Shown: in pieces, positions 1 to 64,000 of the stretch
Layout of the letters: each line of letters starts with the position of its first letter
How positions within the stretch are numbered: the stretch's first letter is position 1
Origin: an uncultured Mediterraneibacter sp.
Lineage (GTDB): Bacteria; Bacillota; Clostridia; Lachnospirales; Lachnospiraceae
Assembly: GCA_944383695.1 (NCBI GenBank)
Contig: CALWQP010000004.1
Location: 1 to 64,000, forward strand
Length of the DNA stretch: 64,000 nucleotides
Direction: 5' to 3'
Program-made: the position numbers and the translations under genes
The notes under the pieces: generated by a model
What the model was told of the DNA's origin: nothing
What the model saw: only the letters and a program-made list of their open reading frames with translations
Databases searched by the model: none

Positions 1-26
1 CTCCAACCGTACAACTACGGCTGGAG
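1..26. terminator. Stem-loop at window edge
   Basis: CTCCA-A-CCGT, a short loop, then ACGG-C-TGGAG forms an imperfect stem. A T-rich stretch follows about ten bases later on the + strand. It could end a + strand gene lying left of the window, or transcription of the leftward gene that stops at 150. The truncated edge prevents a decision. Confidence 0.35.
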
Positions 27-149
27 ATAGAAAAATTTTATTTTTTCATCTGTCTACTTGACAGGGAGCAGTTCAATCAAAATGGATGATTGTGCGGCAT
101 TCTCTTTTTATATGCAGGCCTGATTTATATAAAGCCTGTTCTCCCAATA

Positions 150-572
150 TCAGCATATGATATTGCAATCATGGGAATCTATACCGGGAATATCTTTCTT
201 CTCTGCGCTTACGCTGAGATAAAAATCTATGTTGTTTTCAGTGGAGATCCTGTTCAGTTTCTGAAGGAAAGCCGCGAGGCTTTCAAGAGTGATGTTTGCC
301 TGTTTTAATACACTGTCGATGAAGATGGCTTCAATGTCATGATTACCGGCTGCCATGCCGTAAAGAAAACCTACGAATTCTTCAAGAGTAAGGATATCTG
401 GATAATCTGCCATACGGATCACACGGATATTGAAATCTACTGTACATGTATCCTTAGGGCTTTTTTTAATTAATACTACATTTCCGTTGGACGTTTTGAC
501 CTTATCGTTTGCAAGGTCGATCATTTTCTGCGTTTTTCCGCTGCCTCTGGGGCCTGTCACTAAATTTACCAT
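150..572 (-). CDS. Small P-loop ATP-binding protein
   Basis: Predicted soluble protein of 140 residues with a Walker A motif GPRGSGKT at residues 6-13, right at the N-terminus, and a hydrophobic strand ending IFIDS near residue 80 that could serve as Walker B. The ORF could open 14 codons earlier, but the ATG at 572 is preceded by AAAGGAG at good spacing and puts the P-loop where such proteins have it. It resembles short PilT-like or AAA-like ATP-binding proteins common in Lachnospiraceae, whose role is unknown to me. It stands alone and points away from the DUF3793 operon. ATP binding is well supported; function is not. Confidence 0.7.
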   Translation of the reverse strand: MVNLVTGPRGSGKTQKMIDLANDKVKTSNGNVVLIKKSPKDTCTVDFNIRVIRMADYPDILTLEEFVGFLYGMAAGNHDIEAIFIDSVLKQANITLESLAAFLQKLNRISTENNIDFYLSVSAEKKDIPGIDSHDCNIIC

Positions 573-771
573 GGCGAATCTCTCCTTTATGTAAGTATTG
601 TTTGAGACTTTCACCTCTCAAATATGTTAAACCCATTATACACCATATTTATGTGTGGAACAACTAAAAAAACGATAAAAAAATAAAAATTTTTAAGCAA
701 TATGCCCATAACAGACATGGGATAGAGAAATACTGTATCTGAACAGCGATTTTTAAATGAAAGGATGTTGA

Positions 772-786
772 TGAGAAATGTTCTCA
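772..786. promoter_or_regulatory. Fur-like inverted repeat, upstream copy
   Basis: TGAGAAATGTTCTCA is a near-perfect palindrome (TGAGAA/TTCTCA) just upstream of the -35 element at 796. It is weaker than the box at 833-849 when compared with the Fur consensus TGATAATNATTATCA. Together the two sites flank the promoter. Confidence 0.4.
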
Positions 787-795
787 AAAACTCTA

Positions 796-824
796 TTGAA
801 AACAATCGGGGGATATGGTACTAT
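796..824 (+). promoter_or_regulatory. Promoter of the DUF3793-flavodoxin operon
   Basis: TTGAAA (796-801), 17 bp, TACTAT (819-824). Transcription would begin near 831, inside the Fur-type box at 833-849. Because the promoter lies downstream of position 778, the longer reading of the DUF3793 ORF from that point is unlikely. Confidence 0.6.
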
Positions 825-832
825 TTTATTAA

Positions 833-849
833 TTGAAAATCATTCTCAA
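833..849. promoter_or_regulatory. Fur box over the transcription start
   Basis: TTGAAAATCATTCTCAA contains TGAAAATCATTCTCA, which differs at two positions from the 7-1-7 Fur consensus TGATAATNATTATCA. It covers the predicted +1 of the flavodoxin operon. Flavodoxin induction during iron limitation through Fur is well established in other bacteria. Confidence 0.6.
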
Positions 850-864
850 AAATGTGGAGGGATC

Positions 865-1452
865 ATGCCTACAGAAGTATTGTCCTATTTTCTGAAAAAC
901 AATGACCGCAGGATAAGGCTGGGATTTCAGATCGTCCTGCAGTGCGCGCCGTTTTTAAAAGGGATTAAAGTGTCCTGTGTCATATCGGTTGATGCCGTGC
1001 TCTATGGCGGGCTTTCTGAACTGTTTGAAAATATGGACATCTCATACCACAGACTGTCCTGTTCGGATGGGAAATGCCTTGTCCTTTTTTACCGCCCTGA
1101 AGAGCTGGACAGATACCTGAAACAGCCCGAAGTGAATGAGCTGATCCGGGAGTATGGATACACGGATATGAGTGTGGACAAAATACTGGAACGCCTGTCC
1201 GGACGGATTGGGGATTTTGCCCGGAGAGGGATAGGATTTCCCCATGAGATCGGAGTATTTCTCGGGTATCCGCTGGATGATGTGAAAGGTTTCATCAGGA
1301 ACGAAGGAAAAAAATACCTCATGATCGGATATTGGAAGGTATACAGCGATCTTGCGGGAGCGAGGATGGTCTTCAAGGAATATGACCGGGCAAAGGACTG
1401 TGCGGTCAATGAATTCCTGACCGGAAAAAGTATCCGGGAAATTGCTCTGTGA
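865..1452 (+). CDS. DUF3793 family protein
   Basis: Predicted 195-residue cytoplasmic protein of the DUF3793 family, found mostly in anaerobic Firmicutes and often beside flavodoxin genes. No catalytic motif is obvious. Visible features are a conserved LYRPEEL-like segment and a C-terminal part with GFPHEIGVFLGYP and a GYWKVY segment. The ATG at 865 is chosen because it has GGAGG just upstream and because the promoter and Fur box lie inside any longer version. The gene is 22 bases ahead of the flavodoxin gene and must share its transcript. An iron-limitation role in flavodoxin or heme/iron handling is an inference from that pairing and the Fur box. Confidence 0.75.
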   Translation: MPTEVLSYFLKNNDRRIRLGFQIVLQCAPFLKGIKVSCVISVDAVLYGGLSELFENMDISYHRLSCSDGKCLVLFYRPEELDRYLKQPEVNELIREYGYTDMSVDKILERLSGRIGDFARRGIGFPHEIGVFLGYPLDDVKGFIRNEGKKYLMIGYWKVYSDLAGARMVFKEYDRAKDCAVNEFLTGKSIREIAL

Positions 1453-1474
1453 TCATAGAATGGAGGAGAAAAAG

Positions 1475-1906
1475 ATGAGCATATCAGTGGTATATTGGAG
1501 TGGAACAGGAAATACTCAGGCCATGGCGGAGGCTGTGGCAGAAGGAATCAAGGAGGCAGGCGCAGACGCAGATGTAATAGATGTGGGAAATGCGGATGCA
1601 GCGGCGCTGGCATCTGAAAACGCATTTGCGCTGGGCTGTCCGTCCATGGGGGCAGAACAGCTCGAAGAATCGGAGATGGAGCCTTTTGTGGAAGAGCTTG
1701 AGCCTCTTGTCAGCGGAAAGAAGATCCTGCTGTTTGGGGCTTACGGATGGGGCGACGGAGAGTGGATGCGCGACTGGGCCGACCGCATGAAGAATGCAGG
1801 AGCCGTACTTGTGCGTGAAGAAGGTGTGATCGCAAATGAGACGCCGGATGACGATGCGCTGTCAGAGTGCCGGGCAGCCGGAAAGGATCTTGCGGCAGAC
1901 GCTTAA
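1475..1906 (+). CDS. Flavodoxin
   Basis: Short-chain flavodoxin of 143 residues, a soluble FMN-binding electron carrier that can replace ferredoxin when iron is scarce. The FMN phosphate-binding loop SGTGNT follows the first strand (residues 9-14). The second loop has GCPSMGAE, and the third GAYGWGDGEWM, near residue 100, fits the flavin-stacking loop. The ATG at 1475 is preceded by GGAGG. An upstream in-frame start overlaps the DUF3793 gene and lacks a site of this quality. It is the second gene of the Fur-box operon, which matches its expected regulation. Confidence 0.92.
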   Translation: MSISVVYWSGTGNTQAMAEAVAEGIKEAGADADVIDVGNADAAALASENAFALGCPSMGAEQLEESEMEPFVEELEPLVSGKKILLFGAYGWGDGEWMRDWADRMKNAGAVLVREEGVIANETPDDDALSECRAAGKDLAADA

Positions 1907-1914
1907 GCCCAAAA

Positions 1915-1943
1915 GCTGTCCCGGAAAAGTATTTCGGGACAGC
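1915..1943 (+). terminator. Stem-loop after flavodoxin
   Basis: GCTGTCCCG (1915-1923) pairs with CGGGACAGC (1935-1943), giving a 9-bp stem. There is no T-run behind it, so it is a weak or non-canonical terminator that separates the flavodoxin transcript from the ZIP promoter. Confidence 0.45.
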
Positions 1944-1950
1944 ATAACTA

Positions 1951-1980
1951 TTGACAAATTCTCTCCGGGATGCATATGAT
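1951..1980 (+). promoter_or_regulatory. Promoter of the ZIP transporter gene
   Basis: TTGACA (1951-1956), 18 bp, TATGAT (1975-1980), with the start of transcription expected near 1987. Confidence 0.65.
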
Positions 1981-1987
1981 AGGATAT

Positions 1988-2002
1988 CGATAAAAATTAT
2001 CA
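1988..2002. promoter_or_regulatory. Fur/Zur-type operator of the ZIP gene
   Basis: CGATAAAAATTATCA differs at two positions from TGATAATNATTATCA and sits on the predicted transcription start. It looks more like a Fur box than the CGTAAT-containing Zur box of Bacillus, but metal specificity within the Fur family cannot be settled by eye. Confidence 0.5.
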
Positions 2003-2032
2003 CGACTTTCAATATAGCAACGGAGGGAAAAC

Positions 2033-2815
2033 ATGAATCAGAATACAATGATAGGGATTCTCATACCATTTGCCGGGACTGTGCTGGGCTCGGCAATGGT
2101 ATTTTTTATGAAAAAGGAAATGAACAAGCGGCTGGAAAAGATGCTGCTCGGGTTTGCTTCCGGAGTAATGATGGCGGCATCTGTCTGGTCTCTTCTGATA
2201 CCTGCCATCGACATGGCAGAGCAGCAGGGCGGCATCTCCTGGATGCCGCCGGCAGTGGGATTTCTTCTCGGGATAGGATTTCTCCTCCTGCTGGATACAC
2301 TGACTCCGCATTTGCATTACACAGAGGAAAAACCGGAAGGTGTGCCCGCTCATTTAAAAAAAACAACGATGCTTGTCCTTGCGGTGACCCTCCACAATAT
2401 CCCCGAGGGGATGGCTGTGGGAGTCACCTTTGCGGGAGTCCTCGCCGATAACACGATGATGACTCTGACAGGGGCATTTGCCCTGTCCATTGGTATTGCG
2501 ATCCAGAATTTTCCAGAGGGCGCGATCATATCCATGCCGCTGAAAAGCCAGGGGCTGACAAAGAAAAAAGCCTTTGCGTATGGAGCGCTGTCCGGCATCG
2601 TGGAACCGATCGCGGCGCTTGTCACCATACTCCTGACAGGGCTTGTGGTGCCCCTGCTCCCATATCTTCTTTCCTTTGCGGCAGGCGCAATGATTTACGT
2701 GGTGGTAGAAGAACTGATCCCGGAGGCACAGGCAGGTGAACATACGAATATCAGCACCGTGGGCGTGGCGGTCGGATTCGTGCTCATGATGATACTGGAT
2801 GTTGCCTTAGGGTAA
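2033..2815 (+). CDS. ZIP family metal transporter
   Basis: Integral membrane protein of 260 residues with about eight hydrophobic segments. It is expected to import divalent zinc or iron. The two ZIP signatures are present: HNIPEG (residues 121-126) in TM4 and QNFPEG (158-163) in TM5, which together form the binuclear metal site. The variable loop holds only a short HLHYTEE cluster instead of a long His-rich stretch. C-terminal segments contain GLVVPLLPYLLSFAAGAM-like TM sequence and an EELIPEA motif. It has its own promoter and a Fur-type operator. The gene is separate from the downstream BceRS genes by about 95 bases. Confidence 0.9.
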   Translation: MNQNTMIGILIPFAGTVLGSAMVFFMKKEMNKRLEKMLLGFASGVMMAASVWSLLIPAIDMAEQQGGISWMPPAVGFLLGIGFLLLLDTLTPHLHYTEEKPEGVPAHLKKTTMLVLAVTLHNIPEGMAVGVTFAGVLADNTMMTLTGAFALSIGIAIQNFPEGAIISMPLKSQGLTKKKAFAYGALSGIVEPIAALVTILLTGLVVPLLPYLLSFAAGAMIYVVVEELIPEAQAGEHTNISTVGVAVGFVLMMILDVALG

Positions 2816-2910
2816 GAGCTAGTCCTGTCAGAGAGAAGCAAAAGCCTTATCATAAACAGGTAGACAATGATCAGAAAGACAATGACTATCATATGTAAGG
2901 AGACAGTTCC

Positions 2911-3582
2911 ATGTACAAGATCTATATTGTAGAGGACGACGCGACCATTGCCGGGACGCTGAAGGAGCATCTGGAGAAGTGGGATTATAAAGTGCAGTGT
3001 GCAAGAGATTTCCGCAATATCACGGAAGAATTCGCCAGGTTTTCCCCGGAGATGGTGGTCATGGATATCCTTCTTCCTTTTTATAACGGATATCACTGGT
3101 GTACTGAGATCCGCAAAATATCAAAGGTCCCCATCCTGTTTCTCTCGTCGGCGGGAGATAACATGAATATCGTGATGGCAATGAACATGGGCGGGGATGA
3201 TTTTGTAGAGAAACCCTTTGACCTGAACGTGCTGACCGCAAAGATACAGGCAATGCTCCGGCGCGCCTATTCCTTCCAGGGCAGGGTGAACCTGATCGAG
3301 CATGGCGGGGTGATCCTGAATCTGAACGACACGTGTGTCAGTTTTGAGGGGAAGAAGCTGGAGCTGACGAAAAATGATTTCCGCATCATGCAGGTACTCA
3401 TGGAGAACGCGGGGCGCATCGTGAAGAGGGACGAGCTGATGCAGAGACTGTGGGAGAGCGATGAATTCATTGACGATAATACTCTGACCGTAAATGTGAC
3501 CAGGCTTCGCAGGAAGTTGGAGGAAATCGGGATCAGGGATCTGATCAGGACAAAGAAAGGGAGCGGGTATGTGATCCAATGA
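2911..3582 (+). CDS. BceR-type response regulator
   Basis: OmpR/PhoB-family DNA-binding response regulator of 223 residues. The receiver domain (1-120) has the acidic pair at residues 9-10, phosphoacceptor Asp52 in VVMDILLP and the conserved Lys in the VEKPFD segment. The winged-helix domain (about 130-223) contains the NDNTLTVNVTRLRRKL-type recognition segment. AAGGAG lies just upstream of the ATG. Its end overlaps the start of the histidine kinase gene (ATGA), so both are translated together. The BceAB-type transporter downstream and a matching operator at 4653-4666 mark it as part of a cell-envelope antimicrobial peptide sensing and resistance module. Confidence 0.9.
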   Translation: MYKIYIVEDDATIAGTLKEHLEKWDYKVQCARDFRNITEEFARFSPEMVVMDILLPFYNGYHWCTEIRKISKVPILFLSSAGDNMNIVMAMNMGGDDFVEKPFDLNVLTAKIQAMLRRAYSFQGRVNLIEHGGVILNLNDTCVSFEGKKLELTKNDFRIMQVLMENAGRIVKRDELMQRLWESDEFIDDNTLTVNVTRLRRKLEEIGIRDLIRTKKGSGYVIQ

Positions 3583-4625
3583 AACATATTATTTTCACCT
3601 ACTTAAAAAAGAACCGGAAGTCAGTGGTCTTTTATCTCTTTTTTCTGGCGCTTTTTTATCTTGTGCTGTACCTGTACGGTGTGCGTGCGGATGCGTTGTC
3701 CTATGCGGTTTTTTTATCCCTGGTCACTTTTTTTGTACTGGGGGTCTGGGATCTGTGGCGTTATGTCAGGAAGGTGAAGAGTCTGGATGAAGCCTTCCGG
3801 AATATGCCCTATGAGCTGGGAGAACTGCCGTGGCCTCAGGACATCCCGGAAGAGAAATACCAGGAGGAAATCAGGACTCTGGGAGAGCGCATCGTGAGAC
3901 TGGAAAATGATGCCCGCATCAGCAGGCAGGAGATGCTCGATTTTTACAGTCTGTGGGCGCATCAGATCAAGACGCCGCTGGCTGCGATGAACCTTCTGCT
4001 CCAGTCCGCGGAAAACGGTCAGGGCCATATCCCCTCCCAGTCCGGGGAAACTGGAGAGGATGGCCGGGGCATGGAGGCGATGCGCATAGAGCTTTTTAAG
4101 ACAGAGCAATATGTGGACATGGTGCTTTCCTATCTGCGCGCAGAGGACATGTCGTCGGACCTTCTCTTGAAGAAGTATCCTCTGGATGAGATCATACGGC
4201 AGGCCGTGCGCAAGTATTCCCGGATGTTCATCTTAAAGAAGATACGGCTGGAATACGAATCTTGCACAGAAGAGGTGCTGACAGATGAGAAGTGGCTTCT
4301 GTTCGTGCTGGAGCAGCTTCTCTCGAATGCTCTGAAATATACAGAGACAGGGATGATCCGGATCCGTACAGAGCCCGGCAGTCCGGCCGTGCTCCTGATC
4401 GAGGATACAGGCATCGGGATACAGACGGAGGATCTGCCTCGGGTGTTTGAGAAGGGATTTACCGGATACAATGGCAGGCAGGATAAGAAGTCTACCGGCA
4501 TCGGTCTGTACCTGTGCCGGATGATATGCGAAAAGCTGAATCACACCATTACGATCACGTCAGAGCCGGGCAGGGGCACTGCGGTACGCCTGGATCTTTT
4601 CAGGGAGGAGAGGCGGCATGAATAG
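3579..4625 (+). CDS. BceS-type intramembrane-sensing histidine kinase
   Basis: Membrane histidine kinase of 348 residues with two closely spaced N-terminal transmembrane helices (about 17-34 and 38-58) and almost no extracellular loop, the design of BceS-type kinases that sense through their partner ABC transporter. His128 in the WAHQIKTPL box is the phosphoacceptor. The HATPase domain has the N box with NALKYTETG, the G1 box EDTGIGI and the G2 box STGIGLYL. The gene overlaps the response regulator stop by four bases. It should phosphorylate that regulator when BceAB-type transport of a cell-wall-active peptide occurs. Confidence 0.9.
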   Translation: MKHIIFTYLKKNRKSVVFYLFFLALFYLVLYLYGVRADALSYAVFLSLVTFFVLGVWDLWRYVRKVKSLDEAFRNMPYELGELPWPQDIPEEKYQEEIRTLGERIVRLENDARISRQEMLDFYSLWAHQIKTPLAAMNLLLQSAENGQGHIPSQSGETGEDGRGMEAMRIELFKTEQYVDMVLSYLRAEDMSSDLLLKKYPLDEIIRQAVRKYSRMFILKKIRLEYESCTEEVLTDEKWLLFVLEQLLSNALKYTETGMIRIRTEPGSPAVLLIEDTGIGIQTEDLPRVFEKGFTGYNGRQDKKSTGIGLYLCRMICEKLNHTITITSEPGRGTAVRLDLFREERRHE

Positions 4626-4652
4626 GGGACGTGACGGAAAAATCTGTGAACG

Positions 4653-4666
4653 TGACAGAAATGTAA
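4653..4666. promoter_or_regulatory. BceR-type operator
   Basis: TGACA-GAAA-TGTAA fits the inverted repeat TNACA-N4-TGTAA described for BceR-like regulators. It lies upstream of the ABC transporter genes, where BceR activates transcription. A related but looser repeat (TGACG...TGTGA) lies just before it. Confidence 0.6.
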
Positions 4667-4684
4667 GGATAAGGGAGTGTTTGT

Positions 4685-4720
4685 AAGGCAGGCTTATGGA
4701 AGGCTGCCTTCTGTCTTTTT
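4685..4720 (+). terminator. Terminator between bceRS and bceAB
   Basis: AAGGCAG (4685-4691) pairs with CTGCCTT (4704-4710), followed by CTGTCTTTTT. It ends the regulator-kinase transcript. The T-run merges into TATAAT (4720-4725), the likely -10 of the transporter promoter. The spot where a -35 would fall is poor, as expected for an activator-dependent promoter. Confidence 0.6.
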
Positions 4721-4760
4721 ATAATGGAGACATAAAGAAAAGACAGGGAGGAGATAAAAG

Positions 4761-5528
4761 ATGTCATTGCTCGAAGTGAAAAACGTCAAGAAAATATATA
4801 CCACACGGTTCGGCGGCAGCCAGGTGCAGGCTCTCTCTGACGTGAATTTTTCCGTAGAACAGGGAGAATATGTGGCGATCATGGGGGAGAGCGGGTCCGG
4901 CAAGACGACTTTGCTCAATATCCTTGCGGCCCTTGATAAGCCCTCGGGAGGAACAGTACGGCTGAATGGGCGCGATCTTAGCCAGGTGAAAGAGAAAGAA
5001 CTGGCAGCTTTCCGCCGGAAGAACTTAGGGTTCGTGTTCCAGGAGTTTAACCTGCTGGATACTTTTTCCATAGAAGATAATATCTATCTTCCACTTGTGC
5101 TCGCAGGAGAGAAATATGAGCAGATGCGCTCCAAGCTGGATCGTATCGCCGGGAGGCTGGGGCTTACGGAGCTTCTTTTGAAATATCCTTATGAGGTGTC
5201 GGGCGGCCAGAAACAGAGAGCCGCGGTGGCAAGGGCGCTGATCACACGCCCCCAGCTCATCCTTGCGGATGAACCTACCGGAGCGCTGGATTCCCGCTCG
5301 TCCGACGAACTGATGAAGCTGTTCACCCAGATCAACCGGGAAGGTCAGACAATCCTCATGGTGACCCACAGCGTCAAGGCGGCGAGCAGTGCGGGCAGGG
5401 TGCTCTTTATCCGGGATGGGCAGGTGTACCACCAGATCTACCGCGGAAATCTGACGGACGAGGAGATGTACCAGAAGATTGCCGCCACACTGACCGTCCT
5501 TGCGACAGGGGGTGAGGTGCGTGAGTAG
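4761..5528 (+). CDS. BceA-type ABC transporter ATP-binding protein
   Basis: ATPase subunit of 255 residues of the MacB/BceA class. Walker A GESGSGKTT lies at residues 39-47, the Q-loop QEFNL near 94, the signature VSGGQKQR near 150, Walker B with LILADEPTGALD near 170, and the H-loop His in MVTHS. GGAGG precedes the ATG. The permease gene starts inside its last codons, so the two are translationally coupled. It should energise the partner FtsX-like permease to protect the cell envelope from peptide antibiotics and to pass the signal to the histidine kinase. Confidence 0.93.
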   Translation: MSLLEVKNVKKIYTTRFGGSQVQALSDVNFSVEQGEYVAIMGESGSGKTTLLNILAALDKPSGGTVRLNGRDLSQVKEKELAAFRRKNLGFVFQEFNLLDTFSIEDNIYLPLVLAGEKYEQMRSKLDRIAGRLGLTELLLKYPYEVSGGQKQRAAVARALITRPQLILADEPTGALDSRSSDELMKLFTQINREGQTILMVTHSVKAASSAGRVLFIRDGQVYHQIYRGNLTDEEMYQKIAATLTVLATGGEVRE

Positions 5529-7515
5529 ATCGTTTTATCCAAGGCTTGCCTTCATGAACTTGAAGAAAAATCATAAGATCTATGTACCCTACCTCCTGAC
5601 ATGCATTTTTACGGTCATGCTGTTCTATGCGCTGAATGCCATCGCGAAAAACAACGGACTGGCGGAGATCCGCGGAGGAAGGGCGCTTCCGGTGGTCATG
5701 GGCTGGGTGACGATGGTGGCAGGGGGATTTGCGCTGATCTTTCTGTTCTATACGAACAGTTTCCTGATAAAACAGAGGAAAAAAGAACTGGGGCTGTACC
5801 AGGTGCTGGGCATGGATAAGAAAAACTTAAGCGTGATGATGCTATGGGAGACACTGATCAGTGCGGCGGTCAGCCTGGGCACGGGACTTCTTCTTGGGCT
5901 TGCTCTGGGGAAGCTGATGTTTCTTATTCTCCTTAAGATCATCCACTTTGACGTGCCTCTTGATTTTACCATAGAGCCGGAGGCGCTCCTTCAGACAGTG
6001 AAACTCTTTCTTGCTGTGTTTGGGCTGAATCTGGTTTATGATCTGTTCCAGGTAAGGCGGGGCAGGCTCTCGGAGCTGGTGGGCGCGTCAAGGGCGGGCG
6101 AGAAAGAGCCGAAAGGGAAATGGCTGATCGCTTTGATCGGACTGTTTGCCCTGGGGAGTGGATATTATATCGCCCAGACGGTGGATTCGCCCCTGACAGC
6201 GGTCAATGTCTTTTTCTTTGCCGTGATCCTTGTGATCATTGGAACATACATGCTCTTTATCTCCGGGAGCATCGTACTGTTAAAGCTGCTGAAAAAAAAT
6301 AAAAAATATTATTACAAGACAAAGCATTTCACAGCGGTGTCAGGAATGTTGTACCGTATGAAGCAGAATGCGGCAGGGCTTGCCAATATCTGCATCATGA
6401 GCACGGCAGTGATCGTGGTACTCTCCATGTGCGTCTGCCTGTACGCGGGGATCGAGGATTCTATGGATACCCAGTATCCAAAGGACGTGACGGTGAGCGT
6501 CCCGGAAGGCTCGGTGGAAGGGATGGCAGAGACAGAGCAGGTCATCGGGGAGTGCGCGGAAGAAGCCGGCGTCACAGTGGAAGGGCAGATCGGTTACCGC
6601 ACCTTTCTTCTCCCCTGTATGCTCCGGGAGGGAGAAGCAGTGTTCGGCAATGCTATGACCTTTCAGGATGAGGCAAGCTTTGCAAAATATTACCGGAGCA
6701 TGGTCCTGATCCCCCTGGAGGACTACAACCGGATATTAGGGTCGGAAGAGACGCTTGCGCCGGACGAAGCCCTTATCTACGCGCCGGAGGATAACTATAC
6801 TTACGACAGCCTTCTTCTCGGAGATGAGCCGTATCAGGTGAAAGAAGTCCTGGAAAATATCCCTCTTATCTCAGATGGCCTCATGTCCAATATGGTGAAA
6901 GTCGTCTATGTGATCCTCCCGGATGTGGAATCCGTGGAGGGACTGGCGGTAAAATATGGGTTCGCATCCGAAGAGTTAAATCATGTCAGCTATTATTCCT
7001 GGTTTGATCTGGACGGGGAGGCGGAAGCGAGCGAGACGATGGTGCGGACTCTTGAAGAACGGATAACAGCGGTCAGCCCTGACGCCTATGTGCAGTATAA
7101 AGAGGACAGCCGGGGTTGGACTTACGCCATGAATGGCGGGGCGCTCTTCATCGGAATATTCGTTGGTGTGCTCTTTTTGCTCTCCACAGTGCTCCTGATC
7201 TATTACAAGCAGATTTCCGAGGGGTATGATGACAGGGAGAACTATCAGATCATGCAGAAAGTAGGCATGGACAGGAGAGAAGTGCGCCGTACCATACGAA
7301 GCCAGATCCTGGCGGTGTTTTTCCTGCCGCTTTTGGGTGCCTTCCTTCATGTGGCGTTTGCGTTTCGGGTCATGACCATGCTGCTCGAAGTCATGTTTGT
7401 GGCAAATGTACCTCTGTTCCTCCTGTGCACAGCCGGGGTGACGGCAGTGTTTACCGTGCTCTATGTGGCGGTGTATCTGATCACGTCCAGAGAATATTAC
7501 CGCATAGTGCGGTGA
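5521..7515 (+). CDS. BceB-type ABC transporter permease
   Basis: Permease of about 664 residues with roughly ten transmembrane helices. An FtsX-like core occurs at each end, and a large extracytoplasmic domain lies between TM7 and TM8 (about residues 315-530), the hallmark of BceB proteins. An earlier TTG at 5500 is possible. I prefer GTG at 5521 because AGGGGGTGA lies at proper spacing and the protein then begins SRSFYPRLAF, as in relatives. It overlaps the ATPase gene by eight bases. The extracellular domain probably contacts the antibiotic or its lipid target; this is known for the family and not visible here. Confidence 0.9.
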   Translation: MSRSFYPRLAFMNLKKNHKIYVPYLLTCIFTVMLFYALNAIAKNNGLAEIRGGRALPVVMGWVTMVAGGFALIFLFYTNSFLIKQRKKELGLYQVLGMDKKNLSVMMLWETLISAAVSLGTGLLLGLALGKLMFLILLKIIHFDVPLDFTIEPEALLQTVKLFLAVFGLNLVYDLFQVRRGRLSELVGASRAGEKEPKGKWLIALIGLFALGSGYYIAQTVDSPLTAVNVFFFAVILVIIGTYMLFISGSIVLLKLLKKNKKYYYKTKHFTAVSGMLYRMKQNAAGLANICIMSTAVIVVLSMCVCLYAGIEDSMDTQYPKDVTVSVPEGSVEGMAETEQVIGECAEEAGVTVEGQIGYRTFLLPCMLREGEAVFGNAMTFQDEASFAKYYRSMVLIPLEDYNRILGSEETLAPDEALIYAPEDNYTYDSLLLGDEPYQVKEVLENIPLISDGLMSNMVKVVYVILPDVESVEGLAVKYGFASEELNHVSYYSWFDLDGEAEASETMVRTLEERITAVSPDAYVQYKEDSRGWTYAMNGGALFIGIFVGVLFLLSTVLLIYYKQISEGYDDRENYQIMQKVGMDRREVRRTIRSQILAVFFLPLLGAFLHVAFAFRVMTMLLEVMFVANVPLFLLCTAGVTAVFTVLYVAVYLITSREYYRIVR

Positions 7516-7539
7516 AAATGCCCTGTAAAATATGGATGA

Positions 7540-7600
7540 AGGCAGGAAGCCTGCGGAATTTTTGACAGAGTCATGGTTCCGCAGGCTTCATTTCTGCCTT
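7540..7600 (+). terminator. Terminator after the Bce module
   Basis: GAAGCCTGCGGAA (7546-7558) pairs perfectly with TTCCGCAGGCTTC (7577-7589). The stem extends outward with AGGCAG and CTGCCT. The 3' T content is modest, but the 13-bp core is very stable. Confidence 0.6.
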
Positions 7601-7718
7601 AAGCCGTGTCAGAAGGGCACTTGTTAGAAGAGCATGTGTATGATACACTGGCGATAGAACGGTTCATGCTGCTGTCAGCAGGTGGAGGAGACTGCATGGA
7701 CAGAGCGGAAAGCGGACA

Positions 7719-8711
7719 ATGACAGAGATTCAAGGCAGTGTTTATCTGCGGGAGAGTATGGCAATGGGTGAGAGTATGTATAGCGCGCAGCGCGTGATCA
7801 ATGAAGTGGAGAAGGCGGTTGTAGGGAAGCGGGATGTTCTGACAAAGATCATGACCGCGATACTTGCGGGCGGGCATATCCTGATAGAGGATATCCCGGG
7901 AACAGGGAAGACGACCATGGCGCTGGCGTTTTCGAGGACAATGGGACTGAAGGTAAAAAGGGTCCAGTTCACTCCGGACGTGCTTCCGGCTGATCTGACC
8001 GGATTTACGATCTATCAGAAGGAAACAGGCAAATTCGTCTATCAGCCGGGGGCAGCCATCTGCAACCTGCTCCTGGCTGACGAGATCAACCGGACGTCTC
8101 CGAAGACGCAGTCAGCGCTCCTGGAAGTAATGGAGGAAAAGCAGGTGACCGTGGACGGGGTCACACACAGGACAGGAGAGCCGTTTATCGTCATCGCTAC
8201 AGAGAATCCGGCAGGTTCAGCAGGAACGCAGCTTCTCCCGGAATCCCAGCTGGACCGGTTTATGATCTGCGTCAGCATGGGCTATCCTACTGTGGAGGAA
8301 GAGATGGAGATATTGAAACGAGACCAGAAAAAAGGATCGATCAGCGTGGAGATGGAACCGGTCCTCGACGCGGCACAGCTTCTTGCCATGCGCTCGGAGG
8401 TATCGGAGATATTTGTGCATGAACGCATTTACCGGTATATCGCGGAGCTGGCAAAGGCGACCAGGGAGAATGAGTGGACGGAGCTGGGGATCAGTCCGAG
8501 AGGGACTGTGGCGCTGACGGCAATGGCAAAGGCGTGTGCATGGATGAAAGGGAGAGCTTATGTGATTCCTGCGGATGTGCAGGAAGTATTCCCATGTGTG
8601 GCGGGCCACAGGCTCTTTCTGAATATGAAGGCAAAGGTGGGGCGTATCCGGGTAGATGAACTGATCCGGCAGACGCTGGAGAATGTCCCTGCTCCGGCGC
8701 TTAGAGGGTGA
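7719..8711 (+). CDS. MoxR family AAA+ ATPase
   Basis: AAA+ ATPase of 330 residues of the MoxR/RavA branch. Walker A is DIPGTGKTT near residue 57, Walker B LLADEINR near 118, sensor 1 ATENPAG near 155, and the C-terminal lid domain contains SPRGTVAL. MoxR ATPases act as chaperones that mature or insert partner proteins. The ribosome binding site before 7719 is weak, and internal ATG codons at 7758, 7764 and 7776 are possible true starts. The gene overlaps the DUF58 gene (GTGA) and with the transglutaminase gene forms the widespread MoxR-DUF58-transglutaminase operon. Confidence 0.9.
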   Translation: MTEIQGSVYLRESMAMGESMYSAQRVINEVEKAVVGKRDVLTKIMTAILAGGHILIEDIPGTGKTTMALAFSRTMGLKVKRVQFTPDVLPADLTGFTIYQKETGKFVYQPGAAICNLLLADEINRTSPKTQSALLEVMEEKQVTVDGVTHRTGEPFIVIATENPAGSAGTQLLPESQLDRFMICVSMGYPTVEEEMEILKRDQKKGSISVEMEPVLDAAQLLAMRSEVSEIFVHERIYRYIAELAKATRENEWTELGISPRGTVALTAMAKACAWMKGRAYVIPADVQEVFPCVAGHRLFLNMKAKVGRIRVDELIRQTLENVPAPALRG

Positions 8712-9772
8712 CGGTCATGATAAAGAGGCTGGCAGGGTATCTTGTCCTGCTGCTTGCGGCGGCATACTTGTATTTTATGTATAATGAGACGGTCATTTCG
8801 GGAATCCTTGTGTTCCTCATCCTGTATCTGCCGGCGTCAGCACTGTATCTGATCCTGATACAAGGCAAGATAGACGCAGATCTGGGACGAGTCCCGGCCA
8901 TGGGGGAAGCGGAAAAAAAGATCCGTGCAGGGGCAGTTGTAAGAAACAGGGCCCGCATGATGAGCATCCGTTATGAAGTGTTCCTCACATTGGGAAATAT
9001 CCACGATAAGAAGCGGAAAAAGAGAAAGTATGCAGGCTCTGTCCCCGCAGGTGGTGAAGAGACTCTGTGGTGTGAATTTGAGACAGGGCGGTGCGGCAGT
9101 ATTGAGGTGAGGATCGATACCATCAGGGTCTATGACTTTCTCGGTATTTTCTTCCTGCGTAAGAAAGTGAAGAAAAGGGCATCTGTAAAGATACTGCCTC
9201 AGTTCAGCCTGATGCCTGTGGAGATTACAAGAAAGACAAGAGAGTTTCAGGCGGAAGCGGAAGAGTATTCCGGGGAGAAAAGGGGAGACGACCCTTCAGA
9301 AATCTACCAGATAAGAGAATACCGGGTCATGGATTCTCTAAAGGACATTCATTGGAAATTAAGCGTCAAAGAGGAAGAACTGATGGTAAAGGAGAGGGGA
9401 TTTCCTCTGGGATGTACTGTCTTGATCTGGTTCGATGTAAGGGCAGGGAAAGTGTCTGCAGAAGGATTCTCAAAGATGGTCGAGAGGGCGGCCTCCCTGT
9501 CAGTTACCCTGGCAGAAGAGAAATGTATTCATATGGCAGCCTGGTATGAAGAGAAGAACGAGCGTATCGTGAAGTGGCGGGTGCGGGATGAGGAAAGCGC
9601 CTGCAGTATGATCTGGCGGCTTCTTGATCTGGAGCCATGCAGGGATATAAAAAAGAGAGACGCCTGCTATGAGGATACCTTTAAGGGCCAGGAGTTCAGC
9701 AGTATCGTGATCATAGACGGCGCGGGGAAGATATGGAAAGACGGCGAAGCGCCAGAGCTGCTCCGGCTGTGA
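8708..9772 (+). CDS. DUF58 domain-containing membrane protein
   Basis: Protein of 354 residues with two N-terminal transmembrane helices (about 8-26 and 29-48), a beta-rich middle part and the DUF58 core near residues 195-240, where GDDPSEIYQIREYRVMD and IHWKLS are recognisable. The C-terminal part should have a VWA-like fold (VLIWFDV near residue 240), though the usual DxSxS is not intact. The GTG at 8708 overlaps the moxR stop. An ATG at 8717 is an alternative. Partner proteins of MoxR ATPases are typically of this kind. Cellular role is unknown; a link to envelope or extracellular protein maturation is inferred from the operon. Confidence 0.85.
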   Translation: MTVMIKRLAGYLVLLLAAAYLYFMYNETVISGILVFLILYLPASALYLILIQGKIDADLGRVPAMGEAEKKIRAGAVVRNRARMMSIRYEVFLTLGNIHDKKRKKRKYAGSVPAGGEETLWCEFETGRCGSIEVRIDTIRVYDFLGIFFLRKKVKKRASVKILPQFSLMPVEITRKTREFQAEAEEYSGEKRGDDPSEIYQIREYRVMDSLKDIHWKLSVKEEELMVKERGFPLGCTVLIWFDVRAGKVSAEGFSKMVERAASLSVTLAEEKCIHMAAWYEEKNERIVKWRVRDEESACSMIWRLLDLEPCRDIKKRDACYEDTFKGQEFSSIVIIDGAGKIWKDGEAPELLRL

Positions 9773-9808
9773 GACAGATGTGGCAGATAAGTGAAAAGGG
9801 GTGAAGGA

Positions 9809-11899
9809 ATGGACAGAAAAAGTCCGGGGATAACAATATACCGGAAAGCACCCGGGGGAAAAACCGGGAGTAAGGAGCGCTTGTCCGAAGGGATTCTCTT
9901 TTTCGTTGCTGTTTCCTTTCTTGGGACGGTATGGTGGAATACATTCCTTTCCGTGTTTTTCCCGGGAGCGGATGGCAGATGGCTGTATGGGAGTCTTGTC
10001 ATTGTGACGTTTGGGCTTACATTCCTTATATGCCGCGCTGGAGGCTGGACAGTGCTCCCTGTCTTTCTGGTGTCGGGGGTTTTTCTCTGGAGAAACAGGG
10101 AGTCAGTAGAAAGTCTGTTTTTTCAGGGCAGCAGCCCGGATACACGACTTGCAGGAGTGATGGCGGCTGTGCTGACAATTCCTGTGCTGGTATTGTGGAT
10201 ATTCGTCATTCGTTCCGGAAAAGCAAAGACAGTGGCGGGCGCCGCGGCGGCGGCCCCTTTCATCGCAGCGGCATGCGCAGGTTATTTTCCCTCATTCAGA
10301 GCTTCGTGGCTTCTTCTATTTGCGGGCGTGATGTACTATGTTGCGGGAGCTTTGGGGAAAATGCCGTTTTTGAAGAAAGTGCTGTCCCTTGTCATAGCGG
10401 CAGGATGTTTTGCTCTCCTCGCAGGGATTTCTGTTTTTGCAGGGAGTTATCTGGATACCGGGCGGGAGGTGGAAGGCAGCTTCTACCAGATAGCACGTGA
10501 GACGCTCCGCACAGATTTTGTGGGAGGGATTGAGAGGCTGATGCAGAGGGAAGCCAGAGAGGCCCCTGATCCGGAGAGAGCAGATGAAGTTCAGGAGGAA
10601 ATGGAGCAGGAACAGCAGGAAGAGGCTGGACTGGCAGCGGAAGAGGAACCGCAGACGCCGGAAGCAGCAGGCGATGGCCCGGCAGGGACAGAGGGGAGTA
10701 TGGACCGTCTGAAAGAAATCAGCTCCTTTGAGCCCGATCCCCTGGCCCATTCCTCAGTGATTGTTTTGCAGGAAAAGCCGCGTAATACTGTGTACGTGGC
10801 GCAGCGGACCGGAATTGCTTATACCGGGGACACATGGGAAGAAGGAGAAGATCAGGGAGTGTTTCTTCCCGAAGAATATCTGACATATCCTGAGGGACTG
10901 GATCAGCTTGAGGAACTGTGCCGGGACTGGGAGATAAGTTCCTACAATGCCGTGGGACATCAGATTGACGAAGCCTTTGCCTCCCTGGCAGTTTATGATA
11001 CAGATCCGGGACCTACTCCTGCATCAGAGGACTTTGCAGAATATTTTCTGTTTGAAAACCATAAAGGGTTCTGTGTCCATTTTGCCACCGCGGCTGCGCT
11101 TCTCTACCGCATGTGCGGCTATCCTTCGGCATATGTGGAAGGGTATGCAGTGCCGGCATCTGCCTTTTATCAGGCGGAGGACGGCTCCTGGCAGGCCTAT
11201 ATCGACGGCAGCATGGGGCATGCGTGGTGCCGGGTATACGATGAGGATGAGGGAGGCTGGGTGAACAGGGAACACACTCCGGCAGCTTCGGGGAGCGTGA
11301 CAGAAAAGATGTCTGAGGCAGAGCCCCGGACTGAGGCTGACCGTGGGGATAATATCATCCGGGGCCTGAGGACTGCGGCAGCAGTTCTTATCCTGCTTCT
11401 GTTCCTGGCAGGTGCATTTCTGCTCCAGGCAGCATTCAGGTGGAGAAAGCGCAGGGCAGGGATGGCGTATACTGCGGAAGGCAGTGGGATACCGGCAATG
11501 TACGATGCGGTCCTGAAGACGGCAAAGGCTGCCGGAGGCTCCGGGAAAGGCTCTGCGGACACATATGCGCGCGGCTCCGCAGACGGTCTGGGCATGGGGC
11601 GGCTGGATGCGCTGAAATCGAACTTCCCACAGATCAGCGGAGAAGAGTGGGATTGGTTCCATGAGCAGGTAATGCATACACTTTTCTATCACCCGGACAT
11701 CGGAAGGGAGGAATGGAAAAGGGCATACAGGCTGTACCGGAGATTCTCAGAGACCGCCAGGGCGCGGATGGGAGCAGGAAAACGCCTGATCTTCCGTTAC
11801 GTATACTGTCTGGATGTTTCTCCCCGGATGAAGACAAAGAAAAAGAAGAAAAACAGAAAAAGGAGAATACCAGACGATATGAAGATTTACAGAAACTGA
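9809..11899 (+). CDS. Membrane-bound transglutaminase-like protein
   Basis: Membrane protein of about 696 residues. The N-terminal third has five or six hydrophobic helices. A linker rich in Glu and Gln follows (about residues 245-300), then a transglutaminase-like domain with catalytic Cys near residue 421 in GFCVHFATAA, His near 470 in GHAWCRVY, and a following Asp-rich strand. One more helix lies near residue 525, and the cytoplasmic tail resembles the DUF4129-like ends of the family. ATG 9809 is preceded by a fair site (AGGGGTGAAGGA); GTG 9791 is an alternative start. It belongs to the MoxR-DUF58 operon. The substrate is unknown and the active site appears intact. Confidence 0.88.
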   Translation: MDRKSPGITIYRKAPGGKTGSKERLSEGILFFVAVSFLGTVWWNTFLSVFFPGADGRWLYGSLVIVTFGLTFLICRAGGWTVLPVFLVSGVFLWRNRESVESLFFQGSSPDTRLAGVMAAVLTIPVLVLWIFVIRSGKAKTVAGAAAAAPFIAAACAGYFPSFRASWLLLFAGVMYYVAGALGKMPFLKKVLSLVIAAGCFALLAGISVFAGSYLDTGREVEGSFYQIARETLRTDFVGGIERLMQREAREAPDPERADEVQEEMEQEQQEEAGLAAEEEPQTPEAAGDGPAGTEGSMDRLKEISSFEPDPLAHSSVIVLQEKPRNTVYVAQRTGIAYTGDTWEEGEDQGVFLPEEYLTYPEGLDQLEELCRDWEISSYNAVGHQIDEAFASLAVYDTDPGPTPASEDFAEYFLFENHKGFCVHFATAAALLYRMCGYPSAYVEGYAVPASAFYQAEDGSWQAYIDGSMGHAWCRVYDEDEGGWVNREHTPAASGSVTEKMSEAEPRTEADRGDNIIRGLRTAAAVLILLLFLAGAFLLQAAFRWRKRRAGMAYTAEGSGIPAMYDAVLKTAKAAGGSGKGSADTYARGSADGLGMGRLDALKSNFPQISGEEWDWFHEQVMHTLFYHPDIGREEWKRAYRLYRRFSETARARMGAGKRLIFRYVYCLDVSPRMKTKKKKKNRKRRIPDDMKIYRN

Positions 11900-11982
11900 C
11901 GGTGATCTTGAAAAAGAGAAAGGTCCGGATGCATAAATTGCATACCTGTATACAATCCAAGGGAAATTCTTTTAATACACCG

Positions 11983-12012
11983 TTGCAAGATGCTGTCGAA
12001 CAATGCTATAAT
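11983..12012 (+). promoter_or_regulatory. Promoter of the DUF5717 operon
   Basis: TTGCAA (11983-11988), 18 bp, TATAAT (12007-12012). It gives the DUF5717-DUF5716-TPR genes their own transcript, although read-through from the transglutaminase gene 161 bases upstream is possible. Confidence 0.6.
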
Positions 12013-12060
12013 TCAAAGTAGCGTACTTTTGCCCCGGGGCAGGAGAAGAATTGTGAGTAG

Positions 12061-15000
12061 GTGACTGATTTGAAAAATAAGATCAAGCGATTTGCCAAAG
12101 GGGATTTTCACATCCCGCAGCCGGAAATCATCTTTCCTGAGACACGGATCATCATGCGTGTCGGCGAGGGAGAGAAATACAGAGGGAGCTTCTCGCTCCA
12201 GAACCAGGGGGAGGGGACCATACGAGGTCTTGTATATCCCTCCTCTTATCGTGTTCAGTGTGACGAGCAGGGTTTTGACGGCAATCCAGTCAATATTTAT
12301 TATACATATGACGGCAGCGGGCTTCTGCCCGGGCATGTGGAGCACGGCAAATTTACCATTGTCTGTAACGGCGGGGAATATGACGTGGCGTTTTCCGCGA
12401 TCATTGAAAAGCCGTTTGTGATGACGAGTTACGGCAAGATACAGAGCCTTGAAGATTTTAAAAAGCTTTCGTTCCGGGATGCGGCTGAGGCGGTGAAGCT
12501 GTTCCGCTCCAGAGATTTCTATGAAATCCTGAAATACGAGGATAAACGGATACAGGCGCTTTATGACAATATGCGTAAATGGGAGCTGGACCAGCAGGCG
12601 CTGGAAGAATTTCTTGTGGGGTGCAAGCAGAAAGAGAAGATATTCCTGACTCTGGAGGAAGAGAGCAGGGCCTTCATCTCTCTCTCAGAAGCCCGCAAGG
12701 AGACTTTTACAGTCAAGAAGAATACATGGGGTTATCTGGAGATCGATGTGCGGACGGAGGGAGAGTTCCTCTCAGTGGAGCATACGCGGGTCACCACAGA
12801 AGAGTTTATTGGAAACTCTTACCGTCTGGAATATTTCCTGGATGTTGAAAAGCTTCACGAAGGAAGCAATTTCGGCAGGGTCATCCTGGAGTCGCCTTAC
12901 GAGAGCCTGACATATGAGATCGTGGTGGAAAAGGATGTAAAAAGAGATGAGGAGCGGCGGGCCAATGACCGGGAGTTCGCCGGGATCATACGCAACTATT
13001 TGAAATATGAGGGCGGAAGGATGGAGCTTTCCGACTGGATAGAAGAGGCGGTGCGGCGGATCAGCCATTTAAGGGACATGGACCCGAAGAACGAATTCTA
13101 CCTGCTTTTCCATGCCCATATCTGCCTGATCGGAGGCAGGGCGGAAGAGGCGAAGTGGCTCCTTGAATCTTATAATTATAACAGGTTTGCCATAGGAAAA
13201 GATGTGGAACTGAGTTCGTATTATCTTTACCTGACTACATTTCTGTCCAGCGATACCATCGGACAGAGGAAGGTGGCAGAGGAGCTTTCTCGAACATTCA
13301 TGAAGCATCCGGACAGCTGGAAGATCCTGTGCATGCTGGTAGAGGTGGATTCGGAGTATAAGATCTACAGCGAGAGGCTGCGCGCCCTGGAGAAACAGTT
13401 TTATGAGGAAAAATCTCACAGCATCTGGTTCTATCTTCAGGCTTTCAAGTGTTTCCGGGATAAGAGTTCTTCCCTGAAGAAACTGGGAGAGTTCGAAGTG
13501 CGCGTCCTGCTCTTTGCGGTGAAGCATAAGCTGATGACAAGAGAGCTGGCGCTTTACACGGCGAATCTTGCCAGCCAGATGAAGGTGTTTGACAGACATC
13601 TCTATGATGTCCTTGTGCTTTCTTACAAAATATATCAGGAGGCGATGATCCTCACATCCATCTGCACTTTGCTGATCAAGGGAAACTGTGTGGACAGGAA
13701 ATATTTTAAATGGTATCAGAAGGCAGTGGAAGCAGAACTTAAGATCGCGCAGCTCTATGAGTATTACATGGCATCCGTTGTCCCGGGACAGTTCCATAAG
13801 GCGCTGCCCAGGTCTGTGTACCTGTATTTTATGCATGGCAATTCACTGGATTACCATAAATGCGCGTTCCTGTACGCCAACCTGATCACTTATGAAGATG
13901 AGGCGAGCGAGATCTATGCTCATTACAGAGATGAGATGGAAGCGTTTGCATGGAATCAGCTTGACCGCAGGAATGTGGACGAGCAGCTTCGTATCATATA
14001 CAAGCGCTTTGTCGTAGAATCAGCCATGAATCCGGAAAGGGTCAAGGCTCTGTACGATGTGTGCCATGCGTATTGGATCACAACAAAAGTCCCGGATATG
14101 AAATACATCCATGTGATCGCAGAGGATGGGACGATCACCCAGAAGGCGCCCTACACGGAGAACGGCGCCCGGGTATTTCTGTATGCCAAGACGGACCGGC
14201 TCGTGTGGGAAGCAAAGGACGGCAGGCATTACACGGATTCCATTCCTTATGAAAGCAAACGGCTCTTTTACGAGCTGCGCTACATGGATATGTGCAGGAA
14301 ATATATCAATGGGCTGCGCAGGAACAGGGAGGAAGAGGAAGCCCAGGAGCTGACGCTGGATGTGGTACGTGAGAAAGGCCTGGAGAACTATACGGAAGAA
14401 GAGATGCTGGGGCTTTGCAGCAGGACGATCAGGGAAAACAACTATGAAAATGATGATTTCCTCACGTATGTGTGTTTTGAACTGTTCAAAAAGCAGCAGT
14501 ATGACAAAGTGATCCTGACCTATCTGGCCAACTATTACTGCGGCGCTACCCCGGACATGAAGGTGCTCTGGAGGGAGGCAAGGGATTATGAGATACACAC
14601 CCATAAACTTGCGGAGCGGATTCTCACCCAGATGCTTTTCTCGGAGGAACTCTTCCAGGAGGCGCAGATTTTTGAACAGTACTATGCAGAAGGAGCTTAT
14701 TTCCGCCTGCAGCAGGCATATCTGGCCTATGTGTCCAGGGAGTATGTGGTTGAGGAGAGGAAGATCGGGCGCAGTGTGATCGACATCATCTGCCGCGAAT
14801 ATGAAAAAGGGGAGGACACGATCGATATCTGCAAGATTGCTGTGCTCAAATATTATTCCGGCAGGGAGTATAATGCGCAGACACGCAGGGCACTGAAGAA
14901 ATTCCTTCAGGAGTTGTGCGCGAAGCAGATCTATTTTCCATTTTTCCTTTCTTACGAAAAGGACTGGCTGATCGAGCAGCAGCTATGGGATAAGACGCTG

Positions 15001-15363
15001 ATCGAGTACAAGGGCCAGAAGGGCAGCAGGGTCATGCTCTATTATCAGCTCCAGAAAGGCGGAGAGGAGCCGGCGGATTATTCTACGGAGATCCTGACTC
15101 CCATGTACGAGAATCTCTATGTGAAGAAATTCGTGCTCTTTGCCAATGAGAAGCTGAAATACTATTTTAAAGAGACCATTGACGGAAATTCCTACCGCAG
15201 TGATAAAGAGACGTGTGTAAGGGAAACAGAGCCCGGAGAACAGGGCAGATACGGAAGGCTGAATGACATCCTTACAGAGTCCGGAGTCAAGCAGCGCAGG
15301 AGAAAGATGCAGGAATACGCGCTGGAGGATGCGGCGGCAGTCCATATGTTCACACAGGAATAA
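12061..15363 (+). CDS. DUF5717 protein: Ig-like domains plus helical solenoid
   Basis: Large soluble protein of 1100 residues, recognisable as DUF5717, a family I know only from Lachnospiraceae and relatives. It begins with a GTG. Residues about 25-120 look like a beta-sandwich of the type LxNxGxGxIxGxV...FxGN...LxxGxxxGxFxIxxNGGxY. A second, more diverged copy lies at about 215-300. The remaining 750 residues are almost entirely helical and rich in Tyr, Leu and charged residues, as in TPR-like solenoids. No signal peptide or membrane helix is visible. It leads an operon with an Hsp70-like DUF5716 protein and a TPR protein. A scaffold or client-binding partner role is inferred. Confidence 0.8.
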   Translation: MTDLKNKIKRFAKGDFHIPQPEIIFPETRIIMRVGEGEKYRGSFSLQNQGEGTIRGLVYPSSYRVQCDEQGFDGNPVNIYYTYDGSGLLPGHVEHGKFTIVCNGGEYDVAFSAIIEKPFVMTSYGKIQSLEDFKKLSFRDAAEAVKLFRSRDFYEILKYEDKRIQALYDNMRKWELDQQALEEFLVGCKQKEKIFLTLEEESRAFISLSEARKETFTVKKNTWGYLEIDVRTEGEFLSVEHTRVTTEEFIGNSYRLEYFLDVEKLHEGSNFGRVILESPYESLTYEIVVEKDVKRDEERRANDREFAGIIRNYLKYEGGRMELSDWIEEAVRRISHLRDMDPKNEFYLLFHAHICLIGGRAEEAKWLLESYNYNRFAIGKDVELSSYYLYLTTFLSSDTIGQRKVAEELSRTFMKHPDSWKILCMLVEVDSEYKIYSERLRALEKQFYEEKSHSIWFYLQAFKCFRDKSSSLKKLGEFEVRVLLFAVKHKLMTRELALYTANLASQMKVFDRHLYDVLVLSYKIYQEAMILTSICTLLIKGNCVDRKYFKWYQKAVEAELKIAQLYEYYMASVVPGQFHKALPRSVYLYFMHGNSLDYHKCAFLYANLITYEDEASEIYAHYRDEMEAFAWNQLDRRNVDEQLRIIYKRFVVESAMNPERVKALYDVCHAYWITTKVPDMKYIHVIAEDGTITQKAPYTENGARVFLYAKTDRLVWEAKDGRHYTDSIPYESKRLFYELRYMDMCRKYINGLRRNREEEEAQELTLDVVREKGLENYTEEEMLGLCSRTIRENNYENDDFLTYVCFELFKKQQYDKVILTYLANYYCGATPDMKVLWREARDYEIHTHKLAERILTQMLFSEELFQEAQIFEQYYAEGAYFRLQQAYLAYVSREYVVEERKIGRSVIDIICREYEKGEDTIDICKIAVLKYYSGREYNAQTRRALKKFLQELCAKQIYFPFFLSYEKDWLIEQQLWDKTLIEYKGQKGSRVMLYYQLQKGGEEPADYSTEILTPMYENLYVKKFVLFANEKLKYYFKETIDGNSYRSDKETCVRETEPGEQGRYGRLNDILTESGVKQRRRKMQEYALEDAAAVHMFTQE

Positions 15364-15378
15364 GGAGGGTGTCTTTCC

Positions 15379-16662
15379 ATGGGACAAGGCAGTATCATAG
15401 GTTATGAAATAAATGAGAAGACATGCCAGATCAGTTTTTACAACGATCAGGAGCTGGAGCCGGACACGCTTGAGGTGGATTCCGACAACTATCAGATTCC
15501 CCTGATCATCGGAAAACTTCGGGATACATGGGCATACGGCAAGGAGGCAAAACGTCTTGTCACCATAAAGGAAGGTTTTACGGTCACAAGACTTTTGAGC
15601 AAGAGTCTTGCAGGGGACAAGATCGAATTTGGGGAAGAGACATACGACGCGGTCTGGCTTCTCTCACAGTTCATCCAGATGTCTCTTCAGTCTTTCCCAG
15701 AAATTGAAGGGATCGTGTTTACCGTGCCGGTGCTGACCGAGGAACTGGCGCAGATGCTCAGGGGGATTGCCGTGCGCATGAATATTGACAAGCGGCATAT
15801 CTTTATCCAGGATTATAAAGAAAGCTTCTGCAATTATCTGTTCTATCAGCCAAAGGAGCTGTGGCAGTATGACGCGGCGCTCTTCTGCTGTGACCGGAAT
15901 GAGATCCGGGCCTATATGCTCCGGCGTCTCCGCCCGGGACTGGGAGGCGGCAGGACCACCTTTGTGACAGTGGACGAGGTGGCCAGCGCGCATATGAAAG
16001 AACTGGCGGCGGTTTATCCGGTGCTGAATGAGGACAAGGCGAAAGAGGCGGATGCCATGTTCTGTAAGTTTATCGAGAGTGTCTTTGACAAGCGTATCGT
16101 ATCTTCGGTATTTCTTACAGGAGAAGGCTTCGAGAATAACTGGTATCCAAAGGCTCTGAGGGTACTCTGCAACGGACGGCGCGCTTTTATCGGGAACAAC
16201 CTGTACAGCAAGGGCGCGTGTTACACAGCTTACCGGAAGCTTTTCATGCATATCGAGAATCCGGTCTATCTGTCAGAGGACAAGCTGACAGACCAGATCA
16301 CGGTGAATATGAGAGTGGACGGTCAGGAAATGTGGTATCCCATCGTTTCATGGGGAGCCCACTGGTATGAGTCGAACAACCAGTGGGAAGTCCTTATGGA
16401 AGATGTGAAGGATATTGAATTCCACATCGAATCCCTGATCCAGGGGAATGTGAGGACGGAGAAGATTTCTCTTGAAAAATTCCCCAGGCGCGCGGAATAT
16501 TCCATGCGTCTCCAGATCGAGACACTGTTTCTGGATGAAAAGACATGTAAGATCACTGTGCGGGACGCGGGATTTGGCGATTTCTTCCCGCCCACGGATT
16601 TCCATGCGGAGAAGATCATACATTTAGGAGGCAATGATGGGAAATTTAATTCTTTGTCATGA
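15379..16662 (+). CDS. DUF5716 protein, probable Hsp70/actin-fold pseudo-ATPase
   Basis: Soluble protein of 427 residues. By eye it follows the order of an Hsp70 nucleotide-binding domain: an N-terminal strand-turn IIGYEINEKT in the phosphate-1 position. Residues about 114-155 (FTVPVLTEELAQMLR then IFIQDYKESFCNYLF) align with the DnaK ITVPAYFNDAQRQ...INEPTAAALAY region. The segment VFLTGEGFENN then GNNLYSKGACY aligns with the adenosine-binding VGG...PDEAVAIGA region. The glycine-rich phosphate loops are replaced (ALFCCDRNEI where Hsp70 has a DLGGGT loop), so ATP hydrolysis is doubtful. A C-terminal beta-rich part follows. The alignment is my inference; the Pfam label alone gives no function. 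Confidence 0.75.
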   Translation: MGQGSIIGYEINEKTCQISFYNDQELEPDTLEVDSDNYQIPLIIGKLRDTWAYGKEAKRLVTIKEGFTVTRLLSKSLAGDKIEFGEETYDAVWLLSQFIQMSLQSFPEIEGIVFTVPVLTEELAQMLRGIAVRMNIDKRHIFIQDYKESFCNYLFYQPKELWQYDAALFCCDRNEIRAYMLRRLRPGLGGGRTTFVTVDEVASAHMKELAAVYPVLNEDKAKEADAMFCKFIESVFDKRIVSSVFLTGEGFENNWYPKALRVLCNGRRAFIGNNLYSKGACYTAYRKLFMHIENPVYLSEDKLTDQITVNMRVDGQEMWYPIVSWGAHWYESNNQWEVLMEDVKDIEFHIESLIQGNVRTEKISLEKFPRRAEYSMRLQIETLFLDEKTCKITVRDAGFGDFFPPTDFHAEKIIHLGGNDGKFNSLS

Positions 16663-17404
16663 CAGACACGCGGCACATCCTTACGAGGTCACGAGGATAC
16701 ACAGCAGGATCTTCACCATCGAGGAGCTTTGCTATTATCTGTGTAACAATCTCTATCTCATCGACTACACGATCATGAACGAACAGCTCTGTGACTGGCT
16801 TGACGAAGAACTGGGAATGGAGGGCCTGGCGTCAGACCTGAGAGATGTGCTCCGGCTGCGCGGTTCCGTGGAGAAGTTTGTCCTGACGATCCTGAAGGCT
16901 TCGCGCATATACAGGGAGCCGGAGATGATACGCATCCAGAATGTACTGGAGCATCTGAAGAACCAGAAGGATATCGAGCGTCAGAAATTCAAGGGGGATA
17001 ACCTGCTGGAGAGCGGGGAACTGGAGGAGGCGATCCTTGTGTACCAGTCCATCCTGAACGAGGAAAGAGATGAGACCGTGGATGATAAGTTTTACGGCAG
17101 GATCTACGCAGGGCTGGGAGCAGCATACGGAAGGCTCTTTCTATACCAGGAGGCGGCGCGCATGTACGACAGGGCTTACCAGATGTGCGGGGACAAGGCG
17201 CTCCTCAAACCGTATCTGTACGCATCGTATAAATATATGTCCCTAGAGGAATACCACATCCTTATCACAAAAAATGAAGAATATATGGAAATCAACGCGC
17301 AGATGAGGCAGGAGCTGGATGAGCTCAGGAAGAGCCTGCCTGTGGAGAACGATCCTTCCCTTCTAGAAAAGTGGAAGCGGCAGCACCGCAGAAGCCATAC
17401 TTAG
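16634..17404 (+). CDS. TPR-containing protein of the DUF5717 operon
   Basis: Soluble protein of 256 residues. The N-terminal 100 residues are unusual and rich in Cys, Tyr and Leu. From about residue 115 to 215 there are TPR-like helix pairs (GDNLLESGELEEAILVYQ; LGAAYGRLFLYQEAARMY), and the tail is a charged helix. AGGAGG precedes two adjacent ATG codons (16634 and 16637), and either may be used. It starts 29 bases inside the DUF5716 gene, implying translational coupling and balanced amounts. TPR proteins commonly serve as Hsp70 co-chaperones, which fits the neighbour; that role is inference. Confidence 0.78.
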   Translation: MMGNLILCHDRHAAHPYEVTRIHSRIFTIEELCYYLCNNLYLIDYTIMNEQLCDWLDEELGMEGLASDLRDVLRLRGSVEKFVLTILKASRIYREPEMIRIQNVLEHLKNQKDIERQKFKGDNLLESGELEEAILVYQSILNEERDETVDDKFYGRIYAGLGAAYGRLFLYQEAARMYDRAYQMCGDKALLKPYLYASYKYMSLEEYHILITKNEEYMEINAQMRQELDELRKSLPVENDPSLLEKWKRQHRRSHT

Positions 17405-17438
17405 AGGCGCAAATGGCACAGAGCGCGGGAACAAGAGT

Positions 17439-17467
17439 TTGACACAGCGCAGCCTGTATGGTAGAAT
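17439..17467 (+). promoter_or_regulatory. Promoter of the amino acid ABC transporter genes
   Basis: TTGACA (17439-17444), exactly 17 bp, TAGAAT (17462-17467). This is one of the best sigma-A promoters in the window. Confidence 0.7.
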
Positions 17468-17480
17468 ACAACGGTAACTT

Positions 17481-17490
17481 TACCATGGTA
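17481..17490. promoter_or_regulatory. Palindrome in the leader, possible operator
   Basis: TACCATGGTA is a perfect 10-bp palindrome about 8-10 bases downstream of the predicted transcription start. A GGTAACTTTACC repeat overlaps it on the left (17473-17484). It could be a repressor site for the amino acid transporter; the regulator is unknown. Confidence 0.35.
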
Positions 17491-17548
17491 CAGTGACTCA
17501 TTGGTAGAGAAAAAAAGTAAAGCTGGATTTCCGGCGATGGAGGAAATT

Positions 17549-18364
17549 ATGAAGAGAAGAGTATTAAGTATGCTGCTTTGCGCAGGGATTGTTGTTACCA
17601 TGCTTGCAGGCTGTGGTTCAAAAGGAAGTTCCGGGTCCGGTGGGGACGCCGCTGAGACGGGCGATATGGATTATGTAAAAGAGAAAGGAACCCTGGTCGT
17701 GGGCATCACGAACTTTGAGCCCATGGACTACAAGGATGCGAGCGGCGAGTGGGTCGGCTTCGACGCGGACCTTGCGAGAGAATTTGCAGAAAGCCTTGGC
17801 GTTGAGGTGGAGTTCGTCGAGATCGACTGGGAAAATAAGATACTGGAGCTGGATGGGAAGACGATCGACTGTGTGTGGAATGGTATGACCCTGACTCCGG
17901 AAGTGACCAGTGCGATGGACTGCACGGACGCTTATCTTGAGAATGCCCAGGTCGTTGTAGTCCCCTCCGATGTGGCTGACCAGTATCAGGATGAGGACAG
18001 CCTTGCGGATTTAAGCTTTGCCGCTGAGGCAGGGAGCGCAGGTGAGGAAGAGCTTGAGGCGAGAGAGCTGAACGTTACCCCGGTGACAGCACAGGCGGAC
18101 GCCCTTATGGAAGTGGCGGCAGGGACTTCTGACGCGGCAGTGATCGATCTGCTCATGGCAGCGGCAATGATCGGAGAGGGAACGAGCTATTCTGACCTTA
18201 CATACACGGTACACCTGAACAGTGAGGAGTACGGCGTAGGATTCAGGAAAGGTTCGGATCTGACAGCAGAGCTGAATGATTTCTTTGCCAAAGCGTATGA
18301 AGACGGAAGCATCCGGGAGCTGGCGGAGAAATACGGAGTACAGGCTGCGCTGATCGAACAGTAA
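17549..18364 (+). CDS. Polar amino acid ABC transporter binding lipoprotein
   Basis: Extracellular substrate-binding protein of 271 residues of the SBP_bac_3 (PAAT) family. It has a lipoprotein signal peptide with lipobox LAGC near residue 20, then a Gly/Ser linker. The binding domain contains GTLVVGITNFEPMDY, the hinge segment WVGFDADLAREFAESLGV and the VWNGMTLTPE segment. ATG 17549 has GGAGG five bases away; longer versions would bury the signal peptide. It is the first gene of an importer with one permease and one ATPase. Polar amino acids such as glutamine, glutamate or cystine are typical ligands. The exact one is not readable. Confidence 0.9.
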   Translation: MKRRVLSMLLCAGIVVTMLAGCGSKGSSGSGGDAAETGDMDYVKEKGTLVVGITNFEPMDYKDASGEWVGFDADLAREFAESLGVEVEFVEIDWENKILELDGKTIDCVWNGMTLTPEVTSAMDCTDAYLENAQVVVVPSDVADQYQDEDSLADLSFAAEAGSAGEEELEARELNVTPVTAQADALMEVAAGTSDAAVIDLLMAAAMIGEGTSYSDLTYTVHLNSEEYGVGFRKGSDLTAELNDFFAKAYEDGSIRELAEKYGVQAALIEQ

Positions 18365-18393
18365 CATAAAAAATTTACAGACGGAGATATGTC

Positions 18394-19074
18394 ATGGAAT
18401 TTTCAGAACAATTTCCAATCGTTGTACAGGCGTTAAATGTGGGATTCCTGCAGACCTTAAAATTATTTTTTGTGACCCTTTTAGGAGCAATCCCACTGGG
18501 GCTGATCATTTCGTTTGGGTCTATGTCCCGCTTTAAGCCCTTAAGTTTCATTACAAAGATCATCGTATGGATCATCAGGGGGACTCCTCTGATGATCCAG
18601 CTTTTGATCGTCTATTTCATGCCAGGGCTGATGGGCAACAATATATGGGGAGGCGGCGAGAGCGGACGTTTTCTCGCGGCTTCGGTTGCTTTTATCTTTA
18701 ATTACGCCTGCTATTTTTCGGAAATCTACCGGGGCGGCATTCAGGGGGTTCCGGCAGGCCAGGAGGAGGCCGGGCTCGTGCTCGGCATGACAAAGACGCA
18801 GATATTTTTTAAGGTCAAACTGCTTCAGATGATCAAGAGGATCGTGCCGCCCATGTCCAATGAGATCATCACACTGGTGAAAGATACTTCCCTTTCCCGC
18901 ATCATTGCGCTTCAGGAGGTCATATGGGCAGGGCAGTCCTTCATGAAGGGCAATATGGGGATCGCAGGAGTGATCTGGCCGCTGTTCTTTACGGCAGTGT
19001 ACTATCTGATCTTTAACGGCATCCTGACGGTCCTTTTGGGACGTCTTGAGAAAAAACTGGAATATTTCAGGTAG
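18394..19074 (+). CDS. Amino acid ABC transporter permease
   Basis: HisM/GlnP-type inner membrane permease of 226 residues with about five transmembrane helices. The conserved membrane motif RGTPLMIQLLIVYF lies near residue 65, and the EAA loop that contacts the ATPase (QEEAGLVLGMTKTQIFFKVKLLQ) near residue 130. One permease gene suggests a homodimeric channel. It lies between the binding protein (29 bases away) and the ATPase gene (12 bases away), so all three share the promoter at 17439. Confidence 0.93.
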   Translation: MEFSEQFPIVVQALNVGFLQTLKLFFVTLLGAIPLGLIISFGSMSRFKPLSFITKIIVWIIRGTPLMIQLLIVYFMPGLMGNNIWGGGESGRFLAASVAFIFNYACYFSEIYRGGIQGVPAGQEEAGLVLGMTKTQIFFKVKLLQMIKRIVPPMSNEIITLVKDTSLSRIIALQEVIWAGQSFMKGNMGIAGVIWPLFFTAVYYLIFNGILTVLLGRLEKKLEYFR

Positions 19075-19086
19075 GAGGCGGAACAT

Positions 19087-19872
19087 ATGGCAATCTTGGA
19101 AGTACAGCATGTAAGTAAGAGCTTTGGGAACACGGAAGTGCTGAAAGATATCAGCTTTTCTCTGGAAAAAGGAAAAGTATTGTCCCTCATCGGTTCGTCC
19201 GGAAGCGGGAAGACAACGCTGCTCCGCTGTCTGAATTTTCTTGAAAGGCCGGACGGAGGCGTGATCCGCGTCAACGGTGAGATGCTGTTCGATGCGGCTG
19301 ATCCGGCGACGATGCAGGAGGGCGAGATAAGAAGAAAACGGCTTCACTTCGGACTGGTGTTCCAGTCTTTTAACCTCTTTCCGCAGTATACGGCGCTTCA
19401 GAACGTAATGCTGGCGAAGGAGCTTCTGGCAAAGGAGAAGCCGGATTATAAATCAAAGAAAAAGGAAATCCATGCACAGATCGAGGCTGAGGCAAAGAAC
19501 TTTCTGGATCAGATGGGGCTGTCAGACCGGATGGACAATTATCCCCATCAGCTTTCCGGTGGTCAGTGCCAGAGGGTTGCGATCGCCAGGGCGCTGGCGC
19601 TGAAACCGGATATCCTCTGTTTTGACGAACCGACTTCCGCGCTCGATCCGGAGCTTACCGGGGAAGTGCTGAAAGTGATCAAAGGTCTGGCAGATCAGGA
19701 GACGACAATGATCATCGTCACCCATGAGATGGCGTTTGCGCGGGATGTATCCAGTCAGGTGATCTTTATGGACGGCGGGTGCATCATGGAACAGGGCACG
19801 CCGGAGGAAGTGTTCGAGCATCCGAAGGAAGAACGGACAAAGCAGTTTTTATCACGATTTACGAATCAATAA
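19087..19872 (+). CDS. Amino acid ABC transporter ATP-binding protein
   Basis: GlnQ/HisP-type ATPase of 261 residues. Walker [10 protein letters not shown] lies at about 36-44, Q-loop QSFNLFPQ near 95, signature LSGGQCQR near 155, and Walker [12 protein letters not shown] near 178; the H-loop sits in VTHEMAF. It completes the three-gene importer. The next gene, purF, starts 13 bases after its stop with only a ribosome binding site between them, so purF is almost surely on the same message. Confidence 0.94.
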
Positions 19873-19885
19873 GGAGCGGGATTTC

Positions 19886-21313
19886 ATGACAGGATTTGAT
19901 AATATTACCACAGGACTCGGTGAGGAATGTGGGGTCTTTGGAGCCTATGACCTGGATGGACGCGACGTTGCCGCGTCCATCTATTATGGGCTTTTTGCAT
20001 TGCAGCACAGAGGACAGGAGAGCTGCGGCATCGCGGTGACAGACACCTTTGGGCAGCGAAAGGTATTGTCCAGAAAAGGTCTTGGACATGTGAACGATGT
20101 GTTTGACGAAGAAGAACTGGAGAAGCTGAAGGGCAATCTGGGAGTCGGGCATGTCCGCTATTCGACGGCAGGCGGGACGAGGGTGGAGAATGCCCAGCCT
20201 CTTGTCATCAACTATGTGAAGGGCACGCTGGCTATCGCCCACAACGGCAATCTGGTCAATGCAGTGGAACTGCGCAGGGAGCTGGAGTATACAGGAGCAA
20301 TCTTTCAGACAACGATCGACTCGGAAGTGATCGCGTATCATGTGGCAAGAGAGCGGTTAAATGCGGGGACCGCGGAGGAAGCTGTAAAAAATGCCATGAA
20401 AAAGATCAAAGGAGCCTATGCTCTCGTGGTCAGCAGTCCGCGCAAGATGATCGGTGCAAGAGATCCGTTCGGCCTCAAACCTCTGTGTATCGGAAAAAGG
20501 GACAATACCTATTTCCTGGCTTCCGAGAGCTGCGCCATTGCGGCCGTGGACGCGGAATTTGTAAGGGATGTGCGGCCGGGGGAGATCGTGTCGATCACAA
20601 AAGAAGGCATTGCTTCAGACATGAGCATGGCAGTCCCGGAAGAACAGCATGCGAGATGTATCTTTGAGTATATCTACTTTGCCCGGACAGACAGCACAAT
20701 CGACGGAGTGAATGTCTATCGCTCCCGCATTCTTGCCGGGAAGGCTCTGGCAGAGTCTTATCCGGTGGAGGCAGATCTGGTGGTGGGAGTGCCGGATTCC
20801 GGCCTGGTGGCCGCAAAGGGCTATTCTGAGCAGTCAGGAATCCCATATGGCATGGCCTTTCACAAGAACAGTTATGTGGGCAGGACCTTTATCAAGCCAA
20901 AACAGAGCGAGCGGGAATCCAGCGTAAAGATTAAGCTGAATGTGATCCCGGAGGTAGTGAAGGGAAAACGCATCGTTATGGTGGATGATTCTATCGTTCG
21001 GGGAACCACCTGTGCAAATATCATTAAAATGCTGAAAAACGCGGGTGCGAAGGAAGTGCATGTGCGGATCAGTTCGCCGCCTTTCCTTCATCCGTGCTAT
21101 TTTGGGACGGACGTACCATCGAATGAACAGCTCATCGCCCACTCTCACACACAGGAAGAAATCCGGCAGATGATCGGCGCGGACTCCCTGGGGTATATGG
21201 AAGTATCTAAATTAAAGGAAATGGTGGGAGACTTGAAATACTGTGACGCATGTTTTACCGGAAATTATCCCATGGAGGTTCCAGGGCGGGATATCAGTCA
21301 CGCATTCGAATAG
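19886..21313 (+). CDS. purF: Amidophosphoribosyltransferase
   Basis: First enzyme of de novo purine synthesis, making 5-phosphoribosylamine from PRPP and glutamine. It has 475 residues. A 14-residue propeptide precedes Cys15 in GEECGVFG, the N-terminal nucleophile exposed after self-cleavage. The glutaminase domain covers about 15-240 (GHVRYSTAG, AHNGNL). The phosphoribosyltransferase domain has the PRPP motif VMVDDSIVRGTT near 365. Cysteines in ARCIF, HPCYF and YCDACF match the [4Fe-4S] ligands of the Bacillus-type enzyme. Unusually, it follows an amino acid importer and not other pur genes. purB comes next, on a separate transcript if the weak promoter there is real. Confidence 0.96.
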   Translation: MTGFDNITTGLGEECGVFGAYDLDGRDVAASIYYGLFALQHRGQESCGIAVTDTFGQRKVLSRKGLGHVNDVFDEEELEKLKGNLGVGHVRYSTAGGTRVENAQPLVINYVKGTLAIAHNGNLVNAVELRRELEYTGAIFQTTIDSEVIAYHVARERLNAGTAEEAVKNAMKKIKGAYALVVSSPRKMIGARDPFGLKPLCIGKRDNTYFLASESCAIAAVDAEFVRDVRPGEIVSITKEGIASDMSMAVPEEQHARCIFEYIYFARTDSTIDGVNVYRSRILAGKALAESYPVEADLVVGVPDSGLVAAKGYSEQSGIPYGMAFHKNSYVGRTFIKPKQSERESSVKIKLNVIPEVVKGKRIVMVDDSIVRGTTCANIIKMLKNAGAKEVHVRISSPPFLHPCYFGTDVPSNEQLIAHSHTQEEIRQMIGADSLGYMEVSKLKEMVGDLKYCDACFTGNYPMEVPGRDISHAFE

Positions 21314-21338
21314 AACACTTTTTGGACAATAAAGTGTT
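21314..21338 (+). terminator. Inverted repeat after purF
   Basis: AACACTTT (21314-21321) and AAAGTGTT (21331-21338) form an 8-bp stem directly after the purF stop. No T-run follows, so termination is uncertain. Confidence 0.35.
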
Positions 21339-21362
21339 GCCGGATCAAGGCGCTGATGTTAC

Positions 21363-21368
21363 TATAAT
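21363..21368 (+). promoter_or_regulatory. Possible -10 element before purB
   Basis: A perfect TATAAT, but the best -35 candidate, TTGCCG at 21337, gives a 20-bp spacer. The promoter is therefore only tentative. No PurR-box-like or purine riboswitch sequence is visible between it and purB. Confidence 0.3.
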
Positions 21369-21475
21369 AGTCGGACAGATCCCTGTTCTCCAGAGGAATG
21401 CCTCCGGGAAGGAATACGCGTCTGCATGAGACTGGGATCAGCATACAAGTATACAGGACAAAGGAGATCAGTAAT

Positions 21476-22909
21476 ATGTCAAATGATCGTTATGTTAGCC
21501 CTCTTTCTGAGCGTTATGCGAGCAGAGAGATGCAGTACATTTTCTCGCCGGACAAGAAATTCCGCACGTGGAGAAGGCTCTGGATCGCGCTTGCTGAGAC
21601 GGAGAAAGAGCTGGGACTCAATATCACAGACGAGCAGATCGAGGAACTCAAAAGCCATGCGGATGATATCAACTATGATGTGGCCAGGGAGCGGGAGAAG
21701 ATTGTCCGCCATGACGTGATGTCGCATGTTCATGCTTATGGCGTACAGTGCCCGAAGGCAAAAGGGATCATCCATCTCGGAGCCACTTCCTGTTATGTGG
21801 GCGATAACACGGACATCATCATCATGTCTGAGGCGCTGAAGCTGGTGAGAAAAAAGCTGGTCAACGTGATCGCAGAACTGGCGAAGTTCGCGGAGGAGCA
21901 GAAAAGCCAGCCAACGCTCGCTTTTACCCATTTCCAGCCGGCACAGCCTACAACTGTCGGCAAGCGGGCGACTCTGTGGATGCAGGAATTTGAAATGGAC
22001 CTGGAGGATCTGGACTATGTGCTCGGCAGTCTGAAGCTCCTGGGGTCAAAGGGGACGACAGGCACGCAGGCAAGCTTCCTGGAGCTTTTTGACGGCGACC
22101 AGGAGACGATCGACAAGATCGATCCCATGATCGCGGAAAAGATGGGATTTAAGGCCTGCTATCCGGTATCCGGACAGACATATTCCAGAAAGGTAGATAC
22201 AAGGGTGTTAAATGTCCTTGCAGGCATAGCGGCAAGCGCCCATAAGTTTTCGAATGATATCCGGCTGCTCCAGCATTTAAAAGAAATCGAGGAGCCGTTT
22301 GAAAAGACGCAGATCGGGTCCTCGGCCATGGCGTACAAGAGAAACCCCATGCGCAGCGAGAGGATCGCGTCTCTGTCCCGCTATGTGATGATCGATGCGC
22401 TGAATCCGGCAGTCACATCCGCGACACAGTGGTTTGAGAGGACGCTGGATGATTCGGCAAACAAACGTCTGAGCGTTCCGGAAGGATTTCTTGCCATTGA
22501 CGGTATCCTTGACCTGTGCCTGAACGTGGTGGATGGGCTTGTGGTTTATCCGAAAGTGATTGAGAAGCGGCTTATGTCGGAGCTTCCATTCATGGCGACA
22601 GAGAATATCATGATGGACGCGGTGAAAGCAGGGGGAGACCGGCAGGAACTCCACGAGAGGATACGTGAGCTTTCCATGGAGGCGGGAAAGAATGTGAAGG
22701 AAAAAGGACTGGATAATAACCTGCTCGAACTGATAGCGGCAGATCCGGCGTTCAACTTAAGCCCTGAAGACCTGCAAAAGACCATGGATCCTGCAAAATA
22801 TGTGGGACGGGCAAAAGAACAGGTAGAGGCATATTTGAAAAATGTCATCCATCCTCTTCTGAAAGAGAACGAAGATGAGCTGGGCATGAAAGCAGAGATC
22901 AATGTCTGA
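21476..22909 (+). CDS. purB: Adenylosuccinate lyase
   Basis: Fumarase/aspartase superfamily enzyme of 477 residues that removes fumarate in two purine steps: SAICAR to AICAR, and adenylosuccinate to AMP. The signature loop GSSAMAYKRNPMRSE with the mobile catalytic serine lies near residues 280-295. HLGATSCYVGDN near 95 and TFTHFQPAQPTT-like sequence near 150 are the other conserved blocks. ATG 21476 is chosen because AAAGGAG stands nine bases upstream; the ORF extends further but without a site. It is followed by a clear terminator at 22940. Confidence 0.96.
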   Translation: MSNDRYVSPLSERYASREMQYIFSPDKKFRTWRRLWIALAETEKELGLNITDEQIEELKSHADDINYDVAREREKIVRHDVMSHVHAYGVQCPKAKGIIHLGATSCYVGDNTDIIIMSEALKLVRKKLVNVIAELAKFAEEQKSQPTLAFTHFQPAQPTTVGKRATLWMQEFEMDLEDLDYVLGSLKLLGSKGTTGTQASFLELFDGDQETIDKIDPMIAEKMGFKACYPVSGQTYSRKVDTRVLNVLAGIAASAHKFSNDIRLLQHLKEIEEPFEKTQIGSSAMAYKRNPMRSERIASLSRYVMIDALNPAVTSATQWFERTLDDSANKRLSVPEGFLAIDGILDLCLNVVDGLVVYPKVIEKRLMSELPFMATENIMMDAVKAGGDRQELHERIRELSMEAGKNVKEKGLDNNLLELIAADPAFNLSPEDLQKTMDPAKYVGRAKEQVEAYLKNVIHPLLKENEDELGMKAEINV

Positions 22910-22939
22910 GAGAAACAGAGGATCGTTACAAAAAATTGC

Positions 22940-22976
22940 AAAGGAATGTTGCAGGGGATTGCGGCATTCCTTTTTC
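22940..22976 (+). terminator. Rho-independent terminator after purB
   Basis: AAAGGAATG (22940-22948) pairs with CATTCCTTT (22965-22973) with T-rich sequence running through 22975. Confidence 0.75.
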
Positions 22977-23054
22977 TCTGATACCTTATCCTCGAAAAGC
23001 AGATGGAAGATATTTCCATTAAATGTTGTGGCGTAGAAAGGAAAGGGAATCAAA

Positions 23055-24020
23055 ATGGAGTGGTGTGGGAAACTTTATGAGGAATGGAGATCAGAAGAAA
23101 ATCTCCACAGACTGGAACGGACTGTGCTTGTCCTCATTGTTTTTGTCATGGCGGCAGGCTGGGTCTGGGACACAGGAGTGGGGATACCGGGCATGGACAG
23201 AGAATATGCGGGGTATCTGCCGGAAACGGAAATCGAAACAAAGCCTGTTTCTGCTGCACCTGAGATATTGCCGGCGGCGGAGGCTTCCGGATGCAGTCCG
23301 GTACCGGCAGAGCTTCTGGACATGTCCCGGGATGCAGCAGGGCAGGAGACAGTTACTCAAAAGATCACGGCAGCCATAACGTCTAAGGGATTGGCAGCCG
23401 GAGCAGAGACTTTTCCTGCTGAGCCAGAGTACCCGGCAGGGAGCGTGCCTCCCATAAGTATTCCGAAGGAGGAAGTCCCGACAGAGACGGTGCCTCCAGC
23501 AGACGCTACGGAGGAAGAAGCTCCGGAAAATACAGTACCGGCGGCGGTGGGCGGATTTCTTGTGGATGAGCATGGGATGATCTGCGGGATCGAAGAGCCG
23601 GCTGTCGTTTCGGACGGTTATCTTATCCTGCCCTCTGAAGGGTGCACAGGAATCGCGGCAGGAGCATTCGCCGATGCTCCGGTCGACATCACAGAGATCT
23701 ATATCCCTGCAAATATCATGTATATAGAGGAAGGTGCTTTTGCCGGGCTTGGTTATCTGGAGTGGCTGGAAGCAGAAGCTTCGGACAGTTATTATACGGA
23801 AGACGGTGTGCTTTTCTCAGAGAATGGGACCTGCATACTTGGCTTTCCGTCTGCAAGGACCGGGAATTATAAAGTCCCGGACAGAGTCACCAGATTTGCG
23901 GAAGGTGCATTTGCCGATGCAAAGATCGAGATCATAGACGCAGTCGGCTGTTCCCTGGGAGATACAGGCAGCCTGCCGTCATCCGTCCTGCTGCTCCGTG
24001 CAGAGGATCTGCAGGGCTGA
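23055..24020 (+). CDS. BspA-like leucine-rich repeat surface protein
   Basis: Protein of 321 residues with a short cytoplasmic N-terminus, one transmembrane or signal-anchor helix (about 22-40), a low-complexity Pro/Glu/Thr/Ala linker (about 50-165) and a C-terminal part with two or three LRR_5/BspA-type units (residues about 190-310). Examples are AAGAFADAPVDITEIYIP, EEGAFAGLGYLEWL and AEGAFADAKIEIIDA. In between, a TEDGVLFSENGTCILGFPSA segment is the insert typical of this repeat class. It should be displayed outside the cell, anchored by its N-terminus. The biological role, such as adhesion or binding, is unknown. Transcribed alone. Confidence 0.75.
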   Translation: MEWCGKLYEEWRSEENLHRLERTVLVLIVFVMAAGWVWDTGVGIPGMDREYAGYLPETEIETKPVSAAPEILPAAEASGCSPVPAELLDMSRDAAGQETVTQKITAAITSKGLAAGAETFPAEPEYPAGSVPPISIPKEEVPTETVPPADATEEEAPENTVPAAVGGFLVDEHGMICGIEEPAVVSDGYLILPSEGCTGIAAGAFADAPVDITEIYIPANIMYIEEGAFAGLGYLEWLEAEASDSYYTEDGVLFSENGTCILGFPSARTGNYKVPDRVTRFAEGAFADAKIEIIDAVGCSLGDTGSLPSSVLLLRAEDLQG

Positions 24021-24058
24021 TATGCAGGGACCGGAGCTGGAGAGGCCGGAGTTGTTTA

Positions 24059-24087
24059 TTGAAGAATCCTCTGATATGTTCTATAAT
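24059..24087 (+). promoter_or_regulatory. Promoter of the sir2-gltX-helicase operon
   Basis: TTGAAG (24059-24064), 17 bp, TATAAT (24082-24087). Confidence 0.65.
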
Positions 24088-24143
24088 ACCGTATATAGGA
24101 ACATTGGCTGCTGAATGAAATGCAGCGGAAAGGAGGGAACTTT

Positions 24144-24884
24144 ATGAGAGAAAATAATATACTCCAGATATTAAGAGAGAGCAGGTATACAGTTGTCTTA
24201 AGCGGCGCGGGCCTGATGGCGGAAAGTGGGTATCCGCTTTTAAGGGACGGCGCGGAGTCCTATGAGATCGAGGATAAGTACGGCTATTCTTACGAAGAGA
24301 TATTCAGCAGCGGATTTTACGCTGCGAGGAAAGAACTGTTCTTTCGCTTTTATAAAGAAGTCATCCTTAAGGCAGTGGACATCCCGCCGGGAAAAGGGTT
24401 TCACATGTTGAAGAAGCTTCAGGACTGCGGACTTGTGGACTCGGTCATCACCCGCCGCATCGCGGGGCTGGAGGAGAGGGCCGGGTGCAGAAACGTAGTG
24501 AATATGAAGGGCACTGTTTTTGACAATGTGTGTCCGGCCTGTGGAAAACATTATCCTGTGGAATACATCAGGGAGTCGAAGAATGTTCCTCTTTGTGAAA
24601 AATGTCTTGTCGCGCTCCGGCCTCAGGTGTGTCTGTTCGGTGAAATGATCGACAACGGCATTATGACAAAAGCGGCGGGTGAAGTGGAAAAAGCGGACGC
24701 GCTCCTCGTGCTCGGAGCCAGCCTGAACACTCCGCTGTGCAGCCAGTTGCTGCAGTATTATACGGGCACGGATCTGATCCTTGTGACAGGGTCGGAGCAC
24801 TATACAGACCAGCGAGCGGATTTTGTCGTGTATGGGAGATGCGATGAATTTCTTGAGAGACTGGCTGACGAGTGCGGGAAATAA
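24144..24884 (+). CDS. Sir2-like protein lacking catalytic residues
   Basis: Sirtuin-fold protein of 246 residues. The NAD-binding start GAG (21-23), FGE and the GASL strand remain, and the zinc site has all four cysteines (130, 133, 151, 154). Active-site motifs are changed. GIPDFR is GYPLLR (29-34); the TQNIDxLH motif reads TRRIAGLEE (103-111). The catalytic His of LHG is Lys122 in NMKG. Deacetylation by the normal sirtuin chemistry is therefore unlikely. AGGAGG precedes ATG 24144. The gene leads an operon with gltX 27 bases downstream. Possible roles are an NAD or ADP-ribose sensor or an altered-chemistry enzyme, both speculative. Confidence 0.85.
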   Translation: MRENNILQILRESRYTVVLSGAGLMAESGYPLLRDGAESYEIEDKYGYSYEEIFSSGFYAARKELFFRFYKEVILKAVDIPPGKGFHMLKKLQDCGLVDSVITRRIAGLEERAGCRNVVNMKGTVFDNVCPACGKHYPVEYIRESKNVPLCEKCLVALRPQVCLFGEMIDNGIMTKAAGEVEKADALLVLGASLNTPLCSQLLQYYTGTDLILVTGSEHYTDQRADFVVYGRCDEFLERLADECGK

Positions 24885-24911
24885 AATACAGACCATGATT
24901 GGAGAAAAAAG

Positions 24912-26369
24912 ATGAGCAACAGAGTAAGAACAAGGTTTGCGCCCAGCCCGACAGGGCGGATGCACGTTGGCAATCTGCGGACAGCGCTTTATGCATACCT
25001 GATCGCGAAACACGAGGGAGGAGATTTCATCCTCCGTGTGGAGGACACGGATCAGGAGCGTTTTGTGGAAGGCGCGCTGGATATTATATACAGGACGCTG
25101 GAAAAGACCGGGCTTAAGCACGATGAAGGACCGGACAAAGACGGTGGATACGGACCATATGTGCAGAGCGAAAGGCAGGCATCCGGGCTGTACCTGGAGT
25201 ATGCGAAGCAGCTTGTGGAACAGGGAGACGCATACTACTGTTTCTGTGACAGGGAGCGTCTGGAATCATTAAAGACCTCTGTATCTGACGATGGGACGGA
25301 TATCGTTGTGTATGATAAGCACTGTCTGAGCCTGACCAGAGAAGAGGTTGAGGCGAACCTTGCGGAGGGAAAGCCGTGGGTCATCCGCCTGAATGTTCCG
25401 AATGAAGGGGAAACGACGTTCCACGACGAGATTTATGGGGATATCACAGTTCCGAACAATGAACTGGATGATATGATCCTGATCAAATCGGACGGATTCC
25501 CTACCTATAATTTTGCAAATGTCATTGATGACCATCTCATGGGGATCACCCATGTTGTGAGAGGAAATGAGTACCTGTCCTCCGCGCCGAAGTACAACCG
25601 GCTCTACGAGGCGTTCGGATGGGAAATCCCGGTGTATGTGCACTGTCCGCTCATCACGGATGAGAACCACAAGAAGCTGAGCAAGCGGTGCGGGCACTCC
25701 TCCTATGAGGATCTGATCGGACAGGGGTTTGTGTCTGAGGCTGTAGTCAATTATGTGGCTCTGCTGGGCTGGTGCCCGGCGGATAACAGGGAGATATTTA
25801 CTCTGGAAGAACTGGTGGAAGCTTTTGACTACCGGCACATGAGCAAATCCCCGGCTGTTTTTGATACTGTGAAGCTCAGATGGATGAATGGAGAATATTT
25901 GAAAGCCATGGATTTTGACCGGTTTTATGAACTGGCAGAGCCCTATATCCGCAAGACGGTCACAAAGGGTTATGACCTGAAGAAGATTGCCGCGCTGGTC
26001 AAGACAAGGATTGAGATCCTGCCGGATATCTGTGAGCAGATTGACTTCTTTGAGGAAGTGCCGCAATATGACAATGAGCTTTACACACACAAGAAGATGA
26101 AGACAGATCCGGAGAAGGGGCTTGCCCTCCTCCAGGATGTGCTCCCGCTTCTCGAGGAGCAGCAGGATTACAGCAATGACGCTCTCTTTGAGATGCTCAA
26201 AGGATTTGCGGAGCAGAAAGGACACAAGATCGGCTATGTCATGTGGCCGTTAAGGACCGCGGTCTCGGGCAAACAGAATACTCCGGGCGGCGCGACAGAG
26301 CTGATGGAAGTATTGGGAAAAGATGAGTCCCTGAACAGGATCCGAAAAGGGATCGAAAAGCTGAGTTAG
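24912..26369 (+). CDS. gltX: Glutamyl-tRNA synthetase
   Basis: Class I aminoacyl-tRNA synthetase of 485 residues that charges tRNA-Glu, and possibly tRNA-Gln for the amidotransferase route. The HIGH-type motif is HVGN near residue 18 after APSPTGRM. The KMSKS-type loop is KLSKRCG near residue 258. The C-terminal helical anticodon-binding domain covers about 330-485. It lies in an operon between the Sir2-like gene and a helicase gene that begins 11 bases after its stop. Length and motifs are normal for a bacterial enzyme. Confidence 0.96.
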
Positions 26370-26380
26370 AGAGGAGACAG

Positions 26381-28210
26381 ATGGGATTTAGCCAGGCACA
26401 GAAAAAGGCTGTCACCCATGGGACCGGACCCTGCCAGGTACTGGCGGGGCCGGGTTCCGGGAAGACGCTTACCATTGTTAACAGGATCAGGTATCTGATC
26501 GAAGAATGCCATGTAAGACCAGAAGAAATTCTGGTCGTTACTTTTACCCGTTTTGCTGCGGCAGAGATGAAAGAGCGGCTGTCCGGGCTGATGGGAAAGA
26601 AAAACATTCCGGTCACGGCAGGCACGTTTCATGGGATATATTACGGCATCCTGAAGTGGGCGTACAGGTTTGGGCCGGAGAATATTCTGTCAGAGGAGGA
26701 AAAATACCAGCTCCTGCGCATGACCATAGGCCGGCAGGAGCTGGAACTGTCTGATGAAGAAGATTTCCTTAAGGATGTTGCGGAGGAGATCGGAAAAGTG
26801 AAAAACAACCGGATCGATATCCAGGAGTTCGTGTCGTCAAAATGCAGCGCTGAAACATTCCGCGATATATACAGAGAGTATGAAAAAGAGCGCAAAGCTC
26901 TGCGCAAGATCGATTTTGACGACATGCTGGTCGTCTGCTATGAGCTCTTTGCGGCCAGGCCGGATGTGCTGGCGCAGTGGCAGAAAAAATTCCGTTACAT
27001 CCTTGTGGATGAATTCCAGGATATCAACCGTGTACAGTACGATGTGTTGCGGATGCTGGCGCTCCCGGAGAACAATCTCTTTGTAGTGGGAGATGACGAC
27101 CAGGCGATCTATGGCTTCCGGGGCGCTGACCCGGAGATCATGTTCCGGTTCGGGAAGGATTATCCGGGAGCGGAGCAGATCCTCCTTGATGTGAATTACC
27201 GCTCCACCTCAAACATTGTTGCCAATTCCCTGAAAGTGATCGGCAATAATGAGAGGAGGTTCGACAAGAAGATTCAGGCCGTAAGGGATAAAGGAGATTT
27301 CCTGCATATACAGGAGCTGAAAGACCCCAACGAAGAAGCAGAGTATGTGGCGGATGAGATCGCGAAGAGAATAGACAGGGGAGTGCCGGCGGAAGACATT
27401 GCGGTGCTTTTTCGGATACACACAGACGCGCGGCCGGTGACGGAGGAGCTGATCAGGAGAAAGCTGCCTTTTCAGATGAGGGAGCATCTGCCGAATCTCT
27501 ATGACCATTTTATCGCAAAAGATATCCGGGCATATTTCCATCTTGCCACAGGAGAGATCAGCCGCGGGGACATGCTGAGGGTCATGAACCGCCCGAAACG
27601 TTATATCGGGAGGGACAGTCTTGCTGAAGGCGCGTCTTTTGAGGAGATGAGGAAGTTCTACTGTGACAAAGACTGGATGCTGGACCGGATCGATCAGTTT
27701 GAGTGGGATGTAAAAATGCTTTCCCGGATGGCGCCCTATGCGGCGGTCCAGTATATCAGAAAACGAATCGGTTATGATGATTTTCTGAAAGACTATGCCT
27801 ATGCAAACCGGATCGAGCGCGCAGACCTTAATGAAGTGCTCTCAGAGATCGAGGAAGCGGCCCGGCCGTATACAACAGTTGAGGAATGGTTCTGCCATAT
27901 CGAAGAATACACAGAGGCCCTGAAGAGAAAGGAACGGCAGAAGGATCTGCCGGGGGAAGGAGTGCGGCTGATGACACTCCACGCGGCAAAAGGCCTGGAG
28001 TTTGACACCGTATTCCTGATCGGGGCGAACGAGGGAAGGATGCCATATAAAAAGGCAGTGACTGAGAAGGAGGAGGAAGAAGAGCGGCGGCTGTTTTATG
28101 TAGGGATGACCCGGGCGGAAAATGTGCTCCGGATCTGTTACGTAAAAGAAAAAAACGGGAAAGGTGCAGAACCTTCCCGTTTTGTGGATGAACTTCTGGA
28201 AGAGGGATGA
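26381..28210 (+). CDS. UvrD/PcrA-type superfamily 1 DNA helicase
   Basis: ATP-dependent 3'-5' DNA helicase of 609 residues, shorter than PcrA (about 740). Motif Q lies at FSQAQKKAV, Walker A AGPGSGKT near 23-30, motif Ia TFTRFAAAEM, Walker B VDEFQDIN near 210, and motif III DDDQAIYGFRGA near 232. Motif V TLHAAKGLEFDTVFL is near 530 and motif VI EEERRLFYVGMTRA near 565. The usual C-terminal extension of PcrA is missing, as in the smaller UvrD-like proteins of clostridia. Its last codons contain the terminator of the convergent DUF1292 gene. The role is probably repair or replication restart. Confidence 0.92.
   Translation: MGFSQAQKKAVTHGTGPCQVLAGPGSGKTLTIVNRIRYLIEECHVRPEEILVVTFTRFAAAEMKERLSGLMGKKNIPVTAGTFHGIYYGILKWAYRFGPENILSEEEKYQLLRMTIGRQELELSDEEDFLKDVAEEIGKVKNNRIDIQEFVSSKCSAETFRDIYREYEKERKALRKIDFDDMLVVCYELFAARPDVLAQWQKKFRYILVDEFQDINRVQYDVLRMLALPENNLFVVGDDDQAIYGFRGADPEIMFRFGKDYPGAEQILLDVNYRSTSNIVANSLKVIGNNERRFDKKIQAVRDKGDFLHIQELKDPNEEAEYVADEIAKRIDRGVPAEDIAVLFRIHTDARPVTEELIRRKLPFQMREHLPNLYDHFIAKDIRAYFHLATGEISRGDMLRVMNRPKRYIGRDSLAEGASFEEMRKFYCDKDWMLDRIDQFEWDVKMLSRMAPYAAVQYIRKRIGYDDFLKDYAYANRIERADLNEVLSEIEEAARPYTTVEEWFCHIEEYTEALKRKERQKDLPGEGVRLMTLHAAKGLEFDTVFLIGANEGRMPYKKAVTEKEEEEERRLFYVGMTRAENVLRICYVKEKNGKGAEPSRFVDELLEEG
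28150..28184 (-). terminator. DUF1292 terminator inside the helicase gene
   Basis: Read on the - strand, ACGGGAAGGT pairs with ACCTTTCCCGT (one bulge) and is followed by an unbroken run of seven T. It lies wholly within the last 60 bases of the convergent helicase coding sequence. Confidence 0.75.
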
Positions 28211-28215
28211 CCGGA

Positions 28216-28521
28216 TCACTCGATGTCATCCAGATCGATATCGCTGAAATCCTGCTCATCCATCCAGTCGCTGAAAGCTTCAGATGCGCGTTCAAACTCC
28301 TCGTCATCAAGGATGTTTTCAAGATCCGGCTCTTCCTCTTCGCCGTTGTCAATGAATCGGTAGAGATAGACCTGGCCGTCATCATTATCCCCGTTTTCAT
28401 CAAGGGGAAACAGAGCGATATATTCTCTGCCGTCAGTCTCAAAAATGGTGAGGACAGCGCACTCCAGTTCTTCGTCATTTTCAAGTGTCAGTGTTACGGT
28501 GGGTAATTCGTTTTCGTTCAT
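28216..28521 (-). CDS. DUF1292 family acidic protein
   Basis: Small, very acidic cytoplasmic protein of 101 residues. The N-terminal half is a beta-rich DUF1292 domain (TVTLTLENDEELECAVLTIFE, then EYIALFPL and VYLYRF). The C-terminal half is a run of Glu and Asp with short helices. It is widespread in Firmicutes and no function is known to me. AAGGAG precedes the ATG. It converges on the helicase gene with only five bases between the stop codons, and its terminator lies in that gene. Confidence 0.88.
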   Translation of the reverse strand: MNENELPTVTLTLENDEELECAVLTIFETDGREYIALFPLDENGDNDDGQVYLYRFIDNGEEEEPDLENILDDEEFERASEAFSDWMDEQDFSDIDLDDIE

Positions 28522-28652
28522 ATGTGTTTCTCCTTCTGTCTGTTGCGTGTGATATGCAGAAAGCCGTCCTTCTTCCGGGAGGGAGGGCTGCTGCAGCAGT
28601 ATCGTACCATGATGGTATCAGAAAGAAATAAAAAAAGCAAGAGATATGATTA

Positions 28653-28680
28653 TTGACATTCCCCTGAAACACGATAGAAT
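28653..28680 (+). promoter_or_regulatory. Promoter of the sugar-binding lipoprotein operon
   Basis: TTGACA (28653-28658), 16 bp, TAGAAT (28675-28680). Confidence 0.65.
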
Positions 28681-28723
28681 GAAAGAGTGGACGACAACGA
28701 GAGCAGGACAGAGAGGAAGACAG

Positions 28724-29719
28724 ATGAAGAAAAAAGGGATCGGCATCATACGGATGGTTGTGTTTGCCGCTGTTTTGATATCAGGATGCAAAAAGGATGT
28801 AGGCACGCCGGAGGACAATGCCGTTGTGGAAGAGGCGGAGGAAGAGTCGGAAGACCAGACAAAGGACTGGATGTTCGGGTACAGCTGCCCGGATCTTTCC
28901 AATCCTTTTTATCAGGTACTGAAGGATTCTGTCGGGACAGTGCTGGAGGAGCTGGGGAATTCCATAATGGTGCGGGATGCGCAGCAGGATGCAGATGTGC
29001 AGGCCACGCAGATACAGGAGATGATAGACGCAGATGTGGATTTAGTGTTTCTGTGTCCTGTTGACCCGGAACAGATCACAGAGTCCCTGGAATCTCTGAG
29101 GGAAGCAGGCATCCCGGTGGTGAATCTGGGGGGCCGCGTGACAGAGACTGGACTGACAGACGCGTTTATCGGTTCGGATGACGAGAATGCGGGTAAAGTC
29201 TGCGCTCAGGATCTGGCAGAGAAGAGACCTGACGGAGGGAAACTGGTGCTTGTAGAAAGTCCGGCAAATGCCGCGGTCAATGTGCGGATCACGGGATTTG
29301 AGGAGGCAGTCAGCAACAAAGGGTTTGAAGTTGTCAGGAGGGTCGACGCAGAAAAGACAGGGAGCGGGATCCAGGCGGAGATAAAAAGTGTCCTGAGTGA
29401 AGAGGAACGGATCGATGCCATTATGTGCGGGAATGACCAGATGGCGCTCCAAGTGATCCAGGCGCTTGATGCTGCCGGGCGGAATGATATCCTTGTATAT
29501 TGCGTGGGCGGCTCCCCGGAGGTAAAGACCGTGCTGGCAGATCCGGAAAGCGCGATGGCAGGTATCGGAGCGCAGTCGCCTATCAATATGGGAAAAACAG
29601 CCGCGAAGACAGCAGCAGCCCTTCTGGACGGAGGGGCATATGAAAATGAGATCAGCGTGGAGACTTTCTTTATCAACAGAGAAAATCTTGATATGTATGG
29701 AACTGACGGCTGGCAGTAG
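28724..29719 (+). CDS. Ribose/galactose-type substrate-binding lipoprotein
   Basis: Predicted lipoprotein of 331 residues with a signal peptide ending in lipobox ISGC and an acidic linker rich in Glu. The rest is a periplasmic-binding-protein type 1 (Peripla_BP_4) fold: DLSNPFYQVLKDSV near residue 55, an IDADVDLVFLCPVDPE segment, then GSDDENAG and MCGNDQMALQVIQAL. Such proteins bind sugars or other small molecules for ABC import or for sensing. ATG 28724 has AGGAAG upstream and starts the signal peptide properly. No permease or ATPase gene is nearby. It is co-transcribed with a GlgX-like pseudoenzyme gene 14 bases downstream, so a sensor role or use of a transporter elsewhere is possible. Confidence 0.88.
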   Translation: MKKKGIGIIRMVVFAAVLISGCKKDVGTPEDNAVVEEAEEESEDQTKDWMFGYSCPDLSNPFYQVLKDSVGTVLEELGNSIMVRDAQQDADVQATQIQEMIDADVDLVFLCPVDPEQITESLESLREAGIPVVNLGGRVTETGLTDAFIGSDDENAGKVCAQDLAEKRPDGGKLVLVESPANAAVNVRITGFEEAVSNKGFEVVRRVDAEKTGSGIQAEIKSVLSEEERIDAIMCGNDQMALQVIQALDAAGRNDILVYCVGGSPEVKTVLADPESAMAGIGAQSPINMGKTAAKTAAALLDGGAYENEISVETFFINRENLDMYGTDGWQ

Positions 29720-29733
29720 GAAAGGAACAGGCT

Positions 29734-31479
29734 ATGAAGAAGACGACAGGAAGACCACAGCCGTTTGGAGCGGCAGTAGAAAGAGACAGAGTGAACTTTT
29801 CCGTGCAGGTGCCATCGGGAAGATCCTGTGAGCTCCTTTTGTACAGAAAAGGAAAGGAGCAGCCGGCAGCCCGTTTTGACATGCCCGAGAAGGAAGGGAT
29901 CGGCGAAGTGCGTTTCCTTGCGGTAGAGGGGATAGATGCTGAAAAGTACGAATATAACTTCGAGATAGACGGCAGGGTATCGATCGATCCGTATGTCAGG
30001 GAAATCACCGGAAAAGAAGTATTCGGGAGAGAACGTGACCTGTCTGCGCATCAGATCCGGGGAAAACTGGTATCGCCGGAGTATGACTGGGAGGATGACA
30101 GAAGACTGCACCTGCGCTGGGACGAAGTCACGGCCTACAGTCTCCATGTGCGCGGTTTTACAAAACACAGTTCTTCGAAGGTCAGACATAAAGGCACCTA
30201 TCTGGGCGTGATCGAGAAGATTTCATATTTGAAAGAGCTGGGGATCAACCAGATCCAGTGTATGCCGGTTTATGAATTTGAAGAGTGCCAAAAAGGAAAG
30301 ATCAATTACTGGGGGTATGGCCCTGCCTATTATTTTGCGCCCAAAGAGGCGTATGCCGCGGGAAACTCCGCGGTGCGGGAGCTGAAGGACATGGTCAGGG
30401 CATGTCACCGGGAAGGCATTGAAGTGGTCCTGGAGATGCCGTTTGCAGAGGGGATTCCTGTACAGACAGTGCTGGAGTGCCTGCGTTTTTACATGCTGGA
30501 ATACCACATAGACGGTTTTGTGGTGAATCCATATACTGTTCCCTGGGAAATCCTGCAGGGGGATCCCTTTTTAAAAGATATCAAGCTGATACGCAAGGAT
30601 GATGCCTTCCAGAATATCATGCGGCGTTTTCTCAAAGGGGATGAAAATATGATAAGGGATGTGAGCTGGGCGCTCAGGCGTCATTCCGCGGCCGATGGGA
30701 AATGCAATTATATCACTGGGCAGACCGGGTTTACGCTGTGGGACCTTGTTTCTTATGACTGTAAGCATAACGAGGCGAACGGCGAGAACAACGCGGATGG
30801 GCCGGATTATAATTACAGCTGGAACTGCGGGGTGGAAGGCCCCAGCCGAAAGCGGGCAGTGACGGCTCTTAGAAAGAACCAGGTGAGAAATGCCTTTTTT
30901 CTCCTTCTTACAGCCCAGGGAACGCCATGCATCCTGGCTGGAGATGAGTTTTATAATACGCAGAAGGGCAACAATAATGTATACTGCCAGGACAATGAGA
31001 CTGGCTGGGTGGACTGGAGCAGGCTTAAGACAGACGATACGCTCTTTACATTTGTAAAGGAGCTGATCACTTTCCGCAGACAGCATCTCTGTCTGCACCG
31101 TGAGGAAGAACTTAAAGGAATGGACCGGACCGCGTGCGGCGTGCCGGATGTGTCCTACCATGGGGAAAGTGCATGGCAGATAAAGGATGAGGTGTCCAGC
31201 CGCCAGCTTGGAGTTCTTTATTCCGCGGCGGGCCCGGGAGATCAGGAGTGTTTTATCGCCTATAACATGCACTGGATGCCGCATACGTTTGCGCTTCCGT
31301 CTCCGGGAAAAGGCAGGGGATGGAAACTCGCCGCAGACACGCAGGACGGAATCCTGGAGGATCCGGCATCTTTGAAGGAGCAGAAGAGCATTGAGCTGAG
31401 GGAGCGGAGCATCACCATTCTGACCGGTACAGAGATGAAAGAAAAAGCAGACAAGGGAAAAGGGCGGAAAAGAGCATGA
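29734..31479 (+). CDS. GlgX/isoamylase-like protein without catalytic residues
   Basis: GH13-type protein of 581 residues. An N-terminal CBM48-like beta domain (1-115) precedes a shortened barrel. Blocks typical of GlgX are strong: GFTLWDLVSY, KHNEANGENN, YSWNCGVEG and GTPCILAGDEF. Catalytic regions are altered. Region I reads EVVLEMPFAEG (about 230-240) without the DxxxNH motif. In region II, GFRFD is GFVVN (nucleophile Asp lost). Region III, where the Glu acid should be, is KLIRKDDA. Region IV HD is QT in NYITGQTGF (about 325-333). Some 60-80 residues between regions I and II are missing. It is probably a non-hydrolytic glucan-binding protein. It overlaps the DUF5662 gene. Confidence 0.88.
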   Translation: MKKTTGRPQPFGAAVERDRVNFSVQVPSGRSCELLLYRKGKEQPAARFDMPEKEGIGEVRFLAVEGIDAEKYEYNFEIDGRVSIDPYVREITGKEVFGRERDLSAHQIRGKLVSPEYDWEDDRRLHLRWDEVTAYSLHVRGFTKHSSSKVRHKGTYLGVIEKISYLKELGINQIQCMPVYEFEECQKGKINYWGYGPAYYFAPKEAYAAGNSAVRELKDMVRACHREGIEVVLEMPFAEGIPVQTVLECLRFYMLEYHIDGFVVNPYTVPWEILQGDPFLKDIKLIRKDDAFQNIMRRFLKGDENMIRDVSWALRRHSAADGKCNYITGQTGFTLWDLVSYDCKHNEANGENNADGPDYNYSWNCGVEGPSRKRAVTALRKNQVRNAFFLLLTAQGTPCILAGDEFYNTQKGNNNVYCQDNETGWVDWSRLKTDDTLFTFVKELITFRRQHLCLHREEELKGMDRTACGVPDVSYHGESAWQIKDEVSSRQLGVLYSAAGPGDQECFIAYNMHWMPHTFALPSPGKGRGWKLAADTQDGILEDPASLKEQKSIELRERSITILTGTEMKEKADKGKGRKRA

Positions 31480-32012
31480 AGGCGCTGAAGCATTTCAGGA
31501 CGATCACAAAGCATAAGATCCTTGTCATGAAAGAGTGTTTTCGGGTAGGACTCTACCGACAGGGACTGCTCCATGACCTGTCCAAGTACAGCTGGACAGA
31601 ATTCAGGGTGGGATGCAGGTATTATCAGGGCAATCGCAGCCCAAACAACGCGGAGCGTGAAGACAAAGGCTGTTCCTCTGCATGGCTGCATCACAAGGGG
31701 AGGAACAAGCACCACTATGAATACTGGATCGATTATGGACTAGATGGAAGCGCGGGGCTCACAGGGATGAAGATGCCGGTCCGGTATGTAGTGGAGATGC
31801 TTCTTGACCGTATCGCGGCGAGCAAAGTATATAAAGGGGATCAGTACAAAGATTCTGATCCTCTGGAATATTATCTGAACGGGAAAGCGGGGGAGCTGAT
31901 GCATACCGAAACAAGAGAACTTCTGGAGAAGCTGCTCCGCATGCTGGCAGAACAAGGGGAAGAGAAGACGTACCGGTACATCAGGAGAGAAGTGCTGAAA
32001 AAACGGAGATGA
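31476..32012 (+). CDS. DUF5662 family protein
   Basis: Protein of 178 residues of the DUF5662 family. It contains GLLHDLSKYSWTEF near residue 30 and AWLHHKGRNKHHYEYW near residue 68. The spacing of His and Asp residues (HD, then HH and HH) recalls a metal-binding HD-like site, but I cannot assign an activity. Its ATG overlaps the stop of the GlgX-like gene (ATGA), so it is translated from the same message. No signal peptide or membrane helix is present. A link to glucan or sugar metabolism is suggested only by the operon. Confidence 0.8.
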   Translation: MKALKHFRTITKHKILVMKECFRVGLYRQGLLHDLSKYSWTEFRVGCRYYQGNRSPNNAEREDKGCSSAWLHHKGRNKHHYEYWIDYGLDGSAGLTGMKMPVRYVVEMLLDRIAASKVYKGDQYKDSDPLEYYLNGKAGELMHTETRELLEKLLRMLAEQGEEKTYRYIRREVLKKRR

Positions 32013-32024
32013 TCCCGGAAAATG

Positions 32025-32053
32025 TCCGCGGCATCAGGAGCGGATACCGCGGA
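32025..32053. terminator. Stem-loop between convergent genes
   Basis: TCCGCGG (32025-32031) pairs with CCGCGGA (32047-32053). It sits between the DUF5662 gene and luxS, which point toward each other. No T-run is present on either side. Confidence 0.35.
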
Positions 32054-32084
32054 TGGGATTCCAGTCAGGGGCTATCTGTTTGAT

Positions 32085-32564
32085 TTATTCCGGATAAAAG
32101 AGCTGCGAGTCCTGGATGTCGGCCAGCACGTTTTTTAGGAATCTTTTTGCAAGATATCTCGCCATGGGAAGATTCATGTCCAGATAATTACCGCAGTCGC
32201 GGGCGGATGCGCCGGGGATCTCGCCCTCATAGGAAGCGATGAAGGAGAACATTTCCTTCATAAGAGGGACGATGTCATGAGAGGTATGATCTCCTGCGAG
32301 GAGAAGGTAAAATCCTGTCCGGCATCCCATGGGACCGAAATAAAGCACCCTGTCCTTGTATTCTCCGTGGTTCCGGAGGAAGGTTGCCCCCAGATGCTCG
32401 ATCGTGTGGACTTCCGCGGTGTTCATGACCGGTTCATCATTGGGGCTTGTCATACGGATGTCGAAAGTGGTGATGACCGCGCTGCCGACTGTGTCTTTTC
32501 TTGAGACGTATATGCCCGGAACGAGCCGGATATGGTCAATGGTAAAACTTGTGATCTTGTTCAT
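32085..32564 (-). CDS. luxS: S-ribosylhomocysteine lyase
   Basis: LuxS of 159 residues. It cleaves S-ribosylhomocysteine to homocysteine and DPD, the precursor of autoinducer 2, in the activated methyl cycle. The metal ligands are His53 and His57 in HTIEH and Cys124 in DCGNYLDMN. Glu56 and Cys81 in GCRTGFY are the catalytic pair. All expected residues are there. A longer reading frame exists, but the ATG at 32564 has AAAGGA upstream and gives the standard length. It is transcribed leftward from its own promoter and has no pfs/mtn gene beside it. Confidence 0.96.
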   Translation of the reverse strand: MNKITSFTIDHIRLVPGIYVSRKDTVGSAVITTFDIRMTSPNDEPVMNTAEVHTIEHLGATFLRNHGEYKDRVLYFGPMGCRTGFYLLLAGDHTSHDIVPLMKEMFSFIASYEGEIPGASARDCGNYLDMNLPMARYLAKRFLKNVLADIQDSQLFYPE

Positions 32565-32601
32565 GTCTGTATCATTCCTTTCTTTGGGAAGTATCGGTTT
32601 C

Positions 32602-32630
32602 ATTATAGCCTTCGGCGAGAAAAAAGACAA
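32602..32630 (-). promoter_or_regulatory. luxS promoter
   Basis: On the - strand: TTGTCT (32630-32625), 17 bp, TATAAT (32607-32602). Confidence 0.65.
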
Positions 32631-32652
32631 GGATTCAAAGGAGAGAATACAT

Positions 32653-33297
32653 ATGAGATTATATATTGTCCGCCATGGAGAGACGGACTGGAACAGAGCA
32701 CGCAGGGTACAGGGCCGCATGGATATCCCTCTCAATGATTATGGGAGACACCTTGCAGAAGAGACGGCGGAGGGGATGAAAGGTCTCTGCATTGACATTG
32801 GATATACGAGCCCGCTTTTAAGGGCAAGGGAGACGGCACAGATCATACTGGGAGACCGCAAAGCGCCGCTTTATGATGATGAAAGGATCATTGAGCTGTG
32901 CTTCGGGAGTTATGAGGGCCTGTGCTGCAGCGGAGAGGAGCGGGAGCCCGGGAGTGAAGAGTTCAACCGTTTTTTCACAGACACAGAGCATTATATTCCT
33001 CCGGCAGACGCTGAGACGATCCGGCAGCTTTATGACCGCACCGGAGATTTCCTGAAAGAGATGTGCGTAAGAGAGGAGCTTCAGGACAAGAACATTCTCG
33101 TGTCCACGCATGGAGCTGCAATGGCGGCGCTGTTAAACAGGGTCAAGGGCAATCTGTCCGTGGCAGATTTCTGGCGGGATGAGGTGCCCCCGAACTGCGC
33201 GGTGACGGAAGTGGAGATACAGGACAAAAAGCCGGAAATCATAAGAGAGGGTATTATCTACTATAAAGAGAAAGTCAGGAAATGGAAGGCAGTGTAG
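32653..33297 (+). CDS. Histidine phosphatase family protein
   Basis: Phosphoglycerate-mutase-like phosphatase of 214 residues. The catalytic RHG motif is in YIVRHGETDWN (residues 4-14), with His8 as phospho-acceptor. YTSPLLRARETA near 60, an acidic ELCFGSYEG near 90 and the second active-site His in STHGAAM near 158 complete the pattern. Such enzymes remove phosphate from sugar phosphates, alpha-ribazole phosphate or other metabolites; the substrate cannot be read from the sequence. AAGGAG precedes ATG 32653. It is divergent from luxS with 88 bases between the starts, and a terminator overlaps its stop codon. Confidence 0.88.
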   Translation: MRLYIVRHGETDWNRARRVQGRMDIPLNDYGRHLAEETAEGMKGLCIDIGYTSPLLRARETAQIILGDRKAPLYDDERIIELCFGSYEGLCCSGEEREPGSEEFNRFFTDTEHYIPPADAETIRQLYDRTGDFLKEMCVREELQDKNILVSTHGAAMAALLNRVKGNLSVADFWRDEVPPNCAVTEVEIQDKKPEIIREGIIYYKEKVRKWKAV

Positions 33298-33320
33298 TGT
33301 GCTGCCTTTTTAATTTTTTT
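33286..33320 (+). terminator. Rho-independent terminator overlapping a stop codon
   Basis: AAGGCAG (33286-33292) pairs with CTGCCTT (33302-33308), followed by TTTTAATTTTTTT. The loop contains the stop codon of the phosphatase gene. It insulates the copper operon from read-through. Confidence 0.8.
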
Positions 33321-33321
33321 C

Positions 33322-33350
33322 TTGCATTATACCCTGATAGGGTATATAAT
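33322..33350 (+). promoter_or_regulatory. csoR-copA promoter
   Basis: TTGCAT (33322-33327), 17 bp, TATAAT (33345-33350). The spacer is almost completely filled by the CsoR operator. Confidence 0.7.
33328..33346. promoter_or_regulatory. CsoR operator 1
   Basis: TATACCCTGATAGGGTATA, an inverted repeat with TACCC/GGGTA half sites like known CsoR operators. It occupies the promoter spacer, so bound repressor would block polymerase directly. Confidence 0.65.
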
Positions 33351-33366
33351 GTGTTCAGTGGGGAAA

Positions 33367-33383
33367 ATACCCCACGGGGGTTT
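33367..33383. promoter_or_regulatory. CsoR operator 2 (G-tract repeat)
   Basis: TACCCCACGGGGGT at 33368-33381 has the same TACCC/GGGGT half sites and lies just downstream of the predicted transcription start. It may be a second CsoR site or extend binding of the first. Confidence 0.5.
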
Positions 33384-33475
33384 ATTGCCGGACAGATAAG
33401 AAAAACGTATCAGTCTTATTCTTTACAAAAGGATGATATGGTGAATATTTCAGCAGAAGAAGGAGGCCTGCGATC

Positions 33476-33790
33476 ATGGAAGAGGTATACAAAGTATGTC
33501 CCGGATGTCAGCATAAAACAAAGGAACGTTCGGACAAAGACAAAAAGAACATGATAAACCGTTTGAGCCGCATTGAGGGACAGGTGAGAGGGATTAAGAA
33601 GATGGTAGAGAGCGATGCCTACTGTCCGGATATCCTGATCCAGGTGTCAGCGGTCAATGCCGCGCTCAACAGCTTTAATAAAGTGCTTCTTGGGGAACAT
33701 ATCCGGACCTGCGTGACAGAGGATATCCGGGAGGGAAAGGAAGAGACCATAGACGAACTGGTCCTTGTCCTTCAGAAGCTGATGAAATAA
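33476..33790 (+). CDS. csoR: Copper-sensing transcriptional repressor
   Basis: CsoR/DUF156 family regulator of 104 residues, an all-helical DNA-binding protein that lets go of DNA when it binds Cu(I). The Cys-His-Cys copper site is complete: Cys50 in AYCPD, His75 and Cys79 in GEHIRTC. RLSRIEGQVRGIKKM (29-43) is the family signature. An extra CPGC pair at residues 8-11 is found in many Firmicute members. The gene heads the copper operon, with the copA gene 33 bases downstream, and two matching operators lie at its promoter, so it should repress itself and copA. Confidence 0.93.
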   Translation: MEEVYKVCPGCQHKTKERSDKDKKNMINRLSRIEGQVRGIKKMVESDAYCPDILIQVSAVNAALNSFNKVLLGEHIRTCVTEDIREGKEETIDELVLVLQKLMK

Positions 33791-33823
33791 ATTAAGAAAG
33801 AGACAGAGCAAAGGAGTGATGTT

Positions 33824-36358
33824 ATGGAACAATATAATGTGACGGGCATGAGCTGTGCCGCGTGCAGCGCCCGCGTGGAGAAAGCAGTCTCCAAAGTGCC
33901 GGGAGTGACTTCCTGTTCGGTGAGCCTGCTGACCAATTCCATGGGAGTGGAAGGGACGGCGGCTCCGGAAGAGATCATGGCTGCCGTGGAGGAAGCCGGA
34001 TATGGAGCGGTCCGGAAGGGATCACAGGCAGAGGACGGCAGAAGATCTTCTTCATCTTCTGCGTCAGCGGTGGAGGATTCTCTGAAAGACAGGGAGACGC
34101 CGAAAATGAAGAAACGGCTGATCGCTTCCCTGTGCTTTCTTTTCCCTCTGATGTATTTTTCAATGGGGCATATGATGTGGAACTGGCCCGTGCCCTCTTT
34201 TCTTGAAGGCAACCATGTGGCGACAGGGCTGATCCAGCTCCTGCTTACAACCGCGGTTATGGTGATCAACCAGAAATTTTTTATCAGCGGCTTTAAAGGC
34301 CTGATCCACCGGGCCCCCAATATGGATACACTTGTGGCGCTCGGAGCAGGGGCTTCTTACGGATACAGCCTGTACGCGCTCTTTGCCATGACTGATGCGC
34401 AGATGCGCGGGGATATGGCGGGCGCCATGTCCTACATGCATGAATTTTATTTTGAATCCGCCGCAATGATCCTTACACTGATCACATTGGGCAAGATGCT
34501 GGAGGCGCGGTCCAAAGGGAGAACCACGGATGCCTTAAAGAGCTTGATGAAGCTGGCGCCGAAGACGGCGACGGTAGTAAGAGACGGCGGGGAGGAGACA
34601 GTCTCCATCGACCAGGTGCGAAAAGGCGATATCTTTGTCGTAAGGCCGGGGGAAAATATCCCTGTGGATGGGATCATCCTGGAGGGGCACAGCGCGGTAA
34701 ATGAATCCGCGCTCACCGGAGAGAGTATTCCCGTGGACAAGGCGGCAGGTGACGCGGTGTCGGCCGCAACCTTAAACCAGTCCGGATTCCTGCGCTGCGA
34801 GGCATCGCGGGTGGGCGAGGACACTACACTCTCCCAGATCATCCAGATGGTGAGCGATGCGGCGGCGACTAAGGCGCCCATTGCAAAGGTGGCGGACCGG
34901 GTATCCGGGGTATTTGTCCCAGCGGTCATCGTTATTGCCCTGGTGACGATTCTTGTATGGCTGATCGCGGGGCAGACGGTCGGATTCGCTCTGGCAAAAG
35001 GAATCTCTGTCCTTGTCATCAGTTGCCCCTGCGCCCTGGGGCTTGCGACTCCGGTGGCAATCATGGTGGGCAATGGAATAGGCGCGAAGAACGGCATTAT
35101 GTTCAAGACGGCGGTGTCCCTGGAAGAAACCGGAAAGACCCAGATCGTCGCCCTGGATAAGACAGGCACGATCACCAGTGGAGAGCCGAAGGTGACAGAT
35201 ATCCTTCCCGGGGCTGGTGTGACGGAGGCAGAGCTGCTTGCGTATGCCTATGCCCTTGAAAAGAAGAGCGAGCATCCGCTTGCCCGCGCGGTCATTGCAA
35301 TGGCAGAAGCGGAAAAAGTCGATGACTCGCTGGAAACAGATGATTTCCATGCAGTTCCGGGCAACGGACTGACAGGAACTCTGGGCGGAGTGGGTCTGGC
35401 GGGCGGAAACCTGGCATTTATCGGTAAAAAGTCCGTGATCCCGGAGGAAGTAAGAAAAAAGGCAGAGCGGCTGTCCGAAGAGGGGAAAACACCTCTGTTC
35501 TTCAGCAGGGATGGTGAGTTTATCGGTATTATTGCTGTGGCGGATGTGATCAAAGAGGACAGCCCGAGAGCTGTGAAAGAACTCCAGAATATGGGTATCC
35601 GTGTTGTCATGCTTACCGGCGACAATGAACGGACAGCAAAAGCCATCGGCGCTCAGGCCGGTGTGGACGAAGTCATAGCCGGTGTGCTTCCGGACGGCAA
35701 GGAAAGCGTGATTCGCGCTTTGAAGAAGAAGGGCAAGGTGGCAATGGTCGGAGACGGTATCAATGATGCTCCTGCGCTGACAAGGGCGGATATGGGAATC
35801 GCCATCGGAGCGGGAACAGACATTGCCATTGACGCGGCAGATGTGGTGCTGATGAAAAGCCGTTTGAGCGATGTGCCCGCAGCTATCCGCCTGAGCCGCG
35901 CCACACTGCGCAACATCCACGAGAATCTGTTCTGGGCGTTTTTCTATAACGTGATCGGCATCCCGCTGGCGGCAGGCGTCTGGCTTCCGCTCTTTGGATG
36001 GCAGTTAAACCCTATGTTCGGGGCAGCGGCAATGAGTCTGTCCAGTGTCTGCGTGGTCAGCAACGCGCTGAGGCTTAACTGGTTTAAGCTGTATGACGCC
36101 GGCAGAGATAAAAAAATAAAAATGAAAAAGAAAGAGGAGGAAACAACAATGACAAAAACAATGAAGATCGAGGGTATGATGTGTGGACACTGTGAGGCAA
36201 GAGTGAAAAAGAGCCTGGAAGCTCTGGCGGAAGTGGATGCGGCAGAGGTGAGCCATGAGGCAGGGACAGCCGTTGTCACACTGAATGCAGAGGTAGGCGA
36301 TGATATCCTGAAAAAAGCAGTGGAAGACCAGGATTACAAGGTGCTGGACATCCAGTAA
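33824..36358 (+). CDS. copA: Copper P-type ATPase with C-terminal CopZ-like domain
   Basis: Cu(I)-exporting P1B-type ATPase of 844 residues. An N-terminal metal-binding domain has GMSCAAC (8-14). Eight membrane helices follow, with the transport motif CPC (401-403). Asp445 in DKTGT is phosphorylated; SEHPLA and GDGINDAP complete the ATP-binding and hinge signatures. The ordinary protein would end near residue 765. Here a lysine-rich linker leads in frame into another HMA domain with GMMCGHC (Cys787, Cys790), the size of a free CopZ chaperone. An internal Shine-Dalgarno and ATG (36149) could also make that domain separately. It is regulated by the adjacent csoR. Confidence 0.93.
36134..36151 (+). 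promoter_or_regulatory. Internal ribosome binding site and start for a CopZ-like product
   Basis: GAGGAGG (36134-36140), eight bases, then ATG (36149-36151), in frame within copA. Initiation here would give a 69-residue HMA protein identical to the C-terminal domain of CopA. Confidence 0.55.
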
Positions 36359-36377
36359 TAGTTATCCGGATTTTTGC

Positions 36378-36419
36378 TGTGGCAGCCGGTACAGGTCTGA
36401 ACCTGTACCGGCTGCCGCA
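36378..36419 (+). terminator. Very stable stem-loop after copA
   Basis: GCAGCCGGTACAGGT (36382-36396) pairs perfectly with ACCTGTACCGGCTGC (36401-36415) around a CTGA loop, and about four more pairs extend the stem. No T-run follows, so it may act as a 3' mRNA barrier or non-canonical terminator. Confidence 0.55.
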
Positions 36420-36486
36420 TGCTGTATGAAAAAGAAATGGCGGGATTTGTATCGTGCATAAAGCCTGGCTGTGGGGACAAAATATA

Positions 36487-36515
36487 TTGACTTATAGAAT
36501 AGCAGAGGGTAAAAT
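36487..36515 (+). promoter_or_regulatory. Promoter of the BMP transporter operon
   Basis: TTGACT (36487-36492), 17 bp, TAAAAT (36510-36515). Transcription should start near 36522 and give a leader of roughly 100 bases before the lipoprotein gene. Confidence 0.65.
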
Positions 36516-36526
36516 GTATACGAAAA

Positions 36527-36566
36527 GGCTATCCGTAAACACAGATGATCTGGATAGCATTTTTTA
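36527..36566 (+). terminator. Attenuator-like terminator in the BMP leader
   Basis: GCTATCC (36528-36534) pairs with GGATAGC (36552-36558), followed by A and six T. It lies between the promoter and the first gene, so it must be bypassed for the operon to be expressed. Confidence 0.55.
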
Positions 36567-36582
36567 ACATTAGAGGCAGATT

Positions 36583-36600
36583 CCGGGAAGGCTATCCCGG
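36583..36600 (+). promoter_or_regulatory. Second leader hairpin with a repeated GCTATCC
   Basis: CCGGGA (36583-36588) pairs with TCCCGG (36595-36600) just before the AGGAGG site. It contains another GCTATCC (36591-36597) that could pair with the right arm of the upstream terminator instead, giving a mutually exclusive structure. Confidence 0.45.
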
Positions 36601-36625
36601 AGAATGGCAAGAAGGAGGAAAAACA

Positions 36626-37798
36626 ATGAAAAAGAAGATTGTCAGCGTATTTTTGTGCGCAGCTATGGCAGTCACCCTGGTCGCAGGGTGCGGAGCTCCG
36701 GCTGCGGAGACTGGCGGAAATGAGGACGGAGGCTCTTCCACAGCGACTTTGGAAGGAATCCCGAAGGACGAGATCAAGGTGGGATTTGTCCACATTTCAG
36801 ACCCGAGCGACATGGGATACACATACAATCACGATCTGGGAACACAGGAGATGCAGGAAGCGCTCGGATTAAGTGACGATCAGATCATTAATAAATACAA
36901 TGTGGCAGAAGACGCATCATGTGATACGGCTTTAAGAGAGCTGGTTGATGCGGGCTGCAACATCATTTTTGCAACAAGCTTTGGTTTCGAAGATTATGTA
37001 GTGGAAGTGGCGAGGGAATACCCGGATGTCCAGTTCTGTCACGCGACAGGGTATCAGGCGAAAGATGCGGGGCTTGACAATCTCCACAATTATTTTGCGT
37101 CAATCTATGAAGGCCGTTACCTTGCCGGTATCGCAGCAGGTCTCAAGACAGAGTCCAATAAGCTCGGCTATGTTGCCGCATTTCCGTTTGCCGAGGTCAT
37201 CAGCGGATACACCGCGTTCTATCTGGGCGCCAAGAGCGTAAACCCGGATGTGACCATGGAGATCATGTACACCAGTTCATGGAATGACCCGACGGTTGAG
37301 TCTCAGGTGGCGAAGGCGCTGATCGACCGCGGATGTGATGTGATCTCACAGCACTCTGACTCTACGGCTCCTGCCACAACGGCAGAGGACAACGGTGTAT
37401 GGCAGGTTGGATACAACAATGATATGATCGAGGCTGCTCCGAACGCATCTCTTATCTCTCCGCGTATCGACTGGGGCATCTATGTGACAGAAGCCGTACA
37501 GGCTATGATCGACGGTGAGGAAATCCCGGTTGACTGGTGCAAAGGTCTCGCAGATGGCGCGGTTTATCTGTCACCTCTGAATGAGAATATTGCGGCAGAG
37601 GGCACTCAGGAAGCGATTGACGAGGCGGCAGAGAAGATCAAATCCGGTGAGCTCCACGTATTTGAAGGTCCTCTCAAAGGCGTGAGCCCGGACGGAGAAG
37701 AGTACGAAGTGGCAGAAGGCGAGTACTTCCACGAGCAGGAGGAGGCCTCTGCACCCTCCTGGCTGTATATCGTTGATGGATGTACTGTAGTCGAGTAG
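36626..37798 (+). CDS. BMP family ABC transporter binding lipoprotein
   Basis: Lipoprotein of 390 residues with lipobox VAGC near residue 21 and a Gly/Ser-rich linker. The BMP/PnrA-like domain shows VGFVHISDPSDMGYTYNHD near residue 50, then DAGCNIIFATSFGFEDYV and EGRYLAGIAAGLKTES. The later PRIDWGIYVTEAVQAMIDGE segment is also typical. These proteins bind purine nucleosides in characterised cases. AGGAGG precedes ATG 36626. It is the first gene of a complete importer with one ATPase and two permeases. A UUCG hairpin after its stop may let it be made in excess, as is usual for binding proteins. Confidence 0.92.
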   Translation: MKKKIVSVFLCAAMAVTLVAGCGAPAAETGGNEDGGSSTATLEGIPKDEIKVGFVHISDPSDMGYTYNHDLGTQEMQEALGLSDDQIINKYNVAEDASCDTALRELVDAGCNIIFATSFGFEDYVVEVAREYPDVQFCHATGYQAKDAGLDNLHNYFASIYEGRYLAGIAAGLKTESNKLGYVAAFPFAEVISGYTAFYLGAKSVNPDVTMEIMYTSSWNDPTVESQVAKALIDRGCDVISQHSDSTAPATTAEDNGVWQVGYNNDMIEAAPNASLISPRIDWGIYVTEAVQAMIDGEEIPVDWCKGLADGAVYLSPLNENIAAEGTQEAIDEAAEKIKSGELHVFEGPLKGVSPDGEEYEVAEGEYFHEQEEASAPSWLYIVDGCTVVE

Positions 37799-37838
37799 TT
37801 GAATAAAGACCGGACAAGACCGGGAGAATATATGACAG

Positions 37839-37860
37839 AGCCGTCTTCGGACGGCTTTGT
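37839..37860 (+). terminator. UUCG stem-loop between bmp and the ATPase gene
   Basis: AGCCGTC (37839-37845), TTCG loop, GACGGCT (37850-37856), then TTGTT. Probably a partial terminator or 3' stabiliser lowering expression of the downstream genes relative to the binding protein. Confidence 0.55.
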
Positions 37861-37901
37861 TCGTATCAGGCACACAGAAGAAAAAGAAGGAGGATGAGAG
37901 C

Positions 37902-39473
37902 TTGAGCGGGGCAGCAGAATATGCGGTAAAGATGCATCATGTGACGAAGACCTTTGGAAAGGTGACCGCAAACAAGGATGTCAATCTTGAACTGAGAAAA
38001 GGAGAGATCCTTGCGCTTCTCGGGGAGAATGGGAGCGGAAAGACAACCCTGATGAATATGTTGTCAGGGATTTATTTTCCGGACCATGGCGAGATTTATG
38101 TAAAGGGAGAAGAAGTGACGATACGTTCTCCAAAAGATTCTTTTACGCTTGGGATCGGCATGATCCATCAACATTTTAAGCTGGTGGACGTCCTGACCGC
38201 GGCAGAGAATATCGTGCTGGGGATGGAAGGAAAGGCAACTGTAAACCGCAGGGAGATCAACAAAAAAGTGCGGGAACTGGCAGAAAAATACGGATTTGAC
38301 CTGGAGCCCTCCAAAAAAATCTACAATATGTCAGTGTCAGAAAAGCAGACAGTGGAGATTTTAAAAGTCCTCTACAAGGGTGCGGATATCCTGATACTGG
38401 ATGAGCCTACGGCGGTTCTGACTCCACAGGAGACAGACCGGCTCTTCGCGGTGCTGCGAAACATGAAAAAGGATGGGAAGTCCATCATCATTATTACCCA
38501 CAAGCTGAATGAAGTGCTCGCGATCTCCGACCGGGTGGCAATCCTGCGTAAGGGCGAATACATTGGCGTGGTCAATACATCAGAGACAGATCAGACACAG
38601 CTTACAGAAATGATGGTCGGCCGTCCGATCAGCCTGGAGATTGAAAGGCCATTGGTAGAGCGGGGAGAAAAGCGTCTTCAGGTGATCGATCTGACCTGCT
38701 TAAACGGAGACGGCGTCAAAGCGCTGGACAATGTATCTTTTGAGGCTTACGGCGGAGAAATCCTGGGGATCGCAGGCATTGCGGGAAGCGGGCAGAAAGA
38801 ACTGTGCGAGATCATTGCCGGGCTGTACCCATCCATCGGTGGTTCTGTGCTTTACTCCGGGAACCATGAAGGAGTACCGGTACAGGAGCGCATCCTTGGT
38901 TTGAAGCCGGATGAGATCGTCAAGAAAGGGATTTCCATGGCTTTTGTTCCGGAAGACAGGCTCGGCATGGGGCTTGTGGCAGGGATGGACATGACCGATA
39001 ATGTGATGCTCCGGAGTTATAAGTCCAACAAGGGGATTTTTGTGGACCGCAGGAATCCGAAAGAGCTGGCTGAGAGACTGGTCGACGAGCTTGAGATCGT
39101 GACGCCGGGAGTGGACACGCCGGTGGGAAGGCTTTCCGGCGGAAATGTGCAGAAGGTGCTCCTGGGGAGGGAAATCGCCTGTCACCCATCTGTGCTGATC
39201 GTGGCATACCCGGTCCGCGGGCTGGATATCAACTCTTCTTATCGGATTTATGACCTGCTCAACGAACAGAAGAAAAAAGGTGTTGCCGTCATCTTCATCG
39301 GTGAGGATCTGGATGTGCTGATGCAGCTTTCCGACCGCATCATGGTCATGTGCGGCGGCAAGGTGAGCGGTATTGTGGATCCAAGGGAAGTGACGAAAGA
39401 AGATATCGGACTGATGATGATCCACGCGGGAGACCCGAAGTCCGGCAGCGGGAATGAGGAGGTAACGGCATGA
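37902..39473 (+). CDS. Nucleoside-type ABC transporter ATPase, double domain
   Basis: ATPase of 523 residues with two nucleotide-binding domains, like RbsA/MglA and the BMP-linked transporters. The first has Walker A GENGSGKTT near residue 39, a degenerate signature (NMSVSEKQ) and Walker B LILDEPTAVLT. The second has a changed Walker A (GIAGSGQKE), signature LSGGNVQK and Walker B replaced by VAYPVRGLD. I choose the TTG at 37902 because AAGGAGG stands eight bases before it. ATG within a later codon would cut the first strand. The gene overlaps the first permease gene by four bases. Confidence 0.9.
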   Translation: MSGAAEYAVKMHHVTKTFGKVTANKDVNLELRKGEILALLGENGSGKTTLMNMLSGIYFPDHGEIYVKGEEVTIRSPKDSFTLGIGMIHQHFKLVDVLTAAENIVLGMEGKATVNRREINKKVRELAEKYGFDLEPSKKIYNMSVSEKQTVEILKVLYKGADILILDEPTAVLTPQETDRLFAVLRNMKKDGKSIIIITHKLNEVLAISDRVAILRKGEYIGVVNTSETDQTQLTEMMVGRPISLEIERPLVERGEKRLQVIDLTCLNGDGVKALDNVSFEAYGGEILGIAGIAGSGQKELCEIIAGLYPSIGGSVLYSGNHEGVPVQERILGLKPDEIVKKGISMAFVPEDRLGMGLVAGMDMTDNVMLRSYKSNKGIFVDRRNPKELAERLVDELEIVTPGVDTPVGRLSGGNVQKVLLGREIACHPSVLIVAYPVRGLDINSSYRIYDLLNEQKKKGVAVIFIGEDLDVLMQLSDRIMVMCGGKVSGIVDPREVTKEDIGLMMIHAGDPKSGSGNEEVTA

Positions 39474-40567
39474 GCGCACATTCAACACAGGCAAAAGAAC
39501 CATTTTTGAGGATGGTCAGGAGGGATGCGATCTCCAGCCGGAAATCTTGGGGGATTCGGGCGGCAGCGTTTCTCCTTTCACTGGTGACAGGGGGGATCGT
39601 CATCCTCCTGCTGGGACATAATCCCATTTCTGTATATTTTTCTATGGTAAAAGGGGCGTGGGGTTCTCAGACAGTGATTTATGAAACGATAAAGATCGCA
39701 GTCCCTCTTTTGATCACTGCCATCGGAATTTCCTTTGCATTTAAGATGAAGTTCTGGAATATCGGAGGCGAGGGGCAGATTCTTGTGGGGGCAGTGGCGG
39801 CCGGGGCATTTGGCCTCTTTACTGCCCACATCTTCCCGAAACTTCCGCTTGTGCTCCTGATGATGCTGGCAGCGATCGTGGCAGGGGGACTTTACGGACT
39901 TCTTCCCGCTGTGTGCAAGTCAAAATGGGGGACAAATGAGACGCTCTTTACCTTGATGCTCAATTATATTGCGCTTGCGTTTATCAAGTACCTGATGAAC
40001 GGACCGTGGAAGGCTCCGGGCAGCAGTTATCCGAAGATCGCCATGCTTGTTCCGGGAGCCCGCCTTACAAAGGTGCTGGGCGTGCACTGGGGATGGATAC
40101 TGGCTCTGGTCCTGGTAGTGGCATCCTATATTTATTTTAACAGGACAAAACAGGGTTATGAGATTTCTGTGGTGGGCGAGAGCAACAATACGGCAAGATA
40201 TGCAGGGATCAATGTTGGGAAAGTATTCCGCAGGACCATGTTTCTGTCAGGCGCTCTGTGCGGGCTTGTGGGTATGCTCCAGTTCGCGGGATCTGACTAT
40301 ACGATCACAGAGGGAACCGCAGGCGGAGTGGGATTTACCGCGATCACCGTGGCGTGGCTGGCAAAGATGAATCCTTTTGGAATGCTTGTGGTATCTGTGT
40401 TTATAGCTATGCTGGAGAGGGGCTCCAATGCGATCCAGACACAGTTCAAGATTCCTGCGTCAGCGGCGGATCTGCTCATTGGTATTATTTTGTTCTTTAT
40501 GCTGGGCTGTGAGTTCTTTATCTCATACAGGCTGATCGGAAGAGGGAAGGAGGAACACCATGCTTAA
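39470..40567 (+). CDS. BMP-type ABC transporter permease 1
   Basis: BPD_transp_2 family permease of 365 residues with about nine or ten membrane helices. NIGGEGQILVGA near residue 100 and VGESNNTARYAGINVGKVF near 240 are the conserved ATPase-contact and membrane segments of YufP/NupP-type subunits. Its ATG overlaps the stop of the ATPase gene (ATGA), and it overlaps the next permease by eight bases. With the other permease it should form the heteromeric channel of a nucleoside importer. Confidence 0.92.
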   Translation: MSAHSTQAKEPFLRMVRRDAISSRKSWGIRAAAFLLSLVTGGIVILLLGHNPISVYFSMVKGAWGSQTVIYETIKIAVPLLITAIGISFAFKMKFWNIGGEGQILVGAVAAGAFGLFTAHIFPKLPLVLLMMLAAIVAGGLYGLLPAVCKSKWGTNETLFTLMLNYIALAFIKYLMNGPWKAPGSSYPKIAMLVPGARLTKVLGVHWGWILALVLVVASYIYFNRTKQGYEISVVGESNNTARYAGINVGKVFRRTMFLSGALCGLVGMLQFAGSDYTITEGTAGGVGFTAITVAWLAKMNPFGMLVVSVFIAMLERGSNAIQTQFKIPASAADLLIGIILFFMLGCEFFISYRLIGRGKEEHHA

Positions 40568-41552
40568 TACATTGAACGGTCTTTTTATCGCAGCGGTTCT
40601 TGCGGGGACGCCGCTTCTGCTCGGCGCCCTTGGAGAGATCCTGACCGAGAAGTCAGGCAACTTAAATCTTGGCGTGGAAGGTATGATGTTCATGGGTGCC
40701 ATCACCAGCCTTGCCGGTTCCTATTACTATGAGCAGGCAGTGATCAGCGCCGGAGGAAGCCCGAACGGTATCCTTTCCTCGGCAATCGCCCTTCTGACCG
40801 CTTTCCTGGCTGGAGCAGGCGGGGCGCTGATATACAGTTTCCTGACGATCACCCTGCGGGCGAACCAGAATGTGACAGGTCTTACCCTGACGATTTTCGG
40901 AACCGGCTTCGGCAATTTCTTCGGAGAGTATATCGGGCAGAAGGCCGGCGGATATGTGGCAGTTACAGAGACTACGAAGAAAGCATTCTCCAGCCTGCAT
41001 ATCCCGGTCCTGTCAGATATTCCTGTGATCGGTCCTCTGTTGTTCCAGTATAACTGGCTGGTATATTTCGCCATCATTGCGGCTATTGTCATGGCATGGT
41101 TCTTCAACCGTTCCCGGGTGGGCCTGAACCTGCGCGCGGTAGGTGAAGATCCGGCGACAGCAGACGCAGCGGGAATTAATATCACGCTTTATAAATATAT
41201 GGCCACTGTTATCGGCGGCGGCATCTGCGGCATTGGAGGCATGTATATGAGTATGGTGACTACCTCCGGCGTGTGGGTTCACAACTGTGTCAGCGGCTAT
41301 GGATGGCTTGCTGTAGCGCTCGTTATCTTTGCGACATGGAGTCCGGCGCGGGGCATGCTCGTGGCGCTTATATTCGGCGGACTTACGATCATGCGCATGT
41401 ATATAAATATCCCCGGTCTCCCGGTGCAGATTTATGACATGTTCCCATATATCGCCACGATCCTCGTGCTCGTGATCACAAGCATGAGACAGAGCAGGGA
41501 ACATGCACAGCCAAAGAGCTGCGGACTCAATTACTTCCGGGAAGAGAGATAA
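40560..41552 (+). CDS. BMP-type ABC transporter permease 2
   Basis: BPD_transp_2 family permease of 330 residues with about eight membrane helices, the YufQ/NupQ-type partner. Conserved pieces are GEILTEKSGNLNLGVEGMM (about 22-40), the RAVGEDPATADAAGI segment near 190 and GGGICGIGGMYMS near 220. Its start lies within the end of the first permease gene. It is the last gene of the importer operon; no clear terminator follows, and the beta-CASP gene starts 74 bases later. Confidence 0.92.
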   Translation: MLNTLNGLFIAAVLAGTPLLLGALGEILTEKSGNLNLGVEGMMFMGAITSLAGSYYYEQAVISAGGSPNGILSSAIALLTAFLAGAGGALIYSFLTITLRANQNVTGLTLTIFGTGFGNFFGEYIGQKAGGYVAVTETTKKAFSSLHIPVLSDIPVIGPLLFQYNWLVYFAIIAAIVMAWFFNRSRVGLNLRAVGEDPATADAAGINITLYKYMATVIGGGICGIGGMYMSMVTTSGVWVHNCVSGYGWLAVALVIFATWSPARGMLVALIFGGLTIMRMYINIPGLPVQIYDMFPYIATILVLVITSMRQSREHAQPKSCGLNYFREER

Positions 41553-41626
41553 GAAATCAAGAAAGAGATGTATCTTTGGGAAAAGAATGGTACAATAGAA
41601 GAAAAGTGAAAAGGGCGGGTGAGACT

Positions 41627-43231
41627 ATGAAGCTTACTTTTATCGGAGCTGCCCATGAGGTTACGGGAAGCTGTCATTTTCTCCAGGCGGCGGGAAAAAA
41701 TATCCTGATCGACTGCGGCATGGAGCAGGGGCCGGATCTGTACGAGAATCCGGGGCTGCCGATCCCGGAGAAAGACATTGATTATGTATTCCTTACCCAT
41801 GCGCATATTGACCATTCGGGTATGCTCCCTAAGCTTGCAAAGAATGGGTTCAAGGGGCAGATTTTTGCTACTTTTGCAACTGCGGATCTGTGCAATATCA
41901 TGCTGCGGGACAGCGCGCACATTCAGGAATTTGAGGCGGAGTGGCGCAACCGTAAGGGCAGGAGAGCGGGGCAGCCGGAGTATGAGCCTGTATATGTGAT
42001 GCAGGACGCGCTGGATGCCATCGAGCTGCTTGTTCCCTGCCAGTATGGCGAGAGGATCACGATCTGCGACGGCATCCAGATCCGTTTTACAGATGTGGGG
42101 CATCTGCTTGGCTCGGCAAGCATCGAGGTGTGGGCAACAGAGGGGGATGTCACAAAGAAAATCGTATTTTCAGGTGATGTGGGCAATCTGGACCAGCCGA
42201 TCCTCAAGGACCCGACCTATACAGAGGCTGCGGACTACGTGGTCGTGGAGTCTACATACGGAAACCGGATACACACGGCAGAGAAGCCGGATTATGTGGG
42301 AGAGTTTACAAGGATATTGAAGGCCGCCTTCGACAAGGGCGGCAATGTGGTGATCCCATCGTTCGCAGTGGGAAGAACGCAGGAAATGCTTTATTTCATC
42401 AGGGAGATCAAGGAGAAAGATCTTTTGCCGGAATACAAGGATTTTGACGTGTATCTGGACAGTCCTCTGGCGATCGAGGCCACCAGGGTATTCACAAAGA
42501 ATATGCGGGACTGCTTTGACAAAGAGGCTATGGAACTGGTCAATTCCGGAGTGAATCCTCTTGTTTTCCCCGGACTTCACATATCCACTACAAGCGATGA
42601 TTCTAAGATGATCAATTTTATTGAGAAGCCCAAGGTGATCATATCCGCTTCGGGAATGTGTGATGCAGGGCGTATCCGCCATCATCTGAAGCACAATCTC
42701 TGGCGGCCGGAGTGTACGGTCCTCTTTGTCGGATATCAGGCGAATGGGACACTGGGACGCCGTCTGCTGGAAGGTGAGAAGAATATCAGACTTTTCGGCG
42801 AGCCGATCGAGGTCCATGCCAGGATCGAGAGTCTTCACGGCGTCAGCGGCCATGCAGACATGAATGGGCTTCTGAAATGGATCGGCGCGTTCCGCTCCCC
42901 CATTCAGAGAGTGTTCGTCGTGCACGGCGAAGACAGTGTGACAGAAGAATTTGCACAGACTATAGAGGAAAAGTTCGGTTATAGCGCATGGGCGCCTTAT
43001 CCCTGCGGCGAAGCGGATCTGCTTACCAATGAGATCACAAATGAGGGCGTGCGCATCCCTGTAAAGCCAAAGAAGGCAGCGCAGCGCAGGGCCGATACAG
43101 CCTTCGAACGGCTTGTGGCTGCCGGCAAGCGGCTGCTTGATATCATCTATCGAAACGAAGGCCTGTCCAACAAAGATAAGGCGAAATTTGAGACGCAGAT
43201 CAACAATCTTGCGGACAAATGGGATGAGTGA
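41627..43231 (+). CDS. MBL-fold beta-CASP RNA hydrolase
   Basis: Metallo-beta-lactamase/beta-CASP protein of 534 residues, related to CPSF73-like RNases. The zinc motif HAHIDHSG lies near residue 55, with later His and Asp ligands in GHLLGSA and FSGDVGN. The beta-CASP part includes PSFAVGRTQEML near 245 and the SASGMCDAGRIRHHL segment near 345; the final His is in VHGE. AAGGGCGGGTGAG stands before ATG 41627. A nuclease for RNA processing is the usual role. It is probably transcribed on its own from a weak promoter with TACAAT at 41591. Confidence 0.9.
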   Translation: MKLTFIGAAHEVTGSCHFLQAAGKNILIDCGMEQGPDLYENPGLPIPEKDIDYVFLTHAHIDHSGMLPKLAKNGFKGQIFATFATADLCNIMLRDSAHIQEFEAEWRNRKGRRAGQPEYEPVYVMQDALDAIELLVPCQYGERITICDGIQIRFTDVGHLLGSASIEVWATEGDVTKKIVFSGDVGNLDQPILKDPTYTEAADYVVVESTYGNRIHTAEKPDYVGEFTRILKAAFDKGGNVVIPSFAVGRTQEMLYFIREIKEKDLLPEYKDFDVYLDSPLAIEATRVFTKNMRDCFDKEAMELVNSGVNPLVFPGLHISTTSDDSKMINFIEKPKVIISASGMCDAGRIRHHLKHNLWRPECTVLFVGYQANGTLGRRLLEGEKNIRLFGEPIEVHARIESLHGVSGHADMNGLLKWIGAFRSPIQRVFVVHGEDSVTEEFAQTIEEKFGYSAWAPYPCGEADLLTNEITNEGVRIPVKPKKAAQRRADTAFERLVAAGKRLLDIIYRNEGLSNKDKAKFETQINNLADKWDE

Positions 43232-43291
43232 CAGAGTTTATGACAGGCATTTTGTCAAGGGCTAAAACTTTATAAAATTTTCCTGCTCCCG

Positions 43292-43324
43292 GAATATCTT
43301 TCTCCCTGAGTGAGAATCATTCTA
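43292..43324 (+). promoter_or_regulatory. Possible sigma-G/F-type promoter of sigG
   Basis: CATTCTA (43318-43324) fits the sigma-G -10 pattern CATWHTA, with GAATA (43292-43296) as a possible -35. The 21-bp spacer is longer than usual. Auto-activation of sigG is known in Bacillus. Confidence 0.35.
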
Positions 43325-43353
43325 AGTAGAAAATGCTTAGGAGGATTCTTGAG

Positions 43354-44136
43354 ATGATGGTGAACAAGGTTGAACTGTGCGGTGTGAATACATCCAAACT
43401 GCCGCTGTTAAAAGAAGAGGAAAAGGCGGAGCTGTTCGAGCGGATCAAGGCAGGGGACGAAGAGGCGCGGGAGAAATATATCAAAGGAAATCTAAGGCTT
43501 GTATTAAGTGTTATAAAACGTTTTGAGAGCAGCAGCGAGAATGCGGATGACCTCTTCCAGATCGGATGCGTAGGGTTGATGAAAGCGGTGGACCATTTTG
43601 ATCCGTCCAGGATGGTCAAATTTTCCACATATGCAGTGCCCATGATCATCGGTGAGATACGTCGCTATTTGCGCGACAACAGTCCTATGAGGGTTAGTCG
43701 TTCGCTGAGAGATACAGCTTACAAGGCGATTTATGCCAAGGAAGGATATATCCGGCAGCATATGAAAGAACCGACCGTGCAGGAGATTGCGGATGAGATC
43801 GGCATTGCCAAGGAGGATGTGGTCTATGCTCTGGATGCGATCCAGATGCCGATGAGCCTGCATGAACCTGTATATAGCGATGGCGGGGATACGCTGTATG
43901 TGATGGATCAGGTCAGCGATAAGAAAAATAAAGAGGAAAACTGGGTGGAGGAGCTTTCCCTGGAGGCGGCGATGGAACGGCTCAATGAGAGAGAAAGGTA
44001 TATCATTACCCTCCGCTTTTTTGAAGGAAAGACGCAGATGGAGGTGGCAGAGCAGATCAACATCTCACAGGCGCAGGTGAGCCGGCTGGAGAAAAACGCC
44101 CTGAAAGTCATGAGAAAATATCTTCTGGGTGATTAG
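43354..44136 (+). CDS. sigG: RNA polymerase sporulation sigma factor SigG
   Basis: Sigma-70 family factor of 260 residues that directs late forespore transcription. The diagnostic N-terminus NKVELCGVNTSKLPLL closely matches Bacillus SigG, including the segment involved in SigG control. Region 2 has GNLRLVLSVIKRF and DDLFQIGCVGLMKAVDHFD, with FSTYAVPMIIGEIRRYLRDN. Region 4 ends with QMEVAEQINISQAQVSRLEK, the helix-turn-helix for -35 contact. AGGAGG is nine bases before the chosen ATG. It shows that the organism is a spore former or descends from one. The spoIIG genes usually nearby are not in this window. Confidence 0.94.
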   Translation: MMVNKVELCGVNTSKLPLLKEEEKAELFERIKAGDEEAREKYIKGNLRLVLSVIKRFESSSENADDLFQIGCVGLMKAVDHFDPSRMVKFSTYAVPMIIGEIRRYLRDNSPMRVSRSLRDTAYKAIYAKEGYIRQHMKEPTVQEIADEIGIAKEDVVYALDAIQMPMSLHEPVYSDGGDTLYVMDQVSDKKNKEENWVEELSLEAAMERLNERERYIITLRFFEGKTQMEVAEQINISQAQVSRLEKNALKVMRKYLLGD

Positions 44137-44181
44137 GAGAAAATATCCGCGAGGCGGACACAGAGAGGATGAAAGACAACA

Positions 44182-44856
44182 ATGTACAAAGCATGTATAT
44201 TTGATCTGGACGGGACGCTGACAGATACACTGGAATCCCTGACTTATTCGGTCAATCTGACAATGAAAGAGATGGGATTTCCGGTGATCACACAAGAACA
44301 ATGCAGGCGTTTTGTCGGGAATGGGGCAAAGGTCCTGATCGAGAAGGCACTGAGAACGGGTGGAGACAGGGATCTGGTCCACTTTGATGAGGCGATGAGG
44401 TTATACCGGAGTATATTTGATGAAAACTGTACGTATCATGTGAAGCCGTACAGCGGTGTGCCTCATCTGCTGGAAGAACTGAAAAGCAGAGGGATGAAAC
44501 TGGCAGTTCTCTCGAATAAGCCGGACCGGCAGGCGGTATGTGTGGTGGAAAAAATCTTTGGGAAAGACTTGTTCGATTTTGTCAGAGGGCAGAGGGAAGA
44601 TGTGCCAAGGAAGCCGGACCCGGCTGCTGCGATTATGATAGCAGAAGCGTTGGGCGCGGACCGATCGGAAACGCTTTACATTGGAGACTCTGAGGTGGAT
44701 GCCGCTACAGGCAGGGCTGCCCGCATGGATACAGTCCTTGTTTCGTGGGGGTTCCGTCCCCGGGAAGAACTGGAGAGGGAGAACACTGCCCGGATCGCAG
44801 ATTCGGCGGACGAGATAATCGACATGATAGATGGGAGGAGAGATACAGATGAGTGA
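44182..44856 (+). CDS. HAD family hydrolase, phosphoglycolate phosphatase-like
   Basis: Haloacid-dehalogenase phosphatase of 224 residues. Motif I is DLDGTLTDT (residues 7-15) with the Asp nucleophile. Motif II is LSNKPD near 112, motif III has RKPDP near 148, and motif IV is GDSEVDA near 170. The helical cap between motifs I and II is typical of Gph/PGMB-type enzymes. Substrate is uncertain; 2-phosphoglycolate or a pyrophosphate/sugar phosphate is common. The downstream small gene begins inside its last codons. It starts 45 bases after sigG and may be co-transcribed. Confidence 0.88.
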   Translation: MYKACIFDLDGTLTDTLESLTYSVNLTMKEMGFPVITQEQCRRFVGNGAKVLIEKALRTGGDRDLVHFDEAMRLYRSIFDENCTYHVKPYSGVPHLLEELKSRGMKLAVLSNKPDRQAVCVVEKIFGKDLFDFVRGQREDVPRKPDPAAAIMIAEALGADRSETLYIGDSEVDAATGRAARMDTVLVSWGFRPREELERENTARIADSADEIIDMIDGRRDTDE

Positions 44857-45112
44857 TTACAGTGAAGCATGCCTGAGAACCTTTTTAAAAGAACAGAAGA
44901 AACTTTTTAACGAACCTGTGGCAGAGACTTTGGAAGAGGCGGAAGCCTTTCTGGAAGACTGCATGGCAGTCGTGGCTGATTCTCTGGATGAGGTGAGGGA
45001 ATACTTTGAAGAAGAGGGCATTGATGTGGATGGGATGACGACGGATGAGCTCGCGGAGGCATCTGAGGTATTTCCGCTCCCGGACGGAACATATCTGATC
45101 GTAGAAGGCTGA
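44849..45112 (+). CDS. Small acidic protein, function unknown
   Basis: Cytoplasmic protein of 87 residues, strongly acidic, with two amphipathic helices (about 1-45 and 47-65) and a short C-terminal strand ending PDGTYLIVEG. I do not recognise a characterised domain. Conserved-looking features are a run with EEAEAFLEDCMAVV and DSLDEVREYFEEEGID. The ATG at 44849 has GGAGG nearby and overlaps the stop of the HAD gene by eight bases, so it is coupled to it. A terminator follows directly. Any link to the phosphatase is inferred from context only. Confidence 0.7.
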   Translation: MSDYSEACLRTFLKEQKKLFNEPVAETLEEAEAFLEDCMAVVADSLDEVREYFEEEGIDVDGMTTDELAEASEVFPLPDGTYLIVEG

Positions 45113-45121
45113 ACCGGAAGT

Positions 45122-45151
45122 AAAGCCGCAGTTATTGGACTGCGGCTTTTT
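45122..45151. terminator. Bidirectional terminator between convergent genes
   Basis: AAAGCCGCAGT (45122-45132) pairs with ACTGCGGCTTT (45139-45149), followed on the + strand by TTTC. The loop contains the stop codon of the leftward gene, so it ends transcription from both sides. Confidence 0.7.
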
Positions 45152-45566
45152 CAACGGCTTCTTTTATGGCATCGAGTATGATCTGAGATGTGTAAGGAGT
45201 ATCTTCCGACAGGGAGACATCGTCCAGCGACTGTGTTTCATAGACCTGCTCCGCGATATCTTCTATAGCTGGCTGGATAAGAGGAAACATCGTTGTCACT
45301 GTCTCATCCAGATTGGAAAAGCGGATGGAATTGATGCGGGATTCATCCACGGACACTTCCACCTCCAGGTTGGTGTTGTTCAGAGTGAGAGAAGAAGTAT
45401 AGATGCCAGGGGTATACTGCTTCCCGGTATCTGTGCCGGCTGTGTCCTTATCCGGACGGAACATGATAAAAAGAAGGATGACAAGCAGAATCCCAAGTGC
45501 CGCAAATATGGCAGTATAGATGATCTCCTTCATGTGCAGGACAACGATTTTTGTTCTGGAACTCAT
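45132..45566 (-). CDS. Membrane-anchored FMN-binding-like domain protein
   Basis: Protein of 144 residues with one N-terminal membrane helix (about 13-35) and an outside domain that follows the pattern of FMN_bind: YTPGIYTSSL, a VEVSVDESRINSIRFSN strand pair, then a C-terminal helix SQIILDAIKEAVEKA. In flavinylated FMN_bind proteins this helix follows the S/T-GAT motif that receives FMN. Here the place reads EDTPYTS, so covalent flavin is unlikely. GGAGG precedes the ATG. It is divergent from pth and convergent with the small acidic protein. A binding or electron transfer role is not supported. It might have a structural or envelope function. Confidence 0.7.
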   Translation of the reverse strand: MSSRTKIVVLHMKEIIYTAIFAALGILLVILLFIMFRPDKDTAGTDTGKQYTPGIYTSSLTLNNTNLEVEVSVDESRINSIRFSNLDETVTTMFPLIQPAIEDIAEQVYETQSLDDVSLSEDTPYTSQIILDAIKEAVEKAAVQ

Positions 45567-45661
45567 AGAGTTACCTCCCGATCGATTCGGCTGCCGGTTT
45601 TACGGCGGTCCGTTTTTTATAAGTGTATGACCGGAAAAAAGAAAATATTCATAAGCACTGC

Positions 45662-45690
45662 GTGACAAACAGAGAAGGATGCTGTAAAAT
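45662..45690 (+). promoter_or_regulatory. Promoter of pth
   Basis: GTGACA (45662-45667), 17 bp, TAAAAT (45685-45690). Confidence 0.6.
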
Positions 45691-45733
45691 AGCTTTCGAA
45701 TATCAAATGTAACAGGAAGGATGACTGGCGTAT

Positions 45734-46312
45734 ATGTTTATAATAGCTGGACTTGGAAATCCCGACAGACAGTACGAGGGGACAAGGCATAATGCCGGCT
45801 TTGATGTAATAGACCGGCTTGCAGAGAAATACAATATATCAGTGGACACAAAAAAACACCGGGCATGTATCGGGAAAGGCGTTATCGAAGGGCAGAAAGT
45901 GATCCTTGCAAAGCCCCAGACATATATGAACCTGAGCGGGGAGAGTATTATCAGTCTTGTGGACTATTACAAGGCAGACGAGGAAAATGAACTGCTCGTG
46001 ATTTATGACGACATCAGTCTGGATGTGGGACAGCTCCGCATCCGCACAAAGGGAAGCGCAGGGGGACACAATGGGATCAAGAACATCATCGCGCATCTGG
46101 GAACCCAGGTGTTCCCGCGTATCAAAGTGGGAGTGGGGGAAAAACCAAAAGGATATGATCTGGCGGATTATGTCCTGGGACATTTCTCTAAGGAAGAAAA
46201 AGAGCGGATGGACGAGGGGTATGAGCATGCGGTCCGCGCAGCGGAACTGATCGTGTCAGGACAGATAAACGAGGCGATGAACGAGTACAACCGCAGGAAA
46301 AAAGAACAATGA
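45734..46312 (+). CDS. pth: Peptidyl-tRNA hydrolase
   Basis: Enzyme of 192 residues that releases peptides from stalled peptidyl-tRNA to recycle tRNA. GLGNPDRQYEGTRHNAGFDVID (residues 5-26) includes Asn8 and catalytic His20. KPQTYMNLSGES near 60, YDDISLDVGQLRIR near 92 and GGHNGIKNII near 110 are the other conserved blocks. All catalytic residues are present. mfd follows within 25 bases, the order known from Bacillus and many Firmicutes, so both should share the promoter at 45662. Confidence 0.96.
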   Translation: MFIIAGLGNPDRQYEGTRHNAGFDVIDRLAEKYNISVDTKKHRACIGKGVIEGQKVILAKPQTYMNLSGESIISLVDYYKADEENELLVIYDDISLDVGQLRIRTKGSAGGHNGIKNIIAHLGTQVFPRIKVGVGEKPKGYDLADYVLGHFSKEEKERMDEGYEHAVRAAELIVSGQINEAMNEYNRRKKEQ

Positions 46313-46336
46313 TCCGAACGATCCAAGGGGAAAATA

Positions 46337-49300
46337 TTGAAAAGAAGGCAGGCTGAATCTATGCAGGCTTTATTGGAACCGCTTACAGAACTGGCAGATT
46401 ATCAGGATATTATAAAAGAAAGAAGTAAAGAAAAAGGCATCATACAGATCGCGGGTTGTGTGAATTCCCAGAAGACCCATCTGATGTATGCGCTGGGCGA
46501 TGGCTGTGAATACAGAGTCATCGCTTTTTCCAGTGAAGAAAAGGCGAAAAAGGCCTATGAAGAGTACCGTCTTTTTACAGATGCTGTCTTCCTGTATCCG
46601 GCAAGAGACCTCCTTTTCTATTATGCAGACATTAAAGGAAAGGCGCTCACAGGCCAGAGGATGCAGGTGCTGCGGCTCCTCATCGAAAAAGAAGAAGGCG
46701 CGCCTGTCACGGTGATCACTACTATGGATGCCTTTCTGGACGGACTTCCCCATCCAACTGAGATACTGAAAGAACGGATTTTCGTATCTGGAGGAGATCA
46801 GATCGATCTGACGGAATTTGAGACCCGGCTGGTTTCCATGGGGTATGAGAGGGAGAGCCAGATTGAGGGACCGGGACAGTTTGCGGTTCGGGGAGGCATC
46901 CTGGATGTCTTTCCCCTGACAGAAGAGCTTCCTGTGAGGATCGAACTGTGGGGGGATGAGATTGATTCCATCCGCAGCTTTGACGTGGAGAGCCAGCGAT
47001 CAGTGGAGAACCTGAGCAGGGTCACGATCTATCCGGCGTCTGAGAACTGGCGGGACGAGCTTGAGACAGTTTCTTTTCTGGAGTATTTCCCGAAGGAGAA
47101 AAGTCTTCTGTTTTTTGATGAGCCCCAGCGTCTCCAGGAAATGGCGGAGGAAGTGGAGCAGGAATATTTCCACAGCAGGGAGAGCCGGATCGAGGCGGGG
47201 ATGGATGAGACTGTAGAAGACCGTCTGAAAGTATTCCGGACAAGAGACATCATCGGGAGGATGAACCAGTACAGCGGCATAGCTGCCACAACATTGGAAT
47301 CCCGGTGCGGGATGTTCCAGACGAGGAAGTCATACAGCCTTCAGGCAAAGGGAGTCAATCCTTACAACAGCAGCTTCGAGCTTCTGACCCGTGATCTGAA
47401 GAGGCTGAAGCGGGAAGGATACCGGACTGTCCTGCTGTCTGCTTCCAGGACAAGGGCAAAACGTCTTGCCGAAGATCTGAGAGATTATGATCTGAGCAGT
47501 TTCTACAGCGATGACATGGAGCGGACAGTGAAGGCCGGCGAAATCATGGTGTCCTGCGGGTATGTGTCGGAGGGATATGAGTATCCTATGCTGAAATTCA
47601 TGGTCATTTCAGAGTCGGATATTTTCGGCAGAAAGAAAAAGAAGAAGCGCCGCAGGAAGTATGAAGGGCAGAAGATCCAGGATTTCGCAGAGCTTAAACC
47701 GGGGGATTATGTGGTCCATGAGAACCATGGGATCGGCGTTTACCAGGGAATCGAAAAAATCGAGGTGGATAAAGTCATCAAGGATTATATGAAGATTTCG
47801 TATGCAGAAGGCGGAGTTCTCTATATCCCGGTGGCGCAGATGGACCTGATCCAGAAATACGCAGGGGCGGACGCCAGGAAGCCGAGACTGAACAAGCTGG
47901 GGACGATCCAGTGGGGAAAGACAAAGAGCCAGGTAAAGAAAGCTGTCCAGAGTGTTGCTGAGGACCTTGTGAAGCTGTACGCCGCGCGCCAGCGCTCCGA
48001 AGGCTTTGTCTATGGACCGGATACGATCTGGCAGAAAGAATTTGAGGAAATGTTTCCTTTTGAAGAGACGGAGGATCAGCTCCAGGCTATTGAGGACACC
48101 AAGCGCGACATGGAGAGTGCGAAGATCATGGACCGCCTGATCTGCGGGGATGTGGGATATGGGAAGACGGAGATTGCCATCCGGACTGCTTTTAAGGCGG
48201 TACAGGAGGGAAAACAGGTCGTGTACCTAGTGCCGACTACCATCCTGGCACAGCAGCATTACAATACATTCGTGCAGCGGCTCAAGGATTTTCCGGTGCG
48301 CATTGACCTGCTGTGCAGGTTCCGCACGTCATATCAGCAGAAAAAGACGGTTGAGGACCTGAAGAAAGGCATGGTGGATATCGTCATCGGCACCCACCGC
48401 GTCTTGTCCAAGGATGTGGGATATAAGGACCTGGGACTTCTCATCATTGACGAGGAGCAGCGGTTCGGCGTAACGCATAAAGAAAAGATCAAGAAACTCA
48501 AAGAAAATATTGATGTGCTTACCCTGACCGCCACACCTATCCCAAGGACGCTCCACATGAGCCTGATCGGGATCAGGGACATGAGCGTTCTGGAAGAAGC
48601 GCCCCACGACAGAATGCCCATCCAGACTTATGTTATGGAATATAATGACGAGATGGTGCGGGAGGCCGTCGCCAGAGAACTGTCAAGAGGCGGTCAGGTC
48701 TATTACGTATACAACCGGGTCACGGATATCGCGGATGTGGCTGGCAGACTCCAGCAGCTCGTGCCGGAAGCAAATGTTGCTTTTGCCCATGGGCAGATGC
48801 GGGAGAGAGAACTGGAGGACATCATGTATGATTTCATCAATGGAGATATCGATGTGCTCGTCTCCACTACGATCATTGAGACCGGACTTGATATTCCCAA
48901 TGCCAATACCATGATCATCCAGGACGCGGACCGGTTCGGTCTGTCCCAGCTTTACCAGCTCCGGGGGCGCGTTGGACGTTCCAGCCGGATGGCATACGCG
49001 TTCCTTCTCTACCGGAGAGATAAGCTTTTAAAAGAAGTAGCGGAGAAGCGTCTTGCTGCGATCCGGGAATTCACTGACCTGGGATCAGGTATCAAGATCG
49101 CCATGCGCGACCTGGAAATCCGGGGCGCAGGCAATCTGCTGGGGGAAGCGCAGAGCGGACATATGGAGGCAGTAGGATATGACCTCTACTGCAAGATGCT
49201 CAACGAAGCAGTAAGAAAGCTTAAGGGTGGAGAGGATGAAGAAAGCTTCAGCACCTCGGTGGACTTGAACATTGACGTCTATATTCCGGAATCTTATATT

Positions 49301-49711
49301 AAAAATGAGTATCAGAAGCTGGATATCTATAAGCGAATTGCCGCCATTGAAAATGAAGAAGAGATGGATGACATGACAGAAGAATTGATCGACCGTTTCG
49401 GCGATATTCCCAAAAAAGTGCAGCAGCTCCTCCATATTGCGGCTCTGAAGGGTCTGGCGCACTCGGCATACGTGACAGCGGTAGAGCAGAAAGGCCAGGA
49501 TTTTAAATTTACAATGTACGAGAAGGCAAAGATCGATCCCCAGAAAATACCTGCGCTTCTTCAGTCTTACCGAAATGAGCTTGTGTTCAGGGCTGAGGAG
49601 CCCCCCTATTTTCTATATAAGAAAAAAGGCAGGAGCGGAAAGGAGAAGGGAGAAGATATTCTCGCGTTCCTTCGCAGGATACTGGAAGACATCAGGAGTC
49701 TGAGGCTGTAG
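46337..49711 (+). CDS. mfd: Transcription-repair coupling factor
   Basis: Mfd of about 1124 residues, a DNA translocase that removes stalled RNA polymerase and recruits UvrA to lesions. The N-terminal UvrB-like part is followed by the RNA-polymerase-interacting domain (ELKPGDYVVHENHGIG near residue 460). The RecG-like motor contains Walker A GDVGYGKTE near 610, IIDEEQRFG near 705 and GRVGRSSR near 880. The C-terminal TRCF domain (about 985-1085) is complete. The start is either TTG 46337, with AAGGGG six bases upstream, or ATG 46361. Length is normal. Confidence 0.95.
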   Translation: MKRRQAESMQALLEPLTELADYQDIIKERSKEKGIIQIAGCVNSQKTHLMYALGDGCEYRVIAFSSEEKAKKAYEEYRLFTDAVFLYPARDLLFYYADIKGKALTGQRMQVLRLLIEKEEGAPVTVITTMDAFLDGLPHPTEILKERIFVSGGDQIDLTEFETRLVSMGYERESQIEGPGQFAVRGGILDVFPLTEELPVRIELWGDEIDSIRSFDVESQRSVENLSRVTIYPASENWRDELETVSFLEYFPKEKSLLFFDEPQRLQEMAEEVEQEYFHSRESRIEAGMDETVEDRLKVFRTRDIIGRMNQYSGIAATTLESRCGMFQTRKSYSLQAKGVNPYNSSFELLTRDLKRLKREGYRTVLLSASRTRAKRLAEDLRDYDLSSFYSDDMERTVKAGEIMVSCGYVSEGYEYPMLKFMVISESDIFGRKKKKKRRRKYEGQKIQDFAELKPGDYVVHENHGIGVYQGIEKIEVDKVIKDYMKISYAEGGVLYIPVAQMDLIQKYAGADARKPRLNKLGTIQWGKTKSQVKKAVQSVAEDLVKLYAARQRSEGFVYGPDTIWQKEFEEMFPFEETEDQLQAIEDTKRDMESAKIMDRLICGDVGYGKTEIAIRTAFKAVQEGKQVVYLVPTTILAQQHYNTFVQRLKDFPVRIDLLCRFRTSYQQKKTVEDLKKGMVDIVIGTHRVLSKDVGYKDLGLLIIDEEQRFGVTHKEKIKKLKENIDVLTLTATPIPRTLHMSLIGIRDMSVLEEAPHDRMPIQTYVMEYNDEMVREAVARELSRGGQVYYVYNRVTDIADVAGRLQQLVPEANVAFAHGQMRERELEDIMYDFINGDIDVLVSTTIIETGLDIPNANTMIIQDADRFGLSQLYQLRGRVGRSSRMAYAFLLYRRDKLLKEVAEKRLAAIREFTDLGSGIKIAMRDLEIRGAGNLLGEAQSGHMEAVGYDLYCKMLNEAVRKLKGGEDEESFSTSVDLNIDVYIPESYIKNEYQKLDIYKRIAAIENEEEMDDMTEELIDRFGDIPKKVQQLLHIAALKGLAHSAYVTAVEQKGQDFKFTMYEKAKIDPQKIPALLQSYRNELVFRAEEPPYFLYKKKGRSGKEKGEDILAFLRRILEDIRSLRL

Positions 49712-49791
49712 TGGCATTTTGGTCCCTATATGTAATCTTCGGCAGAAGTCTGTATGCTGGCGGAGAAGTGTAAACATTTTGTGATTCGTAC

Positions 49792-49820
49792 TTGTTAGTT
49801 TAAGGAAAACACGATATAAT
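49792..49820 (+). promoter_or_regulatory. Promoter of the parvulin-like lipoprotein gene
   Basis: TTGTTA (49792-49797), 17 bp, TATAAT (49815-49820), leaving a leader of about 90 bases. Confidence 0.65.
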
Positions 49821-49915
49821 GTATCAGTGTATGCGGGATTCACAGAAGAATTTCCCTCGTGTGTGCCCGGTATATAAGGGTATGCAGGATACAGAGAGAA
49901 AAGAGGAGGCTAATT

Positions 49916-51097
49916 ATGGTACGGTTTGGAAAAAAGGCTGCGATCCTGACAGCGGCAGGTGTCCTGGCGGCAATGACTGTAACAGGATGCAGCGGTTCGA
50001 TCGATACAGATGCGGTTGTTGCAACAGTGGGAGATGAGGAGATTCCCCTGGGAGTGGCAAATTTCTACGCGAGGATGCTGCAGGGAGAGTATGAGACATA
50101 CTATGCCGGCATGATGGGAACGACTGCGGAAGAGATGTGGGCTCAGGATGCAGGCGATGACAAGACATATGAAGAATCTATGAAAGACACCATTATGGAG
50201 AACCTGGAGAATCTGTATATCATTTTCCAGCACGCGGCTGATTACGAGGTTACGCTGTCCGAGGATGAACAGAAAGCGATCAAGGATGCGGCAGCTCAGT
50301 TCAGCGAGGATAATACGGACGAGGCGAAAGAGACAGTGTCGGGATACCAGAAGTATATCGAGAAATTCCTTGAACTTTCAACGATCCAGAACAAGATGTA
50401 CAGCAAGATGAGAGAGGGCGTTGATGAGGAAGTGTCTGATGAAGAGGCAGCGCAGAAGAGTATGCAGTATGTGTTCTTTTCTTATACAACAACAGATGAT
50501 TCGGGAAATTCCACGGAGCTGACGGATGAGGAGAAAGAAGCTCTTAAGACATCTGCGCAGGATCTCTCAGACAGAGTGAAGAACGGCGAAGATATAGAAA
50601 CTGTTGCCTCAGAACTGGGAGCGGAGGTGCAGACAGCTACATTTGATTCAGAGAGCACGACCCCCAATGAGGATCTGGTGGCTGCCGCAGATGCGCTCGC
50701 CGCTGAAGGTGATGTGACAGACGTGATCGAGACGGATTCAGGCCTTTATGTAGGCAGACTGACCAGCCTGCTTGACAGGGAGGCAACAGATCAGGAGAAG
50801 GAAAATATCGTTGAGCAGAGAAGACAGGAACAGTACGATTCCCTGCTTGAAGAGTGGAGAGACGCCGCGGGCATCGAGGTCAACAAAAAGGTGTGGAACA
50901 AAGTAGATTTTGACGATATCGGTGTGACACTCACCACCTCCGAGGAGGAAACCACCGGGGATGGAACAGATGGAACATCAGAAGACAGCACAGCGGAAGA
51001 TAGTTCCACAGATGCCGCAGCGGACGCTGGGACTACGGATGACACGGCCGCTGAGGACGGAAGCACGGATACAGCCGGGACGGATGCTGCGGAATAA
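49916..51097 (+). CDS. SurA/PrsA-like lipoprotein foldase
   Basis: Lipoprotein of 393 residues with lipobox VTGC near residue 23. Next comes a SurA/PrsA-like helical N-domain (about 30-180), a parvulin-like domain (about 180-300) and a low-complexity Ser/Thr/Asp/Glu/Gly tail (about 335-393). In the parvulin part the first strand reads QYVFFS where active enzymes have a HILV-like strand with the catalytic His, so isomerase activity is doubtful. GAGGAGG precedes the ATG. It should sit outside the membrane and assist folding of exported proteins. It lies after mfd with its own promoter and terminator. Confidence 0.85.
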   Translation: MVRFGKKAAILTAAGVLAAMTVTGCSGSIDTDAVVATVGDEEIPLGVANFYARMLQGEYETYYAGMMGTTAEEMWAQDAGDDKTYEESMKDTIMENLENLYIIFQHAADYEVTLSEDEQKAIKDAAAQFSEDNTDEAKETVSGYQKYIEKFLELSTIQNKMYSKMREGVDEEVSDEEAAQKSMQYVFFSYTTTDDSGNSTELTDEEKEALKTSAQDLSDRVKNGEDIETVASELGAEVQTATFDSESTTPNEDLVAAADALAAEGDVTDVIETDSGLYVGRLTSLLDREATDQEKENIVEQRRQEQYDSLLEEWRDAAGIEVNKKVWNKVDFDDIGVTLTTSEEETTGDGTDGTSEDSTAEDSSTDAAADAGTTDDTAAEDGSTDTAGTDAAE

Positions 51098-51114
51098 GCA
51101 GATTAAAGAGACTA

Positions 51115-51155
51115 AGGACGGAGCCTAATCATTACGGCTCCGTCCTCATTTTATA
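51115..51155 (+). terminator. Rho-independent terminator after the foldase gene
   Basis: AGGACGGAGCC (51115-51125) pairs perfectly with GGCTCCGTCCT (51136-51146), followed by CATTTTATAAT. Confidence 0.8.
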
Positions 51156-51348
51156 ATACATAAGCACTAAAAATATTCCTGCGGATTTCCTAATCCTTTG
51201 TTCTTCCTTATAATCGTATTTGAAAATTTCTGCAATATTCTTTTAAAAATATCTCTAATAATATTTATACTTCGTTAACAGAAAATGTGGGATATCATTT
51301 TATCTGTCATTAAAACAAATGTTAAAAAATAAAAAAGCTTTGTTTCTA

Positions 51349-51377
51349 TTTACATTTATTTCCAGAGTCTTTATACT
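51349..51377 (+). promoter_or_regulatory. Promoter of the DUF6273 lipoprotein gene
   Basis: TTTACA (51349-51354), 17 bp, TATACT (51372-51377). Transcription should start near 51384. Confidence 0.55.
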
Positions 51378-51383
51378 ATGAAT

Positions 51384-51523
51384 AGAAGATCATAAAATGA
51401 TACTTGATTTAAACAATTCAGTCCCATACAATGACTGCTCATCACCAAATGCCTCTGTCTGCAGAGGTGTAAAAATCACAAAAGCCCGAAAGATGACCAT
51501 TTGGGGCTTGACAAAATAGGAGG
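51384..51523 (+). promoter_or_regulatory. Structured leader of the DUF6273 gene
   Basis: About 140 bases with several pairings: CCTCTG (51452-51457) with CAGAGG (51462-51467); AAGCCC (51482-51487) with GGGCTT (51504-51509) close to the ribosome binding site; and CCAAATG (51445-51451) with the downstream CATTTGG (51498-51504), which competes with the latter. It does not match a riboswitch class I know by eye. Confidence 0.35.
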
Positions 51524-51529
51524 ATGGAA

Positions 51530-52315
51530 ATGATTTCTGTGTCAATGTTATGTCGAACTCTTGTAAATATTACAGTTGCTGCAGTATGTGTGGCGTGCAT
51601 ATCCGGATGTGGCTCTGATACCGACAGGCCGCCATCCGTTTTAGGCGACCTTGCATATACTGCGGAAAAGGAGGAACTGGAATATACACTTCTTCTTCCC
51701 GAAGATGATAGGCTTGTCCCATATCTTGTGCTTACCGATGACTACAACAACACTGGGAATTGCCTGCTGCTTCGAAAATATCTTCTTGACGAGACAAGCA
51801 TCTTTAATGTGAACGCCATTTTTTCTGGCTATTATGAAAACAGCGAAATAGATCAGATGCTGGAACAGGATTTTCTCCGTAAGCTGTCTCCAGACGCGTC
51901 CGATCTCATCGTTCCCACAGAGATCCCCATTACCGCAAGGGAAAGTCTGCACGGCGGCGGAGACAGTGTTATTGAGATTGAACGCAAAGTCTTTCTGCTG
52001 TCAGCCACTGAAGTGGGTAAACCAAGGCTTCGGACTATTTTAACTGAAGGAGAAGCCCTGAAGTACTTTTTCAATAATGAGCAGCGAATTGCCTGTTTCG
52101 AAACTGGTGAAGCAGTACCCTGGTGGCTGCGGACTCCTGTTGCCTGGTACGACAATGTGGTCTGCGGCGTAGGAAGTAATGGTATTATAGGAAGCGGTGG
52201 TGTGGGCACCATTAATGGGGATGAAAAAAATGGAGTTCGTCCTGCCTTTTGCATGCCCGCGGATATTCCGATATACCTTGGAGATGATGGATATTATATC
52301 TTAGGAAATCTCTGA
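51530..52315 (+). CDS. DUF6273 domain lipoprotein
   Basis: Protein of 261 residues with an N-terminal signal peptide and lipobox ISGC near residue 25. The rest matches the DUF6273 pattern common in clostridial surface proteins: YLVLTDDYNNTGNCLLLRKYLLDE near 65, a YYENSEIDQMLEQDFL segment, FLLSATEVG near 155, WWLRTP near 200 and GVRPAF near 240. The fold is formylglycine-enzyme/C-type-lectin-like, and function is unknown. ATG 51530 is favoured over 51524 for its spacing from AGGAGG. It precedes the giant VWA protein, has similar base composition and may be displayed on the same surface. Confidence 0.82.
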   Translation: MISVSMLCRTLVNITVAAVCVACISGCGSDTDRPPSVLGDLAYTAEKEELEYTLLLPEDDRLVPYLVLTDDYNNTGNCLLLRKYLLDETSIFNVNAIFSGYYENSEIDQMLEQDFLRKLSPDASDLIVPTEIPITARESLHGGGDSVIEIERKVFLLSATEVGKPRLRTILTEGEALKYFFNNEQRIACFETGEAVPWWLRTPVAWYDNVVCGVGSNGIIGSGGVGTINGDEKNGVRPAFCMPADIPIYLGDDGYYILGNL

Positions 52316-52433
52316 TTATATAGAAATGAAGAAGACATATGTTATTGTATCCTGTTGCCATGGGAGAAAACGAGACCCTCCCCATCAACGCTGGACAAAA
52401 AATTTTACAATCTGATAAAAGGAGAAAATTCAA

Positions 52434-55400
52434 ATGCGGAAAGTATTTAAACGTTTTACAGCTCTGTTTCTGGCACTGGTACTGAGTATCAGTATTCTGC
52501 CGCTTACGAGCATGGCTGAAGAAATCAGTGATTTCACTGAGCCTGTGTCAGAAACATCCACAACTGCAGAGAATACCAGTGATCTGAACACAGAAGATCC
52601 GGCACCTGAATCTGCGGAAACAATTGACAAAACAGCCTCTGACGTAGATGACGGTGATCAGGATCAAGATATTACAAAAGATGAATATCTTACTGCTGAT
52701 GGGCTTACTGTAGAAAAAAATACTGCACAGGAATACAGTAATCAGAATGCTTTAAACGAAGATACAGGGTTCTCTCGCTATACCGTGCTAATTCTGGATA
52801 CTTCCGGAAGTATGGGCGGAACTCCCAGAACAGTACAGAAGGAGGCAGCGATTAAATTCTGCAGTGCAGTTCTCAATGCTGGTGGCACAAACTATGTTGC
52901 TATCGTCAGGCTGAACACCAGTTCTTCTGTCGGCTGTACTTTTACTAACAACATTGACACTTTGACGAATTATATTAACAGCATTCCCGCAAGCGGCGGT
53001 ACGAACACCAATCAGGCTCTGCAGAGAGCAGAAGAGCTGCTTGACGGTATCCCTGCGGGCGAAAATGCCCAGATAATCAAAAATATTGTTCTTTGTTCAG
53101 ACGGTCTTCCTGGATCCGGTTCAACTTCTGCTTCGGGTAAATATACCAGTTCTGATCATAGCAGCTACAGATATGCCAATGTTGCCTATGATACTGCGGC
53201 GGGAATTAAAGAAAAAGGATACACGATCTATTCCCTTGGTTTCTTCCACAGTCTTTCCGGTACAAATCTTGATTTTGGCCAGTTGTTTATGTCGGATCTG
53301 GCCTGTGATGGATGTTACTATGAAGTAACAAATGCTGATGATCTGGAGTTTGTCTTTGGAGAAATTGCGGCAGAAATAACAGTTTCCCCCTATGAATTCA
53401 GTTTTGCCGGTTATCTCGTCAAAGATGATGTAACTGAAACCTGTTATTACTCCGACGGATATTTCTTAAAAGACTCTGCCACTTACAACAGCCATCTGGC
53501 GACCATGTCTTTGTGTTTTGAATTGACTACCTGGTCCAGATACTCGGGCAGTTGGGCGACGGATGAACATGGAAATGACGTTCCTGTGGATGCGGAAAAT
53601 ACTCGTTGGATGAATGCGTATAAGCTGCTCACTGATTTAGGGTATGATAATTTTAAATTAAATGATTTCTGGGATGCTGAGCCTACAAAAGATTCCATTG
53701 GCGCGGTAGCTGCATCAAAAATAAATCAGTACGACAATAGTACCATGATCGCTGTTGGGGTGCGCGGCGGCGGTTACGGTCAGGAATGGGCCAGTAACTT
53801 TACTGTCGGAAAGACAGGGGAGCATGCCGGCTTCTCTGAAGCGAAGCAGAATGTGCTGAACTTCCTGAAAGAGTATATCGCAGACAATCATATTACGGGT
53901 GAAATCAAAATCTGGCTTGTCGGTTACAGCCGCGCAGGCTGTGTTGCAAATATGGTTGGAGGTGAATTAGTTGACGGCTACTCTCTGGGAGAGAATGTAA
54001 CGGTAGCTCAGGAGGACTTGTTTGTCTATACATTTGAAGCTCCTCAGGGCGCGTTGAAAAGCGATACCTCCAGCGGAGATTATTCCAATATTCACAATAC
54101 CATCAATTTGAATGATATTGTTCCTCTTGTTGCGCCTACTTCCTGGGGATTTGCCAGATATAACACTGACTACTGGCTTCCCAGCGCTGAGACATCAGGA
54201 AACTTCTATTCCCAGCGTTCCAATATGCTGAGTTATTATGAAGATTTCGAGGGAGATACATGTTATAATATTCCGGAATATGGAACTCAGTTTGAGGTTG
54301 TCGCCGACTGGTCAAAAATCCTTCCCGGCGGCGCTCCCTTTATTTCCATTAATTATTATGATGCTCCTACCAGAGAAATATTGATCGAATCTTCGGACTT
54401 CCTGTTTGATGGAGCGATCGGAGGCAGGGAAACATACTACTATGATTTTCAGGCGGGTATCCGTGAAATTATGGCATTGCTGAACGGAGGAGCATTGACA
54501 GATCTTCTGGACGAAGGAATATCCGCTGAGAAGTTTTTTGAAAAGTTCTTTGGCGAACTGACGGTTGACCGGATCGTCGAAATTGTAAGTCCTATGGTTG
54601 CTCTGAATTTTGACAGCTTTGAAACTCGCAAGGAGAAAGTAAAAGACAATCTTTCTGATTTTGTGAAAGATGTTCTGGGTGACTCTGATCTGTGGGGGAC
54701 GGCTGCTTTCGCGGCAGGCTTTGGCGATACGCTGACAGATACGCTTTGGCGCATCTTTGCAAGTATTCTTGACGATCTGTTTAACAAGAATACAAATACC
54801 CTGCAATCCCTTGCCAATCTGATCACGATGGTAGCTGAAGGCGGCCTTGCGCAGGCCCATTATCCTGAACTCACGCTGGCATGGGTTATGTCTCTGGATA
54901 GCTACTACGAAGAGAATCAGACGGATTTCTCCTGTACAAATTACCGTATTATACATATCAATTGTCCTGTGGATGTGGAAGTATACAGAACAGATACCAA
55001 CACTCTTGCGGCGGCGATTACTGAGGATACTGCGCAAGATATCCCCGAAAGTTCTGTCTATGCGTATCTGAATGCGGATGGCGAGAAAATCATTATTCTG
55101 CCTTCTGATACTGATTATTCGCTTACTATTACAGCTACTGATGACGGTACTATGAGCTATGCCGTAGACGAGTATGATCTGACCAGTTCTTCCAACACCC
55201 GAATCGTCTGCTATTTCGATGTGGAAATTGCTGAGGGCGATATCCTGACTGCGATCGTTCCTGCACTGGAAGAATCCGAACGGCAAACTGCGATTCCTGA
55301 AGGTTCTTCCGCTGCATATACTCTGACTGCGGGAGATGGCCGCGATATCACTCCCGACAGTAACGTTACCGGCGCCGCTGCCTCAAATGCTGTCTATACC

Positions 55401-56240
55401 GTCAGTGTTTCCAGCAACAGTACCGCCGGAACTGTGTCCGGCGGCGGTTCGTACACATTGGGAAGTTATGCAAAGGTAACTGCAGACCCTATGAATGGAT
55501 GCACCTTTTTGGGATGGTATCAAGACGATGTTCTTGTTTCTGAGGATCTTACATATCGATTCGCTGTAACTGAGGATACTGCGCTTGTAGCACACTTCAG
55601 CAGTGCTGAAACTTATACATTGACAGTAGTTAAATCCGGTGACGGTACTGTTTCCAATGAACCGGTCCAGGTGACTGCAGGCACACAAATTTATCTGGAA
55701 GCAATTGCCGGAAATGCGGACGGTTTTATCTGCTGGTCGGCTTCTGCTGGGGAATTTGAAGATATCAATAGCGAAGTGACGTGGTTTACTATGCCTGAAT
55801 GTGACGTTACGGTAGTCGCCTCTTTTACTTTCAATATCACGGTAAAAGATACTGAAGATGGAGAGGTTAAGATTGACAATGATTCTCCTGGTGCCGGCGA
55901 AAATGTGACTATCACCGTCACTCCTGATGAAGGAAAAGAGATTGCTGAAGTTATAGTCATGGATGAAAACGGAAATAAGATCGCAGTGACTGACAACGGT
56001 AATAACACCTATACTTATTTGCAGCCTGACAGTGATGTAACGATTGAAGTTATTTTCAGGAATATACAGAGTCCAGGTTCCGTTGATCCTTCTGGGAATT
56101 CTTCTGAAGGTACAACCGCTAACGCGGCCTCCCTGGCTACAGGCGATCACGCACCGGTTGCATTGTGGTCTGTTGTTCTCTTAGCGGCTGCAGGTATATT
56201 AATTGCACTGCTGGGAATTGTGAAGCGTTACAATCGTTAA
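52434..56240 (+). CDS. Giant surface protein: VWA, alpha/beta-hydrolase and repeat domains
   Basis: Exported protein of 1268 residues. A signal peptide (about 1-30) and a Glu/Asp/Thr-rich linker precede a VWA domain (about 113-305) with MIDAS motif DTSGS near residue 121. A lipase-3-like alpha/beta-hydrolase region (about 430-590) has the nucleophile elbow GYSRAG near 496-501 and a NLNDIVPL segment. A helical stretch follows (about 640-840), then two InlB/Flg_new-like repeats with FLGWYQDD and FICWSAS (about 985-1130) and one more beta repeat. A hydrophobic C-terminal helix with KRYNR serves as anchor; no LPXTG is seen. Codon use is AT-richer than the neighbours. Confidence 0.85.
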   Translation: MRKVFKRFTALFLALVLSISILPLTSMAEEISDFTEPVSETSTTAENTSDLNTEDPAPESAETIDKTASDVDDGDQDQDITKDEYLTADGLTVEKNTAQEYSNQNALNEDTGFSRYTVLILDTSGSMGGTPRTVQKEAAIKFCSAVLNAGGTNYVAIVRLNTSSSVGCTFTNNIDTLTNYINSIPASGGTNTNQALQRAEELLDGIPAGENAQIIKNIVLCSDGLPGSGSTSASGKYTSSDHSSYRYANVAYDTAAGIKEKGYTIYSLGFFHSLSGTNLDFGQLFMSDLACDGCYYEVTNADDLEFVFGEIAAEITVSPYEFSFAGYLVKDDVTETCYYSDGYFLKDSATYNSHLATMSLCFELTTWSRYSGSWATDEHGNDVPVDAENTRWMNAYKLLTDLGYDNFKLNDFWDAEPTKDSIGAVAASKINQYDNSTMIAVGVRGGGYGQEWASNFTVGKTGEHAGFSEAKQNVLNFLKEYIADNHITGEIKIWLVGYSRAGCVANMVGGELVDGYSLGENVTVAQEDLFVYTFEAPQGALKSDTSSGDYSNIHNTINLNDIVPLVAPTSWGFARYNTDYWLPSAETSGNFYSQRSNMLSYYEDFEGDTCYNIPEYGTQFEVVADWSKILPGGAPFISINYYDAPTREILIESSDFLFDGAIGGRETYYYDFQAGIREIMALLNGGALTDLLDEGISAEKFFEKFFGELTVDRIVEIVSPMVALNFDSFETRKEKVKDNLSDFVKDVLGDSDLWGTAAFAAGFGDTLTDTLWRIFASILDDLFNKNTNTLQSLANLITMVAEGGLAQAHYPELTLAWVMSLDSYYEENQTDFSCTNYRIIHINCPVDVEVYRTDTNTLAAAITEDTAQDIPESSVYAYLNADGEKIIILPSDTDYSLTITATDDGTMSYAVDEYDLTSSSNTRIVCYFDVEIAEGDILTAIVPALEESERQTAIPEGSSAAYTLTAGDGRDITPDSNVTGAAASNAVYTVSVSSNSTAGTVSGGGSYTLGSYAKVTADPMNGCTFLGWYQDDVLVSEDLTYRFAVTEDTALVAHFSSAETYTLTVVKSGDGTVSNEPVQVTAGTQIYLEAIAGNADGFICWSASAGEFEDINSEVTWFTMPECDVTVVASFTFNITVKDTEDGEVKIDNDSPGAGENVTITVTPDEGKEIAEVIVMDENGNKIAVTDNGNNTYTYLQPDSDVTIEVIFRNIQSPGSVDPSGNSSEGTTANAASLATGDHAPVALWSVVLLAAAGILIALLGIVKRYNR

Positions 56241-56328
56241 ATGCCTGTTTAATAGAGTAGAGCTGAAAATTGGAATTTCCCTTGAGATAACAGGTTAATC
56301 AAAACGATTGGCAAATATATGGCTGTAC

Positions 56329-56377
56329 GACGCATTTAACTGACTAAAAAAGAGCAGGCAGTTAAATGCGTCTTTTG
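56329..56377. terminator. Terminator between convergent genes
   Basis: GACGCATTTAACTG (56329-56342) pairs perfectly with CAGTTAAATGCGTC (56359-56372) and is followed by TTTTGTT. It ends the giant surface protein gene and probably also the leftward kinase-like gene. Confidence 0.75.
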
Positions 56378-56392
56378 TTATAAATATACCAT

Positions 56393-56878
56393 TTAAATAT
56401 ATTCGCATTTCTCAAAATAATGCATCAGGATATCCGCGCAGTTCTCCACGCCCAGTTCGGAAGTGTCCAGGATCATGTGGTAATCATTCACATCACCCCA
56501 GGTCTTTCCGGTATGTTCATAATAATAGGAGGCTCTCTCCTCGTCAGTTCTCTCCACCTTTTCCTTTGCCTCATCATAGGTCAGGCCTTCCTTGCCCATG
56601 ATCCTGTGGATGCGGTCTTTTCTGTCAGCGCATATGAAGATGTTCAGTACATTCATCCTGTCTTTCAGAATGTCAGAAGCGCACCTTCCAAGGATAATGC
56701 AGGGCTTTTCTGCCAGCTTGCGGATGGCTTCCGCCTCGCTCTCATACATATGATCGTGAAGCTGCTCCTCAATGTAAGCCTTGTCGTATACAGGAATATC
56801 GAGACGTTCGGAAAGTTCTTTTGCGATGATGCTTGCCCCGGTTCCGAAACGACGGCTCATGGTGATAACTAATTTCAT
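56393..56878 (-). CDS. Cytidylate kinase-like family protein
   Basis: Protein of 161 residues of the cytidylate-kinase-like family (Cytidylate_kin2). The P-loop region SRRFGTGAS lies at residues 8-16, and the Lys of a classical Walker A is replaced by Ala, as in much of this family. CIILGRCASDIL near 63, IFICADRKDRIHRI near 80 and a C-terminal DTSELGVEN segment are recognisable. The protein is smaller than true Cmk (about 220), and its substrate is uncertain. AGGAGG precedes the ATG. It follows the FprA gene by 42 bases on the same strand and is probably co-transcribed. Confidence 0.85.
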   Translation of the reverse strand: MKLVITMSRRFGTGASIIAKELSERLDIPVYDKAYIEEQLHDHMYESEAEAIRKLAEKPCIILGRCASDILKDRMNVLNIFICADRKDRIHRIMGKEGLTYDEAKEKVERTDEERASYYYEHTGKTWGDVNDYHMILDTSELGVENCADILMHYFEKCEYI

Positions 56879-56920
56879 AAGAACTCCTCCTTCGTAGATA
56901 TAAATGTAGGATAACTGCTA

Positions 56921-58123
56921 TTATAACACTTCTTCTGCGATTTGTCTTGCGAGAGATACAATTTCTTCCCGCTGGGAATCTTTGACAGCGGACTTGATGG
57001 TGACAGGCGTCCCCAGCAGGCGCATATTCTTCATCTCGCTGACTTTTGCCGATATGAGTTTGGGGGACTGGGGAGCCCAGGTGCCGTTTCCGAGGACTGC
57101 CACTGTGCGGTTCTGGAGCGAAAGCGCCTTCATGTCCTCCAGGTAAGTGTCCATGAGCGGATAAATGCCGTTGTTGTAAGTCGGCGCGGCGAGTACAATG
57201 TGACTGTACTTAAAGCTGTCGGAGATCAGCTCGGATACATGAGTCTTGGAGATGTTATGTATCCGGATGTTTTTCACCCCTGACTCCGCAAGAGTCGCGG
57301 CAAAGATTTCCACCATGTTCTCCGTGTTCCCATACATGGACGCATAGGCGATCATAACGCCTTTCTCTTCTGGTTCGTATCTGCTCCAGATATCATATTT
57401 TCCAATGATATAATCAAGATCTGTGCGCCAGATGGGACCGTGCAGCGGGCAGATGACGCTGATATCCAGGCCTGCGGCTTTCTTAAGGACATTCTGTACC
57501 TGGACGCCGTATTTTCCTACGATATTTGTATAGTAGCGGCGCGCCTCATCAAGCCAGTCTTTGTCAAAATCAAGCTCATCATTGAAGATGTTCCCGCTGA
57601 GCGCCCCGAAGATACCGAAGGCGTCAGCGGAGAAAAGGACCTTGTCTGTCTCATCGTAAGTCATCATCGCTTCCGGCCAGTGTACCATGGGAGCCATCAG
57701 GAAATGAAGAGTGTGCCTGCCGGAAGAGAAAGCGTCCCCTTCTTTTATAGTGACCGTTCTGCCTTCCAGATCAAAGTCAAAGAACTGGCTGATCATTGGA
57801 AATGTCTTGGCATTCCCGATGATCTTTATATCCGGGTAGCGGAGCACCAGGTCTTCGATCATGGCACAGTGGTCCGGCTCCATGTGGTTCACTACGAGAT
57901 AATCCAGGGGCCGTCCGTCAAGTACGGCCTTAACATTCTCAAGGAACTGGTGTCCTATGGCGTCATCTGTGGCGTCGAAGAGGACCGTCTTCTCATCAAG
58001 AAGCAGGTAGGAATTGTAGGAAACTCCTTTGGTGAGCGGAAAAATGTTCTCGAACAGTTCCAGCCTCCGGTCGTTTCCTCCGACCCAGTACAGATCTTCA
58101 GTTATTTTTCTAAAACAGTGCAT
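56921..58123 (-). CDS. fprA: FprA family A-type flavo-diiron protein
   Basis: Oxygen or nitric oxide reductase of 400 residues used by anaerobes against oxidative or nitrosative stress. The N-terminal metallo-beta-lactamase-like domain (1-250) carries the diiron ligands in NHMEPDH near residue 80, then His in FLMAPMVHWPE near 146 and the Asp and His of FSADAFG and PLHGPIW. The C-terminal flavodoxin domain (about 255-395) has the FMN loop SMYGNTE near 262. Electrons come from rubredoxin, coenzyme F420 or NADH depending on the organism. GGAGG precedes the ATG. It has its own promoter and a possible operator. Confidence 0.94.
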   Translation of the reverse strand: MHCFRKITEDLYWVGGNDRRLELFENIFPLTKGVSYNSYLLLDEKTVLFDATDDAIGHQFLENVKAVLDGRPLDYLVVNHMEPDHCAMIEDLVLRYPDIKIIGNAKTFPMISQFFDFDLEGRTVTIKEGDAFSSGRHTLHFLMAPMVHWPEAMMTYDETDKVLFSADAFGIFGALSGNIFNDELDFDKDWLDEARRYYTNIVGKYGVQVQNVLKKAAGLDISVICPLHGPIWRTDLDYIIGKYDIWSRYEPEEKGVMIAYASMYGNTENMVEIFAATLAESGVKNIRIHNISKTHVSELISDSFKYSHIVLAAPTYNNGIYPLMDTYLEDMKALSLQNRTVAVLGNGTWAPQSPKLISAKVSEMKNMRLLGTPVTIKSAVKDSQREEIVSLARQIAEEVL

Positions 58124-58143
58124 GATGATTCCTCCTTATACAA

Positions 58144-58163
58144 TGACCGATCACGTGCGGTCA
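58144..58163. promoter_or_regulatory. Inverted repeat in the fprA leader
   Basis: TGACCG, eight bases, CGGTCA lies between the fprA promoter and its start codon, in a place suited for a repressor. I cannot name the regulator. Confidence 0.35.
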
Positions 58164-58185
58164 GACAAAATCTTAAGACGCTTCT

Positions 58186-58213
58186 ATTCTAACATAAAAG
58201 CAGAAATTCGCAA
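58186..58213 (-). promoter_or_regulatory. Promoter of fprA
   Basis: On the - strand: TTGCGA (58213-58208), 16 bp, TAGAAT (58191-58186). Confidence 0.5.
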
Positions 58214-58306
58214 TATGCGGAGTGGGTCTAAAATGTATTTATTTACGATCATTATGACAAAATAGGACAATTTGAGTCCAAAATCTGTAAAAGATGGGGC
58301 TGACAG

Positions 58307-58320
58307 AGATAAAATTATCT
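58307..58320. promoter_or_regulatory. AGATAA-AA-TTATCT palindrome
   Basis: Perfect inverted repeat of six bases on each side, upstream of the ArsC/Spx-like gene and inside a possible promoter spacer (CTGACA at 58300, TAGAAG at 58323). An operator is possible but unproven. Confidence 0.3.
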
Positions 58321-58373
58321 GGTAGAAGCAAAGAAAAATCTATGCTAATATAGGAAAAAAGGAGGATGTGAAG

Positions 58374-58724
58374 ATGTTATTTGTATGTTACCCGAAATGC
58401 AGTACATGCGTGAAAGCAAAGAAATGGCTGGAAGAAAAAGGAATGGAGTATGAGCTCCGTGATATCAAGGAAAACAACCCCACCGCAGAAGAACTGAAAG
58501 TCTGGTGGGAGAAGAGCGGTCTGCCGCTGAGACGTTTTTTTAACACCAGCGGAAATCTGTATAAAGAGATGAAATTAAAGGACAGACTCCCGGATATGAG
58601 CGAGGCAGAGCAGCTCTCGCTCCTTGCCACGGACGGCATGCTCGTAAAGCGCCCGGTCCTTGTGGCTGGAGATACGGTTCTGGTCGGATTTAAAGAAAAA
58701 GAATGGGAAGAAAAATTGATTTAG
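58374..58724 (+). CDS. ArsC/Spx-like family protein
   Basis: Thioredoxin-fold protein of 116 residues of the arsenate reductase/Spx family. CYPKCSTCVKAKKWL (residues 6-20) has the CxxC pair of cysteines. The RDIKENNPTAEELKVWW segment and FNTSGNLYKEM near 60 are conserved, and RPVLV near 100 is typical. Proteins of this kind are often redox-active reductases or regulators, and in clostridia the exact role is unknown. ATG 58374 has GGAGG eight bases upstream, preferable to GTG 58368. The gene is divergent from fprA, which suits an oxidative-stress context. Confidence 0.85.
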   Translation: MLFVCYPKCSTCVKAKKWLEEKGMEYELRDIKENNPTAEELKVWWEKSGLPLRRFFNTSGNLYKEMKLKDRLPDMSEAEQLSLLATDGMLVKRPVLVAGDTVLVGFKEKEWEEKLI

Positions 58725-58727
58725 CAC

Positions 58728-58756
58728 TTTAACTTGAAAAAGCGATGTGGTATACT
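58728..58756 (+). promoter_or_regulatory. Extended -10 promoter of the paaK-ior operon
   Basis: TGG-TATACT (58748-58756) is an extended -10 element; TTTAAC at 58728 is a poor -35 at 17 bp. A leader of about 105 bases precedes paaK. Confidence 0.5.
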
Positions 58757-58867
58757 AGTAACAGTTCTGCCGCGCGGACGGACTGGCGGATGCTGCTTCG
58801 CCGCAGCCTTTCTTATCCTGCAGACCGGTCTGGATCTCCGTGAAGGCATATGAAGGAGGTATACACA

Positions 58868-60178
58868 ATGATATGGGCAAAGGAAGAGACTCTGCCAAGG
58901 GGTGAGCTCGAGGCCATACAGCTTGCAAAGCTTAAAAGTACGGTCCGTTATATTTATGACAGAGTGCAGCCTTACCGTGAAAAAATGGATGCGGCGGGGG
59001 TAAAGCCGGAGGACATTCGCGTTCTGGACGATCTGAAGAAGCTTCCCTTTACATATAAAGCGGATTTCAGGGAGCATTATCCGGATGGGCTGTTCGCGGT
59101 TGACAAGAAGGAGATCGTCCGCTACCATGCGAGCTCCGGAACGACAGGAAAGCCGACCGTTGTGGGATATACGAGGAATGATCTGGAAATGTGGCTCAAC
59201 AACGTGGCGAGGCTTGCCTGCATGGGAGGAGCCACGGCAGATGATGTGGCCCAGATTTCTTTTGGTTACGGCACGTTTACCGGCGCTCTTGGACTCCACG
59301 GAGGGCTGGAGAAGATCGGAGCATCCGTGATACCGATGTCATCGGGAAACACGAATAAGCAGATCATGTTCCTTCAGGACATGGGCGTGACCCTTCTCGT
59401 AGCGACTCCGTCCTATGCGCTGCATTTGGGCGAGGAAATCCGAAAGAGAGGGATTGACCCGGCGAAAGACTTGAAGATCCATATCGGGCTGTTTGGCGGT
59501 GAGGGCATGACCGAGCCCATGCGCGATGAGATGCACAAAGCATGGGGGGAGCGGTTTGTCTGTACACAGAATTACGGAATGAGCGAGCTGTGCGGACCAG
59601 GCGTTGCAGGAGAGTGCACGGAGCTGTGCGGCATGCACGTCAATGAGGACTGGTTCATCCCGGAGATCATCGATCCGGAGACCGAAGAAGTGCTTCCTCC
59701 GGGTGAACTGGGTGAACTGGTCGTAACCTGTCTCGGCAAAGAAGCGCTGCCCCTGGTCAGGTACAGGACTGGCGACCTGACAAGGCTGATGTACGAGCCG
59801 TGTAAATGCGGCCGCACGACGTGCAGGATGGAAAATATCTCCGGACGTGCGGATGATATGCTCGTGATCCGGGGCGTCAATGTATTCCCGACCCAGATCG
59901 AGGAAGTCCTCCTAAAGATCGAGGAGATCGGACCGCACTATGAGATCCTGGTAGAAAGAAAGAACCGTCTGGATGTCATGACGATCACCGTGGAGCTGAC
60001 CGATGACCGGCTGCTTGACAGCTATGGAAAGCTGAGCGAACTGGAGGGCAGCATCCAGCGCGCCCTGAAGTCGCAGCTTGGACTTGCGACACAGATCCGC
60101 CTGGTGGCTCCGAATTCGCTGAAGCGGTTTGAGGGCAAGGCAAAAAGAGTAACAGATTTACGAAAGGATGGGCTGTAA
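58868..60178 (+). CDS. paaK: Phenylacetate-CoA ligase 1
   Basis: AMP-forming acyl-CoA synthetase of 436 residues of the PaaK family. It joins phenylacetate or related aryl-acetates to CoA with ATP, or works in reverse in fermentations. ASSGTTGKPTV near residue 90 is the P-loop, YGMSELCGPG near 235 binds adenylate, and YRTGDLTRL near 300 precedes the hinge; the C-terminal lid has SGRADDMLVIRGVNVFP. AAGGAGG lies nine bases before the ATG. It heads an operon with the two subunits of indolepyruvate:ferredoxin oxidoreductase, which makes aryl-acetyl-CoA. Confidence 0.93.
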   Translation: MIWAKEETLPRGELEAIQLAKLKSTVRYIYDRVQPYREKMDAAGVKPEDIRVLDDLKKLPFTYKADFREHYPDGLFAVDKKEIVRYHASSGTTGKPTVVGYTRNDLEMWLNNVARLACMGGATADDVAQISFGYGTFTGALGLHGGLEKIGASVIPMSSGNTNKQIMFLQDMGVTLLVATPSYALHLGEEIRKRGIDPAKDLKIHIGLFGGEGMTEPMRDEMHKAWGERFVCTQNYGMSELCGPGVAGECTELCGMHVNEDWFIPEIIDPETEEVLPPGELGELVVTCLGKEALPLVRYRTGDLTRLMYEPCKCGRTTCRMENISGRADDMLVIRGVNVFPTQIEEVLLKIEEIGPHYEILVERKNRLDVMTITVELTDDRLLDSYGKLSELEGSIQRALKSQLGLATQIRLVAPNSLKRFEGKAKRVTDLRKDGL

Positions 60179-60179
60179 A

Positions 60180-61925
60180 ATGGCAGAGAAAGTGATCATG
60201 CTGGGCAATGAGGCGATCGCCCGTGGGGCATATGAGGCAGGGGTGAAAGTGTCTTCTGCGTATCCGGGCACACCCAGTACAGAGATAAGCGAATACCTTG
60301 TCCAGTACAGAGATGATGTTTATGAAGAGTGGGCTCCGAATGAGAAGGTGGCGACAGAGGTTGCCGTGGGGGCGAGCCTTGCGGGAACAAGGGCAATGGC
60401 ATGCATGAAGCATGTGGGACTGAATGTGGCGGCTGACCCGCTGTATTCAGTATCTTATATGGGTGTGAACGGTGGTCTGGTCATCGTGGTCGCAGACGAC
60501 CCGGGACTGTACAGCTCTCAAAATGAGCAGGATACAAGGATGGTGGCAAGAGCGGCGCAGATCCCGGTGATCGAGCCGTCGGACAGCGCGGAGGCAAAAG
60601 ATTTCTTCAAGACAGCCTTTGAGCTGAGCGAACAGTTTGACCGCCCGTTTATTTTCCGTACGACAACCAGACTGGCGCACTCCCAGGGACTGGTAGAGCT
60701 GTGCGACCGCGTGGAGCCGGAGGATAAGCCCTATGAAAAGAACGTGACAAAAAATGTCATGATGCCGGGCAATGCAAAAATCCGTCACATTGAGATCGAG
60801 AAGCGCAATCTGGAGCTGGCAGAGGCTGCAAACACGCTCCCGATCAATGTGGTGGAAATGAATGACACGAAGATCGGCGTCATCACCAGCGGGATTCCCT
60901 ATCAGTATGTGAAGGAGGCGCTGCCTGAGGCATCCGTACTGAAGCTGGGCATGGTGAATCCTCTTCCACGGAAGTTGATCGAGGATTTTGCGTCAAAGGT
61001 TGACACTTTATATATAGTAGAAGAACTGGACCCGGTGATCGAGGAGCAGGTGAAGTCCTGGGGCATCAAAGCCATCGGGAAAGAAATCTTCACCGTGCAG
61101 GGCGAGTACAGCGCCAACATGCTGAGAGAGGCCATCCTGAAACAGAAACTGGAACTGAAAGAGCCGGAAAAAGCGCCGGGCAGACCGCCGATCCTCTGTC
61201 CCGGATGTCCTCACAGAAGCGTGTTCTATGTGCTGAATAAGCTCAAAATGCACGCGGCTGGCGATATTGGCTGCTACACACTTGGAGCAGTGGCGCCGCT
61301 GAGTGTCATTGACACGACTATGTGCATGGGCTCCAGTATTTCAACTCTCCATGGAATGGAGAAGGCGAAAGGGAAAGACTACATAAAGAACTGGGTGGCA
61401 GTGATCGGTGATTCCACGTTCATGCATACAGGCGTTAATTCCCTGATGAATATGGTGTACAACAACGCGACAGGCACGGTCATCATTATGGATAATTCTA
61501 CCACAGGCATGACCGGCCATCAGGACCATGCGGCCACAGGCAGGTCTCTCCAGGGCGATCCGGCCTATTCCATCAATATTCAGGCGCTCTGCCGGGCCAT
61601 CGGCGTAAAGAATGTATATGAGATCAATGCTTTTGACCTGCCTCTTCTTAAAAAGACGATCAAAGAAGAGGCGGAAAAGGATGAAGTATCTGTTATCATC
61701 ACAAAGGAGCCCTGTGTCCTTCTGGACAAGAGAAAGAAACCGCTCTACATCGCCCGCGAGGAGAAATGTAAGAAATGCGGCATGTGCATGAAGCCGGGAT
61801 GTCCTGCAATGACAAAGAATCCGGATGGGACTATCCATATCGATGATACGATGTGCACGGGATGCGGCCTCTGTAAAGATCTCTGCAGCTTTGACGCCAT
61901 CGAGCTTGTAAAGGAGGGGGAATGA
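60180..61925 (+). CDS. iorA: Indolepyruvate ferredoxin oxidoreductase, alpha subunit
   Basis: Alpha subunit of 581 residues. It oxidatively decarboxylates aryl pyruvates made from Trp, Phe and Tyr to aryl-acetyl-CoA and reduces ferredoxin. N-terminal pyrimidine-binding domain: GNEAIARGAYEAG and SAYPGTPSTEI. The thiamine diphosphate-binding domain has GDIGCYTLG near residue 365 and GDSTFMHTG near 410, with a following NN. Two [4Fe-4S] ferredoxin motifs end the protein: CKKCGMCMKPGC and CTGCGLCKDLC. The start is two bases after the paaK stop. The longer reading from 60168 lacks room for a ribosome site. ATGA overlap with iorB. Confidence 0.95.
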   Translation: MAEKVIMLGNEAIARGAYEAGVKVSSAYPGTPSTEISEYLVQYRDDVYEEWAPNEKVATEVAVGASLAGTRAMACMKHVGLNVAADPLYSVSYMGVNGGLVIVVADDPGLYSSQNEQDTRMVARAAQIPVIEPSDSAEAKDFFKTAFELSEQFDRPFIFRTTTRLAHSQGLVELCDRVEPEDKPYEKNVTKNVMMPGNAKIRHIEIEKRNLELAEAANTLPINVVEMNDTKIGVITSGIPYQYVKEALPEASVLKLGMVNPLPRKLIEDFASKVDTLYIVEELDPVIEEQVKSWGIKAIGKEIFTVQGEYSANMLREAILKQKLELKEPEKAPGRPPILCPGCPHRSVFYVLNKLKMHAAGDIGCYTLGAVAPLSVIDTTMCMGSSISTLHGMEKAKGKDYIKNWVAVIGDSTFMHTGVNSLMNMVYNNATGTVIIMDNSTTGMTGHQDHAATGRSLQGDPAYSINIQALCRAIGVKNVYEINAFDLPLLKKTIKEEAEKDEVSVIITKEPCVLLDKRKKPLYIAREEKCKKCGMCMKPGCPAMTKNPDGTIHIDDTMCTGCGLCKDLCSFDAIELVKEGE

Positions 61926-62503
61926 TTATGGCAGTAAAGAATATTATGATCGTGGGCGTGGGCGGTCAGGGAACTCTCCTCACAAGCCGTATCTTAGGCG
62001 GGCTGACCATAGCGGGGGGCTATGACGTGAAGCTGTCCGAGGTGCACGGTATGGCGCAGAGGGGCGGAAGCGTGGTTACTTTTGTACGTTATGGAGACAA
62101 GGTCGCCGAGCCCATCGTAGAGGAAGGGCAGGCGGACGTGATCATTGCGTTTGAGCGGCTGGAAGCACTCAGATATGCACATTTCCTGAAAAAGGACGGC
62201 GTGCTCATTGTCAATGACTGGCGGATCGATCCCATGCCTGTTGTGATCGGCGCGGCACAGTACCCCGAGCATATTTTGGAGGATCTGGAAAAAGACCACA
62301 AAGTCTACAAGGTGAACGCGACAGAAGAGTCAAAGAAGCTGGGGAATCCCAGAGTGTTCAACCTTATCGTGCTGGGGATCGCCGCTCAGCATATGGACTT
62401 TACAAAAGAACAGTGGTATGAGGTGATCGAAAAGACCGTGCCTCCGAAGACGGTAGAGATCAATAAGAAGGCATTTGACGTTGGTTACAGCATTGCGCAG
62501 TAA
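61922..62503 (+). CDS. iorB: Indolepyruvate ferredoxin oxidoreductase, beta subunit
   Basis: Beta (gamma-domain) subunit of 193 residues, needed with IorA for aryl-pyruvate oxidation. GVGGQGTLLTSRILG near residue 12 is the nucleotide/CoA-binding start, SEVHGMAQRGGSV near 40 is diagnostic for the family, and ADVIIAFERLEALR follows near 75. The ATG at 61922 overlaps the iorA stop (ATGA), with AGGAGG very close; ATG 61928 is an alternative with better spacing. Both subunits are complete, so the enzyme should be active. Confidence 0.94.
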   Translation: MIMAVKNIMIVGVGGQGTLLTSRILGGLTIAGGYDVKLSEVHGMAQRGGSVVTFVRYGDKVAEPIVEEGQADVIIAFERLEALRYAHFLKKDGVLIVNDWRIDPMPVVIGAAQYPEHILEDLEKDHKVYKVNATEESKKLGNPRVFNLIVLGIAAQHMDFTKEQWYEVIEKTVPPKTVEINKKAFDVGYSIAQ

Positions 62504-62547
62504 CCGGGACTGGAATAAATTTTTTATACAGAAGGGCGGTGATAGCA

Positions 62548-62967
62548 ATGATCAGGCAGATATCAGTTTTTGTGGAAAATCAGCCGGGCAGCATGATGAA
62601 TGTGACCTCTGTCCTTACGGAGGAACATGTGAACATCCGCGCGATCTCAACATTTGACACGCCAGAATTCGGCATCCTGCGCCTTGTAGTCGATGATCCT
62701 GTCCGAGCAAAAGACAGCCTTACAAAGAGAGGGTTCGTCACCCGGGTGACTGACGTGATCGGCACAGAGCTCAAAGATGAAAAAGGAAATCTCAATCAGA
62801 TGCTCAAGATACTTGCAGACGGACAGATCAATGTGAATTATATTTATTCTTTTGTGATCCGCGAAGGAAAAGCTCCTGTCATGGTATTTCATACGGATGA
62901 TTTCGAGAGAGCGGAAAATGTCCTCCGGGCTGCCGAAGTAAAGCTCGTGGAGGAAGAAGAATTATAA
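62548..62967 (+). CDS. Tandem ACT domain protein
   Basis: Small cytoplasmic protein of 139 residues with two ACT domains (about 1-68 and 69-139). ISVFVENQPGSMMNVTSVL and INVNYIYSFVIREGKAPVMVFHTDD are the strand-helix segments of the first and second domain. ACT domains bind amino acids and regulate enzymes. Its place between iorB and the second paaK suggests sensing of aromatic amino acids for this pathway, which is inference. The GGTGA-type site before ATG 62548 decides the start over the upstream GTG. No enzyme domain is attached. Confidence 0.9.
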   Translation: MIRQISVFVENQPGSMMNVTSVLTEEHVNIRAISTFDTPEFGILRLVVDDPVRAKDSLTKRGFVTRVTDVIGTELKDEKGNLNQMLKILADGQINVNYIYSFVIREGKAPVMVFHTDDFERAENVLRAAEVKLVEEEEL

Positions 62968-62991
62968 GGATATCAAAGGAGAAATAATAAT

Positions 62992-64000
62992 ATGGCGGCA
63001 GTATCATTGGAAAACTGGGCAGAGCGGATCCGTGATCCGAAGATTGAATGTATGAGCAGGGACGAGATGGCGGACCTTCAGAGCCGGCGTCTTGTGGATG
63101 TGGTAAAGCGAGTATACGATAACGTGGAATTTTACCGCAGAAAAATGCAGCAGAAAGGCGTGGAGCCGAGAGATATCAGATCCATCGAGGATATCGGGAA
63201 GCTTCCGTTCACTACAAAGGAAGATTTAAGAGACAACTATCCTTTCGGACTCCTTGCAGTCCCGATGAAAGATGTGGTGCGTGTGCAGGGGACTTCCGGA
63301 ACCACCGGAAAGCTCACCATTGCGCCCTATTCCAAGAAGGATGTGGATGTGTGGGGAGAGTGCGTGGCAAGAGGGCTCACCATGGCGGGACTTACAGATG
63401 AAGATATCATTCACGTCTGCTATGGGTATGGACTTTTCACAGGAGGACTGGGGCTGGACTACGGTGCGGCGGCGCTGGGCGCAACAGCGATCCCCATGTC
63501 AGCGGGCAACACCAGGCGTCAGATGATGTGCATGGAAGACCTTGGAGCTACCGCGTTTGCATGTACGCCTTCTTATGCCCTTTACCTGGCGGAGTCCATC
63601 CAGGAAGCCGGGCTTGTTGACCGTATGAAGTTAAAGGCAGGCATCCATGGGGCAGAGCCGTGGACAGAGGAGATGCGAAAGAAAATCGAGAGCATCCTCC
63701 ACATCAACTGTTTCGATATCTACGGACTGTGCGAGATTACCGGGCCGGGAGTGGCTCAGGACTGTATCCACAAGTCAGGGCTTCATGTCCATCATGATTA
63801 TTTCTATCCGGAGGTGATCAATCCCGCGACGAATGAGCAGTGTGCGGACGGAGAGACCGGGGAGCTTGTATTTACAACGCTGGCGAAGGAGGCAATGCCC
63901 CTGATCCGTTACCGGACCAAAGATCTGACCAGCATTGACCACAGCACATGTGAGTGCGGGCGAACCCTTCCGAGGATTTCCAAGTTTACCGGAAGGACGG
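62992..64000 (+). CDS. paaK: Phenylacetate-CoA ligase 2, cut by window end
   Basis: The reading frame from ATG 62992 is open to the window edge (336 codons). AAAGGAG precedes it. The product is a PaaK-family ligase: QGTSGTTGKLTI near residue 99 is the P-loop, GYGLFTGGLGLDYG follows, YGLCEITGPG near 245 binds adenylate, and IRYRTKDLTS near 304 is the hinge lead-in. It is clearly a paralog of the first paaK but differs in many pocket residues (for example GLDYGAAALG in place of GLHGGLEKIG), so it may prefer another aryl-acetate. It is in the same operon. The C-terminal lid is outside the window. Confidence 0.93.
   Translation, partial: MAAVSLENWAERIRDPKIECMSRDEMADLQSRRLVDVVKRVYDNVEFYRRKMQQKGVEPRDIRSIEDIGKLPFTTKEDLRDNYPFGLLAVPMKDVVRVQGTSGTTGKLTIAPYSKKDVDVWGECVARGLTMAGLTDEDIIHVCYGYGLFTGGLGLDYGAAALGATAIPMSAGNTRRQMMCMEDLGATAFACTPSYALYLAESIQEAGLVDRMKLKAGIHGAEPWTEEMRKKIESILHINCFDIYGLCEITGPGVAQDCIHKSGLHVHHDYFYPEVINPATNEQCADGETGELVFTTLAKEAMPLIRYRTKDLTSIDHSTCECGRTLPRISKFTGRT

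Follow-up and report, generated by a model that had tools for sequence, protein, structure and literature searches.

Three adjacent genes in the window, a 64,000-nucleotide stretch of the genome of an uncultured Mediterraneibacter species, probably encode an ATP-independent chaperone or scaffold complex of three subunits, descended from a larger machine with several Hsp70s (rough probability 0.6). Three genes that had not been characterised, present in nearly all sampled genomes of the Lachnospiraceae, a major group among gut bacteria, would thereby receive their first concrete identity.

Organisation and conservation of the operon

The first-pass annotation had placed three open reading frames, for DUF5717, DUF5716 and a TPR protein, on one strand, and their positions were confirmed (Table 1). 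DUF5717 and DUF5716 are separated by 15 bases, and the start of the TPR gene, which is preceded by AGGAGG, lies inside DUF5716, suggesting translational coupling. Following a search that found 158 relatives, 80 loci were kept, and the conserved linkage on which the first-pass annotation had staked its proposal in advance was found at 76 of them, all three genes being present. The overlap of the TPR gene with DUF5716, also noted earlier, recurs as well, at 29 bases in 52 of the 76 loci and 26 bases in 24. Three of the four incomplete loci (L080, L084, L088) stop at a contig end there; in the fourth, L102, no TPR open reading frame was found. The three genes are thus confirmed as a tight, conserved operon. 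The promoter candidate upstream of DUF5717 is weak evidence, since the region holds eight such sites against 6.5 expected.

Table 1. Positions in the window of the operon, its candidate promoter and segments of DUF5716
Feature	Position	Strand	Remarks
Sigma-70-like promoter candidate, upstream of DUF5717	11983..12012	+	TTGCAA-18-TATAAT, TG before
DUF5717 protein	12061..15363	+	1100 aa; GTG start; predicted scaffold
DUF5716, predicted pseudo-Hsp70	15379..16662	+	427 aa; shortened nucleotide-binding domain without most of the IIB region; SBD-beta; no lid
Decayed phosphate-1 loop, DUF5716 residues 6-19	15394..15435	+	IIGYEINEKTCQIS where DnaK has IIGIDLGTTNSCVA
DYKESFCNYLF segment, DUF5716 residues 145-155	15811..15843	+	aligned to DnaK INEPTAAALAY (E171 region)
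DUF5716 residues 244-284	16108..16230	+	VFLTGEGFENNW..GNNLYSKGACYTA, aligned to adenosine-site VLLVGGSTRIP..NPDECVALGA
SBD-beta-like C-terminal domain, DUF5716 about residues 298-418	16270..16632	+	ISLEKFPRRAEYSMRLQIETLFLDEKTCKITVRDAGFG in profile alignment
TPR protein	16634..17404	+	256 aa; overlaps DUF5716 by 29 bases

DUF5717 matches PF18984 (1.4e-214, 715 bits) and PF18983 (1.1e-100, 337.2 bits), each against a Pfam curated cut-off of 25 bits. Its AF2 model (mean pLDDT 81.8, pTM 0.45) has beta domains of the PapD/MSP/ASH type at about residues 20-119 and 188-293, followed by a long solenoid of helical repeats with a beta insert, and a C-terminal beta domain. This agrees with the two Ig-like domains and helical solenoid previously read from the sequence, and DUF5717 is predicted to be a long scaffold protein. 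The third protein of the window has a weak match to TPR_12 (9e-4, below Pfam's cut-off). Its assignment as a TPR protein is firmer because hhalign relates it to the TPR protein of the full cluster described below (E 9.1e-18, probability 99.1); the homologue at locus L116 has TPR matches up to 2.2e-21.

Sequence and predicted structure of DUF5716

On profile comparison and modelling, DUF5716 is a true Hsp70 homologue, with a shortened actin-fold nucleotide-binding domain (NBD) and a predicted SBD-beta, but no lid. The protein matches PF18980 (6.7e-101; 337.6 bits against a curated cut-off of 34.7), and the Pfam scan gave no match to PF00012 up to E 1. A sequence-profile search of the PDB returned nothing useful (three matches, E 1.2-2.3), so that the relation to Hsp70 could be seen only by profile-profile comparison (E 5.8e-13) and in the model, which matches DnaK in Foldseek at E 2e-13 and thus has the actin/Hsp70 fold that had been expected by eye. 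Across 404 aligned columns, 11% of residues are identical to DnaK. The AF2 model is mediocre (mean pLDDT 64.5, pTM 0.51, with much of 157-272 and 291-320 below 50), and placement of SBD-beta therefore rests mainly on the profile alignment; this runs through residue 419 and includes the shared SBD-beta segment, where model confidence is moderate. The SBD-alpha lid is absent, as the protein ends shortly past SBD-beta. The alignment also bears out the landmarks picked out in the first pass: a TVP segment pairs with ITVP, DYKESFCNYLF stands in place of NEPTAAALAY, and GEGF..GACYTA falls on VGGST..GA of the adenosine site. Residues 244-284 are rich in columns that are invariant across the family.

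Judged by its sequence, DUF5716 is a pseudo-Hsp70 with no working ATPase. Among 15 DUF5716 proteins, the catalytic positions K70, E171 and T199 (E. coli DnaK numbering) are kept in none and D201 in one, while K270 is kept in three and S274 in one. The phosphate loops had been described as non-canonical, and neither T11 and T12 of the phosphate-1 loop (DxGTTN) nor G198 and T199 of the phosphate-2 loop (DxGGGT) occur in any of the 15. About 70 residues that hold the IIB lobe, the part of Hsp70 gripped by GrpE, are missing. Of the Hsp70-like character first proposed, the fold stands, but the sequence does not support an ATPase. One locus (L121, genome G051) retains a segment of IIB length (137) and yet has no cluster GrpE, so that loss of IIB and loss of GrpE need not coincide; this locus looks like a second case of reduction. 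Despite the missing catalytic residues, dN/dS of DUF5716 is only 0.01-0.06, and strong purifying selection is shown by sequence comparison for all three proteins.

A seven-gene cluster in related families

The three-protein set is conserved, as first proposed, but it is not the whole story. At the corresponding locus in other families of the order, 15 of the 23 genomes read carry a cluster of seven genes, encoding DUF5717, three Hsp70s with catalytic motifs (Hsp70A, B and C), a helical protein with GrpE at its C-terminal end, a degenerate Hsp70 and a TPR protein. These parts match PF18983/PF18984, PF00012, PF01025, PF18980 and TPR models, and Hsp70C has a C-terminal vWA domain carrying DTTGS. 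The motif-complete Hsp70s are not canonical throughout, with E267 changed in 40/40 Hsp70A/B and R345 in 57/57 Hsp70A/B/C. The degenerate Hsp70 matches PF00012 at 1.7e-16 in L116 and has no such match up to E 1 in L111. It groups with DUF5716 in a tree that is unrooted, comes from a quick search and carries long-branch warnings, and the direction of evolution is for these reasons not proved.

The window operon shares with this cluster the scaffold, a pseudo-Hsp70 of the same group and the TPR protein, in the same relative order. None of the three catalytic-motif Hsp70s is present at the window locus, nor is the helical protein with its C-terminal GrpE. The window genome retains a DnaK and one GrpE, with dnaK on a contig other than that of the operon; no further cluster-type Hsp70 and no second GrpE were found in this genome. 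The three-gene operon looks like a reduced form of a multi-Hsp70 cluster with its own GrpE. The analysis points to an undescribed cluster of seven genes and four Hsp70s, one of them fused to vWA, that brings along an exchange-factor domain of its own.

A membrane coiled-coil protein with two TM segments lies beside the TPR gene in L151, L128, L129, L125, L116 and L111. Of 27 genomes searched, 17 gave a match to it (a marginal one in G046, at 9.8e-4). It lies apart from the cluster in G059, G074, G081, G140 and G054, and is present in G057, where the cluster is absent. It was found neither in the window genome nor in four genomes of the same genus searched alongside. It was not counted as an eighth core component.

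DUF5717 and DUF5716 co-occur in 115 of 246 genomes of the order; eight genomes have one alone, and 123 have neither. The system is present, with one match each, in all 33 Lachnospiraceae genomes of this sample and in 36 of the 37 that made up the first one. Outside the order, PF18980 was matched in 0/294 genomes of the phylum and 0/234 of the class, denominators which assume, in line with the sort order, that unlisted rows belong to more distant kin. Matches to the vWA part of Hsp70C were only weak there (9/167 and 5/164 genomes with E<=0.001, the best reaching 65 bits), so that no full cluster was seen beyond the order, although a strongly diverged one might go unnoticed. HSP90 is present in 214 of the 246 genomes, including all 33 Lachnospiraceae; it was set aside as a correlate, and genomes with and without the system occur among both HSP90 matches and misses. 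The first-pass annotation knew of no description of such a three-protein set, and none was found in searches of an open-access library of journal papers, where DUF5716 and DUF5717 yielded one irrelevant paper only.

Possible function and origin

From gene order, namely the tight operon and the overlapping start, we infer that DUF5717, DUF5716 and the TPR protein bind each other in fixed proportion. DUF5717 would serve as the long scaffold. The pseudo-Hsp70 would be a fixed-state module whose SBD-beta is presented, with no ATP cycle, to a client or to a segment of a partner, like that of Ssz1, which in RAC holds the LP motif of Zuo1. The TPR protein may be an adaptor, either to a client or to the cellular DnaK. 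The seven-gene cluster would be older, with its fourth gene already a pseudo-ATPase; the Lachnospiraceae would then have shed the three Hsp70s with complete motifs, together with the cluster GrpE, and retained scaffold, pseudo-Hsp70 and TPR protein. The full and stripped forms would represent a natural experiment in what an Hsp70 can do without ATP, for which yeast Ssz1 is a precedent. A broader proposal is offered tentatively: an ATP-free chaperone or assembly complex, family-wide and part of the core genome, may be held under extreme constraint after three Hsp70s and a GrpE were discarded and the GrpE-gripped lobe was mostly deleted, making it a bacterial counterpart of RAC/Ssz1 of independent origin.

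DUF5716 might instead regulate the cell's own DnaK, as a co-chaperone like Ssz1 or Hsp110 positioned by DUF5717 and the TPR protein, with the ATP cycle residing in another protein. The DnaK and single GrpE retained in the window genome, and the RAC/Ssz1 entries among the closest structures to DUF5716, are consistent with this. However, it is rather unlikely, given that the operon is not linked to dnaK and that the scan of seven window and 20 cluster-locus proteins (the best 25 families for two TPR proteins) lists no J-domain family, a point that also sets the preferred reading apart from RAC.

In the window, genes for MoxR, DUF58 and a transglutaminase lie directly upstream of the operon. Together with the membrane coiled-coil protein that adjoins the TPR gene in some relatives, they might point to a scaffold for sporulation or envelope assembly, for example one serving these upstream genes, rather than a chaperone. 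This is improbable, since, of 65 loci having enough flank, only 18 have MoxR with DUF58 upstream, and the membrane protein is not found in the window genome. A function via these neighbours was rejected on the same count. Sporulation was rejected too: all 33 Lachnospiraceae genomes keep DUF5716 and DUF5717, while 18 have no match to SpoIVA and, among the remaining 15, two match it only marginally (6.6e-5 and 5.0e-4).

A system for biological conflict of the kind described by Kaur and co-workers, in which Hsp70, GrpE and TPR proteins form a threshold switch, is a further candidate, given the resemblance to GAP1-N2 neighbourhoods considered below. PADLOC gives weak and partial matches for five of the seven cluster proteins, among them those of Hsp70A, B and C to PDC-M61B (best 5.5e-9) and of the TPR protein to PDC-M71B (2e-9); the membrane coiled-coil protein has one to JetC (4.7e-5). 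The three window proteins, however, have none, and a defence function was rejected. Defence genes are usually patchy and fast-evolving, in contrast to the near-universal presence and low dN/dS seen here, and none of the 20 cluster and seven window proteins scanned has a TRAFAC GTPase family listed, which makes this explanation very improbable. Finally, the reading of DUF5716 as an Hsp70 that nucleotides still drive, only with unusual phosphate loops, is hardly credible given the catalytic positions lost, the deleted IIB region and the missing lid, even though D8 is D in 12/15 and E in 3/15, G341 is G in 15/15, D194 is D in 6/15 and more distant members of the family retain GIDLG.

Comparison with known systems

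The preferred ATP-independent complex resembles the DnaK-DnaJ-GrpE system in the fold and domain order of DUF5716 and in the GrpE domain of the larger cluster. It differs in that DUF5716 has no lid, no ATPase residues and little of the IIB region, and in that none of the cluster proteins scanned has a listed J-domain family. The Hsp70s of Myxococcus are reportedly the subject of one related study (PMC8265645).

GAP1-N2 systems of the HSP70 kind, as outlined in parts of Kaur et al. 2020 (PMC7159879), occur mainly in actinobacteria and firmicutes. Their neighbourhoods can bring together HSP70, GrpE, a second HSP70 reduced by the lack of a peptide-binding domain, and FNIII proteins, with their beta repeats, fused to DnaJ or TPR. 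The system described here is near-universal in its family rather than patchy. Among the proteins scanned, drawn from the window, from L116 and L111 and in part from L112, none has a listed match to a TRAFAC GTPase. For CoCoNuT, passages of PMC11090510 describe CnuD and McrB-fused Hsp70-like domains whose NBD/SBD are predicted to be poor ATP hydrolysers and which occur with helical repeats. These belong to McrBC-type restriction systems with nucleases, unlike the present operon; in the same set of scanned proteins, no McrB-type GTPase, McrC homologue or nuclease family scored above Pfam's cut-off.

RAC entries take ranks 3, 7, 12, 16 and 21 in the structure search with DUF5716. Ssz1, in the portions of PMC7083937 that concern it, is an Hsp70 in a fixed complex, with a non-hydrolysing NBD, a complete SBD-beta and no SBD-alpha lid, and DUF5716 is predicted to share this lidless, non-hydrolysing architecture. 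Ssz1, however, has kept the ability to bind ATP and has a J-domain protein as its partner. In DUF5716 the phosphate loops are lost as well, along with the greater part of the IIB region, and the genes that accompany it code for a TPR protein and a solenoid protein with PapD/ASH domains.

Gene order and distribution of the triad

The predicted DUF5717 scaffold, the DUF5716 pseudo-Hsp70 and the TPR protein are encoded by three genes of the same orientation. A gap of 15 bases separates the first two genes, and the third starts 29 bases within the second, with AGGAGG immediately 5' of ATGATG. Pfam lists the families matched by the first two genes under numbers alone. The complete triad was found in 76 of the 80 related loci kept, genes 2 and 3 overlapping by 29 bases in 52 of them and by 26 in the other 24. 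Of the four loci without a full triad, three stop at a contig end, and at locus L102 a TPR reading frame was not found.

Among 246 genomes of the order Lachnospirales, PF18980 was matched in 117 and PF18983 in 121; 115 had both, two only DUF5716, six only DUF5717 and 123 neither, as tallied by us from match lists, the genomes being partly related and so not independent. From its closest named relatives, Mediterraneibacter and other Lachnospiraceae, the family of the window (f1 in our samples) was taken as Lachnospiraceae. Both proteins occur in all 33 genomes of this family in the order sample, and DUF5716 in 36 of 37 in the first sample, the exception (G005) being 75% complete. Outside the order, PF18980 was found in 0/294 and 0/234 genomes. 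A sporulation system is rejected as the identity of the triad, since 18 of the 33 genomes with both proteins have no SpoIVA match.

Features in the window and at related loci (L numbers)
Feature	Position	Strand	Remark
DUF5717 gene (gene 1)	12061-15363	+	PF18984 plus PF18983
DUF5716 gene (gene 2)	15379-16662	+	PF18980
TPR protein gene (gene 3)	16634-17404	+	TPR models, weak matches
MoxR AAA+ ATPase, DUF58-like protein, transglutaminase-core membrane protein	7719-11899		directly upstream of triad
Amino-acid-type ABC transporter (binding protein, permease, ATPase)	17501-19872		after triad, named by eye; then purF, purB
Coiled-coil protein	L151:4937-6130
Coiled-coil protein	L128:5551-6978
Coiled-coil protein	L129:4261-7113		950 aa
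Coiled-coil protein	L125:4692-5852
Coiled-coil protein	L116:11938-13146
Coiled-coil protein	L111:2099-3238
Hsp70C	L116:8599-10674		vWA domain replaces lid, also in relatives
Hsp70C and TPR genes (G039)	L111:3205-6384		each broken into two reading frames
Apparently reduced cluster (G051)	L121:1817-6916		DUF5717 and degenerate Hsp70 only

MoxR with DUF58 lies upstream in 18 of the 65 related loci having enough flank, the window's own DUF58-like match being weak and below cut-off, and in other genera the best match at the locus to the window's ABC transporter is often only 29-55% identical. In several lineages the neighbour of the TPR gene encodes a coiled-coil protein, so far uncharacterised, in which two stretches are hydrophobic and TM-like. 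It was matched in 17 of 27 genomes searched (one marginal), G057 having a match without the cluster, and was not found in the window's genome or in the four same-genus genomes searched alongside it. By eye, the L129 frame continues into an apparent glutamyl-tRNA synthetase start, which may be an unusual fusion or reflect the assembly.

A seven-gene cluster in other families

PF18980 also matches larger proteins in other families of the order, namely degenerate Hsp70 reading frames of 472-565 aa. Cluster layout was read in 23 genomes outside the three-gene form, with gene classes assigned from our own profiles and Pfam scans on loci L116 and L111 and three L112 proteins. In 15 of the 23, a full cluster lies at one locus in constant order: DUF5717 (one or two reading frames), Hsp70A (about 560 aa), a helical protein with a C-terminal GrpE (PF01025, E 1.4e-14 in L116), the degenerate Hsp70 (PF18980), Hsp70B (about 546 aa), Hsp70C with a C-terminal vWA domain, and the TPR protein. 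The vWA domain has a MIDAS-like DTTGS in 7/7 aligned sequences. A second GrpE above the Pfam cut-off was found in 8/8 full-cluster genomes searched, compared with 1/19 others, G216; the match in G262 stays below threshold.

Four of the remaining eight genomes (G040, G063, G070 and G224) have cluster parts that are scattered or not found at the locus; those of G040 lie at three places (the DUF5717 end with Hsp70A at L150, GrpE with the degenerate Hsp70 at L119, and Hsp70B, Hsp70C and TPR at L122). Contig ends interrupt the cluster in G044, G047 and G053. The degenerate Hsp70 of G051 retains a segment of IIB length, and a PF00012 search of that genome found no other cluster-type Hsp70; this is perhaps a second, separate reduction of the cluster.

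Ten further loci with a short DUF5716 were read, nine of the window's family and one with the label f8. Each holds the triad and, over the sequence covered, no other cluster gene; some also carry the extra membrane gene. In the window's genome, PF00012 matched DnaK and otherwise gave only partial matches in two frames, whose lengths (334 and 367 aa) we read as those of MreB.

Loss of nucleotide-site residues and of most of subdomain IIB

DUF5716 is an Hsp70 homologue lacking ATPase residues and most of the IIB region, within a triad conserved in sequence and gene order. The alignment comprised 103 sequences (6 DnaK, 1 second DnaK, 1 HscC, 19 Hsp70A, 21 Hsp70B, 17 Hsp70C, 23 degenerate Hsp70 and 15 DUF5716).

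Sequences keeping each nucleotide-site residue (E. coli DnaK numbering)
Residue	Hsp70A/B/C (n=57)	Degenerate Hsp70 (n=23)	DUF5716 (n=15)
D8	57	23	12 (other 3 E)
T11	57	4	0
T12	57	0	0
N13	56
K70	57	0	0
E171	57	4	0
D194	57	22	6
G196	57	19	0
G197	57	4	3
G198	57	0	0
T199	57	0	0
D201	57	0	1

The K70 column is hydrophobic or aromatic in 22/23 degenerate Hsp70s and 14/15 DUF5716, with one gap in each set. Judged by these residues, DUF5716 is predicted to have lost the ATPase engine; by the same counts its full-cluster counterpart, the degenerate Hsp70, is already a pseudo-ATPase, DUF5716 being further along. At the adenine site, E267 is altered in 40/40 Hsp70A/B and R345 in 57/57 Hsp70A/B/C, so the residue set of the cluster Hsp70s is not wholly canonical and their nucleotide handling may differ from that of DnaK.

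For the D194-G341 span, which contains IIB, six DnaKs have 143 residues and the 23 degenerate Hsp70s 134-152, against 60-78 in the 15 DUF5716. According to passages of PMC10825016, exchange factors open the Hsp70 cleft at IIB. Compared with relatives, dN/dS is 0.010-0.062 for DUF5716 (8 pairs); DUF5717 falls at 0.023-0.034 and the TPR gene at 0.029-0.041, from three pairs apiece. These are rough ratios because dS (1.05-2.17) is close to or over saturation. Such low values, despite the lost residues and IIB, argue that the triad is not decaying.

Direction of change

In a quick maximum-likelihood tree (64 rows, unrooted, several long branches flagged), all 15 DUF5716 rows fall together (SH-aLRT 99), and the degenerate Hsp70 of G039 joins them (98). 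Hsp70A, Hsp70B and Hsp70C are each a single group (100, 97 and 100), and the 13 degenerate Hsp70 rows are not. A near-C-terminal D.G[FL]G[ED] motif occurs in 12/15 DUF5716, 19/23 degenerate Hsp70s and 7/21 Hsp70B, and in 0/44 DnaK, HscC, Hsp70A and Hsp70C of the alignment. The most economical interpretation puts the seven-gene form first, with the window's family later shedding the other Hsp70s and GrpE; we infer this order, the tree being unrooted.

Proposed working and comparison with known systems

The triad proteins would form a fixed complex, and the pseudo-Hsp70 may present its SBD-beta without an ATP cycle. The client might be a nascent polypeptide, DnaK or one specific assembly. The main rival explanation is that DUF5716 is a regulator of DnaK.

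Open-access literature searches found no description of the triad or cluster, taken here as a variant form of Hsp70 machine. The nearest described neighbourhoods, in the parts of the sources consulted, are the GAP1-N2 HSP70/GrpE conflict systems (PMC7159879) and the Hsp70-like proteins of CoCoNuT restriction systems (PMC11090510); the defining GTPases of both had no match among the proteins scanned here. The best precedent for DUF5716 is Ssz1, the yeast Hsp70 of the ribosome-associated complex, which, according to passages of PMC7083937, binds ATP without hydrolysing it and has no lid and a complete SBD-beta.
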